A DNA stretch of 42,958 nt, taken from positions 1-42,958 of the forward strand of contig JAKQPD010000206.1 of NCBI GenBank assembly GCA_029564935.1, in the 5' to 3' direction. Shown here in pieces: positions 1-42,958 of the stretch. Source of the DNA: Bacteroidota bacterium (GTDB lineage: Bacteria > Bacteroidota > Bacteroidia > Bacteroidales > VadinHA17). A program made the position numbers and the translations under genes. Under the pieces are notes generated by a model that was not told the DNA's origin, searched no databases, and worked only from the letters and a program-made list of their open reading frames with translations. Every line of letters begins with the position of its first letter. Position 1 is the stretch's first letter.

Positions 1-1199
1 TTTGAAAATCCACCCGTTATGTAGATATTCTCTATATCGTCGTCCGCAGGGATTACAAGGTTTATAGCTTCGACGGTGAGTTCGGCAAGTTCGACCATGA
101 GCTGATGATACCCCTCCTCGAATGATTTAAAAACGAAGAAATCAAGTTTTTCCTTAAGATCCCTTGAATATGGTTGCATTTCGAAGAAGAACCTCTGACC
201 TCCACATTTCTTTTTAGATATTTCAATAAGGCGATTATCAGGTCTGACCGATTTGTAAAAGTCCGGCTGTTTTCCGAAGTGTTCGCTTAACATATTAGCC
301 GCAGTCTCATGAATGTGCCCCAGGAACAACCGCGATGATTTTACCGGCTTTTTCGTAATACTCATATAGCAGAGGCAGTCATGATCAAGCTGTTCGGCTG
401 TCAGTATTTCTGTATTGAACGGGTTCATGTTTATGCACCAGGTACCGGTCGAAACGAGCAGGAATTTCCCGGCACTGCTTGAAAAATACGGAGCAAGTGA
501 GGAAGAGCTGTCGTGGATACCGATTCCTGCCTTTATCTTTTTCCCGCCGGATTCAATTTCATCAAGTGTTCCGACATCGACCGGTTCGGGTAAAGCCAGT
601 CCTTCATCCTTCACCCATCTGTGATACTTCATTTCATCAAAATCCCAGAGAGCTGTATGACATCCGATAGAAGTATGTTCAGAATAGATCTTTCCGGTTA
701 AGAGATATGACAGGTATTGCGGAAAATGAAGGATATATTTTACCCTGGAGAATATCTCCGGTTTTTCATATTTCAGCCATACTGCCTGCATTCCCGAATT
801 AAGCATACCAAGGGCAGGCGAAGCAGTTCTCCTGCAAAATTCATCCTGCCCTCCGTATTTCTTATATATCTTTTCCGGTATCCGGTCATCGACAGGTTTG
901 AGGTAATTATAAACCGGAGTGAGCCTTTTGCCTTCTGCGTCGAGATAAACAAGCGTTGCCCCGTAAGTTGCAAAGTTGACTGCAGTAAGATCATATTTAT
1001 CTGAACGGATAAGCTTAGTGATGGATTCCCTGATCCAGCTTTCGATATGCTCAATATCGTCGCATGGAAATCCGTCATCATCGGTTACTTCTGCAAATTT
1101 CTCCTCAATCTCCGAAAGAGGTTTGAGGTTGTAATTAAACAAAATCACCTTCTTGTTGGTCTTACCCACATCAAATACTGCAATAACTTTTTCTTTCAT
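1..1199 (-). CDS. rhaB: FGGY-family carbohydrate kinase, probable L-rhamnulokinase (3' end cut by window edge)
   Basis: The reading frame is open from an ATG at 1199 down to the left edge (399 codons), so the C-terminus is missing. The N-terminus MKEKVIAVFDVGKTNKKVIL carries the phosphate-binding DxGKTN motif of the FGGY/actin-like ATPase fold. The last visible residues, IYITGGFSK, are the adenosine-site glycine motif of the second FGGY domain. Family members phosphorylate sugars in the cytoplasm using ATP. The rhamnulokinase role is inferred from the neighbours: it lies downstream of rhamnose isomerase on the same strand, 88 bases away, within a block that also has mutarotase and rhamnose transporter. 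FGGY kinases are hard to assign to one sugar by sequence, so a different ketose kinase remains possible. The aldolase that would follow in the pathway is not visible and may lie beyond the left edge. Confidence 0.8.
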   Translation of the reverse strand, partial: MKEKVIAVFDVGKTNKKVILFNYNLKPLSEIEEKFAEVTDDDGFPCDDIEHIESWIRESITKLIRSDKYDLTAVNFATYGATLVYLDAEGKRLTPVYNYLKPVDDRIPEKIYKKYGGQDEFCRRTASPALGMLNSGMQAVWLKYEKPEIFSRVKYILHFPQYLSYLLTGKIYSEHTSIGCHTALWDFDEMKYHRWVKDEGLALPEPVDVGTLDEIESGGKKIKAGIGIHDSSSSLAPYFSSSAGKFLLVSTGTWCINMNPFNTEILTAEQLDHDCLCYMSITKKPVKSSRLFLGHIHETAANMLSEHFGKQPDFYKSVRPDNRLIEISKKKCGGQRFFFEMQPYSRDLKEKLDFFVFKSFEEGYHQLMVELAELTVEAINLVIPADDDIENIYITGGFS

Positions 1200-1287
1200 G
1201 ACAATGATAATTCTACATACTAAATTGCATAGATCGTAATAATATCACTTTGGATACCTCTGTGCAAACCTTTGTGTCCCTTTGTGC

Positions 1288-2553
1288 TTACCTTTTTATG
1301 AGAACATCTTTTTCGTATTTGACAACTTCATCTATGTAGTCTGATCCTACAGGGACTTTATTTTTCATGCAGAAATAATCCCAGACAGCTCCGAAGGGTA
1401 AGGATTTCATAAGTTCCAGCATAGCAAGTCTTTCGAAGGTTCTGCCTCCTTCTTCCAACTTCACAAGAGTCTTATGAGGTTCCAGCAATGCGAACAGAAA
1501 TGCCTGCTGAACAGCTCTTGCCCCAATCACATAAGCTCCGATACGATTCAGACTTGCATCAAAATAATCAAGGCCGATATTAACCCTGTTGAGAGCTTTG
1601 GCACGGACAATCTCCTGGGCAATAAGTACAATTTCATCATTGAATGTAGCAACATGATCGCTATCCCATCTGACACCCCTTGTCAGGTGAAGGAGAAGTT
1701 CATCGGCAAAGAGCAGGATAGATGATATTTTATCCCCTACCTGTTCTGTAGGATGAAAATGTCCATTGTCGAGGGTGATCATTGTATTGTTCTTAATTGC
1801 ATATCCAAGATAAAAATCATGGGAACCTACGACCATCGATTCTGATCCAATGCCGAACAGTTTGCTTTCAACTGAATCCTTCAGATACTTCTTTGGATAT
1901 TTGACAGCAAATATTTCATCGAGGGATTTCTTAAGCACCTTACGGATTCCGAACCTGTCGACCGGAGTGTCTTTTGATCCGTCGGGTATCCAGAGGTTGT
2001 GAACTGTGGGAGTACCAAGCTGTTTTCCCATCTCAGCTCCTATTGCACGGCATCTTTTAACATGTTCAACCCAGAATTTTCTTATTTTCTCATTTTTGCT
2101 TGAAAGAGTATAGCCGTCATCTGACAAGGGATGTGAGAAGCATGTACAATTGAAATCGATACCTATATTTCTCTTTTTCGCCCAGTCAATCCATCCCTGA
2201 TAATGTTTGATCTCAATTTTATCGCGGTCAACAAATTTGCCACCGAACTCCCCATAGCTTGCATGCAGGTTTAACCTCTGCCTGCCGGGAAGAAGAGACA
2301 TGACCTTATCGAGATCAGCTCTCATCTGAATTATTGTCTGCGCCTTACCGGGATAATTCCCGGTTGCCTGGATGCCCCCCCCTCCCAGTTCTGCGCCTTC
2401 TTTTTCAAATCCGCCAACATCATCTGTCTGCCAGCAATGAAGACTTATCACTATTTCCGCAAGATCGGCAAGTACCTGATCCGTATCAACTCCGAGCCCT
2501 GCATACTGATCTTTTGCCAGTTTGTATGCTTTTTCAATTGCTTCTTTTTTCAT
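1288..2553 (-). CDS. rhaA: L-rhamnose isomerase
   Basis: This cytoplasmic metal-dependent TIM-barrel enzyme converts L-rhamnose to L-rhamnulose. The 421-residue length matches the E. coli enzyme (about 419), and similarity runs end to end: SLHCWQTDDVGGFE near residue 40, GGIQATGNYPGKA near 60, LNLHASYGEF, the cysteine-histidine stretch CTCFSHPLSDDGYTLS, IWIPDGSKD, SKLFGIGSESMVVGSHDFYLGYA, DNGHFHPTE and RWDSDHV. The last two hold the His and Asp residues that bind the catalytic Mn2+ in the E. coli family. The ATG start at 2553 fits the usual family N-terminus. It lies between the mutarotase and kinase genes, on the same strand. The 200-base gap to the mutarotase holds an intergenic repeat. Confidence 0.96.
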   Translation of the reverse strand: MKKEAIEKAYKLAKDQYAGLGVDTDQVLADLAEIVISLHCWQTDDVGGFEKEGAELGGGGIQATGNYPGKAQTIIQMRADLDKVMSLLPGRQRLNLHASYGEFGGKFVDRDKIEIKHYQGWIDWAKKRNIGIDFNCTCFSHPLSDDGYTLSSKNEKIRKFWVEHVKRCRAIGAEMGKQLGTPTVHNLWIPDGSKDTPVDRFGIRKVLKKSLDEIFAVKYPKKYLKDSVESKLFGIGSESMVVGSHDFYLGYAIKNNTMITLDNGHFHPTEQVGDKISSILLFADELLLHLTRGVRWDSDHVATFNDEIVLIAQEIVRAKALNRVNIGLDYFDASLNRIGAYVIGARAVQQAFLFALLEPHKTLVKLEEGGRTFERLAMLELMKSLPFGAVWDYFCMKNKVPVGSDYIDEVVKYEKDVLIKR

Positions 2554-2606
2554 CCTTTAATGTTTTAATTATTTTTTTAACATAATATTCCAAATTTGTA
2601 CCAAGC

Positions 2607-2745
2607 TTTTCCTTTGTGTCCTTCGTGTGTACTTAGTGCTATTTGTGGTTAAACGCAAAATTGTTATTTAACCGCAAAGCCTGCCTGGCTGACGCCAGTC
2701 AGACAGGGACGCAAAGGGAGGCGCAAAGCACACAAAGAATCAGGA
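2607..2745. repeat. Intergenic repeat of CACAAAGG/CGCAAAGG units containing a 28-bp palindrome
   Basis: The left part, read on the minus strand, gives AACCACAAATAG...GGACACAAAGG. The right part, on the plus strand, gives AACCGCAAAG...GACGCAAAGGG...CGCAAAGCACACAAAG. The two halves are therefore degenerate inverted copies of one A-rich unit. A 28-base imperfect palindrome at 2680-2707 (14-base arms beginning CCTGCCTG and ending CAGACAGG, three mismatches) splits the AACCGCAAAG / GACGCAAAGG unit on the right. A shorter relative of the unit, TTTGTGTCCCTTTGTGCTTA, lies at about 1269-1290 after the isomerase gene. Confidence 0.7.
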
Positions 2746-2754
2746 GCAAAAATT

Positions 2755-3072
2755 TTATTCCATATAAAAGACCTCTTCTAACGGGATACTTATTGGTGAA
2801 TTATCGGGATTAGTTTCCATTACATCAGCCATATATTTCCACCACTTCCGGACAATTTCAGTAGTGCCAAGATCCTGTGATGAGCTTTCACCGGATTGTT
2901 CCTGGTATGCAAAAAGTGTATTTGTTTCCTCGTCAAGCCATATTGAGTAATTCCCGATACCCTGCTCCTTCAGAAGCCTTACAAGTTCAGGCCATATTTC
3001 AGCATGTCTTTTACGGTATTCCTCTTTAAAGCCAGGAAACAGCTTCATTTTAAAACCGAATCTCTTTGTCAT
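2755..3072 (-). CDS. rhaM: L-rhamnose mutarotase
   Basis: This is a 105-residue dimeric alpha/beta-barrel epimerase that interconverts the alpha and beta anomers of L-rhamnose, supplying the form used by the isomerase. The match to E. coli RhaM is strong: the RKRHAEIWPEL motif holds the catalytic histidine (H23 here), and NYSIWLDEETNTLFAY, RKWWKYMADVMETNPDNSPIS and the terminal LEEVFYME follow in the family order. The full family length (about 104) is present. It starts 11 bases after the RhaT gene on the same strand, so the two are probably cotranscribed. Confidence 0.95.
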   Translation of the reverse strand: MTKRFGFKMKLFPGFKEEYRKRHAEIWPELVRLLKEQGIGNYSIWLDEETNTLFAYQEQSGESSSQDLGTTEIVRKWWKYMADVMETNPDNSPISIPLEEVFYME

Positions 3073-3083
3073 TTTTTGTAAAT

Positions 3084-4112
3084 TTATCCGAGTTTAACAA
3101 TAAAGGCAGAAAGGATCAGGACTATTATTCCCGTGACAAGTACAATAATTGTCTTTGTTGATACACCTTTCCATTCGCTGAGAATTATTCCCCAGATATT
3201 GCTTATTGCTATATTGAGGGCCATTAAGATGCTCCATCCGAATATTGCCATTCCTGCAGGAAGTCTGCTTGATCCCATTCCGAAGAAATGGAACTGGAGG
3301 AACCATAATAAACCTGCAAGAAAAGTAAAGAACAAATTGTTTGCCAGCACATTACCAGTGACAGTGTAATAATCTTTGTACGTTTTGTTCTTAATATTAA
3401 GGAACACGCAATAGACAAGGTTAGTAATAAATCCGCCCAGAAGAATGAATATCAACGAGGGGTTTTTCTGGTAGAGAGGATTGGTCCCATGTGCAAGTGC
3501 TATATTTTCAATTGGCTTGCCTGCTTCATACCCGAAATTAAAGCAGGCACTCATTATTCCTGCAAATATGGCGATGAGGATACCCTTTTTCAAAGCAAAT
3601 TCCTTAACAGCAGCTTTCTTTTCTTCTTCCGACATTTCCCGGCTTTTAAGAGAACCTGCATACCCTATAATAATTATACCTGCAACGGTTATTGCCACAC
3701 CTATCAGAGTAAGAATGCCACCTCTTGTGGCAAATAAATTGTCACCGGCAATTATCGGGGGCAGTAATGTTCCGAAAGCTGCACAGAGCCCCAATGCTAT
3801 GCTTTGTCCCAGAGCCACGCCAAGGTACCTCAGGGCCAGTCCGAATGTAAGTCCGCCAAATCCCCAGAGCAAACCGAAGAAAGCTGCCATAAGCTTTGCA
3901 GATGCGGGAGATTCTCTTATTATGGTCATCAGTTCACCCTTTGGAATAAAGATCAGGGCGAAGATCCAGGGGATTATGATCCATGCAAAGAATCCCTGGC
4001 TGATCCAGTACGATTCCCATGCCCATGATTTTACTTTTTTGAAAGGAACGTAGAAACTTGCAGCACCGATACTGCCAAGTGCAATAAGCAATATACCTGA
4101 TATAGGGTCCAT
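3084..4112 (-). CDS. rhaT: L-rhamnose-proton symporter RhaT
   Basis: This inner-membrane transporter imports L-rhamnose with protons. The 342-residue protein has about ten hydrophobic helices, in line with E. coli RhaT (344 residues). Recognisable family segments are the N-terminal ALGSIGAASFYVPFKKVKSWAWE, the SQGFFAWIIIPW helix, FGLLWGFGGLTFGLALRYLG, LGQSIALGLCAAFGTLLPPI, the central charged loop with REMSEEEKKAA, and FHFFGMGSSRLPAGMAIFGWSILMALNIAISNIWGI. It is the first gene of the minus-strand rhamnose set and faces the rhamnosidase gene across a 125-base divergent intergenic region, so extracellular release and uptake of rhamnose could be controlled together. Confidence 0.94.
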   Translation of the reverse strand: MDPISGILLIALGSIGAASFYVPFKKVKSWAWESYWISQGFFAWIIIPWIFALIFIPKGELMTIIRESPASAKLMAAFFGLLWGFGGLTFGLALRYLGVALGQSIALGLCAAFGTLLPPIIAGDNLFATRGGILTLIGVAITVAGIIIIGYAGSLKSREMSEEEKKAAVKEFALKKGILIAIFAGIMSACFNFGYEAGKPIENIALAHGTNPLYQKNPSLIFILLGGFITNLVYCVFLNIKNKTYKDYYTVTGNVLANNLFFTFLAGLLWFLQFHFFGMGSSRLPAGMAIFGWSILMALNIAISNIWGIILSEWKGVSTKTIIVLVTGIIVLILSAFIVKLG

Positions 4113-4237
4113 TTTTATAACATTTATTTTTATTGATCCGCAATTTAAAAACTTTCGCTCAGGAAAATAATAATTAATCTGTTTTTTTATTCATTCATTT
4201 TTTATAACCTTGAATTTTATTATCAAATCAATTTATC
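4113..4237. promoter_or_regulatory. Divergent rhaT / rhamnosidase promoter region
   Basis: This 125-base AT-rich spacer separates the start codons of rhaT (minus) and the GH78 gene (plus), so it must carry both promoters. TAACCTTG at 4205-4212 matches the Bacteroidota -7 consensus TAnnTTTG at all but one base and lies 25 bases before the GH78 start. I see no convincing -33 TTTG at the right spacing and no clear operator palindrome. Confidence 0.4.
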
Positions 4238-6973
4238 ATGAAGCAGCTAAAAATATCCATTCTTCTTTTCATCATCTCAGGATCACTAATTGCACAAAGC
4301 CTTACTGTCAGTGATCTTACCTGTGAGTTCAGGATCAATCCCGTCGGAATTGATGTTCCGCAACCCCGCCTTTCCTGGAAGATTTCCGGGACAGGAAATA
4401 ATATCATGCAGACTGCATATATGGTAAGGGTGTCTGCCGACCCTAAATTCTCATCTTCAAAGATCGTATGGGAGTCAGGAAAAGTTCTCTCGGATGAATC
4501 TCATCTGGTTCCGTATAAAGGTTCTGGTCTCAGGTCGGGTCAGCGATATTTCTGGCAGGTCAGGATATGGGATAATAAGGGCAGGTCTACTAAGTGGAGT
4601 CCTGCTGCATACTGGGAAATGGGCTTGCTTTCTCCGTCGGACTGGAAGGCTAAATGGATAGAACTGGAGGATGATACCAACCGGTATTCACCATCACCAC
4701 ATTTTCGCAAGGAGTTCACAATAACAAAACCTGTAACAAAAGCTACTGTTTATGTTACTTCACACGGTTTGTACGATCTGAACCTGAACGGAAAGAGAGT
4801 CGGTGATGAAGTGATGACTCCGGGCTGGACATCCTACGGCAAAAGGCTTCAATACCAGGTATACGATGTCACCGGGCAGGTTGCAAAGGGGAAAAATGCA
4901 ATTGGCGCTTTCCTGGGCGACGGTTGGTACAGGGGTACACTTGCCTGGGGCAATAACTGGGCAGTTTATGGTAAAAGACTCGGACTTCTGCTACAGCTGA
5001 AAGTGGTTCATTCAGATGGAAGCGAGACTCTGATAGTTACAGACGAAAGCTGGAAAGGACACAATGATCCTGCCATCAGGATGAATGACCTTTATAACGG
5101 ATACACTTATGATGCGACAAAAAGACTTACCGGATGGAGCCAGCCGGATTATGACGACAGCAAATGGAAGAAGGTCATCATAGGAAACTACAGGAATAAT
5201 CTTGTTGCTTCTGAAGGATCACCTATCAGGAAAATTGAGGAGATCAAACCACTGAAAGTCTTCCGCTCCCCTAAAGGAAGTCTGCTTGTTGATATGGGTC
5301 AGAACATGGTGGGATGGATAAGATTGAAAGCGACCGGGCCAAAAGGTACTGTCATTACAGTCAGGCATGCCGAGGTGCTTGATAAATATGGTGAATTTTA
5401 CACCGAGAACCTGAGGGCCGCGAAAGTTCAGCTTACATTGACACTTGCCGGGACCGGCAGCGAAGAAGTATTTGAGCCCCGGTTTACATTTATGGGATTC
5501 AGGTTCCTTGAAATAACAGGTTTCCCGGGCACCCTGACCACAGATAACATTACAGGTGTGGTTGTTCATTCCGATATGCAGAAATCAGGTACATATGAAA
5601 GTTCAAATCCATTGCTGAATCAGCTTCAGCATAATATAGTCTGGGGTCAGAAAGGTAATTTCCTTGATGTACCTACAGACTGTCCGCAAAGAGATGAACG
5701 TCTCGGCTGGACAGGTGATGCACAGGCATTCTGCAGAACAGCGGCGTTTAATTATAATGTAGCTCCGTTCTTCACAAAATGGCTTAAAGATGTTGCTCTT
5801 GACCAGAAACCGGGAGGCGAAGTGCCGGATGTTGTTCCGGATGTATTGAACCGGCAGAATGCCACTACCGCACAACCATCAGCAGGATGGGGAGATGTGT
5901 CAGTAATAGCTCCATGGACAATGTATCTTGTTTATGGAGATAAGAAATTGCTTGAAACACAATATCCCAGCATGAAGAAATGGGTTGAGTATATCAGGAA
6001 AAAAGCAGGAGATTCCTATCAGTGGAAAGGTGGAAGCAAATATGGCGACTGGCTGTTTTATCATCCGCCTGTAAACAGTCACACTGCCGCTGATGGTTAT
6101 ACCGAACCCGATTTTATTGCAACGGCATATTTTGCATATTCAGCAAGTCTGCTTGCCCAGACAGCAAAAGAACTGGGGAAAACCGAAGATGAAAAGATTT
6201 ATAATGACCTTTTCAATAAAATAAAGGAAGTGTTTATCAGGGAATATGTCACACCGGCAGGAAGAGTCGGAACATGCTCACAAACATCATATATACTTGC
6301 GCTGAAATTCAACCTACTTCCTGATGAACTCAGGAAAAAAGCAGCAATGTTCCTTGTTAATGATATCAGAGGAAGGGGAAACCATTTATCCACAGGATTC
6401 CTTGGTACCATATATATATGTCATGAACTCACCCGTAACGGATATACAGATGTCGCGTATGATCTTCTGCTTCAGGAATCATATCCTTCATGGCTGTATC
6501 CTGTAAAGATGGGTGCAACTACAATATGGGAAAGATGGGATGGCCAGAAGCCTGACAGCACATTCCAGGATGCAGGGATGAACTCGTTCAATCATTATGC
6601 CTACGGGGCAATAGGTGACTGGATGTACAGGGTATCAGCAGGCCTCGAAACGAAATCACCGGGTTATCGTCACCTGTTGATCCAGCCTCATCCGACTGAA
6701 AAACTTGAATTCTCAAAAGCAACGTATGAGAGTCCGTACGGAACTGTTGCTTCAGGCTGGGAAAGAAAGGACGGAAATATCCTTGTCAGAATCAGGATCC
6801 CTGTCAATTCAAAAGCCACAATTGTGCTGCCTGTGGACGATCCGGCAAGGATAACAGAAGCCGGAAAGCCGGTTGACGGAAATATTAATTTTGGAGGAAT
6901 CAGAAAGGAAGAGGGAAAAACATATATTGAAACCGGATCAGGTGAATACACTTTTGAATTCTCTGAGAAATAA
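4238..6973 (+). CDS. Secreted alpha-L-rhamnosidase, glycoside hydrolase family 78
   Basis: This enzyme releases terminal alpha-L-rhamnose from plant or microbial glycans by an inverting mechanism. The 911-residue protein has an N-terminal signal peptide (hydrophobic to about residue 19, ending LIAQS), so it is exported. The order of domains is typical of GH78: an Ig/FnIII-like domain from about 24 (LTCEFRINPVGIDVPQPRLSW), a jelly-roll N domain (about 135-300, with ATVYVTSHGLYDLNLNGKRVGDE), a second beta domain (about 330-430, LLVDMGQNMVGWI), the (alpha/alpha)6 catalytic barrel, and a C-terminal beta domain (SPYGTVASGW). The catalytic region is visible as VPTDCPQRDERLGWTGDAQ near residue 480, with a second acidic motif TIWERWDG near 760. 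It diverges from rhaT and probably feeds the rhamnose pathway. Confidence 0.95.
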   Translation: MKQLKISILLFIISGSLIAQSLTVSDLTCEFRINPVGIDVPQPRLSWKISGTGNNIMQTAYMVRVSADPKFSSSKIVWESGKVLSDESHLVPYKGSGLRSGQRYFWQVRIWDNKGRSTKWSPAAYWEMGLLSPSDWKAKWIELEDDTNRYSPSPHFRKEFTITKPVTKATVYVTSHGLYDLNLNGKRVGDEVMTPGWTSYGKRLQYQVYDVTGQVAKGKNAIGAFLGDGWYRGTLAWGNNWAVYGKRLGLLLQLKVVHSDGSETLIVTDESWKGHNDPAIRMNDLYNGYTYDATKRLTGWSQPDYDDSKWKKVIIGNYRNNLVASEGSPIRKIEEIKPLKVFRSPKGSLLVDMGQNMVGWIRLKATGPKGTVITVRHAEVLDKYGEFYTENLRAAKVQLTLTLAGTGSEEVFEPRFTFMGFRFLEITGFPGTLTTDNITGVVVHSDMQKSGTYESSNPLLNQLQHNIVWGQKGNFLDVPTDCPQRDERLGWTGDAQAFCRTAAFNYNVAPFFTKWLKDVALDQKPGGEVPDVVPDVLNRQNATTAQPSAGWGDVSVIAPWTMYLVYGDKKLLETQYPSMKKWVEYIRKKAGDSYQWKGGSKYGDWLFYHPPVNSHTAADGYTEPDFIATAYFAYSASLLAQTAKELGKTEDEKIYNDLFNKIKEVFIREYVTPAGRVGTCSQTSYILALKFNLLPDELRKKAAMFLVNDIRGRGNHLSTGFLGTIYICHELTRNGYTDVAYDLLLQESYPSWLYPVKMGATTIWERWDGQKPDSTFQDAGMNSFNHYAYGAIGDWMYRVSAGLETKSPGYRHLLIQPHPTEKLEFSKATYESPYGTVASGWERKDGNILVRIRIPVNSKATIVLPVDDPARITEAGKPVDGNINFGGIRKEEGKTYIETGSGEYTFEFSEK

Positions 6974-6996
6974 TAATTTGCTTTGCTACTCTCCGG

Positions 6997-7902
6997 ATGG
7001 AAATCATTAATGGTCACCCCGGAGAGTTTGCTGCACTTCTTACGGCTATCTTCTGGACAGTAAGCGCTCTTGCGTTCGAATCTGCCACACTGAAGTTTGG
7101 TTCCGTTGCTGTAAACATTCTTAAGCTGGCTTCAGGATTCATTTTCCTGACCATTCTGACATATCTCAGAAGAGGTCTGTTTCTCCCTTCTGATGCAGGT
7201 GCTCAGAACTGGTTATGGCTTACATTGTCAGGGTTTGCAGGATTTGTTTTCGGTGATCTGTTCCTTTTCAAGTCTTATGCAGTCATCGGATCACGTTTTT
7301 CGATGCTTATAATGACACTGGTACCTCCCATGACAGCTCTTTTCGGATGGATTATGGTGGGAGAACGACTTTCAGCGCTCAACTTACTTGGCATGACAAT
7401 CACTTTTGCAGGGATTGCCATGGCGATACTTACACGTGACGGAAACAGTAACGGCAGGCTGGTTATGAAGCTGGAGCCGGCGGGGATACTATATGCTATA
7501 GGAGGTGCGGCCGGACAGGCACTTGGGTTGGTTTTAAGCAAGATAGGACTTAAGGATTATGATCCGTTTTCAGCCACACAAATCAGAATAATTTCAGGTT
7601 TGGCAGGATTCGCAATCCTGGGAACTTTCATGAAACGATGGAAACACGTAGCAGATGCGGTAACTGACAGAAATGGAATAAAATCAATTCTGTTGGGATC
7701 TTTCTTCGGACCATTTCTCGGTGTATCATTTGCACTTATCTCAGTTAAATTCACAAAAGCAGGCATTGCATCAACAATCATGGCTCTCACTCCGGTCTTC
7801 ATTCTGCTGCCTGCCATAATATTGTATAAACAGAAAGTGACCTTGCCTGAACTTGCCGGGGCTGTCATTAGTGTTTGCGGTGTTACATTATTCTTTATTT
7901 AA
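6997..7902 (+). CDS. EamA/DMT-family membrane transporter
   Basis: This 301-residue inner-membrane protein has about ten helices in two EamA repeats: residues about 8-145 (GEFAALLTAIFWTVSALAFE through LGMTITFAGIAMAIL) and about 160-300 (GILYAIGGAAGQALGLVLSK through ELAGAVISVCGVTLFFI). The second-repeat ending with GVTLFF is typical. Family members export or import small metabolites, and the substrate cannot be predicted. It starts 23 bases after the rhamnosidase stop on the same strand and ends 9 bases before arfB, so cotranscription is possible, but a role in rhamnose use is not supported by the sequence. Confidence 0.85.
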   Translation: MEIINGHPGEFAALLTAIFWTVSALAFESATLKFGSVAVNILKLASGFIFLTILTYLRRGLFLPSDAGAQNWLWLTLSGFAGFVFGDLFLFKSYAVIGSRFSMLIMTLVPPMTALFGWIMVGERLSALNLLGMTITFAGIAMAILTRDGNSNGRLVMKLEPAGILYAIGGAAGQALGLVLSKIGLKDYDPFSATQIRIISGLAGFAILGTFMKRWKHVADAVTDRNGIKSILLGSFFGPFLGVSFALISVKFTKAGIASTIMALTPVFILLPAIILYKQKVTLPELAGAVISVCGVTLFFI

Positions 7903-7911
7903 TTTTGCGGT

Positions 7912-8337
7912 ATGACTGCAGAAGAACTGAGGGAAAGAATACCTCTGAATGAATTGGTTTTTAGCGCTTCCCGTTCAGGGGGGCCGGGAGGTCAGAATGT
8001 AAATAAGGTCAATACGAGAGTCGAACTGAGGTTCGATGTAAGGAACACCTTCCATCTTAATGACACCGAAAAAGAGAAAATTTTTCTCTTGCTGCGGAAA
8101 AGGATCAATTCCGACGGAGTATTGATTATTACATCTCAGTCGGAAAGAACTCAGTTCATGAACAAAAAAAAATCTGAGGAAAAATTCTTCAGTCTGCTTG
8201 CTGCTGCGCTTACAGATAAGCCCGGGCGGAAATTAACACAACCCACTTCCGCTTCAAAAAAAGAGCGTCTTGAAAAAAAGAAGATACGCAGCCATGTCAA
8301 AAGACTCCGCAGAGACGCTGATTTAATGGAAGAATGA
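7912..8337 (+). CDS. arfB: Peptidyl-tRNA hydrolase ArfB (rescue of non-stop ribosomes)
   Basis: This is a codon-independent release factor that frees ribosomes stalled at the end of broken mRNAs. The 141-residue length equals that of E. coli ArfB/YaeJ (140). The catalytic loop SGGPGGQNVNKVNTRVELRFDV has GGQ at residues 26-28, as in the E. coli protein. It has no stop-codon recognition domain, which separates it from RF1/RF2. The C-terminal tail (from about 115: KKERLEKKKIRSHVKRLRRD) is strongly basic, as required for insertion into the empty mRNA channel. It lies 9 bases after the EamA gene on the same strand. Confidence 0.93.
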   Translation: MTAEELRERIPLNELVFSASRSGGPGGQNVNKVNTRVELRFDVRNTFHLNDTEKEKIFLLLRKRINSDGVLIITSQSERTQFMNKKKSEEKFFSLLAAALTDKPGRKLTQPTSASKKERLEKKKIRSHVKRLRRDADLMEE

Positions 8338-8345
8338 TCCTTTCA

Positions 8346-8405
8346 ACGTATTAAAATACGTTTTTTAATACGTATTTTAATACGTATTATAAGACGTATT
8401 ATTTT
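8346..8405. repeat. Five 12-bp tandem repeats, consensus ACGTATTnTAAT
   Basis: Five consecutive 12-base units start at 8346, 8358, 8370, 8382 and 8394: ACGTATTAAAAT, ACGTTTTTTAAT, ACGTATTTTAAT, ACGTATTATAAG and ACGTATTATTTT. AATACGTATT at the unit boundaries is a perfect 10-bp palindrome, so the array is also a series of overlapping inverted repeats. A further AATACGTAT lies near 8510. It begins 9 bases after the arfB stop. It could form a terminator or serve as a multi-site operator. Confidence 0.75.
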
Positions 8406-8844
8406 TGTCTGCAATTTTGCACTGAACCCGCCTTATTCCGAAAATATCTTTGTAATGGCCACAGATTGAGACTTTGGCATTATTATTGCTTATCAACCTT
8501 TTTAAAAAAAATACGTATAAGGGAAATTTAAAAACGATTTTAAACAGAGTAAACAACATAAAATACAGAGGAATGAATATGAGTAACAGCAATTGCAATA
8601 TCGGAGTTCAAAAATTCTCTGATCTCTGTAACATGCTGTATAATAGTAAAATATGCTTAAGTAATTTTTTAAAGAGCATGACTGATGTTAATAAAATATT
8701 TTTGCTGTTAATATTTCTGATGCTCAGTTGATACAATGTATTATCAGATTACATATTTTCGCACCAATTATAAAAAAACAATAGTATTAATTTAAAACCA
8801 AATTATCCTTTAAAAGAAACCGATGAATTTATTCATCACCAGCT
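8406..8844. other. AT-rich intergenic region before the aminomutase gene
   Basis: No convincing gene is visible here. Short open frames of up to 85 codons (for example 8474-8731) have low-complexity Ile/Leu/Asn/Lys composition, no recognisable motif and no homologous feel, and are probably chance frames in AT-rich DNA. The segment presumably carries the promoter of the downstream cassette. I cannot identify a clean TAnnTTTG element at a useful distance from 8845. Confidence 0.5.
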
Positions 8845-10086
8845 ATGAATGCTAACAATAATGAGGCTACGGCTGTCCGTGGAGAAAGCCGCCTCGTGGG
8901 TCGTTCTTCTGAAGAAGAGCCTGGCGCGAAAACCATGATTTTTTCGCAAAAAGAGATCCCAACACCGTTAGTTAGCAACAGAAGCACGGACTTCCGAAAC
9001 CGCTTCTTCCCCCTAACGACTATTGAATCCTGGAATGATTGGAAATGGCAGCTCAGAAATTCAATTACAAATATTGATGAGCTAAAGAAAATCATGAAAT
9101 TGTCCGAGAAGGAGATTATGGCTATCAATAATCTGAAAGGCCGTCTCCCGATGCGGATAACTCCGTATTTTGCATCTCTGATCTATAATACAGGTTATTC
9201 TCATCCGCTTCGCCGAAATGTAATACCGGTCGTTGAGGAGTTACTGCATACTACTGCTGAACAGTCTGATCCTTTGCATGAAAAGTCATTTTCACCTGTA
9301 AAGGGCATTGTACACAGATATCCCGACAGGGTACTGTTTACTGTAACACAGGTCTGCTCAAACTACTGCAGATATTGTACCCGCTCACATTCGGTTGGTA
9401 AGCTTGATAAGCTCGGCAGGCAGGATTTCGAGAAAGCATTCAGCTATATAGCTTCCCATAAGGAAGTAAGGGACGTCCTGATAAGCGGAGGAGATCCTCT
9501 GACGCTTACAGACGAAATCCTCGATTATATACTGTATAATATAAGGAAGATAGAGCATGTTGAGATAATCCGGATCGGAACAAGAGTTCCGGTTGTATTG
9601 CCTCAGAGAATTACAGACAATCTTGTAAGCATTCTCAGGAAATATCATCCGCTGTTCATCAGTCTTCATTTTTCACATCCGGCTGAAATAACCCGGGAAT
9701 GTGCAGAAGCATGCATAAAGCTGGCTGATAATGGATTCCCTCTTGGAAGCCAAACTGTCCTGCTTAAGGGCATCAATGATAATGTTCCCGTAATGAAGGA
9801 ACTCATGCATAAGCTTCTTAAAATAAGGGTACGGCCATACTATCTTTATCAGTGTGATCTTATTCCCGGTTCAAGTCATTTCAGGACAACAGTGAAAAAA
9901 GGACTTGAGATCATAAAGGGTCTGAGAGGTTTCACCAGCGGATATGCTGTTCCGACATATGTTGTTGACGCCCCCGGCGGCGGAGGAAAGATCCCTCTGC
10001 TCCCCGATTATGTGGTTGAACACAACGATGAAAAGATAGTACTGCGCAATTACAAGGGTATTTTGTGCGAATATCCTGAAAAATAG
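8845..10086 (+). CDS. KamA-family radical SAM aminomutase, lysine 2,3-aminomutase-like
   Basis: This 413-residue enzyme is closely similar to Clostridium lysine 2,3-aminomutase (LAM), which uses a 4Fe-4S cluster, SAM and PLP to turn L-alpha-lysine into L-beta-lysine. The cluster motif CSNYCRYC supplies C171, C175 and C178. R180 corresponds to the LAM carboxylate-binding Arg134. K382 in DAPGGGGK matches the PLP lysine Lys337. D338 (YQCD) and D375 (VVDAP) match Asp293 and Asp330, which hold the lysine side-chain amine, so lysine is the likeliest substrate. The zinc site is lost: N313 replaces Cys268, and the protein stops before the C-terminal Cys triplet. The first about 53 residues are an extension without counterpart in LAM; M31 at 8935 is the only later in-frame ATG before the conserved FFP...WNDWKWQLRN. 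It starts a tight four-gene set (7-base gap to the next gene). Confidence 0.9.
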   Translation: MNANNNEATAVRGESRLVGRSSEEEPGAKTMIFSQKEIPTPLVSNRSTDFRNRFFPLTTIESWNDWKWQLRNSITNIDELKKIMKLSEKEIMAINNLKGRLPMRITPYFASLIYNTGYSHPLRRNVIPVVEELLHTTAEQSDPLHEKSFSPVKGIVHRYPDRVLFTVTQVCSNYCRYCTRSHSVGKLDKLGRQDFEKAFSYIASHKEVRDVLISGGDPLTLTDEILDYILYNIRKIEHVEIIRIGTRVPVVLPQRITDNLVSILRKYHPLFISLHFSHPAEITRECAEACIKLADNGFPLGSQTVLLKGINDNVPVMKELMHKLLKIRVRPYYLYQCDLIPGSSHFRTTVKKGLEIIKGLRGFTSGYAVPTYVVDAPGGGGKIPLLPDYVVEHNDEKIVLRNYKGILCEYPEK

Positions 10087-10093
10087 GCTGTTA

Positions 10094-11068
10094 ATGAAAG
10101 TTGGTCTGACGTATGACCTGCGGTCGTGGTATCTCGACCGTGGGTATTCCATGGAGGATACTGCCGAATTTGATAAGCAGGAGACTGTTGATGCAATTGA
10201 CACTGCACTCAGGAAGATGGGATTTGAAACCGATCTGATCGGAAACAGTTTCCAGCTTATCGAAGCGCTTTCTTCAGGAAAGAAATGGGATATGGTTTTC
10301 AATATTGCTGAAGGTCTTTATGGTGACGGCAGGGAATCTGTAGTACCTGCGATCCTCGATCAATATAAAATTCCATATGTATTCAGTGGACCCGTGATAA
10401 TGGGAGTTTCACTGAACAAATACCTCACCCGGCTTATTGTCGCTGCTGCAGGCGTTCCGGTAAGCCCGGGAATGTTGATTTCGTCTCCGGCAGATATAAT
10501 AAAATGTAAGCTGGAGTACCCCCTCTTTATCAAACCTGTTTCGGAAGGAACAGGCAAGGGGATAACAGAGAAGAATCTTTTAAGATCTCCTTCTGAACTG
10601 AAAGAGATGTCTGAATTTCTTCTTGGACGTTTCAACCAGCCGGCTCTCGTGGAAGAATATCTTCCCGGCAGGGAGTTTACAGTGGGTGTCATTGGCACTG
10701 GTGAAGATGCTGTTGCAATCGGTGGAATGGAAATAGAATGTCGTGATAATTATCCGTATTCTGTTGAATTTAAAGAGAATTACCAGGAGTATTGCAAATA
10801 TATCCCTATGCCGTCTGATTATTCGGACGAATGCAAAAAGGTTGCCCTGGATGTCTGGAAAGCTCTGGGGGCAGTTGATGGCGGAAGAGTCGATGTTAAA
10901 GCCGACAGGAACGGGAGAATCTGTTTCATGGAAGTAAATCCCCTTGCAGGATTACATCCGGTTCATTCGGATCTTCCGATACTCGCAAGGATGAGCGGTA
11001 TTGACTATCAGACCTTGCTGGAAAGGATCGTAAGATCTTCACTTGAACGTCATAACCTAAGGCTATGA
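10094..11068 (+). CDS. ATP-grasp ligase, D-Ala-D-Ala ligase-like (first of a pair)
   Basis: This 324-residue cytoplasmic protein has the D-alanine-D-alanine ligase fold: an N-terminal Rossmann-like domain with WDMVFNIAEGLYGDGRESVVPAILD (about 75-100), and the ATP-grasp domain with YPLFIKPVSEGTGKGI (about 142-158), VEEYLPGREFTVGV and the Mg2+-binding GGRVDVKADRNGRICFMEVNPLAGLHP (about 258-285). The family joins a carboxylate to an amine through an acyl-phosphate. It is unlikely to be the housekeeping Ddl, because it sits between a lysine-aminomutase-like gene and a second divergent ATP-grasp gene, which it overlaps by 4 bases (ATGA). Inference: it makes an amide or peptide from beta-lysine or another amino acid. 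Its actual substrates are unknown. Confidence 0.85.
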   Translation: MKVGLTYDLRSWYLDRGYSMEDTAEFDKQETVDAIDTALRKMGFETDLIGNSFQLIEALSSGKKWDMVFNIAEGLYGDGRESVVPAILDQYKIPYVFSGPVIMGVSLNKYLTRLIVAAAGVPVSPGMLISSPADIIKCKLEYPLFIKPVSEGTGKGITEKNLLRSPSELKEMSEFLLGRFNQPALVEEYLPGREFTVGVIGTGEDAVAIGGMEIECRDNYPYSVEFKENYQEYCKYIPMPSDYSDECKKVALDVWKALGAVDGGRVDVKADRNGRICFMEVNPLAGLHPVHSDLPILARMSGIDYQTLLERIVRSSLERHNLRL

Positions 11069-12036
11069 GCAGAAAGAAATGCTGCATATTATTCAATCAG
11101 CCGCATGAAAATGCACTGGCCGACGAACTCGATGTACTTGACCAGGTTGAGTTTGTTGAGACCAATCTTCATAAGATCGGAGTTGAGACATACAGAAAAG
11201 GGATCACGAATGATTTTATGAGGGAAGTGGCTGAACTTGCTGCAGAAAAGCCCGATTTCGTTTTCAACCTTGTAGAATCGATCACAAACAAGGGAGAGTT
11301 ATGTTATTTTATTCCGGCTTTGCTGAATGTACATTCAATCCCTTATACCGGTAATCCGGTTGAGGCTATGTTCATAACGACAAGTAAGGCTTTTACTGTC
11401 AAAATCCTGAAGCAGGCAGGCATAAACAATCCCGGAGGATTTCCTCCTTCCCAGTGTAACCAGCTGATTACAGGGAACATGTATATAATAAAGCCGGTCT
11501 GGGAAGATGGTTCGCTTGGCATAACCGGAGAATCGGTATTCACCTTTACACCTGAGATGACAGAAAAGCTGAAGAAATATGACGATACACACTGGCTCAT
11601 CCAGGATTTTATTGACGGCAGGGAATTCAATATCAGTGTTCTGTCAGGTGAAAATGGACCAGAAGTAATGCCTCCTGCAGAAATGGTCTTTCACAATTCC
11701 TGGGACGATAAGCCTAAAATTGTTGATTTCAGGGCTAAATGGGAAGAGGGTACTTTTGAATATGAAAACACAATAAGGGATTTTCCCGGTGATCAGCTTA
11801 ATCCATTACTTAAACAGCGGATTGATGAAATTGCGCTCAAGTGCTGGAAGATATTTGACCTCAAAGGATATGCAAGGGTCGATATACGTGTTGACAGTAA
11901 TGACATTCCATATGTTATAGAAGTGAATGCCAACCCCTGCATGTCACCCGACAGCGGACTCGTTGCAGCGACAAGGGCTGCCGGACTGGCATTTACAGAT
12001 GTCCTTAGCCGGATAATAAATGATCTGAATAATTAG
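11065..12036 (+). CDS. ATP-grasp ligase, D-Ala-D-Ala ligase-like (second of a pair)
   Basis: This 323-residue protein is related in fold to the preceding one but only distantly in sequence, so the pair is not a recent duplication. Visible features are PDFVFNLVESITNKGELCYFIPALL (about 73-97), the ATP-binding MYIIKPVWEDGSLGI (about 140-154), IQDFIDGREFNISVL and the metal-binding motif ARVDIRVDSNDIPYVIEVNANP (about 272-293). CMSPDSGLVAATRAAG follows where Ddl has its product-site glycine motif. The ATG overlaps the upstream stop by 4 bases, indicating translational coupling, and the acetyltransferase follows after 6 bases. Two different ligases in one operon suggest two successive amide bonds, or two subunits of one ligase; the sequence does not decide. 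Confidence 0.84.
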   Translation: MSRKKCCILFNQPHENALADELDVLDQVEFVETNLHKIGVETYRKGITNDFMREVAELAAEKPDFVFNLVESITNKGELCYFIPALLNVHSIPYTGNPVEAMFITTSKAFTVKILKQAGINNPGGFPPSQCNQLITGNMYIIKPVWEDGSLGITGESVFTFTPEMTEKLKKYDDTHWLIQDFIDGREFNISVLSGENGPEVMPPAEMVFHNSWDDKPKIVDFRAKWEEGTFEYENTIRDFPGDQLNPLLKQRIDEIALKCWKIFDLKGYARVDIRVDSNDIPYVIEVNANPCMSPDSGLVAATRAAGLAFTDVLSRIINDLNN

Positions 12037-12042
12037 AATTAT

Positions 12043-12519
12043 ATGGAAATTTCAGAAGGAATAAGGCGTGAAGACAAGAAGCGCCTTGAAGAAATTCTTA
12101 TTTCATCAGGTTATTTTTACGATTTTGAAATAAGCACTGCGCTTGAACTTGCTGATGAAACCATTTCCAAAGGTATGGAAAAGAGTGGTTATTACTGGTT
12201 TAAGGCTGCAGAAGGAAATGAGGTCCTTGCATTTGCAAATTACGGAAAGAATGAGTTCTCGGTTCATTCATGGGAACTGTACTGGATAGCAGTTCACCAG
12301 GATTTCAGGAACATGAAAATTGGCAGAGTGCTTTTAAAAGCTATTGAAGAAAAAGTAAAACAACGAGGAGGCAGGATATTATGGATAGAGACCTCCGGCC
12401 GTCCATTATATGCGCCAACCGAAGAGTTTTACAAAAGAAACGGTTATGAGCTTCAGGCAAGCCTTAAGGATTTTTACGGACCCGGTGATCCCAAGCAGAT
12501 CTATGCCCGTGTTTTATAA
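12043..12519 (+). CDS. GNAT-family N-acetyltransferase
   Basis: This 158-residue single-domain protein has the GNAT core: the beta4 strand ELYWIAVHQDFRN (about 83-95), the acetyl-CoA pyrophosphate-binding motif QDFRNMKIGRVLLKAIEEKVKQRG, and the terminal ETSGRPLYAPTEEFYKRNGYELQASLKDFY motif B region. It is the last gene of the aminomutase/ATP-grasp set, six bases after the second ligase. In methanogens and some bacteria, lysine aminomutase (AblA) is paired with a GNAT enzyme (AblB) that makes the osmolyte N-epsilon-acetyl-beta-lysine. The partnership here is reminiscent of that, but AblB does not work with ATP-grasp ligases, so this is at most an analogy. Confidence 0.82.
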   Translation: MEISEGIRREDKKRLEEILISSGYFYDFEISTALELADETISKGMEKSGYYWFKAAEGNEVLAFANYGKNEFSVHSWELYWIAVHQDFRNMKIGRVLLKAIEEKVKQRGGRILWIETSGRPLYAPTEEFYKRNGYELQASLKDFYGPGDPKQIYARVL

Positions 12520-12586
12520 ATTTTCTTATTTTTGCATCCTTTATTCTGGTATTTCTGTATAATATCAGATTTTAAGTCACCTAAAA

Positions 12587-12955
12587 ATGAAGGGATTATA
12601 TACAATTATTCTGCTTGCATTCTCAAATACTTTCATGACGTTTGCATGGTACGGACATCTGAAGCTGAAATCCGTTGATAAATTTCATAATATAGGTCTG
12701 ATGGCTATAGTGCTTCTGAGCTGGGGCATTGCCTTTTTTGAGTATTCCCTGCAGGTACCTGCCAACAGAATAGGATACGCCGGGAACGGAGGCCCATTCT
12801 CTCTGGTCGAACTTAAAGTGATCCAGGAGGTCATGTCATTGACTACTTTTACAATATTTACTCTGATCCTATTCAAAAATGAACAGCTGACATTGAATCA
12901 TTTGATAGGATTCGGATTTCTTATCCTTGCGGTTTATTTTATTTTCAAACGATAA
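12587..12955 (+). CDS. DUF486 (DMT superfamily) small membrane protein
   Basis: This 122-residue protein has four predicted membrane helices: about 5-22, 35-55, 75-98 and 103-120. It shows the DUF486/COG3169 signature: the N-terminal SNTFMTFAWYGHLK, the middle SWGIAFFEYSLQVPANRIGY, FSLVELKVIQEVMSLTTFTIF, and NHLIGFGFLILAVYFIF. The family is probably a small multidrug-resistance-like transporter of unknown substrate. It lies 67 bases after the GNAT gene; part of the gap may hold its own promoter. Its stop codon is inside the first of three tandem hairpins. Confidence 0.85.
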   Translation: MKGLYTIILLAFSNTFMTFAWYGHLKLKSVDKFHNIGLMAIVLLSWGIAFFEYSLQVPANRIGYAGNGGPFSLVELKVIQEVMSLTTFTIFTLILFKNEQLTLNHLIGFGFLILAVYFIFKR

Positions 12956-13030
12956 ATACGCCCAAATTGGGCGTATTTTGTAGAGACGCCCAGGTTGGGC
13001 GTCTCTACCGATGACGCCCACGTTGGGCGT
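12954..13030. repeat. Three tandem ACGCCCA/TGGGCGT hairpins, terminator-like
   Basis: Three consecutive palindromes share the core ACGCCCA...TGGGCGT. The first (12954-12978) has perfect 12-base arms AAATACGCCCAA. The second (12980-13008) has 13-base arms starting GTAGAGACGCCCA. The third (13014-13030) has 7-base arms. The first and third are each followed by T-runs, so they can act as intrinsic terminators for the DUF486 gene, and the CYTH gene ends at 13053 from the other side. The second belongs to the same outer-arm family as the hairpin at 29490. Confidence 0.8.
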
Positions 13031-13052
13031 TTTTACGGGAATCTGGGATATA

Positions 13053-13502
13053 TCATTTTATCAGATTGGCATTGTAGTATCCGGGCTGACCTGTGACTTC
13101 TTCCCCGAGCCATGATGGTTTGTCAAACTGCTGCGTTTCAGATTGAAGCTCCAGTTCTGCAATGATAAGTCCTTCATTCTTATCGTGAAAGACATCAACC
13201 TCATAGGTCCATTGTCCGAAAGGAACAATATACCTGGTCTTTACAATTTTTCCCGGAAGGCAGATCTTCATCATCTCGAGGCAATCCTGCACCGGTACCG
13301 GAAATTCCCACTCCCCCCGTGTTATTGAATTTTCAACCGCCCTGCCTTTTATAGTCAGAAATGCTTTATCATCTGCTATTCTGAGGCGTATGGTTTTCTG
13401 ATCATCAATGGATAAATAGGTCTGAATGACCTTTATCTCCCTCGTTGCCAGATGTCTGAATGGCCCGTTGACCAGAAATTTACGTTCAATTTCCTTCCCC
13501 AT
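13053..13502 (-). CDS. CYTH-domain protein (triphosphate tunnel metalloenzyme family)
   Basis: This 149-residue protein begins MGKEIERKFLV, the ExExK signature that defines CYTH/TTM proteins and binds the triphosphate-metal complex in the tunnel. Further family strands are visible: IQTYLSI, KTIRLRIADDKAFLTIKGR, RGEWEFPVP, KTRYIVPFGQWTYEVDVFHDKNEGLIIAELELQSE and the terminal tyrosines near NANLIK. Small bacterial members studied so far are mostly inorganic tri- or polyphosphatases; adenylate cyclase or thiamine-triphosphatase activity is known in relatives. The gene faces ung across a homopyrimidine tract. Confidence 0.92.
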   Translation of the reverse strand: MGKEIERKFLVNGPFRHLATREIKVIQTYLSIDDQKTIRLRIADDKAFLTIKGRAVENSITRGEWEFPVPVQDCLEMMKICLPGKIVKTRYIVPFGQWTYEVDVFHDKNEGLIIAELELQSETQQFDKPSWLGEEVTGQPGYYNANLIK

Positions 13503-13522
13503 ATTAATAATTATTACGATTC

Positions 13523-13654
13523 TCCCACTTTCCTCTTCACCTTTTCACCTCTTCTCCCACTCCCCTATTCCCCTTTTCACCCACTCTCCTTTTCCCCTCT
13601 TCCCCTCTTCACCTCTTCCCCCACTCTCCTCTTCACCCACTCTCCTCTTCAAAA
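13523..13654 (+). repeat. Homopyrimidine tract with imperfect CTCTTCACC/CCCACTCTCC repeats
   Basis: About 130 bases between the divergent CYTH and ung genes are almost pure C and T on the plus strand, with only scattered A. They are built from degenerate units such as CTCTTCACC, CCCACTCTCC and TTTTCACC. The two short open frames through it encode only Ser/Pro/Leu/Phe low-complexity peptides and are not credible genes. It must separate or contain the two divergent promoters. Confidence 0.7.
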
Positions 13655-13713
13655 AATCTTTCTGCAAGATATTCTAATTATGATTAATTTTAGTTTGCGT
13701 ATTAAGAAAAAAT

Positions 13714-14379
13714 ATGGAAGTAAAAATTGAACCGGGCTGGAAGGAGAAACTGAGAGATGAATTTAACAAACAATATTTTGTAAATCTGTCGGAATTTGTC
13801 AGGAAGGAATATCAGACAACACGAATTTTCCCGCCAGGATCTCTCATATTCAATGCATTCAATTTATGCCCTTTTGATTCGGTAAAGGCTGTAATAATAG
13901 GACAGGATCCATACCACGGGCCTGGTCAGGCACATGGTTTATGTTTTTCTGTCCGGGAGGGTATTGATTTCCCTCCCAGTTTACTGAATATATTCAGGGA
14001 GATCGAGTCTGATCTGGGCTATAAAACACATCCCACGGGAAACCTTGAAAGGTGGGCTGCACAGGGAGTCCTGCTTTTAAATGCCACACTGACTGTCAGG
14101 GCTCATCTTGCCGGATCTCATCAGAGGAAGGGATGGGAAGAGTTTACAGATGCAGTTATAAGAATACTTAACCGGGATAAGGATCATCTTGTTTTTTTTC
14201 TCTGGGGAGCCTATGCCCAGAAGAAGGGAGAATCTATTGACAGGGGAAGGCACCTGGTGCTGGAGTCAGTTCATCCCTCCCCTCTTTCCGCATCACGGGG
14301 ATTCTTCGGTAATAAACACTTCAGCAGGTGTAATACCTGGCTCAGTGATCATGGGATCGACCCGGTCGACTGGAGATAG
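13714..14379 (+). CDS. ung: Uracil-DNA glycosylase, family 1
   Basis: This enzyme removes uracil from DNA as the first step of base-excision repair. The 221-residue protein has all family-1 motifs: the water-activating loop VIIGQDPYHGPGQAHGL (Asp near residue 68), FSVREGIDFPPSLLNIF, the uracil-binding WAAQGVLLLNATLTV, FFLWGAYAQKKG, and the DNA-intercalating HPSPLSASRGFFGNKHF near 188. The length matches the E. coli enzyme (229). The ATG at 13714 gives the usual short N-terminus. It converges with the PLP-enzyme gene with only 13 bases between the stops. Confidence 0.96.
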   Translation: MEVKIEPGWKEKLRDEFNKQYFVNLSEFVRKEYQTTRIFPPGSLIFNAFNLCPFDSVKAVIIGQDPYHGPGQAHGLCFSVREGIDFPPSLLNIFREIESDLGYKTHPTGNLERWAAQGVLLLNATLTVRAHLAGSHQRKGWEEFTDAVIRILNRDKDHLVFFLWGAYAQKKGESIDRGRHLVLESVHPSPLSASRGFFGNKHFSRCNTWLSDHGIDPVDWR

Positions 14380-14392
14380 AATGTGTGGATTG

Positions 14393-15604
14393 TTATTTTA
14401 TTTTCTTCAGGGCGTCTGTTATAATCCCGGTTATCTCTTCTGTTTCCTCAAAACCAAGAGACATCCGTAACATTCCGGGTTCAGGGTATTTTTCGCCCCA
14501 GACTGATTCGACGGGCATAATAATGGATCGCGGATCACCAAGTGTAGGGATCACCTTTATTTTTTCAGAAACCGTTTCAATGAATTCATTTCTCCGTCTT
14601 CTTTTTTCTGCAGGAGATTTTCCGGCAAAATCGAAGGTTACCATTCCACCGAATCCCTTATTACCGAAAAGAATTTTCGCTTCGTTATGAGCCGGATGAT
14701 CTTTCAATCCGGGATACCATACTCTGGAAATGACCTCCGATCCCTGAAGCAATGCTGCTATAGCTTCTGCATTCAGGCATTGCTGTTTAAATCGCAGGCT
14801 GAATGTCAGTATCTGTGTCGACAGTCTGTAAGCATCATCAGCTGAGAGCATATGTCCTGTATAACGTCTGTATTTTATAGCTGATTTCATTAACGCTTCA
14901 TCATTGCCGCAAACAGCACCCGCTGTCAGATTACCATGGCCTGAAAAATATTTTGTAGCACTATGGATCACTATATCGGCTCCATGATCAGCCGGTTTGA
15001 AAAGGTATGGAGTGGCAAATGTATTATCGACAATTATTTTAACGCCATATTTCTTTGCAATACTGAATATACCGATTGCATCCGGTACCAACAGTAAAGG
15101 ATTTGAAATGATCTCAACATAAACAAGTTTAGGTCTGACATTCCTCACAACGGATTCAAATTCATCGAGGTTGTACTTACCATTTACCGGATTGAATTCG
15201 CGGATATCGATTCCCCGGCGCTTTTCTAATATTTCATCTGCAAATGATATTGTACCACCGTAGATTTCGCTGAAAAAGAGCCATGGCCGTTTATCACCGG
15301 CATCCTGGAACAATGAAACGGCTAGATCGATTGCCGCCATACCCGATTCCACGAGGATAGTCCATTTTGTGCCTTCAAGTTTCTGAACTTCCAGTTCAGC
15401 AGCCTCGACAGTAGGATTGCGGTAACGTGAATAGAGATAATGATCCGGTATCCTTTCAGGATCAGATTCACCACGGTATGCTTCGGCAATTGTTTCGGCA
15501 TCATAAAGTTCAAATCCGGAATCCCTGTAAATGGGCATCCGTGCGCTGTTAACCGGTTTATTTTTCATGGGTGTTATGGATTTATCATGGTTCAAGGGCT
15601 TCAT
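14393..15604 (-). CDS. Cys/Met metabolism PLP-dependent enzyme (cystathionine gamma-synthase/lyase type)
   Basis: This 403-residue protein is a fold-type I PLP enzyme of the trans-sulfuration family. Visible signatures are YSRYRNPTVEAAE (about 58-70), the PLP-stacking ESGMAAIDLAVSL (86-98), EIISNPLLLVPD (164-175), D193 in IVDNTFATPYL, and the Schiff-base lysine K218 in HSATKYFSGHGNLTAGAV. Members make or cleave cystathionine, eliminate methanethiol from methionine, or sulfhydrylate homoserine esters. The N-terminus is slightly unusual (PIYRDSGFELYDAETIAEAYRG), and I cannot assign one reaction. It begins 17 bases after batE on the same strand and may be read through from that operon, although no functional link is evident. 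The second ATG (M13) is an equally possible start. Confidence 0.88.
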   Translation of the reverse strand: MKPLNHDKSITPMKNKPVNSARMPIYRDSGFELYDAETIAEAYRGESDPERIPDHYLYSRYRNPTVEAAELEVQKLEGTKWTILVESGMAAIDLAVSLFQDAGDKRPWLFFSEIYGGTISFADEILEKRRGIDIREFNPVNGKYNLDEFESVVRNVRPKLVYVEIISNPLLLVPDAIGIFSIAKKYGVKIIVDNTFATPYLFKPADHGADIVIHSATKYFSGHGNLTAGAVCGNDEALMKSAIKYRRYTGHMLSADDAYRLSTQILTFSLRFKQQCLNAEAIAALLQGSEVISRVWYPGLKDHPAHNEAKILFGNKGFGGMVTFDFAGKSPAEKRRRRNEFIETVSEKIKVIPTLGDPRSIIMPVESVWGEKYPEPGMLRMSLGFEETEEITGIITDALKKIK

Positions 15605-15621
15605 CCAGTATTATGATCGGG

Positions 15622-16392
15622 TCAGATAATTTCAAGGGAATTTGAGGGAACCCACCCTTTATTACCGTCCGGCAACCTTATTTCACGCCATTCACCAACT
15701 TCATCTTCAACAGTAACCTTCAGTCCCTCATGGATCACGAACAGATCGGTACCGCTGTCATCGGGAGAGCTTTTCCCGTTTACTACAGGGCTGAAAATTA
15801 TCGCCTTATTGCTTTCATACAACAGGTCCTTGTTACGTATTGTAAAGGCCAGCGATGCAACAGAAAAGACAATAGCTGTAATTGCCAGCCAGAATCCGGC
15901 GACCTTGAGCTTATACTTTGAAGAATAGAAATATACTGAAAGAAAGATCAGACAAAGGACAAATAGTACCAGGCTTATTGCCGCCCAGCTGTTTGAGGAC
16001 AGAAGGAGCGACATGAAGTTATACCATTTTACAAAAAAGAGCTCCGGAATCTCGTCAAGCCTGTCAACAACAAGCGTCCTTGCAATCTGAAGGTTGTAAT
16101 TAATATCTTCATCAGCCGGTTTTCTGAGGTGTGCCCTTTCAAAAAAGAGTATTGCTCCAGGTGTATTATTCAGCTTGAAATAAGCATTGCCGATATTATA
16201 TTCAAGTTCTGCCGACCGGTAACCGGCAGAATATAATCCTGTCCATTCTTCAAGGGCCTGTGAATAATCACCGGCTGAAAAGTATGTGGCACCTCTTGAG
16301 AATCTATCTTCCGGTGAATCCTGTGACATTAATCTTACCGGAATAAGCATCAGCAATATCAGTGTGGTTATATTAAGCTTTTTCAGACACAT
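15622..16392 (-). CDS. batE: BatE: TPR and SH3-like membrane protein of the Bat operon
   Basis: This 256-residue protein has a signal peptide (to about LMSQDS, residue 26), two or three tetratricopeptide repeats (about 30-105: FSRGATYFSAGDYSQALEEW, AELEYNIGNAYFKLNNTPGAILFFERA), two membrane helices (about 135-160 and 167-187) and a periplasmic bacterial SH3-like domain at the end (GLKVTVEDEVGEWREIRLPDGNKGWVPSNSLEII). This is the standard BatE layout in Bacteroidota. Bat proteins are linked to aerotolerance and envelope-stress survival, but their biochemical role is unsettled. It is the last Bat gene, 6 bases after batD. Confidence 0.92.
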   Translation of the reverse strand: MCLKKLNITTLILLMLIPVRLMSQDSPEDRFSRGATYFSAGDYSQALEEWTGLYSAGYRSAELEYNIGNAYFKLNNTPGAILFFERAHLRKPADEDINYNLQIARTLVVDRLDEIPELFFVKWYNFMSLLLSSNSWAAISLVLFVLCLIFLSVYFYSSKYKLKVAGFWLAITAIVFSVASLAFTIRNKDLLYESNKAIIFSPVVNGKSSPDDSGTDLFVIHEGLKVTVEDEVGEWREIRLPDGNKGWVPSNSLEII

Positions 16393-16398
16393 TTTCTG

Positions 16399-18213
16399 TT
16401 ACATTGAATTTTCGACCGACTTAATAAATCCCGAAGCATTTTCATAAATTGCAGTAAGTTCAGTTCCCGATGATGCAGGTGCATACCTGGCATATTCGCA
16501 TTTATCGAGAAGACCGGTAAGATTTCTTATCTTTTCTTCGCTAATTCCTTTTTCAGCAAGAGCAACCAGAGCACTGTTTCGTGTAAGGTCTGAAACAGGG
16601 ATATTCAGCTTGTCACTGAGATACCCCCAGAGCGCTTTAAGGATCTCTTCATAGAACCTGTCTGTTTCACCCTTTTTCAGGCAGGCTGATGCTTCTTTGA
16701 GTCTTCCGGCAGCTACTTTACCTGCTTTACGGTTCCTTACAGCCGTAATATCAGCATTTCTCCTGATATGCTCCCGCCTTGCGAACAGTATCACAAGGAA
16801 AATAAGCAGTGCAATAGGATATGCCAGCCGGAATGACTGCTTTTTGATCAGAAGGTTTGCCGATTTAAGAAGCTTCCCGGCATTGTTTCTAATAAAGCGG
16901 ATATCTTTACCGACATATTTCACATCTTCCCTTGATATTCCTCCGTATACAGTCATTTCAGAACCTCGTTCGCTTCCTTTTCTTGCATGGAACCTGTATC
17001 CGGGGGTTTCCAGCCTTTCATATTTTCCAGTTGAAGTATTAAAAAAGGAATATCTGACAGGAGGTATTGAAAAGTCGCCATAATGACGGGGAATAAGAAG
17101 GTATTCGAAAGTTCTCTGCCCTGCAGCACCGCTTAAAGAATTTCTTATCTCATCAGTGATTTTTGGATCATACACTTCTATATCCGGGGGCAGGTTAAGG
17201 ACGGGTGCTTCAGCAAGCTTAAGGTTACCGCTTCCTGATACTGTTATTTTAAGTGTTACCGCATCATTTACGGTTACAGTATCTCTGTTTATATCTGACT
17301 TTACATTGATTTTTCCTACAATTCCTGAAAAATCATCAGGTTTTGTTCCGGGAAGTGGCTTAACTGTAATTTTCACAGGCTTGCTTACTACTGCCTGAGG
17401 AACAGTCGTATATGTGGAAAAGAAATCTCCAAAGAAAGGATCGGAACGTCCGGTTTTCTGTTGTACAAGAACTGTTATCTGGACCGGATCGATCGTAATT
17501 TCTCCGGTTACCTGAGGATAAAGTAGGAATTGCTGGAGAACTCCTGTTCCGTATACGGTTCCGTTAATATTTTCCTGTTTCAGCGAATTAAGCGGAGGGG
17601 TTTCAAGATCAGTCTTAAGAAATCCGGTGAACGAAGGATATTTGATTTCGTTTATTCCTGAAAGATTGACCCTTGTATAGAGCTTTACTATAGCTGAAAC
17701 CGGTTCTCCGATATATACTTCTTTTCTGCTGAGTGCCAGATCGAGAGAAATCTGTCCTCCGGCTGGTGATGACTGTGGCTCTCCCTGCTGACCGGTACCC
17801 GCACCAGGTTGAGCAGCAGGTTGTTTTGTGCTTCCACCACTTACCTCAATATACAATGAATCGGAGTAATAAGTTTTATTTTTTATTGTTACCCCTGCCG
17901 GCGGAATTACAAATTTACCTTCGTTTATGGCTTGCAGATAATATATGTAGGAATATGAAGTCTCACTTGTCATCCTGCCGTTTATCCACTGTGTACTCTG
18001 ACTGTATGAAGTCTGGGGTCCCATCAGCTTGTAAAATCCCTCAAAAACAGGAGCAATAAATTCACCTTCCCTTGTATTGATTGTCCAGCTGACAGTGAAC
18101 TGTTCCCCGGCCTGTACGACCGAAGGATATTCGGCCCGGACAGTTATGTCCTGAGCCTTCATTAAAAAAGGCAGGAGTAAAACAATATATATTAAAACAA
18201 AATTCTTCATCAT
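16399..18213 (-). CDS. batD: BatD: large periplasmic oxygen-tolerance protein
   Basis: This 604-residue protein has a signal peptide (MMKNFVLIYIVLLLPFLMKAQ), a long beta-rich periplasmic part with repeated Ig-like segments (DITVRAEYPSVVQAGEQFTVSWTI; ISLDLALSRKEVYIGEPVSAIVKLYT; VGKINVKSDINRDTVTVNDAVTLKITVSG), a membrane helix near 462-480 (LAYPIALLIFLVILF) and a helical cytoplasmic tail (ASACLKKGETDRFYEEILKALWGYLSDKLNIPVSDLTRNSALVAL). This is the BatD/oxygen-tolerance family layout. It is thought to act with the von Willebrand proteins BatA and BatB in a membrane complex. Twelve bases separate it from batC. Confidence 0.92.
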   Translation of the reverse strand: MMKNFVLIYIVLLLPFLMKAQDITVRAEYPSVVQAGEQFTVSWTINTREGEFIAPVFEGFYKLMGPQTSYSQSTQWINGRMTSETSYSYIYYLQAINEGKFVIPPAGVTIKNKTYYSDSLYIEVSGGSTKQPAAQPGAGTGQQGEPQSSPAGGQISLDLALSRKEVYIGEPVSAIVKLYTRVNLSGINEIKYPSFTGFLKTDLETPPLNSLKQENINGTVYGTGVLQQFLLYPQVTGEITIDPVQITVLVQQKTGRSDPFFGDFFSTYTTVPQAVVSKPVKITVKPLPGTKPDDFSGIVGKINVKSDINRDTVTVNDAVTLKITVSGSGNLKLAEAPVLNLPPDIEVYDPKITDEIRNSLSGAAGQRTFEYLLIPRHYGDFSIPPVRYSFFNTSTGKYERLETPGYRFHARKGSERGSEMTVYGGISREDVKYVGKDIRFIRNNAGKLLKSANLLIKKQSFRLAYPIALLIFLVILFARREHIRRNADITAVRNRKAGKVAAGRLKEASACLKKGETDRFYEEILKALWGYLSDKLNIPVSDLTRNSALVALAEKGISEEKIRNLTGLLDKCEYARYAPASSGTELTAIYENASGFIKSVENSM

Positions 18214-18225
18214 TTACATATCGTA

Positions 18226-18981
18226 TTACCAGTTCCTTAGAGTCCGGACCTGTTCCTTCTTTGCCTTTGCAAGTTTAACCTTTTCCTGAACATCTTTTTC
18301 CTCATTAGCCAGGGAATTAAGGATCCTTTCAGCATCCTCCTTCGACACAGCCTGCTGTTGTTGCTGTTGTTGTTCCTGTTGCTGCTGCTGCTCCTTATTC
18401 TTATCCTGCTGGTTATCGCTATTCTTATCCTGCTGATCCTTTTTATCCTGGTTTTCCTTGTTCTGGTCCTGATTTTGCTGCTGTTGCTGCTGCTGCTGTT
18501 GTTGTCTCAGCAAGTCCTGGGCATAGCCGAGGTTATACTTTGCTTCCATGTTATCAGGATCAAGTTTCAGTGAAGCCTTATATGCGTCAATACTTTCAGC
18601 AACCTTATTTCCCATAAGCAGGGAATTGCCAAGATTATAAAGGCTTGCTGATTTTTTCATCCTGTTCTCGTTCATATCAAAATTCTGCGAGAACTGTTTT
18701 CCTGCCTCGTCAAATTTCTTCTGCCTGTAAAGAGCATCACCGGTATTGAAAACAGCATCGGCTGAGGTATTGTTTTTATCCAGAGCTTTTCTGTAAGAGA
18801 TCTCTGAATCGGAATATTTTCCCTTCTCAAATTCCCTGTTTCCCTGCCGGATATATTTTTTATCCCCCTGGGACCATACAGCCTGTATTGAGAGAAGAAA
18901 CAGACAGGTTAATATCATTAACTGCCTTCTTCCAGGTTTATAGTATGTATTAATCATATGCATACTCTTAGAAAAGATCAT
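18226..18981 (-). CDS. batC: BatC: TPR protein with long glutamine-rich linker
   Basis: This 251-residue protein has a signal sequence (QLMILTCLFLLSIQAVWSQG), TPR units at about 40-160 (GNREFEKGKYSDSEISYRKALDKNNTSADAVFNTGDALYRQKKFDEA; ASLYNLGNSLLMGNKVAESIDAYKASLKLDPDNMEAKYNLGYA) and then a Gln/Asn/Lys/Asp linker (about 162-215) with runs of up to ten glutamines, followed by a short charged C-terminal helix. TPR plus Q-rich tail is the normal BatC pattern. The start is ambiguous: 18981 overlaps the batB stop by 4 bases, but later ATGs (M7, M9) leave the signal peptide intact. Partner binding through the TPRs is the likely role. Confidence 0.9.
   Translation of the reverse strand: MIFSKSMHMINTYYKPGRRQLMILTCLFLLSIQAVWSQGDKKYIRQGNREFEKGKYSDSEISYRKALDKNNTSADAVFNTGDALYRQKKFDEAGKQFSQNFDMNENRMKKSASLYNLGNSLLMGNKVAESIDAYKASLKLDPDNMEAKYNLGYAQDLLRQQQQQQQQQQNQDQNKENQDKKDQQDKNSDNQQDKNKEQQQQQEQQQQQQQAVSKEDAERILNSLANEEKDVQEKVKLAKAKKEQVRTLRNW
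18350..18510. repeat. CAG/CAA trinucleotide-rich tract within batC
   Basis: On the coding (minus) strand this is mixed CAG/CAA repeats coding for glutamine blocks separated by Asn/Asp/Lys-rich stretches. CTG/TTG runs are seen on the plus strand at about 18353-18392 and 18475-18508. Mixed codons reduce slippage, but length variation between strains is expected and would stay in frame in multiples of three. Confidence 0.8.
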
Positions 18982-20018
18982 AATTTGTATCTGAACAACT
19001 TAATATCAGCCAGTTTCCTGTTCTTTCTGTCCATTATAATAAATTCGGTGAGGAGGAAGATCAGGGCAAGTATGGCGAATATTCTGAACTGGTCATTATA
19101 TTCTGTGAACATTTTACTTTCAAGTTCCTCTTTCTTCATATTCCTGATCTCGTTAAAGATCTCATCGAGGCCAATGTTTGTATTGCTGGCTCTGACATAG
19201 TTGCCTGAAGTAGTGATGGCAATTTTCTTAAGGATATCTTCATCAAGCTTTGTGATAACCGTATTACCTTCAGCATCTTTCAGGAAGTCTGTGCTGCCTC
19301 CTCCTTTGACGGAAACAGGGACACCTTCAACAGATCCGATGCCTATTGTGTGAATAACTATACCTGCTTTTGCAGCCTCTGAAGCAGCTGAAACCGGGTC
19401 ATCCTCATGATTTTCCCCGTCGGTAATAATGATCAGTGCCCTGCTCTTATTTTCACCGGGACTGAAAGATCTCATGCCAAGTTCTATTGCTGAACCTATT
19501 GCTGTTCCCTGCTTTGGTACCATATCGGGGCTGATCGTGGACAGGAACATCTTTGCTGAAATATAGTCGGTTGTGATAGGGATCTGAGTATATGCATCAC
19601 CTGCAAAGACAATCAGACCAATTTTGTCATTGTCGAGGTTATCAATCAGTCTGGTAAGAGCCTGTTTTGCCCTTGTAAGACGGTCGGGCTGGATATCACG
19701 GGCAAGCATTGAATTACTTACGTCGAGGGCGATTATTACTTCCACACCCTGTTTTCTGACCTCTTCGAGCTTTGATCCGAACTGGGGCCGTGCAAGGATA
19801 ATAATTACAGATGTCAGGGCAATTATCCGGAGAAAAAGCTTGATATTGGGTCTTATTGAGGAATACTCTGGCATAAGCTTTTTAACCAGTCCCGGGTCGC
19901 CGAATTTTTGCAGGGCTTTATTTTTTCGCCACTGGTAAAACATCCATAAAGCAGCAATTACCGGAAGCAGGAGCAACAGGTACAAAAAGCCGGGGTTTGC
20001 GAATCTGAATAACTGCAT
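18978..20018 (-). CDS. batB: BatB: membrane-anchored von Willebrand factor A protein
   Basis: This 346-residue protein has two N-terminal membrane helices (about 10-27 and 62-80), a vWA domain (about 93-290) whose metal-ion-dependent adhesion site is ALDVSNSM (DxSxS), with the T of the site in FSTISPDMVPKQGTAIG and the Asp in IIITDGENHEDD, and a C-terminal helix (FRIFAILALIFLLTEFIIM). The DRTRAKQALTRLIDNLDNDKIGLIVFAGDAY stretch is highly typical. It acts with BatA in the Bat membrane complex. The start lies 11 bases after batA, and the end overlaps batC. Confidence 0.94.
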   Translation of the reverse strand: MQLFRFANPGFLYLLLLLPVIAALWMFYQWRKNKALQKFGDPGLVKKLMPEYSSIRPNIKLFLRIIALTSVIIILARPQFGSKLEEVRKQGVEVIIALDVSNSMLARDIQPDRLTRAKQALTRLIDNLDNDKIGLIVFAGDAYTQIPITTDYISAKMFLSTISPDMVPKQGTAIGSAIELGMRSFSPGENKSRALIIITDGENHEDDPVSAASEAAKAGIVIHTIGIGSVEGVPVSVKGGGSTDFLKDAEGNTVITKLDEDILKKIAITTSGNYVRASNTNIGLDEIFNEIRNMKKEELESKMFTEYNDQFRIFAILALIFLLTEFIIMDRKNRKLADIKLFRYKL

Positions 20019-20029
20019 CTTTTTAATGT

Positions 20030-21022
20030 TCAGGTAATGTTTTTATAGATTGTTAACCGTAATAGTATCTCAAGTGCAAGCAGGGCGAAGGCAATAGCCG
20101 CTGGTATCATGAACTTTTCCTCTCTCCTTGTGAATTGTCTCACATCGATCTTTGATTTTTCCATCTTATCTATCTCAGCGTACACCTGTACAAGTTTGTT
20201 GTTGTCGGTAGCCCTGAAATACCGGCCGCCGGTTTTTTGGGAGATCTCCCTGAGTATCGCTTCATCTATTTCAACCGGCATATTCTGGTATTGCACTCCG
20301 AAAGGAGTCTGGACAGGGTAAGGAGCTGTTCCCATCGATCCTACGCCTATAGTATAAACCCTAATGCCAAAGGTTTTGGCTATATCGGCTGCAGTTGCAG
20401 GAGCAATTTCTCCCCGGTTGTTCACACCGTCGGTAAGGAGAATAATGACCTTACTCTTCGCTTCGGAGTCCTTGATCCTGTTTACCGCTGTGGCAAGGCC
20501 GTTGCCAATAGCTGTTCCATCTTCTATCATTCCGCTCTTAAGTTCTCTCATAAGGTTGATCAGAACTGCGTGATCGGTTGTAAGAGGGCACTGGGTAAAG
20601 CTTTCACCACTGAATACCACCAGTCCGATCCTGTCATAAGGCCGTCCGGAAATAAACTCTGTTGCCACATTCTTTGATGCCTCAAGCCTGTCGGGCTTAA
20701 AATCGCGCGCAAGCATACTACCTGATATGTCAAGGGTAAGAATGATATCAATACCTTCGGTCGTAACATCCTGGAACCTGTCGGTTTTCTGAGGACGGGC
20801 TGCTACTATTACAAGAAGGGTAATTGCTGCAGCGTTAAAAGCAAACAGAACATGACGAAGCCAGTTCCGGAAACTTTTCCCTGAATTACTGAAAGCGTTT
20901 GCATCAGGCATTCTTACAGATGCGATGGTCTTCTGCTGCCTGATTATATAATATGTAATAATTGCCGGGACAAGCACCAGCAACCAGAGAAAAGCGGGAT
21001 CGGCAAATGTAATTCCTTTCAT
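20030..21022 (-). CDS. batA: BatA: membrane-anchored von Willebrand factor A protein
   Basis: This 330-residue paralogue of BatB has the same layout: helices at about 9-25 and 57-77 (FADPAFLWLLVLVPAIITYYI; LLVIVAARPQ), a vWA domain at about 90-290 with intact MIDAS residues (LTLDISGSM; DGTAIGNGLATAVNRI; IILLTDGVNNRGE), and a C-terminal helix (FMIPAAIAFALLALEILLRL). BatA and BatB in tandem are the hallmark of the operon. The ATG overlaps the end of nothing upstream but its stop-side neighbour batB follows after 11 bases; on the 5' side the preceding gene's stop overlaps its start by 4 bases, suggesting coupled translation. Confidence 0.94.
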   Translation of the reverse strand: MKGITFADPAFLWLLVLVPAIITYYIIRQQKTIASVRMPDANAFSNSGKSFRNWLRHVLFAFNAAAITLLVIVAARPQKTDRFQDVTTEGIDIILTLDISGSMLARDFKPDRLEASKNVATEFISGRPYDRIGLVVFSGESFTQCPLTTDHAVLINLMRELKSGMIEDGTAIGNGLATAVNRIKDSEAKSKVIILLTDGVNNRGEIAPATAADIAKTFGIRVYTIGVGSMGTAPYPVQTPFGVQYQNMPVEIDEAILREISQKTGGRYFRATDNNKLVQVYAEIDKMEKSKIDVRQFTRREEKFMIPAAIAFALLALEILLRLTIYKNIT

Positions 21023-22008
21023 TGTTTTTTCTCCTTTATGCTGTTTCCATCAATTTCCTCCTTCAGCTCTTCCTTTATCTCTTCATTTAGTTTTGTAAGA
21101 TCGACGAACTGCCATGCATTTTCAAAATGAAGATCATTTTCAGAAGGATCGGGTTTGTATCTGGCAAACTTAACAAGATCAGATCCATTGAGGATAGTTT
21201 TGAGTATCTGGAAGTTATCATCTTTTCTGAATCCTGTTTTAAGAAGTTCTTCGAGTGTTTCTGAAGTAGTCATTTCAAGTGAATAAACACCATACCTGTC
21301 CTCAAGATATTGCCGCAGGATTTCCGTGAGGCGTGAATAGTATTTCTTAACCTCGCCTTTCTGCCAGAGTTTTTCCTCTTTCAGTTTTTCAAGACTGCGG
21401 AAGGCAATAACATGAGCAGGATCTTTAACAATAACAGGTTCATACCCGTGCTTTACCTTCCTGAACCTTCTCATCAGTCTGATAATTACCCATACAAGTG
21501 TGGCAGCAAGGACTGCAAAAAGTAGCCAGGGAAGGACTTCTCCGGCTGTAAGCGGAGCTTTGTACGGACCCACAATATCGTAGATGTTTGCTGTTGTATC
21601 AGACGGAGCTATTCTTACTCTCATAACCTCGAGCAGGGAATAATCCGAGTAAAATCTCTTCAGACCTGTTTCGGATGCTAGCTCGGCATATGTCGGCGGT
21701 ACTTCGTAAAAACCTGAGTCAAAAGATGTTATAAGATATCTTTTTGTTATTCTCAACCTGTTTGCATCCAGAGAAAGAGTATCGGTTACCGGTCCTGAGA
21801 GTATTTCAATGTTCTTCAGGAGAGTATCTTTGTGAGTAGCTATGTCCAGGCTGAGTCCCGAAGGCTGATCCACAGTGACAGTATAGTTTATCTGGTCGCC
21901 TATATAGATCCGTGAAGTGTCAAACACTGCTTTTACAGTTACTTCCTGTGAAACGGCTGCTGAGAAGTTAATTGAAAAAAACAATAATATGTATATCCTT
22001 GTTCTCAC
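21019..22008 (-). CDS. Bat-operon membrane protein, DUF4381-like with BatD-like N-terminal domain
   Basis: This 329-residue protein has a signal peptide (IYILLFFSINFSAAVSQ), an Ig-like periplasmic domain resembling a BatD repeat (VTVKAVFDTSRIYIGDQINYTVTVDQPSG), a membrane helix at about 158-176 (LPWLLFAVLAATLVWVIIRL) and a cytoplasmic helical part with the DUF4381 flavour (KKYYSRLTEILRQYLEDRYGVYSLEMTTSETLEEL). It lies between DUF58 and batA with 4-base overlaps on both sides, so it is part of the Bat operon. A gene of this type is commonly found at this position in Bacteroidota; its function is unknown. Confidence 0.85.
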   Translation of the reverse strand: MRTRIYILLFFSINFSAAVSQEVTVKAVFDTSRIYIGDQINYTVTVDQPSGLSLDIATHKDTLLKNIEILSGPVTDTLSLDANRLRITKRYLITSFDSGFYEVPPTYAELASETGLKRFYSDYSLLEVMRVRIAPSDTTANIYDIVGPYKAPLTAGEVLPWLLFAVLAATLVWVIIRLMRRFRKVKHGYEPVIVKDPAHVIAFRSLEKLKEEKLWQKGEVKKYYSRLTEILRQYLEDRYGVYSLEMTTSETLEELLKTGFRKDDNFQILKTILNGSDLVKFARYKPDPSENDLHFENAWQFVDLTKLNEEIKEELKEEIDGNSIKEKKQ

Positions 22009-22868
22009 CTGCTTTTAAAAAGTCTTATTAATGGCTGAACATAATCCTCTCCAGTATTAATAAAAGCTGAATCCACACCGCATCTTCTGAATACTGCGCT
22101 AATCTTTGTTATGTGATCGTTCCACCACTGCATATACGCATTACGGGTATTTTTAGAGGAGGTGTCTATCCATTTCTCCTTACCAGTCTCAGCATCGGCA
22201 ATTTTAACGAAACCGATATCAGGGATAGCTGTTTCAGCCCTGTCGTATACTTTTATTGCGGCTATATCATGTTTATTGGATGCGATACGCAGTGCTTCCT
22301 CAAAATCGGGAGCTATAAAATCGGAAAGAATGAAAGCAGTACAACGTTTTTTTATTGCATTTGTAAGGAATCTGAGAGGAACATCGAGGTTGGTTTGATT
22401 GCTCTCAGGTCTGAAATCGAGAAGTTCCCTTATGATCCTCAGAATATGTTTCCTGCCCTTCTGTGGCGGAATAAACTTCCCGATCTTATCGGAAAAGAAT
22501 ATCACCCCTATCTTATCCTTATTTAAAATAGCTGAGAATGAAAGTATAGCGGCAATTTCAGTCATTACATCCTTTTTAAAATTCACTGTAGTCCCAAAGC
22601 TTCCCGACCCGCTTACATCAATAAGAAGCATTACTGTCAGCTCTCTTTCCTCCTCATAAACTTTCACATATGGATGGTTGAATCTCGCAGTAACGTTCCA
22701 GTCAATCGTTCTTATGTCATCGCCATACTGATATTCCCTTACTTCACTGAAGGCGATACCTCTTCCCTTGAAAGCGCTGTGGTACTCGCCGGCAAAAATA
22801 TGCCGGGTTAGTCCACGGGCTTTTATTTCAATCTTCCTAACCTTTTTTAAGAGGTCTGTCGCTTCCAT
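22005..22868 (-). CDS. DUF58 protein, MoxR partner
   Basis: This 287-residue cytoplasmic protein has the DUF58 core motif HIFAGEYHSAFKGRGIAFSEVREYQYGDDIRTIDWNVTAR (about 23-62, with the conserved YxxGDDxRxIDW) followed by a degenerate vWA domain (VMLLIDVSGSGSFGT, about 79-93). DUF58 proteins are almost always encoded next to MoxR AAA+ ATPases and are thought to work with them in assembling or activating vWA proteins. It lies 109 bases after the MoxR gene and overlaps the next gene by 4 bases. Confidence 0.93.
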   Translation of the reverse strand: MEATDLLKKVRKIEIKARGLTRHIFAGEYHSAFKGRGIAFSEVREYQYGDDIRTIDWNVTARFNHPYVKVYEEERELTVMLLIDVSGSGSFGTTVNFKKDVMTEIAAILSFSAILNKDKIGVIFFSDKIGKFIPPQKGRKHILRIIRELLDFRPESNQTNLDVPLRFLTNAIKKRCTAFILSDFIAPDFEEALRIASNKHDIAAIKVYDRAETAIPDIGFVKIADAETGKEKWIDTSSKNTRNAYMQWWNDHITKISAVFRRCGVDSAFINTGEDYVQPLIRLFKSR

Positions 22869-22913
22869 TTATCAGTCCTGCTTACTCGTTGTTATACATT
22901 TTCATTTGTGTCC

Positions 22914-22966
22914 TCTTACCCCTTCGCCTCAGCCCTGGGGGAAGGGCAGGGATGGGGTTATAGTCT
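22914..22966. repeat. G/C-rich intergenic repeat with hairpin between moxR and DUF58 genes
   Basis: The plus strand reads CCCCTTCGCCTCAGCCCTGG then GGGAAGGGCAGGGATGGGG. CCCTTC and GAAGGG arms, and CAGCCCT against AGGGC, can fold into alternative hairpins. It stands out from the roughly 42% GC surroundings and resembles the CCCCATCCCTGCCCTTCCCC-type repeats that I recall from Bacteroidota intergenic regions. It lies inside a cotranscribed operon. Confidence 0.5.
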
Positions 22967-22977
22967 TCTCCACTTTA

Positions 22978-23973
22978 CTACGGAACTTCAACGACGTTAA
23001 GTATTTCGGCAATGATCTTATCCTGGTTTACATTTTCGGCTTCAGCTTCGTAAGTAAGGCCGATCCTGTGGCGCATCACATCGAAGCAGACAGCTCTTAC
23101 ATCTTCAGGGATTACATATCCGCGTCTTCTAATAAAAGCGTATGATTTCGCAGCTATGGAAAGATATATTGATGCCCTGGGTGAAGCGCCGTAAGAGATC
23201 ATGTTCTTAAATGCCGGCAGGCCATACTTCTCCGGATTTCTGCTGGCAAATACAATATTAAGGATATAATTTTCAATCTTTTCGTCCATATAAACTTCCC
23301 TCACAATATCACGGGCTCTGACAATATCGTCAGTTTTAAGGACGGAGCTTGTTTTCGGGAATTCCTTCGCAAGGTTTTCCCTGATAATAAGCTTTTCCTC
23401 TTCCATTGATGGGTAGTCTATAATAACTTTGAGCATGAACCTGTCTACCTGCGCTTCCGGCAGCGGGTAAGTTCCCTCCTGCTCTATCGGATTCTGGGTC
23501 GCCAGTACAAGGAAGGGTTCCCCGAGACTGAATGTAGATTCGCCGATGGTTACCTGTCTTTCCTGCATTGCTTCAAGCAGAGCACTCTGAACCTTAGCCG
23601 GTGAACGGTTTATTTCATCGGCAAGGATGAAATTAGCGAAGACAGGTCCTTTTTTCACAAGGAACTCTTCTTTCTTCTGACTGTAGATCATTGTTCCGAT
23701 CAGGTCTGCCGGCAGCAGGTCGGGCGTGAACTGTATCCTGCTGAATTTAGCGTCAATTATTGATGCAAGCGACTTTATCGCCAGCGTTTTAGCCAGTCCG
23801 GGGACACCTTCAAGAAGAATATGACCATTTCCGAGGAGGCCTGTCATCAGGCTCTCTACCAGATGCTTCTGGCCAACAATAACTTTGTTCATCTCCATCC
23901 GGATGATGTCTACAAAAGCGCTTTCCCTTTCGATCTTTTCATTCAGAATCTTTATGTCTGTGGTCTGATCCAT
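22978..23973 (-). CDS. moxR: MoxR-family AAA+ ATPase
   Basis: This protein is about 331 residues from the ATG at 23973. The frame continues 21 bases further to a TTG at 23994, but that TTG is part of a promoter-like TAAATTTG, so I prefer the ATG. Walker A is LLEGVPGLAKTLAIKSLA (GxPGxAKT, about residues 51-68), Walker B is FILADEINRSPAKVQSALLEAMQERQVT, sensor 1 is LVLATQNPIEQEGTYPLPEAQVDRF, and sensor 2 lies in SYGASPRASIYLSIAAKSYAF. MoxR ATPases are chaperone-like and activate vWA proteins, here presumably BatA/BatB. It is the first gene of the Bat operon. Confidence 0.94.
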   Translation of the reverse strand: MDQTTDIKILNEKIERESAFVDIIRMEMNKVIVGQKHLVESLMTGLLGNGHILLEGVPGLAKTLAIKSLASIIDAKFSRIQFTPDLLPADLIGTMIYSQKKEEFLVKKGPVFANFILADEINRSPAKVQSALLEAMQERQVTIGESTFSLGEPFLVLATQNPIEQEGTYPLPEAQVDRFMLKVIIDYPSMEEEKLIIRENLAKEFPKTSSVLKTDDIVRARDIVREVYMDEKIENYILNIVFASRNPEKYGLPAFKNMISYGASPRASIYLSIAAKSYAFIRRRGYVIPEDVRAVCFDVMRHRIGLTYEAEAENVNQDKIIAEILNVVEVP

Positions 23974-23991
23974 ATCTTGAATTTTAGTTCG

Positions 23992-23999
23992 CAAATTTA
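23992..23999 (-). promoter_or_regulatory. Candidate -7 promoter element of the Bat operon
   Basis: The minus strand reads TAAATTTG, an exact match to the Bacteroidota -7 consensus TAnnTTTG, ending 18 bases before the preferred moxR start at 23973. A matching -33 TTTG at 19-20 bases spacing is not evident; the nearest TTTG is at 24030-24027, about 27 bases away. The support is therefore moderate. Confidence 0.4.
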
Positions 24000-24118
24000 A
24001 ATAAACAATAATGAAACCTCTACCGTCAAACGTTTTTTATACGGGTAAACAAAAAAAGCCGGGTAAATAATAAAATGGTGTTAAGGACTGTTAAAGTTCT
24101 GTTAAATAACAATCAGGC

Positions 24119-25297
24119 TTATTCTTCGACTGACAGCGGATTCCATTTGAATTCAGCTCTTACCGAGCTTCTGACAGCAAGTATAAGGAGGACAGGAAGG
24201 AAAACGCCATTGGATGAGTGTGGAAATATAAGCAGAACAAAGAACCAGATTACATTCAGAACAAAAACTATTCTGAACCATATATACCATCTTTTATTGA
24301 ACAATATTGAGATCAGACATAAAATTATGAAAGGGCTCAGCCAAACAATATTTGGGTTCATTTTCATCTGCTGATGATCGGTGAAGAAATTGAAAAACAA
24401 CATCATAAGGGCAAGTACGGAGAAAATTGAAAAAATCAGAATATCAAATATCCTGTTTGGTTTTTTAGTTCTGAAGAGTGCGGAAGTTATAATTACAAGT
24501 ATCAGCAAAAGTGAAAATATAACAATTGGTGATGTGAAGAATTTCGATTTTTCACTTTTGCCGGAACTTTTAAGAACGGTGTCGGGATTTGTCAGCAGGG
24601 GTATCATTTTTCCTCCGCGGTTAATTACAATATCCGAAAGGCCCTGTTGCATATCAACCGGCAGGAACATTCTGTCGCGGACAGAAGCTTTCTTATTCCC
24701 GGGAGTTCCCATTAACAGATCTATGCCTGCCTCCAGCCATGGGGCTTTCTGCAGGTACTTGTTTACCATGAATCTGAACGTAGGAGGATCTCCTTCAAGA
24801 TCCGGGGGATAGACCATCGCGTTTCCTGTCGATTTTTCAAGCAGGTCCCTGATGCGGGTTGAACAGTCATCATAGAAAAAATCGTATCTGTATTTTATGT
24901 TTTCAGGTTTCAGGTTTTCTTCGATGAGCTGAAGCATTTTTATGATCTCAGGTGGTTCGAGGTTTATCTTCTGTGACTGAACCCACCTCCCCTCCATAAA
25001 ATATTCCTGGATAAAGCGTTCATATGTAGTTACCCCGAGCATATATTCAAGTCTGCCTCTTGCAAACTTCCAGGCAAAAGCAGGCGTACTGAAATCAAAC
25101 ACTCCCCAGTTATAAACTCTGTCGGTACCTGTGGTATGATCTACTATCCTCAGGGCGCTATGCCCCCATCTCGAATATGTTTCAGTCCCGGGACCGCAGG
25201 TGAGCAGGTAGACATCCGGAACACCTTCTCCGGCTGAATAAAGACTGGTGCTGATTGCAAAAACAAAAGCTGACAGAACATATAAAAACTTTTTCAT
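24119..25297 (-). CDS. DUF4105 / Lnb N-terminal domain membrane protein
   Basis: This 392-residue protein has a signal peptide (FLYVLSAFVFAISTSLYSAGEG), a periplasmic domain (about 25-200) with the family motifs YLLTCGPGTETYSRWGHSALRI (His46) and YDFFYDDCSTRIRDLLE (Cys145), and about four to five membrane helices from residue 260 on. This domain (PF13387) has been named after Lnb, a lipoprotein intramolecular transacylase first found in Firmicutes. The conserved His and Cys would be its catalytic pair. Whether this protein N-acylates or lyso-modifies lipoproteins is an inference from the family. It stands alone, 120 bases or more from its neighbours. Confidence 0.85.
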   Translation of the reverse strand: MKKFLYVLSAFVFAISTSLYSAGEGVPDVYLLTCGPGTETYSRWGHSALRIVDHTTGTDRVYNWGVFDFSTPAFAWKFARGRLEYMLGVTTYERFIQEYFMEGRWVQSQKINLEPPEIIKMLQLIEENLKPENIKYRYDFFYDDCSTRIRDLLEKSTGNAMVYPPDLEGDPPTFRFMVNKYLQKAPWLEAGIDLLMGTPGNKKASVRDRMFLPVDMQQGLSDIVINRGGKMIPLLTNPDTVLKSSGKSEKSKFFTSPIVIFSLLLILVIITSALFRTKKPNRIFDILIFSIFSVLALMMLFFNFFTDHQQMKMNPNIVWLSPFIILCLISILFNKRWYIWFRIVFVLNVIWFFVLLIFPHSSNGVFLPVLLILAVRSSVRAEFKWNPLSVEE

Positions 25298-25429
25298 GGC
25301 TCATCCTTTAGGGTCAATGAATATTTCTTCAGATTACGAAAATGCGAATAACTCCCGAAATAGCAGTAATTATGCCGGCATTTTTTTAATTTTTATTAAA
25401 TTGCCACGAATATCTAATCCCATTAAATC

Positions 25430-26230
25430 ATGAAAAAGAAACTATTTCCGGTTGTTATAGCAATATTTTTAATTTCAACATATTGTACAAAAAATGTACC
25501 GTTCCCGGTTACCGATCTTCATATACATCTTAAAGGCAATCTGGACATGGAAGCAGCAATTGCGAAATCAAAAGCCGAGAATATACAATACGGTATTGCT
25601 TTCAACTGTGGTCTGAAATTCCCGATACACAGCGACAGCCAGATCGATTCGGTCATAAATATGATGAAAAACTATCCCCAATTCTTTTCTGCAATGCAGG
25701 CTGAAGGACGTGAATGGGTAGATATCTTTTCAAGGGAATCGATGAACAAGTTTGATTATGTTTTTACGGATGCAATGACTTTTACTGATGAGAAAGGGCG
25801 GAGGAACAGGATATGGATAAAGGAAGAGACCTGGATTGATGATGAAGAGCAGTTCATGGATTATCTTGTCAATACAATCGTAAAGATCATGAATGAAGAA
25901 CCGATAGATATATATGTAAATTCTACATTCCTGCCGGCACAGATGGCTGACCGTTATGATCTGTTCTGGACAACGGAGCGAATGGACAAGGTAATAAATG
26001 CTGCAAAATCGAATAATATAGCCATTGAGATAAATAACAGGTACAAGATACCATCGGAAGCATTTATAAAAAGGGCGAAGAAGGCAGGTGTAAAATTCAC
26101 TGTGGGAACGAACAATGCCGATGAGAATTTTTCGGGAGCTGAATATGCCCTGGATATGATAAAAGAATGCAGGCTTACTCAGGATGATTTCTTCATGCCG
26201 GTTAATAAGAGGCTGAATGGACAACTTTGA
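25430..26230 (+). CDS. PHP/amidohydrolase-like lipoprotein
   Basis: This 266-residue protein has a lipoprotein signal (LFPVVIAIFLISTYC, Cys19), so it is probably anchored in the envelope facing the periplasm. After it comes PVTDLHIHLKG, the HxH metal-binding start of PHP or TIM-barrel amidohydrolase domains, and later IYVNSTFLPAQ, IAIEINNRYKIPSEAFIKRAKKAGVKFTVGTNNAD, which looks like a PHP C-terminal metal-site region (the usual GSDAH appears as GTNNAD). This is probably a metal-dependent hydrolase or phosphoesterase of unknown substrate. Its end overlaps the next gene by 14 bases. Confidence 0.65.
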   Translation: MKKKLFPVVIAIFLISTYCTKNVPFPVTDLHIHLKGNLDMEAAIAKSKAENIQYGIAFNCGLKFPIHSDSQIDSVINMMKNYPQFFSAMQAEGREWVDIFSRESMNKFDYVFTDAMTFTDEKGRRNRIWIKEETWIDDEEQFMDYLVNTIVKIMNEEPIDIYVNSTFLPAQMADRYDLFWTTERMDKVINAAKSNNIAIEINNRYKIPSEAFIKRAKKAGVKFTVGTNNADENFSGAEYALDMIKECRLTQDDFFMPVNKRLNGQL

Positions 26231-26858
26231 CATCCTCAGGACACTCAAATTCCTTCCGGGGATCATTCTGGGTCTTACCTTTCACGAATTCAGTCATGCA
26301 TTTGTAGCTCACAGATGCGGGGATTCTACATCGAGAGATCAGGGAAGGGTAACACTGAATCCGTTAAGGCATATCGATCCGCTTGGATTTGTGATGTTAT
26401 TGTTTGCAGGCTTCGGTTGGGCGAAACCGGTTGAATTCAATGAACAAAATCTCAGGAATCCCAAAACCGATCCCCTTAAGATAGCTGTATCCGGACCGTT
26501 ATCAAATGCAATTCTTGCTGTTATCCTTTCTGTAATCTTTGCCATATTGTATAATTATGTTGATATTCCTTATTATTCGGTAACATCTGAGATTTTTATA
26601 TATGCAATTTATATAAACTGGGGACTTTTCATTTTCAACCTTTTACCAGTCCCTCCGCTTGATGGATCACATCTGCTGCTCTCCTATTTTAAAAAATATC
26701 CGGCTTTATATGAAGGCTTGTACAAATATGGCAGCTATATCTTTCTCGGTGTAATAATACTTTCGCTTGTATCAAGTATCAATTTATTGCCGATCTGGCC
26801 ACTGGTACAGCTCCTCGGTAACGGTTTCCTTTCATTACTGGGCTTCAGTTTCCAATAG
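26217..26858 (+). CDS. Site-2 protease family (M50) intramembrane metalloprotease
   Basis: This 213-residue membrane protein has about five or six helices. The zinc motif HEFSH (H23, E24, H27) lies in the first helix (IILGLTFHEFSHAFVAHRCGD) and the third ligand in NLLPVPPLDGSHLLL near residue 150. GRVTLNPLRHIDPLGFVMLLFAGFGWAKPV between them is typical of the compact YwhC-like M50B group that lacks PDZ domains. Its substrate is unknown. The start codon lies inside the end of the preceding gene (14-base overlap in another frame), so the two are probably cotranslated. Confidence 0.92.
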   Translation: MDNFDILRTLKFLPGIILGLTFHEFSHAFVAHRCGDSTSRDQGRVTLNPLRHIDPLGFVMLLFAGFGWAKPVEFNEQNLRNPKTDPLKIAVSGPLSNAILAVILSVIFAILYNYVDIPYYSVTSEIFIYAIYINWGLFIFNLLPVPPLDGSHLLLSYFKKYPALYEGLYKYGSYIFLGVIILSLVSSINLLPIWPLVQLLGNGFLSLLGFSFQ

Positions 26859-26875
26859 ACCGGGACTTAAGAAGT

Positions 26876-27077
26876 AGTTTCAGGGTTTCAAAGTTTCAGG
26901 GTTTCAAAGTTTCAAAGTTTCAAAGTTTCAAAGTTTCAAAGTTTCAGGGTTTTAAAGTTTCAGGTTTCAGGTTCCAGGTTCCTGGTTATGTGTAACATAG
27001 AACTTGGAACCTGGAACCTTGAATTTTGAATCTTGAACCTTGAACCTGAAATTTTGAATTTTGAATCCTGAACCTCC
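26876..27077. repeat. GTTTCAAA octamer array followed by TTGAACC/TTGAATT heptamer array, forming a large inverted repeat
   Basis: From 26877 to about 26970 the plus strand is an array of 8-base units GTTTCAAA or GTTTCAGG. From about 27000 to 27077 it is an array of 7-base units TTGAATT/TTGAACC/TGGAACC. The middle parts are complementary: CAGGTTCCAGGTTCC near 26967-26984 against GGAACCTGGAACC near 27004-27018, around a loop that includes TATGTGTAACATA, itself an inverted repeat. There is no credible gene in this interval. Confidence 0.75.
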
Positions 27078-27136
27078 GGCCACAAATATTTTGAAATATT
27101 CCCCAAATTGAGTATTTTTCAGGAAACTGGCTTGTT

Positions 27137-27826
27137 GTGAAAATACTTCTTTTAATACAGTTATTGATTATGACAGGATGCAGCGAACCGCAGGCTGATA
27201 AGTATGAAGCTGCAAGGATCAGAATGGTCAGGAACCAGATACAGGATCGCGGAGTTATCAACACAGCAGTTCTTGACGCAATGAGAAAAGTGCCCCGGCA
27301 TCTGTTCACCCCGAAGGAATATCAGGATCAGGCATACAATGACTATCCCCTGCCAATCGGGTATGGACAAACAATATCACAGCCTTTCATTGTTGCATAT
27401 ATGACGGAAGCACTGAAACCGGGAAAGAAAATGAAAGCTCTTGAAATTGGCACAGGGTCGGGCTACCAGGCTGCAGTACTTGCTGAAATAGTGGATAAGG
27501 TCTTTACAATCGAGATCGTTCCGGAACTTTCAGCTGAGTCAGCTGAAAGGCTTAAAAAGATGGGATATGAAAATATTACATGCAGGTCCGGCGATGGTTA
27601 TCAGGGATGGCCGGAGCAGGCACCCTTTGATATCATAATTGTGACTGCGGCGGCGGAGAAAATACCTCAACCGCTTATCGATCAGCTCGCAGAGAACGGA
27701 AGGCTGATCATTCCAATAGGTGCACCTGCTGCTGTCCAGGAGCTTATCCTCATATCAAAAAAGAATGGTAAAACGATTGAAAAGCGACTGACTTACGTTA
27801 GATTTGTACCTTTTAGAAGATTGTAA
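27137..27826 (+). CDS. pcm: Protein-L-isoaspartate O-methyltransferase with lipoprotein-type signal
   Basis: This enzyme methylates L-isoaspartyl residues of damaged proteins using SAM. Homology with E. coli Pcm starts at residue 31 (MVRNQIQDRGV) and runs to the end: VPRHLFTP, DYPLPIGYGQTISQPFIVAYMTEAL, the SAM motif ALEIGTGSGYQAAVLAEI, GDGYQGWPEQAPFDIIIVTAAAEKIP, and RLTYVRFVPFRR. Starting from the GTG at 27137, the extra N-terminus MKILLLIQLLIMTGCSEPQ is a short hydrophobic stretch ending in a plausible lipobox (MTGC). The internal ATG at M31 would give the normal cytosolic enzyme of about 199 residues. Which form is made cannot be decided here. Confidence 0.88.
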   Translation: MKILLLIQLLIMTGCSEPQADKYEAARIRMVRNQIQDRGVINTAVLDAMRKVPRHLFTPKEYQDQAYNDYPLPIGYGQTISQPFIVAYMTEALKPGKKMKALEIGTGSGYQAAVLAEIVDKVFTIEIVPELSAESAERLKKMGYENITCRSGDGYQGWPEQAPFDIIIVTAAAEKIPQPLIDQLAENGRLIIPIGAPAAVQELILISKKNGKTIEKRLTYVRFVPFRRL

Positions 27827-27879
27827 TTTCCATCCGGGAACGAGAGTCGGAGATTACAACAGTATAAATAAATAATTAT

Positions 27880-28638
27880 ATGAAACCCAATACTTCCTTG
27901 GTAACCCAGGAGATCCTGAAAATAATATCAAAAGACAGGATCAGAACTAATTTACTCAGAAAATCAGAACAAAGGGCGCTTTCATACCTTGTTCAGCGGA
28001 TACCTTCGTGGGTATTCCCTGATCTCCTGACCTTTATCGGTTTCTTAGGCAGCCTGACTGTCTTATTAAGTTTTATCCTGGCTACATACATAAACAGTTA
28101 TTTTCTTTTGTTAGGTCTGGCAGGTTTTTTCATAAACTGGTTTGGAGACTCACTTGACGGTAGGCTGGCGATCTACCGGAACAAATCGAGGAAATGGTAT
28201 GGATTTTCTCTCGATCTCTCAATCGACTGGACAACCACAATCGTAATTGGCCTCGGATTTGTTTTTTATACGGAAGGTGTCGGTGAACTTCTCGGGTATG
28301 GATTCGTTGTGCTTTATGGCTGGGCAATGATAACTACTCTTCTCAGGTATAAGATAACAGGGGAATATACGATTGATTCAGGATTACTCGGACCTACAGA
28401 GGTAAGGATAATCATTTCAGCAATTTTGGTGACAGAAGTCATTATTAAAGGTTCTATCGTCTGGGTATCAGGATTAGCATGCATCATTCTCCTTATAGTT
28501 GATATCCATGATTTACTGAAACTGCTCAGGGTGGCAGCAGAGCAGGATGGAAAAGAGAGAGCTCAGGCTGAGGTTGAGTTTAAGGCTGAGGCTGAGGCTA
28601 AGGGTAAGATTAAGGCTGAGGCAGAAAAGGAAGCTTAG
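27880..28638 (+). CDS. CDP-alcohol phosphatidyltransferase family membrane protein with altered active-site motif
   Basis: This 252-residue protein has about six membrane helices and the family motif in GDSLDGRLAIYRNKSRKWYGFSLDLSID: D90, D93, G94, A97, G108, D112 and D116 fit Dx2DGx2ARx8-9Gx3Dx3D, but I98 replaces the arginine. The four metal-binding aspartates are intact, so catalysis is still possible. Such enzymes join a CDP-activated lipid or alcohol to a second alcohol. The C-terminal about 30 residues are a charged Lys/Ala/Glu repeat (FKAEAEAKGKIKAEAEKEA) coded by AAGGCTGAGG-type repeats. A degraded gene follows directly; its GTG overlaps the stop here. Confidence 0.8.
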   Translation: MKPNTSLVTQEILKIISKDRIRTNLLRKSEQRALSYLVQRIPSWVFPDLLTFIGFLGSLTVLLSFILATYINSYFLLLGLAGFFINWFGDSLDGRLAIYRNKSRKWYGFSLDLSIDWTTTIVIGLGFVFYTEGVGELLGYGFVVLYGWAMITTLLRYKITGEYTIDSGLLGPTEVRIIISAILVTEVIIKGSIVWVSGLACIILLIVDIHDLLKLLRVAAEQDGKERAQAEVEFKAEAEAKGKIKAEAEKEA

Positions 28639-29457
28639 TGAAATGTACCAATGATTTCGAAAAGATGGAGCGCAAGACATTTTTCAGATTATTTGGAGCA
28701 GGATCTGTCGGAGTTGCGGCTTCATCAGGCATGATTCCCTTTTCATGCAGGAGTGGACCGGATAATTTAATTCCCGGTAGTATAAAAAAGTACCATACTC
28801 CCCATTTTACGAACAGGCAGGGTTGTTGATCCGGAGCGGGGCAACTCATCATACAGTGTCTGGAATTATGAAGAGGCACTAAAAAGATATGAACCAAAAA
28901 CAATTGCCGGGGTCGTTCCGGTTGCTGAGATCTATGAAAGAATTACATATCTGCTGGACCGTTTAATGCCGGTGGCAAAGGAATATAATGTTAAACTGGG
29001 GAATCACATTGCAGATCCTCCATTGCCGGCTGGTTACCGGGGGATAACCAGATGGAACAGTCCGGATGTATTTGAAGGGATAAAAAGATTTGCAGAGCTG
29101 TATGATAGTTCGCATCACGGTTTTCTGCTCTGTATGGGTTCAGTTGCCGAAGGACTTAAAGATCCAAAAAATGAAATACTCCCAATCATAAAATGGGTTG
29201 GAGAAAGGCAGCAGATATTTAGTGTTCATCTGAGAAATATTAAAGGCGGCTGGAACAATTTCATGGAAGTATATCCCGATAACGGGGATATGGATTTCCT
29301 CGAAATAATAAGGGCTCTGAGGGACGTCGGGTATTCAGGGATGGTTTGTCCCGATCATGTCCCCTATCATCCGGATCCGGCAAGCTCACTTCAGGGTTTT
29401 GCCTTTGCTTACGGATATATCAAGGCGCTGATACACTCCGTTGAATCGGAGGAATAA
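28638..29457 (+). pseudogene. Decayed mannonate-dehydratase-like (sugar isomerase TIM-barrel) gene
   Basis: Two pieces in different frames remain. The first (ATG at 28665, or the GTG at 28638) encodes a Tat/lipoprotein-like leader, MERKTFFRLFGAGSVGVAASSG...FSC, and stops at 28829. The second frame is open from 28786 to 29457 and resembles the C-terminal half of mannonate dehydratase UxuA: LMPVAKEYNVKLGNHIADPPLPAGYRGI, GFLLCMGSVAEG, FSVHLRNIKGGWNNFMEVYPDNGDMDFLEIIRAL and MVCPDHVPYHPD. The N-terminal half of the barrel (more than 150 residues) is missing, so an internal deletion with frameshift near 28785-28830 is likely. A separately translated short protein from ATG 28966 (163 residues) is possible but would lack half the active site. 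Confidence 0.75.
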
Positions 29458-29489
29458 TGTGTTCTGAAACTGATTAAATAAAAAAAATA

Positions 29490-29514
29490 AGAGACGGTCA
29501 GATTGACCGTCTCT
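29490..29514. repeat. AGAGACGGTCA hairpin (GAGACG/CGTCTC family)
   Basis: Perfect 11-base arms AGAGACGGTCA / TGACCGTCTCT surround the loop GAT, followed by AC. The outer arm GAGACG...CGTCTCTAC is shared with the hairpin at 12980-13008, while the inner arm differs but is still self-complementary. It lies between the pseudogene and the tRNA and could also serve as a terminator. Confidence 0.8.
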
Positions 29515-29526
29515 ACAACATTATTG

Positions 29527-29600
29527 TGATTCCGGGGCGATTCGAACGCCCGACCCACAGCTTAGAAGGCTGTTGCTCTATCCAGCTGAGCTACGGAACC
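29527..29600 (-). tRNA. tRNA-Arg (anticodon TCT)
   Basis: The minus strand folds as a complete 74-base cloverleaf. The acceptor stem is GGTTCCG with CGGAATC, followed by discriminator A at 29527. The D-arm is GCTC...GAGC, the anticodon stem-loop is ACAGC-CTTCTAA-GCTGT (anticodon TCT, reading AGA), and the T-arm is GGGCG-TTCGAAT-CGCCC. The 3' CCA is not encoded. A degenerate copy of the same gene lies 12 bases away at 29613-29686. Confidence 0.95.
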
Positions 29601-29612
29601 AAAACTATTTAA

Positions 29613-29686
29613 CGAACGCCCGACCCATCCCGAGTTCTCGGGATTGCTCTATCCTCCCGATAGCTATCGGGATGAGCTACGGAACC
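29613..29686 (-). pseudogene. Broken tRNA-Arg copy with two hairpin positions replaced by palindromes
   Basis: Read on the minus strand this starts GGTTCCGTAGCTCA, identical to the intact tRNA. The D-loop trinucleotide GCT is then expanded to the perfect palindrome TCCCGATAGCTATCGGGA (29655-29672). GGATAGAGCAA follows, identical again. The anticodon arm is replaced by TCCCGAGAACTCGGGA (29628-29643), and TGGGTCGGGCGTTCG is once more identical. The copy ends in the T-loop, with no 3' acceptor strand. It has no anticodon and cannot be a functional tRNA. Confidence 0.9.
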
Positions 29687-29692
29687 GCGTTC

Positions 29693-30324
29693 CGCGTGCA
29701 AAAATACATTTTTTTTGAATTGATGCAATGATAAAGGAAATCTTACTTTATACGTCCCATTTTTCAGGTAACCGGCTAGCGCTATACGGCCGACTGCGGT
29801 GATCATATAAAGGAAATATCTGAAAAACAGCGATTTATTCACATATTTTATAAATCATCTGTTTTCGCAATCTTCATAATGGATATTTCCATCAAAATAT
29901 AAGCATGATTTGTCAATTTAATCAACCCCTTCGTCATAATGTCAATTTCGGTACTTTGTCAAGTCAATTATTCTTTCTTAATTTGTTCTCAAGCTCATGC
30001 TATTGGTATAAGAGGAGATGAGCAAGGGTTGGGAGTGAAAATCAACAGGATTGTATTGCAGACATTGACTTTCACATCTGGAACCTGAGGAATAGCGCCA
30101 GCTTACCATGGTTCCATCCTTTTATCAGACAGTAGACACGGGAATTATCTCATAAATAAAACCCGCTCCCTGATGTTCACGACCACCCTTCCTCCTCTTA
30201 TTTTTTTTTGGCATCTGTCGAACCGGATAAATCTTCCGGTACCATTGACCTGAACCTGGTACTTAGAAAAATTGCGCTATCTTTAAAATTTTATGTGATG
30301 CTGTATTCCTGTATAAAAGGGTAA
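29693..30324. other. Intergenic region without recognisable gene
   Basis: Six hundred bases follow the tRNA relic without a credible gene. A 77-codon minus-strand frame (29609-29842) runs through the tRNA relic and is a chance frame. TATCTTTA at 30278-30285 matches the -7 consensus TAnnTTTG at all but the last base and may be part of the promoter of the esterase gene at 30325. The rest looks like eroded DNA; I see no transposase remains. Confidence 0.45.
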
Positions 30325-31032
30325 ATGAAAACATATATAAGAAGAAGGGAAAAGAACGATTACCTTGTTGTTTTGTTTGGTGCCTGGGGTACTGATGAAA
30401 ATGTATTTGTCCCTTATTGCACCGATGAATTTGACTTCATACTTTTTTATAATTATTCTGCCGATCAGGCGCTTGTGCTGCCCGAAATGAAGACATACAG
30501 GAAGATAGTTGTCATTGGCTGGTCCCTTGGTGTATGGGCTGCAGAATATCTCTCCCCTACTACCGGCATTGTTCCGGATGTTACAATTGCTGTGAACGGT
30601 ACCCCGGTACCACTTGATGATCATTATGGTATTCCTGCGCTCTCATTTGAGGAAGCTCTTAACAACATAACGGAGGAAAGAATGGAGAAGTTCTATTACC
30701 GGATGTTCGGTAACAGGAGGATATATAATCTGAATTCAGATAAGATTCCGAACAGAACGCTTGATTCTGTGCATGTTGAAATGAGATGGCTTTATAACAG
30801 AATAATGGAACAGAAGGACCCCGGATTCAAATGGGATTATGCGGTGACAAGCGAATCAGACCGGATATTCCCTTCCGAGAATGTGATCAGTTACTGGAAC
30901 AGGCAGAAGAACACCCGCCAGATAATTGTTCCATATCCTCATTATATGTTCTACAAGTGGAAATCCTATTCTGCTTTTATAAGCTATGTAGAAAAACACG
31001 CCGGCAGACCTGAGTCAATAAAACAGTATTAA
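30325..31032 (+). CDS. bioG: BioG-like pimeloyl-ACP methyl ester esterase (DUF452 alpha/beta hydrolase)
   Basis: This 235-residue cytoplasmic alpha/beta hydrolase is of the DUF452/BioG type, which cleaves pimeloyl-ACP methyl ester and so ends the BioC-dependent stage of biotin synthesis. Visible features are the oxyanion region VVLFGAWGTDENVF (about 15-28), the nucleophile elbow VIGWSLGVWAA with Ser67, the FEEALNNITEERMEKFYYRMFG lid region, the acid in ESDRIFPSENV and the histidine in YPHYMFYKW. No other biotin gene is nearby, so the biotin role rests on family alone. It converges with the YihY gene with 10 bases between the stops. Confidence 0.8.
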   Translation: MKTYIRRREKNDYLVVLFGAWGTDENVFVPYCTDEFDFILFYNYSADQALVLPEMKTYRKIVVIGWSLGVWAAEYLSPTTGIVPDVTIAVNGTPVPLDDHYGIPALSFEEALNNITEERMEKFYYRMFGNRRIYNLNSDKIPNRTLDSVHVEMRWLYNRIMEQKDPGFKWDYAVTSESDRIFPSENVISYWNRQKNTRQIIVPYPHYMFYKWKSYSAFISYVEKHAGRPESIKQY

Positions 31033-31042
31033 ACCTGAAGCA

Positions 31043-32389
31043 TTAAAGATCTTTGAGAAGGATATTCGCATCCGATTGCGATGTAAGTCTGTCATACTTG
31101 TCGAGTATTTCAGAGACTCTTTCAGATTCTCTGCTCTTTACATCATAACGTTCATGAGTCCCTTTCTTATCGAGGCGTGATAATACAAAGCTCACAGTCA
31201 TTTTATTAATATCCAGTGCAGGCTGGTACAGGCGCATCTTGTCTTCATGTTCGAAGATAACAGATACAAGTTGGGCATTTGTAAGATCCTCAAGGATATC
31301 TCTTGCCAGACGAACAGGGATCTTTAGATTTTTGCTGATATCCTCGGCGCTTAATGGTTTTTCACCCAGATCGAAGTTTCTTACAATCATGTATAAGACC
31401 ATGAGGATCATTGAGCGTTTCTGGCGATGACTTATATTGAGTGCCTCAGATTCAAACTCATACCTTGAGACATTCTGGTTTGCAAATGATAGTTCAGCTC
31501 CAAGAAGGATCACTATCCAGCACGTTTCCAGGAAAATAAGGAATAAGGGGATGGCTGCCAGCCCTCCGTAGATTGCGCTGAGCTTTGTTATGCCATACTG
31601 CAGATCGAGATAGAGCCACTGAAGAATTTTCAGAAATGTTCCGGCAATAATACCGGAAATCAGGGCCGGCCTGAATCTGACCTTGACATTGGGCATTACA
31701 ATGAACAGCAGTGTAAGCATCAGCCATGTAAGTATATATGGGGCCGATTTTATCAGGAAACTGATAACCCATTTAAACGATGCCAGTATAGGAGCCTTAT
31801 CCATGAACTCAGTAAGGCTTGTAATTACAAATATAGAAATGCTGCTTGAGAGGATTATTAGAATCGGACCGATGAGCAGGATAGTCAGGTAGTCAGTAAA
31901 TTTTCTGTACCAGGGCCGGCTGATTGAAGTTTGCCAGATATGATTAAAAGATGTTTCGATCTGACCAAGAAGGGATATTACAGACCACAGAAGTATTATT
32001 ACTCCGACACCGGCCAGATATCCTCCTCGTGTACGCTGAACAGTGTTTTTGGCACTTTCAAGAAGGGGATTCAGGATATCGCCATACATTCCGAATTCTT
32101 TACTGTTCCGGATGATAGATTCCAGGTTCTGGTCAAGACCGAATCCTTTTGCAATAGCCAGGGCAATTGCCACAACCGGGATTATTGAGATGAGAGTATA
32201 AAAAGTAAGTGCTGAAGCCCGCAGGCTTACCTTATCATTCAATGAGTTGCGGGCGGCCAGAACAATTATCCTGATCTGCCGGATAAAAAAGCTCTTCCTT
32301 CTTGATAATTCCGAAAGCGGTGTGTGCCAGATGGCATGGTTCCACTTCCTGATTTGCTTTAATGGCCATGATAATTCAGGATTTGCCAT
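31043..32389 (-). CDS. YihY/BrkB-family inner-membrane protein with C-terminal winged-helix-like extension
   Basis: This 448-residue protein has the YihY/virulence factor BrkB core (about 30-310) with six helices and the hallmark segments LRASALTFYTLISIIPVVAIALAIAKGFG, GGYLAGVGVIILLWSVISLLGQIETSFNHIW and LSAIYGGLAAIPLFLIFLETCWIVILLGAELSFANQN. The older name RNase BN is wrong for this family. After the membrane part, residues about 325-415 look like a winged helix of the Rrf2 type (RSMILMVLYMIVRNFDLGEKPLSAEDISKNLKIPVRLARDILEDLTNAQLVSVI). This tail is common in Bacteroidota members but not in E. coli YihY. Function is unknown. Confidence 0.88.
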   Translation of the reverse strand: MANPELSWPLKQIRKWNHAIWHTPLSELSRRKSFFIRQIRIIVLAARNSLNDKVSLRASALTFYTLISIIPVVAIALAIAKGFGLDQNLESIIRNSKEFGMYGDILNPLLESAKNTVQRTRGGYLAGVGVIILLWSVISLLGQIETSFNHIWQTSISRPWYRKFTDYLTILLIGPILIILSSSISIFVITSLTEFMDKAPILASFKWVISFLIKSAPYILTWLMLTLLFIVMPNVKVRFRPALISGIIAGTFLKILQWLYLDLQYGITKLSAIYGGLAAIPLFLIFLETCWIVILLGAELSFANQNVSRYEFESEALNISHRQKRSMILMVLYMIVRNFDLGEKPLSAEDISKNLKIPVRLARDILEDLTNAQLVSVIFEHEDKMRLYQPALDINKMTVSFVLSRLDKKGTHERYDVKSRESERVSEILDKYDRLTSQSDANILLKDL

Positions 32390-32476
32390 TTCAGAATTTT
32401 TGATTGCAGAACGTTACTCTAACTGAATTCACGGCATCAAAGATACAAAAACATTGTAAGCTGTTAAATTGTAGAG

Positions 32477-33418
32477 CTATATATTTATTGAAGGAAGGAT
32501 TTTTCTTCTTCCATGGATCTCGCGGTAGGTACAGAACAAACAAACTTTATAGAAGCGGAACAGCCATAGTTGCGGATTGGATGAATCAATTTTAATCTCC
32601 ATTCTCTCCCTATACCTTATATATATACCTGCCAGAATAAGTGTAAGTCTGAATATTCTCAGAATATTATAGATCTGGAGCATCCTTACAGTTGCTGAGA
32701 ATCCGATCTTATCAGTGACCATATCGTACAGCTTGCTGAGATTTTCTATTCCAAGCTTGGTTTTATTGAGAAATTCCCTGTTTGATTCAATGCCTTCGTG
32801 AAGAAGTCCGTTATCTATATGATGAATTTTAATACCGGCTTTTTTAAGCTGGTAGCTCATAAGGGTATCCTCATGACCATATTGTCTGAGATCCTCGTTA
32901 AATCTTAACTTGGAGAAAATTGTCCGGTCAAACAGTACGTTGAATGTCGAGAATTTCTGATAAGGGCGCTTATTTCTGTCAGATGCCTTTAGTTCATCTT
33001 TCTTGCGTCCGTATTTCCACCGTAGTATCTTATCAGGATCTCCGGGAGGGCTTTTATGATAGATTACACCACCGCATGCAACTCTGGCATAAGACATTAC
33101 AGGTATCCATTTATGTAAATATGCTTCAGCAGTAGCGGGTACCATGGTGTCGGCATCAATGAAAAGAAGAAAATCGCCTTTTGCTTCCAGAGCGAGCCTG
33201 TTGCGTATTGCAGCCCTGCCAATATTTACAGGAGAGTCAATCACCCTTACTCCATCCCCTTCAAGGGTTTTGTATTTTGCCGTGTATTCAGGAGATGAAC
33301 CGTCATTTCCTATTATTATTTCTGCAAGCTCCGGGATCCTCCCGATACAGCTTTTCATGCTGTATACGAGAGCTATTATATCATAGTCACATACCGGAAT
33401 TAGCATGGAAATAGTCAT
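32477..33418 (-). CDS. Glycosyltransferase family 2
   Basis: This 313-residue protein has a GT-A catalytic domain: the start SMLIPVCDYD, EIIIGNDGSSPEY (about 33-45), the metal-binding LLFIDADTMVP (DxD, about 83-93), VACGGVIYHK and FNEDLRQYGHEDTLMSYQLKKAG (about 173-195, the ED-containing acceptor/base motif). The last 100 residues contain amphipathic or partly membrane-bound helices (MLQIYNILRIFRLTLILAGIYI). It transfers a sugar from a nucleotide-sugar donor to an unknown acceptor. The gene stands alone, 87 bases upstream of yihY on the same strand. Confidence 0.9.
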   Translation of the reverse strand: MTISMLIPVCDYDIIALVYSMKSCIGRIPELAEIIIGNDGSSPEYTAKYKTLEGDGVRVIDSPVNIGRAAIRNRLALEAKGDFLLFIDADTMVPATAEAYLHKWIPVMSYARVACGGVIYHKSPPGDPDKILRWKYGRKKDELKASDRNKRPYQKFSTFNVLFDRTIFSKLRFNEDLRQYGHEDTLMSYQLKKAGIKIHHIDNGLLHEGIESNREFLNKTKLGIENLSKLYDMVTDKIGFSATVRMLQIYNILRIFRLTLILAGIYIRYRERMEIKIDSSNPQLWLFRFYKVCLFCTYREIHGRRKILPSINI

Positions 33419-33538
33419 CTGCCCTACCCTTGATTTAGCAGGTCAAATTTACGATTAATTTCCGAATATAGTTTGTTAAGCTATTTTGCCAAAGAAAAAG
33501 CAATGACTATTTTTGTAACCATTCTGATAAAGGACTCT

Positions 33539-34957
33539 ATGAAAAAGTTAAATCCGCTGATAATTCTTATTCTCTTTCCATTGATAGCATGCAGCCAGGT
33601 GAAACCCGGCTATGAAATTCGGATCACAATTAACGGATTGAGAGATTCGTCAATTTATCTTGCTTACCATTATGGAGACAAACAATATATAACAGATACA
33701 ACCAGGCTGGATACCAAGGGGCAAGGGGTATTTTCAGGAAAGGAATCTTTACCGCAGGGTATTTATATGGTAGTTTTGCCAGGACGCAAGTACTTTGAGG
33801 TTCTCATGGCTGAAAATCAGCATTTTTCAGCCTCCTGTAACCACGCAGATTTCTTTAATACACTCAAATTTTCCGGATCTGATATCAATTCAGCATTCAT
33901 TGACTACCAGAAACACTGGGTATTGATGCAGAAAGAAGCCACATCAATTGCGAACAGGGTCAGGGAAAACAAGACCAACAGCGATTCGTTGAAAATACTA
34001 GTCGCTAAACAAAAAGAATATGAGGAGCAGATGAAATCATATCTCAGGAATGTTGTCAAAAAGAATGAACCAAACCTTCTGGCAGTTCTTGTAAGGTCAA
34101 TGTTACCGCTGGAAGTTCCGGACTTCAATGTACCTGCAGGAACCCACAATCCCGACTCGGTAAAATGGGTAAGAAAATATAATTATAACAAGGATCACTT
34201 CTTTGATAATATTGATCTGGCAGATGAAAGGATACTGAGGACTCCGATATTTCAGGCAAGACTGGATGCTTTTTTCAGAAATGTGGTCATCCAGTCACCT
34301 GATTCGATAAACAGGGAAATTGATAAACTGATAAGGAAGTGTGAAACGAATCCAAAAATATTCCAGTTTGTTTCTGTTTATTTGTTCAATCACTTCAGGG
34401 AAAGTGAAATAATGGGTCATGATGCTGTGCTTGTTAAGCTTGCTGATGATATTTACCTGTCAGGTAAAGCAGACTGGGTAACTCAGGAATTTAAAGATGA
34501 TCTTCGCAAACAGGTCGAACTATTGAGGCACAACCTGATCGGGATGAAAGCCCAAAATCTGGTTATGGATTCATACAAGGGGATTTTTGTAGCTCTTGAT
34601 GATATTGATAAGGAATTCACCATTTTATACTTCTGGGAGCCGAATTGCGGACATTGCAAAGAAGCAACTCCCAAGCTTAAGGCATATTATGACAAAGCCA
34701 GGAATGATGGTATTGAGATTTTTTCCGTCTGTACAACAAGCAATAAGCAGGAATGGACAAAATATATTGAGGATAATAATCTCACGTGGATAAATGGCTG
34801 GGATCCCAATCGCAGCACCCACTTTGATTATTACTATAATGTTCAGTCCACCCCTATGATCTATATCCTTGACAGGAATAAAAAGATCATAGCCAAGAAA
34901 CTATCAGTGGACGATATTCCATCTTTCATAGAAAATTACCGAAAATACTTCAGGTAA
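33539..34957 (+). CDS. Thioredoxin-like lipoprotein (DUF4369/DUF5106-type) with CGHC active site
   Basis: From the ATG at 33539 the 472-residue protein begins with a lipoprotein signal ending LIACSQ (Cys18); the frame extends 22 codons further upstream, but that start would bury the signal. The N-terminal beta-rich part (ITINGLRDSSIYLAYHYGDKQYITDTTRLDTKGQGVFSG) is of the DUF4369 type. A helical middle (about 120-320) resembles DUF5106. The C-terminal thioredoxin fold has FWEPNCGHCKEATP (CxxC near residue 370) and the cis-proline motif STPMIYIL. Such proteins are periplasmic reductases or disulfide managers in Bacteroidota. It converges with btuD after 39 bases. Confidence 0.88.
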   Translation: MKKLNPLIILILFPLIACSQVKPGYEIRITINGLRDSSIYLAYHYGDKQYITDTTRLDTKGQGVFSGKESLPQGIYMVVLPGRKYFEVLMAENQHFSASCNHADFFNTLKFSGSDINSAFIDYQKHWVLMQKEATSIANRVRENKTNSDSLKILVAKQKEYEEQMKSYLRNVVKKNEPNLLAVLVRSMLPLEVPDFNVPAGTHNPDSVKWVRKYNYNKDHFFDNIDLADERILRTPIFQARLDAFFRNVVIQSPDSINREIDKLIRKCETNPKIFQFVSVYLFNHFRESEIMGHDAVLVKLADDIYLSGKADWVTQEFKDDLRKQVELLRHNLIGMKAQNLVMDSYKGIFVALDDIDKEFTILYFWEPNCGHCKEATPKLKAYYDKARNDGIEIFSVCTTSNKQEWTKYIEDNNLTWINGWDPNRSTHFDYYYNVQSTPMIYILDRNKKIIAKKLSVDDIPSFIENYRKYFR

Positions 34958-34996
34958 GCTGTTTACGGGATAAAAATGTAGTTATCACCGGATCTC

Positions 34997-35998
34997 TTAT
35001 GATTTCAGTAGTCTTACCAGGTCATATAGAGTTTTACATTCAGTTATTGTTCTGTCAGTGTGGAGAATCCATCCTGAATTCCCTGAAGGTAATTTTACTT
35101 TCAGAGTCAACAGTCTGTCAGTGACTCTGAAGCCTGCTCTTTGCAGGGCTTTTATTGTCTGAAACCGGATACGGCTATCTTCACCTTCAACCTGAATTTC
35201 AGGAAATAATGCAGAATTGTTGTCAGATATCCCTTCTTCCGGATTAAAGCCTTTGAGTCCGGTATCAAACAGGCAGTCAAAAGCATTTGCCAGGTTCAGG
35301 TCCTCAGGAGCTCCCTGGATAATACCACTGGCGGTTACCAGCCAGATCTTATCAGCCTGATTTACAGCAATATTAAAATCGTGAGTGGAAAAAATGACTG
35401 TTTTTCCTCCTGAAGTAAGTTCTTTCATGAGGTTAATGATACCGTACTTTCCTGAAATATCAAGGAATGCCATCGGTTCATCCATTATCATAATATCTGT
35501 ATCCTGGGCCAGAACCCTTGCAATCATTGTTCTCTGGCGTTCACCATCAGAAAGTTCTGAAATGAGCCTGTTCTCAAATCCCGGGAGTCCGGCTTTAGCT
35601 ATCGCTGACCTGATAATCAGATCAGCTGCTGAATCAATATGTCCGATCCAGTTTGTATGAGGGAACCTGCCAAGGGCTACAAGATCATATACTCTCATAT
35701 GGCTGACCCTGACAATATCAGTTGAAATATACCCGACAGTTTTAGCGTATTTTAATCTGGAGAAACCTTCAGTTATTTCATTATTTATCAACACCAGTCC
35801 TCCGAGTGGTTTCTGTAATCCTGCAACAGATCTCAGAAGTGTACTTTTTCCAATTCCGTTTCTACCCATGATTGCGATCAGCTCGCCTGTATTTGCCGAT
35901 GCATCAAGCGGAGGGAGCAGTGACATTGACCTCTTCCCCGAAGCATAACCGATCAGAAGGGATTTTATCTTTAATATTTCGGGAAGCATCTTGTTCAT
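34997..35998 (-). CDS. btuD: Cobalamin ABC transporter ATP-binding protein with C-terminal extension
   Basis: This 333-residue ATPase of the FecE/BtuD type has Walker A GRNGIGKSTLL (about 42-52), the signature LSDGERQRTMIARVLAQD (about 148-165), Walker B DIMIMDEPMAFLD and the switch histidine in IFSTHDFNIA. Its first about 250 residues are a normal ATPase. The last about 80 (from FNPEEGIS) form an extra domain, with FPEIQVEGEDSRIRFQTIKALQRAGFRVTD, of unknown role. Specificity for cobalamin comes from context: it is the last gene of the riboswitch-controlled operon, abutting the permease gene. Confidence 0.88.
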   Translation of the reverse strand: MNKMLPEILKIKSLLIGYASGKRSMSLLPPLDASANTGELIAIMGRNGIGKSTLLRSVAGLQKPLGGLVLINNEITEGFSRLKYAKTVGYISTDIVRVSHMRVYDLVALGRFPHTNWIGHIDSAADLIIRSAIAKAGLPGFENRLISELSDGERQRTMIARVLAQDTDIMIMDEPMAFLDISGKYGIINLMKELTSGGKTVIFSTHDFNIAVNQADKIWLVTASGIIQGAPEDLNLANAFDCLFDTGLKGFNPEEGISDNNSALFPEIQVEGEDSRIRFQTIKALQRAGFRVTDRLLTLKVKLPSGNSGWILHTDRTITECKTLYDLVRLLKS

Positions 35999-37074
35999 CA
36001 GAACAATTCAGAGTTTTTGTTCCTTCGAAGGATAAGCCACATAACCACAGGTATTCCGATAAGTGATGTTACCGAATTAACCGGCAGGACATTTTCCGAG
36101 CCGGGTAATTGTGACAGAATGTCGCTTATCAGCATAATGATTGCACCTGTGAAGATGGTTCCCGGAACCAGCAGTCTGTGGTCGGATGTTCTGATCAGAT
36201 TCCGGACAATATGTGGTACAGCTATTCCGATAAATGCCACAGGACCGCAAAATGCGGTAACGCTGCCTGCAAGTATGCTTGTTGATGAGAAAATGACAAC
36301 TCTGGCAAAGCGGACATTCAGTCCGATGCTTGATGCATAATTTTCACCAATAAGCAGAGCATTCAGCATTTTGACAGAAAAAAGACATAATAGTACACCT
36401 GCTCCGACCGACAATGCAAGCACATTCAGCTGGCTCCGGGAAAGGTTTCCCAGGCTTCCCATCGTCCATACAACATAAGCTTTCAGCATTGTCTCATTGC
36501 TGAAGTACTGCAGAATGCTTACAACAGCTGAGATACCGCTTGCGAGCATCATCCCCGTTATCAGGATAGTCATTATGTCCCTCACCCTCGACGAGATGAA
36601 CATTATCAGTAGCATAACGGATCCTGCTCCTGCCCAGGCAGCTGAAACTATCATCCAGCTGCCCGATGAATGAATATTTCCGGACTCAAATCCCGATGAA
36701 AAGCCCAGAACGACAAGGGCTACACCCAGTCCTGCTCCGGAACTGACTCCAAGGACATATGGTCCAGCCATTGGGTTCCTGAATATTGTCTGCATCTGCA
36801 GTCCGCTAAGCGATAATGCTATACCTGCAAGAATAGCTGTAAATGCTTTAGGCAGACGGAATTTAAAAATAAGAGTCTCGGTATTAAGATCCGCTTCACC
36901 TGTAAAAGCTTTTATAACATCTCCGGGACTTATCGTCACAGATCCAAGAAAAATATCAAGGGCAAAGAAGACACATAACAGCAGGATCAGTATTGGGATT
37001 AACCACCTCCTGGTCATTGCTGACAGATCTTCAGGATATTGTTTCAGGTCAACTGTTCCCGGCTGCATTATCAT
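35998..37074 (-). CDS. btuC: Cobalamin ABC transporter permease (FecCD/BtuC family)
   Basis: This 358-residue membrane protein has about ten helices and the FecCD signatures: FRLPKAFTAILAGIALSLSGLQMQTIFRNPMAGPYVLGVSSGAGLG (about 68-113), GMMLASGISAV, VWTMGSLGNLSRSQL, AVTAFCGPVAFIGIAVPHIVRNLIRTSDHRLLVPGTIFTGAIIML and LPVNSVTSLIGIPVVMWLI. It imports cobalamin from the periplasm with BtuD and BtuF. The start overlaps the btuF stop by 4 bases and the stop touches the btuD start, consistent with one polycistronic message. Confidence 0.92.
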   Translation of the reverse strand: MIMQPGTVDLKQYPEDLSAMTRRWLIPILILLLCVFFALDIFLGSVTISPGDVIKAFTGEADLNTETLIFKFRLPKAFTAILAGIALSLSGLQMQTIFRNPMAGPYVLGVSSGAGLGVALVVLGFSSGFESGNIHSSGSWMIVSAAWAGAGSVMLLIMFISSRVRDIMTILITGMMLASGISAVVSILQYFSNETMLKAYVVWTMGSLGNLSRSQLNVLALSVGAGVLLCLFSVKMLNALLIGENYASSIGLNVRFARVVIFSSTSILAGSVTAFCGPVAFIGIAVPHIVRNLIRTSDHRLLVPGTIFTGAIIMLISDILSQLPGSENVLPVNSVTSLIGIPVVMWLILRRNKNSELF

Positions 37075-38231
37075 TCAATTTTTCTGTAATAGACAAGTTC
37101 ATGATCCGGGAAAAGGTCCGGATGCAGGATTGATGCAATATCCTTAAGGATTATGTGTGGCTTTAACGTACCGCTTTCCCAGTAATCATTTCCTCCCGAC
37201 GAATTAAGACGCTTATTATTATTAAACAGCTTCCCTGCGATATAGGGAGGGACTGAACCAAGCCTCGGTTCTACAGATACTATCTCTTCTTTTGTAAGAA
37301 CATTTCCGATATTTAACCAAAAATCAGCATCAAGTGATTTTAAATAAACATTTTCCAGACCATAGGGCATTGATACGGTTGATTCTGTACTTTCCCAGAT
37401 ATATTTTCCTCCTGCATCTTCTATCAGTCTGCTTATATAGGAATTTCCGGGAGATATATACCATGTATCACGAAAGGGCAGACCAAGCAACACTGCAGGC
37501 TCAGTTACAACATTTGCACTGATATACTCCTTAATGCCAATATATTCTGATTCAATTCCTGAAAACAAAGAATCTGCCAACTTCTCCTTAGAAAAGAGTG
37601 CCCCAAAAACCTTAATCCACTCTGCTTTTCCGAGAGGGTCTGTTTCAAGGTAATCGGCATTATACATCACCTTCGTCCCGAGCTCATAAATTTTGGAAAT
37701 GTACCCTGCAGATTCACTACCAATGCCATAGACCATTACAAGGTCGGGCGACGATTTTATTATGAGTTCGCTGTTTATTCCCGAGTCATAACCGATATCG
37801 TTTATAAGGCCATCCTGTATCCTTTTTGAGATCACTTCATCATAAACAAACCCTGATCCTGAAACACCGGTAATCCCCGACTCTTCTTCCAGAGCTCTGA
37901 TCATAGCCAGATGAGTAGTTGACATGCAGATGATTCTTTTAACTGGTACATTTATAATGCGGGACGGATCAACCTTAAGCTTACGGACGGCTTCGTCTTT
38001 TACAAGATAATACTGATGAATTACATTTCCTGTACCCTGCCAAGGATCAATAATATTGAGAACTGTACAGCTGTCTGTCTCAAGAAGAGTAAAACGTTCA
38101 GCATAAGTAACTCTGTCAGAATGGAATTTAATGCCCCCTTGTTTACGGCTCTCATTGAGGGTACATGAAACCGCCGATAAAACCAACGTTAATATAAAAA
38201 GTCCGGTCTTTATAGAAAAAAAATTCTTCAT
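37071..38231 (-). CDS. btuF: Cobalamin-binding ABC substrate-binding lipoprotein
   Basis: This 386-residue protein has a lipoprotein signal (FILTLVLSAVSC, Cys23) and the two-lobed periplasmic binding fold used for corrinoids and siderophores: VPVKRIICMSTTHLAMIRALEEESGITGVSG (about 97-127), SPDLVMVYGIGSE and RLIEDAGGKYIWESTESTVSMPYGLENVYLKSLDADFWLNIG. It would hand cobalamin delivered by BtuB to BtuCD. The assignment to cobalamin is by operon position; by sequence alone a siderophore-binding protein would be equally plausible. It begins 8 bases after btuG. Confidence 0.88.
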   Translation of the reverse strand: MKNFFSIKTGLFILTLVLSAVSCTLNESRKQGGIKFHSDRVTYAERFTLLETDSCTVLNIIDPWQGTGNVIHQYYLVKDEAVRKLKVDPSRIINVPVKRIICMSTTHLAMIRALEEESGITGVSGSGFVYDEVISKRIQDGLINDIGYDSGINSELIIKSSPDLVMVYGIGSESAGYISKIYELGTKVMYNADYLETDPLGKAEWIKVFGALFSKEKLADSLFSGIESEYIGIKEYISANVVTEPAVLLGLPFRDTWYISPGNSYISRLIEDAGGKYIWESTESTVSMPYGLENVYLKSLDADFWLNIGNVLTKEEIVSVEPRLGSVPPYIAGKLFNNNKRLNSSGGNDYWESGTLKPHIILKDIASILHPDLFPDHELVYYRKIE

Positions 38232-38239
38232 TACGGGAT

Positions 38240-39301
38240 TTATTCCATAATATGTCCCGATTCAACCATAAAGCTTAAGCAACCCGGAATAATTCCGGTA
38301 GCATATGAATTCTTAAGGTTTCCCCTTCTGTTGTAAATGAGCAATACCCCGTTTTGTTTGTAATCTGCTGCATCGGTTGCCACTATATCACCGTTTACAG
38401 GATTTATACCAATCTTGTAAAAAAGATGATCGTCATCCCCGATCAGAGGATCGGCAGGTAATTCCGCAGCATCTGTTCTCATACACCTTATTCCGTTCTC
38501 TATATAAAATAAGGTATCACCGTCACCGTCAGCCTGAAGGCACAAGGGAGAGCTTTCAAGGGCCGGGAAAACGTGACGTCTGGCGATAACATGGCTCTGA
38601 GGATTTATCCCGACAAGTTCAGCAAATGTATCCCTTTTCCAGCCACCGTTGCAAAGTACCCACACTAAACCTTTATTATCAACAACCATACTTTCAGGTT
38701 CTTTCCCAACTTCTACCGAGTCGATTAGTAAATCCGTTGTTGTATCAATTATAAATACTTCATTCCCTTCAAGCCAGTTGGCGATGAAAGCCTTCTGATT
38801 TATTACTACAGCTGATTCAGATGTCTGATGAATATTTATATACCCTGATACCTTATTTTTCTTTAAATCAATTATCCTGACAGAGTCGGAATACATGCTT
38901 GTTACATAAGCTTTATCCTGGCCAGCCAGAACCAGGTTCCTGGGTGAGATCAGACCTGTTATTGTGGTAACAGATTCAAGACTCTTATTATTTATGACTT
39001 CAATCTTTTCAGAGTTATTGACAACTATATAAATATAATTACCATGGAAAAACATTGAGTATGGCACATCTCCGAGAGGCCTTCTGTTAACTGTTTCAAA
39101 GAGATTGTTATAGATCCTGGCAGAATCATATGAATAATATGTAAGGGATCCGTTACCCCAGCCAAAATTGCCTTCATTGAGTATAAATATTCCGTTTGCT
39201 GATACCAGAGATACAACGGGATCAACGGGACCGGGACCATCAATTCTGTCACAGGAAACAGTCAGAATAAACAATGCAAGGAAAATGATTGATTTGTTCA
39301 T
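38240..39301 (-). CDS. btuG: BtuG-like surface beta-propeller lipoprotein
   Basis: This 353-residue protein has a lipoprotein signal (IIFLALFILTVSCDRIDG, Cys17) followed by repeated beta-propeller blades of the YncE/DUF5074 type: NGIFILNEGNFGWGNGSLTYYSYD, YIYIVVNNSEKIEVINNKSLESVTTITGLISPRNLVLAG, AYVTSMYSDSVRIIDLKKNKVSGYI and VFIIDTTTDLLIDSVEVGKEPESMVVDNKGLVWVLC. In Bacteroides, BtuG is a surface-exposed propeller that binds vitamin B12 with very high affinity and covers BtuB. Its place directly after btuB under a cobalamin riboswitch supports the same role here. Confidence 0.85.
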   Translation of the reverse strand: MNKSIIFLALFILTVSCDRIDGPGPVDPVVSLVSANGIFILNEGNFGWGNGSLTYYSYDSARIYNNLFETVNRRPLGDVPYSMFFHGNYIYIVVNNSEKIEVINNKSLESVTTITGLISPRNLVLAGQDKAYVTSMYSDSVRIIDLKKNKVSGYINIHQTSESAVVINQKAFIANWLEGNEVFIIDTTTDLLIDSVEVGKEPESMVVDNKGLVWVLCNGGWKRDTFAELVGINPQSHVIARRHVFPALESSPLCLQADGDGDTLFYIENGIRCMRTDAAELPADPLIGDDDHLFYKIGINPVNGDIVATDAADYKQNGVLLIYNRRGNLKNSYATGIIPGCLSFMVESGHIME

Positions 39302-39307
39302 GATATT

Positions 39308-41200
39308 CTATTTTAGAATCCGGACTGATAATGAGATAAAATAAGCTCTGCCGGGTTGGGGATGATATGCAATTGTCTGGTAACTTTTGTTGAAAAGATT
39401 CTCAGTCCTGAAATTAATATCGGCAGATATTTTCTTCCAAAGGTCAGGCTTAAGACCAATAATTATGTTATTGAGAAAATAATCAGGCAGATATCCCGTA
39501 TTATCAGCAGTAATGTATCTTTTACCTGTAAAATCTGTTATCCAGAACAAATAAAGATCGCCATAGCTTATATGGATTGAGCTGTTAGCCTGATTTTCCG
39601 GGATATACATTAATTGTCCAGGTTCGTCTGCCTGATTGCGTGAGACCGACTTTGTATAAGAATAGCCGGCATTCAGTCTTATATTGAGAGGATCAGTTTC
39701 ATATTTAACAGAAACTATTGATTCAATGCCTGAAGAGTTCACCTTTCCTATATTTTCTGCAGTCCAGTATGCAAATTCCCCGGGTTTCCACTGGATCATA
39801 TCCCGGATCAAATTTGTGTAAAATGTTATCTCGGCATCTGCAGATAATGAGTTTGTAAAGCTCCGGCTTGTTTTAAATCCTGCTTCATATTGCCATGCAT
39901 ATTCATTCTTAAGATTTGAATTTCCTCCCGGATACCAGTAACGGTCATTCAGTGAAGGGATCCTTGAGTTCCTTGTCAGGCCTGTTTTGAAGAAATGTTC
40001 TTCTCCGGCAAATAGCCTGTATTCAAATCCGGTGGAAAAGTCGGGAATCAATAAAATTTGTCCGTCAATAATTTCCCTTATAAGAAAAGTTGTTCCTACG
40101 CGGTTATTTATTTTGCTCCGGGCCGATAGTGTAAGGGAACTGCTATTATAAGATATATTTTTATTGTAATTATTTGATTTAATGAAACTTAGTTCATCAG
40201 AAATGGTCAGCTTAATTTTCGAATGGTTTTTTATCATTGTTTCGAAACCACCATTAAGAGTAAAAGTATTTGCCAGGTTCCTTGAATCTATTGATGCTTT
40301 TAAGCTTGTATAGTCAAGCCTTGAAGCCATCCAGGCGCCATTCAAAAAGAAGTTCATATTACCTTTTTTCAGGTCATATCCCAGAAAACTCCTGAGTGAC
40401 TCATCGTATTGTTTTTCATCAGGTCCCGACTGAACAACCAGCATTGAACCGGGGAGATTACGGGATGTTGAATTGTACCAGATCAGGGCAGATAATACTC
40501 CCGATGCCTTCCTGTAGTAAAGTTCCTGGAGAAAAGATATTTGAGTCAACTGGCTGTTTTTTCTTGTTTCACGAACATGATCATTTCCTGCCACTTCGTT
40601 TATATACGGAAAATTATTTTCTGATGAGTTCATATATAACCTGGTCACAGTCTGGAAGGATTCATTTCCGGTTCTGAATTTAAGTGAACCTGCATAACGG
40701 CCGAAGCTACCTGCCCCGGTATTCAAGTATAAACCGGAGGTCTTGGACCACACCGGTTTATTTTCAAGGTTTATAGTTCCTCCGAATCCTCCCGGGCCAT
40801 CAATTATCGATGCGCCTCCATAGCTGAGAGTAATATTATCACTGATGCCTGGTGTAATGAGTGAGAAATCAGATTGTCCCAGCATCGGGCTGTTAATATT
40901 TATTCCGTTCCATGTCATACGGGTATGTGAAGCGCCTGCTCCCCTGAATGATGATGTAGCCGCACCACCATATCCATAACTTTTTATGAAAACCGGAGTA
41001 CATTCGGAAAGTAACTCGGAAAAAGACAAATGCCTGTATTTATCCTGAATGGCAGAGTCAATTTCTATTCTTTTAAAACCAGGTATATCGGAAGGGATTT
41101 GTTTACTTCTGATAATTATTTCGCTGATTTTAACAGTATCCTGCTGACTCTGAAGAGGCAGTGCAACAAGAATAAAAGCGCATAAGATGTTAATTTTCAA
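39308..41200 (-). CDS. btuB: TonB-dependent outer-membrane cobalamin receptor
   Basis: This 630-residue protein has a signal peptide (INILCAFILVALPLQSQ), a likely TonB box region (DTVKISEIIIRSKQ), the plug domain (about 40-150: FSELLSECTPVFIKSYGYGGAATSSFRGAGASHTRMTWNGININSPMLGQSDFSLITP) and a 22-strand-type barrel rich in alternating aromatic/polar strands, ending with an aromatic-terminated strand (AYFISLSVRILK). The size is close to E. coli BtuB (about 594 mature residues). It is the first gene after the cobalamin riboswitch and is followed by btuG after 6 bases. Confidence 0.93.
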   Translation of the reverse strand: MKINILCAFILVALPLQSQQDTVKISEIIIRSKQIPSDIPGFKRIEIDSAIQDKYRHLSFSELLSECTPVFIKSYGYGGAATSSFRGAGASHTRMTWNGININSPMLGQSDFSLITPGISDNITLSYGGASIIDGPGGFGGTINLENKPVWSKTSGLYLNTGAGSFGRYAGSLKFRTGNESFQTVTRLYMNSSENNFPYINEVAGNDHVRETRKNSQLTQISFLQELYYRKASGVLSALIWYNSTSRNLPGSMLVVQSGPDEKQYDESLRSFLGYDLKKGNMNFFLNGAWMASRLDYTSLKASIDSRNLANTFTLNGGFETMIKNHSKIKLTISDELSFIKSNNYNKNISYNSSSLTLSARSKINNRVGTTFLIREIIDGQILLIPDFSTGFEYRLFAGEEHFFKTGLTRNSRIPSLNDRYWYPGGNSNLKNEYAWQYEAGFKTSRSFTNSLSADAEITFYTNLIRDMIQWKPGEFAYWTAENIGKVNSSGIESIVSVKYETDPLNIRLNAGYSYTKSVSRNQADEPGQLMYIPENQANSSIHISYGDLYLFWITDFTGKRYITADNTGYLPDYFLNNIIIGLKPDLWKKISADINFRTENLFNKSYQTIAYHPQPGRAYFISLSVRILK

Positions 41201-41218
41201 TTCAGCAGGTCATTAAAT

Positions 41219-41258
41219 TAAAAAACCGGATCGAAATAATAACTACCCGTGACCGGTT
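41219..41258 (-). terminator. Intrinsic terminator in the btuB leader, probable riboswitch expression platform
   Basis: On the minus strand AACCGG (41258-41253) and CCGGTT (41229-41224) form a hairpin with adjacent TC/GA pairing, directly followed by a run of six T (41225-41220). It lies 20 bases before the btuB start and about 90 bases after the riboswitch aptamer. Premature termination when cobalamin is bound is the simplest reading. I have not worked out a matching antiterminator. Confidence 0.65.
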
Positions 41259-41339
41259 CTTTATTCAGTGTCAGCAGGAAGATAAGAGAGGTTCAGCAGA
41301 AATCTCTGAGCTTTTCTTCCCGAAAGCCTTGAATACAGG

Positions 41340-41545
41340 TTAGTCCGGCAGGTCTTCTGACTTGTCCCGGCCTTATGAAGCCTTCCCATCCCTCTTTTCG
41401 TCAAGAAAAAGCCGGACAGTGGCAGGTTATCATAAAACCATCATCCCGCCTGAGGCGGGATCGGGCATCACAGCAGCGGGTACTGTTGCGGATTCTTACC
41501 GCATTCCCTTTTCATCGCAATGAATCAATTTCAATGCAACACCAA
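41340..41545 (-). promoter_or_regulatory. Cobalamin riboswitch
   Basis: The minus strand contains the conserved cobalamin aptamer elements in order: AAAAGGGAATGCGGTAAGAA, then ATCCGCAACAGTACCCGC, TGCTGTGATG, GCCACTG, GGGATGGGAAGGC, and the B12 box AGTCAGAAGACCTGCC (minus-strand copy of 41347-41362). The peripheral arm between TGTGATG and GCCACTG contains the palindrome TCCCGCCTCAGGCGGGA. The aptamer lies about 140 bases upstream of btuB and controls the whole uptake operon. Exact ends are approximate. Confidence 0.93.
41443..41461. repeat. ATCCCGCCTGAGGCGGGAT palindrome inside the cobalamin riboswitch
   Basis: Perfect 9-base arms surround a single central base. The outer arm TCCCG...CGGGA is shared with the two palindromes in the tRNA relic at 29628-29672. 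It occupies a variable peripheral arm of the aptamer, so it can remain without breaking the core. Confidence 0.85.
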
Positions 41546-41552
41546 AACGAAA

Positions 41553-41560
41553 CAAAGATA
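41553..41560 (-). promoter_or_regulatory. Candidate -7 promoter element of the cobalamin operon
   Basis: The minus strand reads TATCTTTG, an exact match to TAnnTTTG, located just before the start of the riboswitch as expected. A TTTG at the -33 position is not clear. The LacI-family gene ends at 41624 on the same strand, so the operon needs its own promoter in this gap. Confidence 0.5.
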
Positions 41561-41623
41561 TAATATAATTCAATTTAACCTAATCGGGTATCAGGATAAA
41601 ATATGAACAGGTTTTTGAGTCTG

Positions 41624-42655
41624 TTAAAGCTTTCCGCATGAATTTCTTACAACAAGGTCAGGAGCAATATTAACCTGTCTTTTAAATTTACCTTTACCTG
41701 CATTTTTAACTTCCGACCAGATCATATTGGCGGCTTTTATGGCAAGGCCCGGGAAGGGCATTTTCAGGGAAGTCACCGGGGTAAGCATAAGGTCAAATCC
41801 GACTCCATCCTCCATTGATATCAATGCAATATCCTGTGGTACACGGAGTTTCTTTTTTCTAAGCATTGACATTAGCGGATATACAAGGTCTGAATGCAAA
41901 ACCAGTATAAGGTCAGCCCTGAATGGAGGTCGCAGAAAATGTTCAATCTGGCCGAAATCGATCTCACTATCAGTAAGAGATCTTTCAATCTCGATCACAA
42001 CTGGTTTGTTGAGTTGTTCAATTTTGCTGAATGCACTGATTATCTTATCAACTGTAGAAGAGTCAGATCTGGCAGATATCCTGTCAGTTGCAATCAGAAT
42101 ATTCTTATATCCGAGATTACTTATATGATCTGAAACAAGCTGAATTCCTGCAGAAATGTCGGTATTTACTACATTAAGTTTGCCACTTTTCAAGGGCTTT
42201 TCGAGAAGGATAAATGGATAATCTGTTGATCTTAATACTCTTATAGTCTGATCATCAGCCGCTTCTCCAACCAGGATGAGACCACTGAAGAATTTTTTAA
42301 AGGAAATTATCATCCTGTCATATCTCTGATCGTCGGGATCTTTTGTAATTATCGAAAATCCGAGTCCTATGCTCATAAATGCTTTTTGCAGGTAGGGAGT
42401 TATTCCCAGCACAAAAGCATCGCTCAGAGACGGGACAATCATTCCTATTATACCGGGTTTTTCTTCAGTCGGGGGAACAACGCTCTTTTCTTCCCGGGAA
42501 CTGAAGTATCCCATCTGCCTGGCAAGAGCCAGTACTTTTTCCTGTGTATCCTTCCTGATACCATGCTGGTCTGCTTTATTATTCAGAACTAGCGAGACAA
42601 GTGTTCCCGAGACGCCTAATCTGGCGGCCAGGTCCTTATTCTTAAACTTTTTCAT
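41624..42655 (-). CDS. LacI-family transcriptional regulator
   Basis: This 343-residue protein has an N-terminal LacI helix-turn-helix (KNKDLAARLGVSGTLVSLVLNNKADQHGIRKDTQEKVLALARQMGYF, residues about 4-51) and a periplasmic-binding-protein-like sensor domain (GIIGMIVPSLSDAFVLGITPYLQKAF; GLILVGEAADDQTI; YPFILLEKPLKSGKLNVVNTDISAGIQLVSDHI; ALISMEDGVGFDLMLTPVTSLKMPFPGLAIKAANMIW). The usual V-S-x-V-L-N hinge part is TLVSLVLN. The target is unknown; it is more likely to regulate genes beyond the right edge than the riboswitch-controlled operon downstream. Confidence 0.92.
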   Translation of the reverse strand: MKKFKNKDLAARLGVSGTLVSLVLNNKADQHGIRKDTQEKVLALARQMGYFSSREEKSVVPPTEEKPGIIGMIVPSLSDAFVLGITPYLQKAFMSIGLGFSIITKDPDDQRYDRMIISFKKFFSGLILVGEAADDQTIRVLRSTDYPFILLEKPLKSGKLNVVNTDISAGIQLVSDHISNLGYKNILIATDRISARSDSSTVDKIISAFSKIEQLNKPVVIEIERSLTDSEIDFGQIEHFLRPPFRADLILVLHSDLVYPLMSMLRKKKLRVPQDIALISMEDGVGFDLMLTPVTSLKMPFPGLAIKAANMIWSEVKNAGKGKFKRQVNIAPDLVVRNSCGKL

Positions 42656-42898
42656 CCTTTTATGAATGGAGCAAAAAATAAATTTAGACTATTTTTTTTT
42701 AACACAACGATATAATTAAATATTTTTAACAATTGCAGGTGAATAATTAAACTCAATCAGAGAAATATTTCCGGTTCAGTGGCATCAGGGGATTACTGAA
42801 CACTGCCGGCTGATAAGCATGACAGACTCAGTAACGGGCAGGAAAGGCGCAGAGCAAAAGCTAGGATAAAGCCAACGGAGTGTTAATTCCTGTAAGAC
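42656..42898. other. Intergenic region upstream of the LacI gene
   Basis: The first 80 bases are very AT-rich, including an A/T run near 42692-42700, and presumably hold the promoter of the LacI-family gene. No gene or clear palindromic operator is seen. Confidence 0.45.
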
Positions 42899-42958
42899 TT
42901 ATCTTTTTGGCGGATTTATCCCTCTCTGTTTTGCTGCCTGTTCAAGCCTTTGCTGCCA
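42899..42958 (-). CDS. C-terminal end of a gene cut by the right edge
   Basis: The minus strand is open from the window edge for 19 codons, WQQRLEQAAKQRGINPPKR, and then TAA. The charged helical peptide with a proline-lysine ending looks like a real protein C-terminus, but it is too short to identify and could be a chance frame. Confidence 0.4.
   Translation of the reverse strand, partial: WQQRLEQAAKQRGINPPKR

Follow-up and report, generated by a model that had tools for sequence, protein, structure and literature searches.

The tRNA-Arg gene of the window, by which we mean the whole 42,958-nt stretch of DNA analysed here, is preceded by a partial copy of itself in which palindromic sequences stand in place of three D-loop nucleotides and of the anticodon arm. 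We conclude with moderate confidence that this copy is the 5' scar, devoid of an ORF, of a selfish GIY-YIG element that invades tRNA genes. Palindrome-scarred tRNA copies occur in many Bacteroidota, often together with a GIY-YIG gene, and point to an undescribed kind of selfish element. They bring together three puzzles: the palindromes dispersed through Bacteroidota genomes, small GIY-YIG genes that stand as orphans, and fragments of tRNAs next to tRNA genes.

ARAGORN called one tRNA across the whole window, a tRNA-Arg (TCT), and the relic lies 12 nt upstream of it in the reading direction (Table 1). This distance and the three identical blocks of 14, 11 and 15 nt that the preliminary description had reported are exact on alignment: on the minus strand the blocks read GGTTCCGTAGCTCA, GGATAGAGCAA and TGGGTCGGGCGTTCG. 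The relic consists of nt 1-14, the palindrome P, the 11-nt block, the hairpin TCCCGAGAACTCGGGA and the 15-nt block, and ends within the T-loop (GTTCG). Where the intact tRNA has the D-loop triplet GCT (nt 15-17) the relic has TCCCGATAGCTATCGGGA, and CAGCCTTCTAAGCTG of the anticodon arm is replaced by TCCCGAGAACTCGGGA with the outer A-T pair kept. The window holds a single site of the form TCCCGN8CGGGA, where 0.03 would be expected. Upstream of the relic, TATTTTTG matches TAnnTTTG, which we take to be the Bacteroidota -7 box consensus, and a sigma-70 scan of the same region gave no promoter match. Because of this promoter-like box and the terminator-like hairpin after the tRNA, relic and tRNA are probably carried on one transcript. 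P itself does not score as an intrinsic terminator: the hairpin listed in Table 1 is the only terminator-like site between positions 29400 and 29900.

Table 1. Features of the tRNA-Arg locus in the window.
Feature	Position	Strand	Basis
Intact tRNA-Arg (anticodon TCT)	29526..29600	-	ARAGORN; 66.6 bits
Partial 5' copy (relic) of tRNA-Arg(UCU), 74 nt	29613..29686	-	Alignment with intact gene
Spacer between relic and intact tRNA, 12 nt, without ORF	29601..29612	-	
Perfect 18-bp palindrome P, TCCCGATAGCTATCGGGA, in place of D-loop nt 15-17	29655..29672	.	Three-nucleotide rule
Hairpin TCCCGAGAACTCGGGA in place of the anticodon arm, inside the outer A-T pair	29628..29643	-	TYCCG..CGGRA-like hairpins in other relics
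TATTTTTG, candidate -7 box just upstream of the relic	29699..29706	-	Sequence
Intrinsic-terminator-like hairpin with T-run, 3' of the intact tRNA	29490..29514	-	Terminator scan

The same palindrome sits in the D-loop of tRNA copies in many other genomes. A scan of one genome per species with the exact pattern TAGYTCA-P-GG, in which the stretches are chosen by P itself, returned at least 128 such relics in at least 116 stretches (L098-L213). According to their record titles, these stretches belong to Flavobacteriaceae, Cyclobacteriaceae, Bacteroidales, Sphingobacteriales and other Bacteroidota; the further genera named there presumably belong to Bacteroidota as well, and one title, 'Algicola sp.' (L196), the name of a gammaproteobacterial genus in the NCBI taxonomy, is taken as given. 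Since the same relics stand in the records of named strains, such as Gelidibacter salicanalis (L100), Leptobacterium flavescens (L103), Tamlana agarivorans (L212) and Confluentibacter flavum (L099, L184), an assembly artefact appears unlikely. At non-viral loci, 105 P-relics of 15 kinds of tRNA have an intact tRNA gene with an equal 5' half in the next 1.25 kb. Six of the 105 are unalignable at the D-loop; each of the other 99 has lost precisely three nucleotides (nt 15-17) where P stands, and the replaced triplet is GTT in 76, GCT in 15, GTC in four and one of four others in a single relic each. The clean borders of the palindromes in D-loop and anticodon arm, as originally described, are thus exact and in the D-loop follow a three-nucleotide rule; the GCT at the centre of P is a coincidence, given that GTT is replaced about five times as often. 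The suggested exchange of a hairpin for a hairpin, twice in one gene, describes the anticodon arm correctly; in the D-loop, three nucleotides gave way to a hairpin. Hairpins of the form TYCCG..CGGRA stand for the anticodon arm in the window relic, in relics of tRNA-Lys and tRNA-Val, and in others. Elsewhere in the genome of the window, a tRNA-Met relic on contig 37 likewise carries P, its tRNA being cut by the contig end, and in tRNA-Val relics the T-loop GGTTC runs directly into GTTCTTTA, a motif that we take to be boxA-like. P was also seen in 37 stretches of IMG/VR viral contigs (L356-L392); the three-nucleotide rule and the counts of 3' relics and flanking repeats given below refer to the other stretches.

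Relics were also sought without naming the palindrome, in a scan for partial copies that used the own ends of tRNA genes: 30 from the genome of the window, 30 from G025 and 31 from Confluentibacter flavum (G815). It covered the loci for 30 of 31, 30 of 36 and 30 of 39 tRNA matches, with identical genes taken once in the first two genomes; all three genomes are known holders of P, and the thresholds miss decayed relics, such as a further one in L347 (see below). Twelve upstream 5' copies were found beside nine tRNAs, and in 12 of 12 the D-loop or D-arm contains a palindrome: P in ten (two of them nested), a second palindrome, Q, in one, and another hairpin in one. Four downstream 3'-end matches were obtained, one of them, L435, with a hairpin-like insertion at its T-loop. 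The other three (L085, L091 and L353) have altered T-arms with neither P nor Q, which speaks against the element reading; they are short 3' tRNA ends behind tRNA-Pro or tRNA-Ser genes and follow an apparent inverted repeat of the terminator region.

Other palindromes occupy the same positions. A hairpin starting at most 4 nt from the D-stem is present in 22 of 128 distinct relics, against a mean of 5.8 and a maximum of 12 after shuffling, and several of these 22 are not of the TYCCG..CGGRA form. A search for TAGCTCA-(8-34 nt)-GGTTAGAGC gave 10 matches in 9 of 395 genomes of the phylum and 5 in 5 of 393 genomes of the order, the window site being among the matches in both; reversed controls gave, by our count, 12 and 11, as many or more, so that the counts are without weight and only the contexts can be used. 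Six matches in five genomes are true relics, in which the first 14 bases equal those of the following tRNA or of the relic's own tRNA; their inserts are P (the window), P plus one base (G135), TCCGTTAGCTAACGGA twice (G295), and CCTGCC-type hairpins (G129, G623). In G295 these are two full-length tRNA-Val relics with a D-loop palindrome, an anticodon-arm hairpin and a T-loop insert, the stems being otherwise like those of the intact gene. Six other genomes gave matches that were rejected: in G184, G160 and G552 only the bases of the pattern itself match (those of G552 come from the end of a tRNA-Gln), those in G379 and G499 are not beside a tRNA, and that in G052, judged by the matched string, is a short tandem repeat.

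Relics also occur on the downstream side, with 16 distinct 3' relics behind 241 intact tRNAs; by our reading, 13 of the 16 bear either a hairpin for the anticodon arm or a palindrome in one of the two loops D and T; the case is unclear in L140, L167 and one of the two in L261. A common T-loop insert ending in TGCTGACC..GCGTCAGCA, apparently of another family of T-loop palindromes, was observed in relics of L171, L261 and L428, the last of which comes from the sample of GIY-YIG loci treated below.

Genes for GIY-YIG proteins, which lay outside the view of the preliminary description, change the picture. In the 834 kb of P-relic stretches 43 GIY-YIG ORFs were found with a profile built from 19 of the same proteins (E at most 1e-6; a regular expression found fewer), and 41 of the 43 lie within 1.3 kb downstream of a P-relic on the same strand, where an even spread would put 3.2; two P-relics have such an ORF upstream. 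Among the at least 128 P-relics, the ORF stands between the relic and the intact tRNA (Asn, Phe, Met) in 24, just after the intact tRNA in 10, and without an intact tRNA in reach in 6; 70 have an intact tRNA and no ORF, and 18 have neither, 15 of these 18 being at most 500 nt from the end of their stretch. The nuclease gene is thus in or beside 40 of the at least 128 P-relics in relatives, and is absent from the window copy. Four of the proteins match the Pfam model PF01541 (GIY-YIG) with 36-64 bits against a cut-off of 22.6, at E values of 8.7e-14 to 9e-9 for three encoded between relic and tRNA and of 1.3e-17 for one encoded behind the tRNA; three relic-linked proteins tested against NCBIfam gave no model. 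The dN/dS values are 0.10-0.49 in the 20 closest of 76 usable pairs. In Arenibacter the ORF is present in L181 and absent from L199 and L160, which have the same flanks, and on this comparison loss (or gain) of the ORF separates window-like from full relics.

Loci with Q and loci of a mirror-image type are built on the same plan. Q (CCTGCCTGCCGGCAGGCAGG) lies in the D-loop of tRNA-Arg relics, each time just upstream of a GIY-YIG ORF (L302:531-550 and 825-844; L347:1919-1938). L302 (G047) contains the unit of tRNA-Arg 5' half, Q and GIY-YIG gene twice, followed by an intact tRNA-Arg(ACG); in L347 (G025) an array of relics with Q, another hairpin and a GIY-YIG ORF precedes tRNA-Arg(CCT). In the mirror 3' type the order is intact tRNA, terminator, GIY-YIG ORF and 3' relic: the ORF reads into a relic with a TCCCG-hairpin anticodon arm (L107/L408, L398, L410, L431), and its last codons fall within the D-loop of the relic or its hairpin, in L431 threefold. 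The view of L398 holds only the 3' part of the first tRNA, and no intact tRNA was called in L410; L286, of the same type, has a T-loop palindrome in addition.

The association was also approached from the side of the nuclease. A sample of 40 small GIY-YIG loci, drawn from relatives regardless of P and tRNA, comprised the first entries of a listing, with one long ORF, one gene of the window's own genome and the L347 element excluded. A tRNA is present in 13 of these 40 loci, which span 1.2-2.7 kb each and 71 kb together; by our own arithmetic, given genomes of about 4 Mb with 31-39 tRNA matches each, about 0.6 would be expected. The other 27 hold none, which counts against the element reading; most GIY-YIG genes of the group therefore need not be of the tRNA-element type. 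Further GIY-YIG loci with a tRNA close by are L393, L407, L415, L427 and L432. The numbers of P and of GIY-YIG genes are correlated over 60 genomes (rho 0.53), over which both rise with genome size, and among 24 other families (0.51, p 0.01). Against the element reading, there is no correlation within the genus (0.16, n=36), and no GIY-YIG gene was found near the window relic: all five PF01541 matches of its genome lie elsewhere, and in the stretches examined around the three small ones there is no TCCCGA..TCGGGA palindrome. One small GIY-YIG gene of this genome (L215:1128-1349, contig 209) is flanked by ATTGCGAGGAG..GACGAAGCAATCC repeats, some of which hold TCCCGC..GCGGGA hairpins at the same spot.

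The loci thus show a partial and an intact tRNA copy, with palindromes in the loops of the partial one, and a subset of them a nuclease gene between or just after the two; tandem copies and a mirror 3' type also occur. A full element would consist of a GIY-YIG nuclease of about 95 aa between the partial and the intact tRNA copy. The nuclease would cut the tRNA gene in or close to the D-loop (nt 14/15); repair would copy the element in and, by duplicating a portion of the tRNA, preserve one working gene. That the cut falls in the D-loop is suggested by the 5'-type palindrome (nt 15-17) and the 3'-type junctions (L107, L398, L410), which meet there; nuclease cutting as the cause of the relics is what we infer. 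Left without palindromes, the displaced copy, with native flank and tRNA sequence, could still serve as a target, mimic a tRNA, or recombine in such a way that the element is deleted. The palindromes would destroy what the nuclease or the tRNA-processing or recombination machinery recognises, and so end all three roles. Later loss of the ORF would leave relic and tRNA, as in the window. In the 99 alignable relic/intact pairs it is the displaced copy whose nt 15-17 are replaced and the intact tRNA that is kept; this also tells against the element reading, as the target would persist in the intact tRNA if recognition did not reach into the flanks. We nevertheless favour the element on account of the 41 of 43 ORFs downstream of P-relics, the tRNAs at 13 of 40 loci picked without regard to them, the common plan of the Q-bearing and mirror 3' loci, and the palindromes in 12 of 12 upstream copies. 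If it is true, the cell survives the invasion of an essential RNA gene by a nuclease of about 95 aa, loop palindromes tell the displaced from the working copy, and a natural set of nucleases for tRNA genes exists. Much more tentatively, and with considerable doubt, there could be a widespread class of tRNA-gene parasites in Bacteroidota, whose minimal GIY-YIG nuclease cuts loops while partial tRNA duplication spares the host: interchangeable loop palindromes would mark the displaced copy as immune, palindromes standing alone and relics without an ORF would be fossils, and the nuclease might mobilise palindromes genome-wide.

P need not belong to the GIY-YIG element, because it stands alone at many sites outside tRNAs. 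The genome of the window (4.18 Mb, 441 contigs) has 24 copies, against 0 of the reversed control, and 125 sites of the form TCCCGN4-10CGGGA against 9 reversed; part of this latter excess may be terminators with similar arms, which are seen in the group. P is present in 30 of the 60 relatives' genomes searched, with a maximum of 67 copies (G025). Self-nesting, in the form searched, was found at 10 of 171 distinct sites (nine once, one twice), with three bases of the outer copy lost each time; nested-looking sites of another form are present in L043 and L292. Besides tRNA relics, the sites comprise tandem heptamer-type and other intergenic repeats, in which many of them lie, the loops of terminator-like hairpins (L289:212-229 and L294:225-242 in G047), and one hairpin of RNase P RNA: in G023 (L058:1501-1518), P forms the P3 hairpin of an otherwise full-length gene. 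In the 27 genus members whose P3 could be read (of 30 loci, L219-L248), this hairpin ranges from 16 to 36 nt and has many sequences, exactly P in one. Given this variation in length and sequence, the case of G023 is a hairpin position that tolerates P and not proof of a swap. Some P3 hairpins of the genus resemble a CTGAGC..GTCGAAG repeat.

Flanks were examined at 103 distinct P sites, 13 of them of the tRNA type, for joined flanks that fold as an enclosing hairpin (stem of at least 4). They do so at 12 of 90 non-tRNA sites, against 6-23 of 90 in eight offset controls, and at 8 of 13 tRNA-type sites, against 0-6. In the 50 nt on either side of P, inverted repeats of 9 nt or more occur at 10 of 89 sites (controls 3, 3, 2, 3), and within 25 nt at 3 of 89 (controls 1, 0, 0, 3), which is no excess; owing to the small excess within 50 nt, a hairpin link stays open for some sites, and a minority of P sites may be hairpin-related. 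Direct repeats were counted at 14 of 89 sites for at least 8 nt within 25 nt (controls 3, 5, 3, 10) and at 11 of 89 for at least 9 nt within 50 nt (controls 5, 3, 6, 6). A search for partners matched 117 of 171 P sites, against about 36 per shuffle with re-paired flanks; empty partners of non-tRNA sites are few, with gaps of 3, 4, 13 and others, and empty sites of P insertion are clear at tRNA relics only, for which alone the three-nucleotide rule is established. Of the mobile palindrome with a structural target that had been proposed initially, the recurrent and self-nested palindrome is borne out, whereas the folding results do not support a general structural target; recurrence of the precise exchange is borne out at tRNA loops. 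The contrary pattern named at the time, insertion at non-hairpin sites with target duplications, is approached by the many copies in intergenic repeats, but clear target duplications were not seen and the excess of direct repeats is weak.

The occurrence of P at many non-tRNA sites, self-nested, in terminator-like loops and in intergenic repeats, suits a different account, which we regard as rather unlikely: P and similar palindromes would be independent, very small mobile repeats, tRNA fragments left by tandem duplication would be neutral landing sites (insertion into the working tRNA being lethal), and the GIY-YIG genes would be separate passengers. The several different palindromes among the D-loop relics and the lack of a nearby nuclease gene at the relics of the window's genome fit this account as well. 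Neutral landing, however, predicts many palindrome-free relics, where each of the 12 upstream 5' copies has a palindrome, and leaves the link of 41 of 43 GIY-YIG ORFs with P-relics, as well as the tRNAs beside 13 of 40 GIY-YIG genes, unexplained.

Selection could alternatively have kept strong hairpins in the relic as a functional, structured leader of the tRNA transcript, with a role in processing, antitermination or protection. The promoter-like box upstream, the hairpins of differing sequence at the same anticodon position in several species, and an RNA fold of the window relic that is better than that of shuffles (z -2.5) are what such a leader might show, and the boxA-like GTTCTTTA is found in the spacer of 26 of 105 P-relics, before the intact tRNA or before the GIY-YIG ORF. 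We nonetheless consider a leader improbable, as the motif was not found in the other 79 of 105, relics stand at only a minority of tRNAs in each of the three genomes scanned for partial copies, their extent varies from the D-arm to full length, and in the predicted fold P pairs with the hairpin of the anticodon arm, so that no cloverleaf forms. Least probable of all, in our judgement very much so, is template switching or cruciform repair that swapped one hairpin for another, as first suggested for this locus. The diversity of P3 among the 27 genus members, with exactly P in one, a snap-back palindrome built of D-arm sequence in L431, and the inverted repeats within 50 nt of P (10 of 89 against 2-3) are in its favour. 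Yet it does not explain why an identical 18-mer recurs across many genera, the D-loop event turned 3 nt into 18 nt, and cruciform repair predicts hairpin-forming flanks at P sites generally, while non-tRNA flanks fold around the site no more than controls do.

In a search that left most subscription literature outside its range, no published account was found of P, of palindrome-bearing tRNA relics, or of GIY-YIG genes at bacterial tRNA loops, and none of the papers among the matches listed contained a 13-mer of P. The preferred reading, a nuclease element in tRNA genes, can be compared with several known systems. UPF0213 GIY-YIG proteins (PDB 1ywl, 1zg2) resemble the relic-linked proteins in size and by a sequence match (E 0.067 and 0.13) that is too weak for assigning them. 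The SDR elements of cyanobacteria are, reportedly after Elhai in 2008, very small mobile repeats; they are short, structured, dispersed, self-nested, and often situated in tandem heptamer-type repeats. P shares all of these features, including dispersal (the 24 copies in one genome), and by this analogy behaves like such very small mobile repeats. It differs from SDR elements in being a perfect 18-bp palindrome in Bacteroidota, in the strict replacement of three D-loop nucleotides, and in the link with GIY-YIG genes. SDR elements are cited in PMC3116915, in the portion available of that article, which, with the available portion of PMC3733652, describes REP and REPIN sequences with RAYT transposases as short dispersed palindromes with suspected non-autonomous mobility. 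P is similar in these respects, yet lacks the GTAG tag of the REP/RAYT system. Mobilisation of P by RAYT found no support: three Y1_Tnp loci of the window's genome have no TCCCG..CGGGA palindrome in the stretches examined.

The closest likeness lies in mitochondria. In Allomyces, the homing-nuclease ORF360 is said to lie beside a duplicated piece of its host gene, atp6. Homing-endonuclease genes beside a duplicated host-gene piece are described for fungal mitochondrial atp6 and cob in the available part of PMC6279837. As far as that part goes, a GIY-YIG or LAGLIDADG ORF stands next to a partial duplicate and a complete copy of the host gene is kept, as in the loci described here. In contrast, our loci concern bacterial tRNA genes, carry palindromes in the displaced copy, come in 5' and 3' types, and are known from sequence alone. 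In their anatomy they match a nuclease element that invades a host gene, duplicates a part of it and leaves one working copy.
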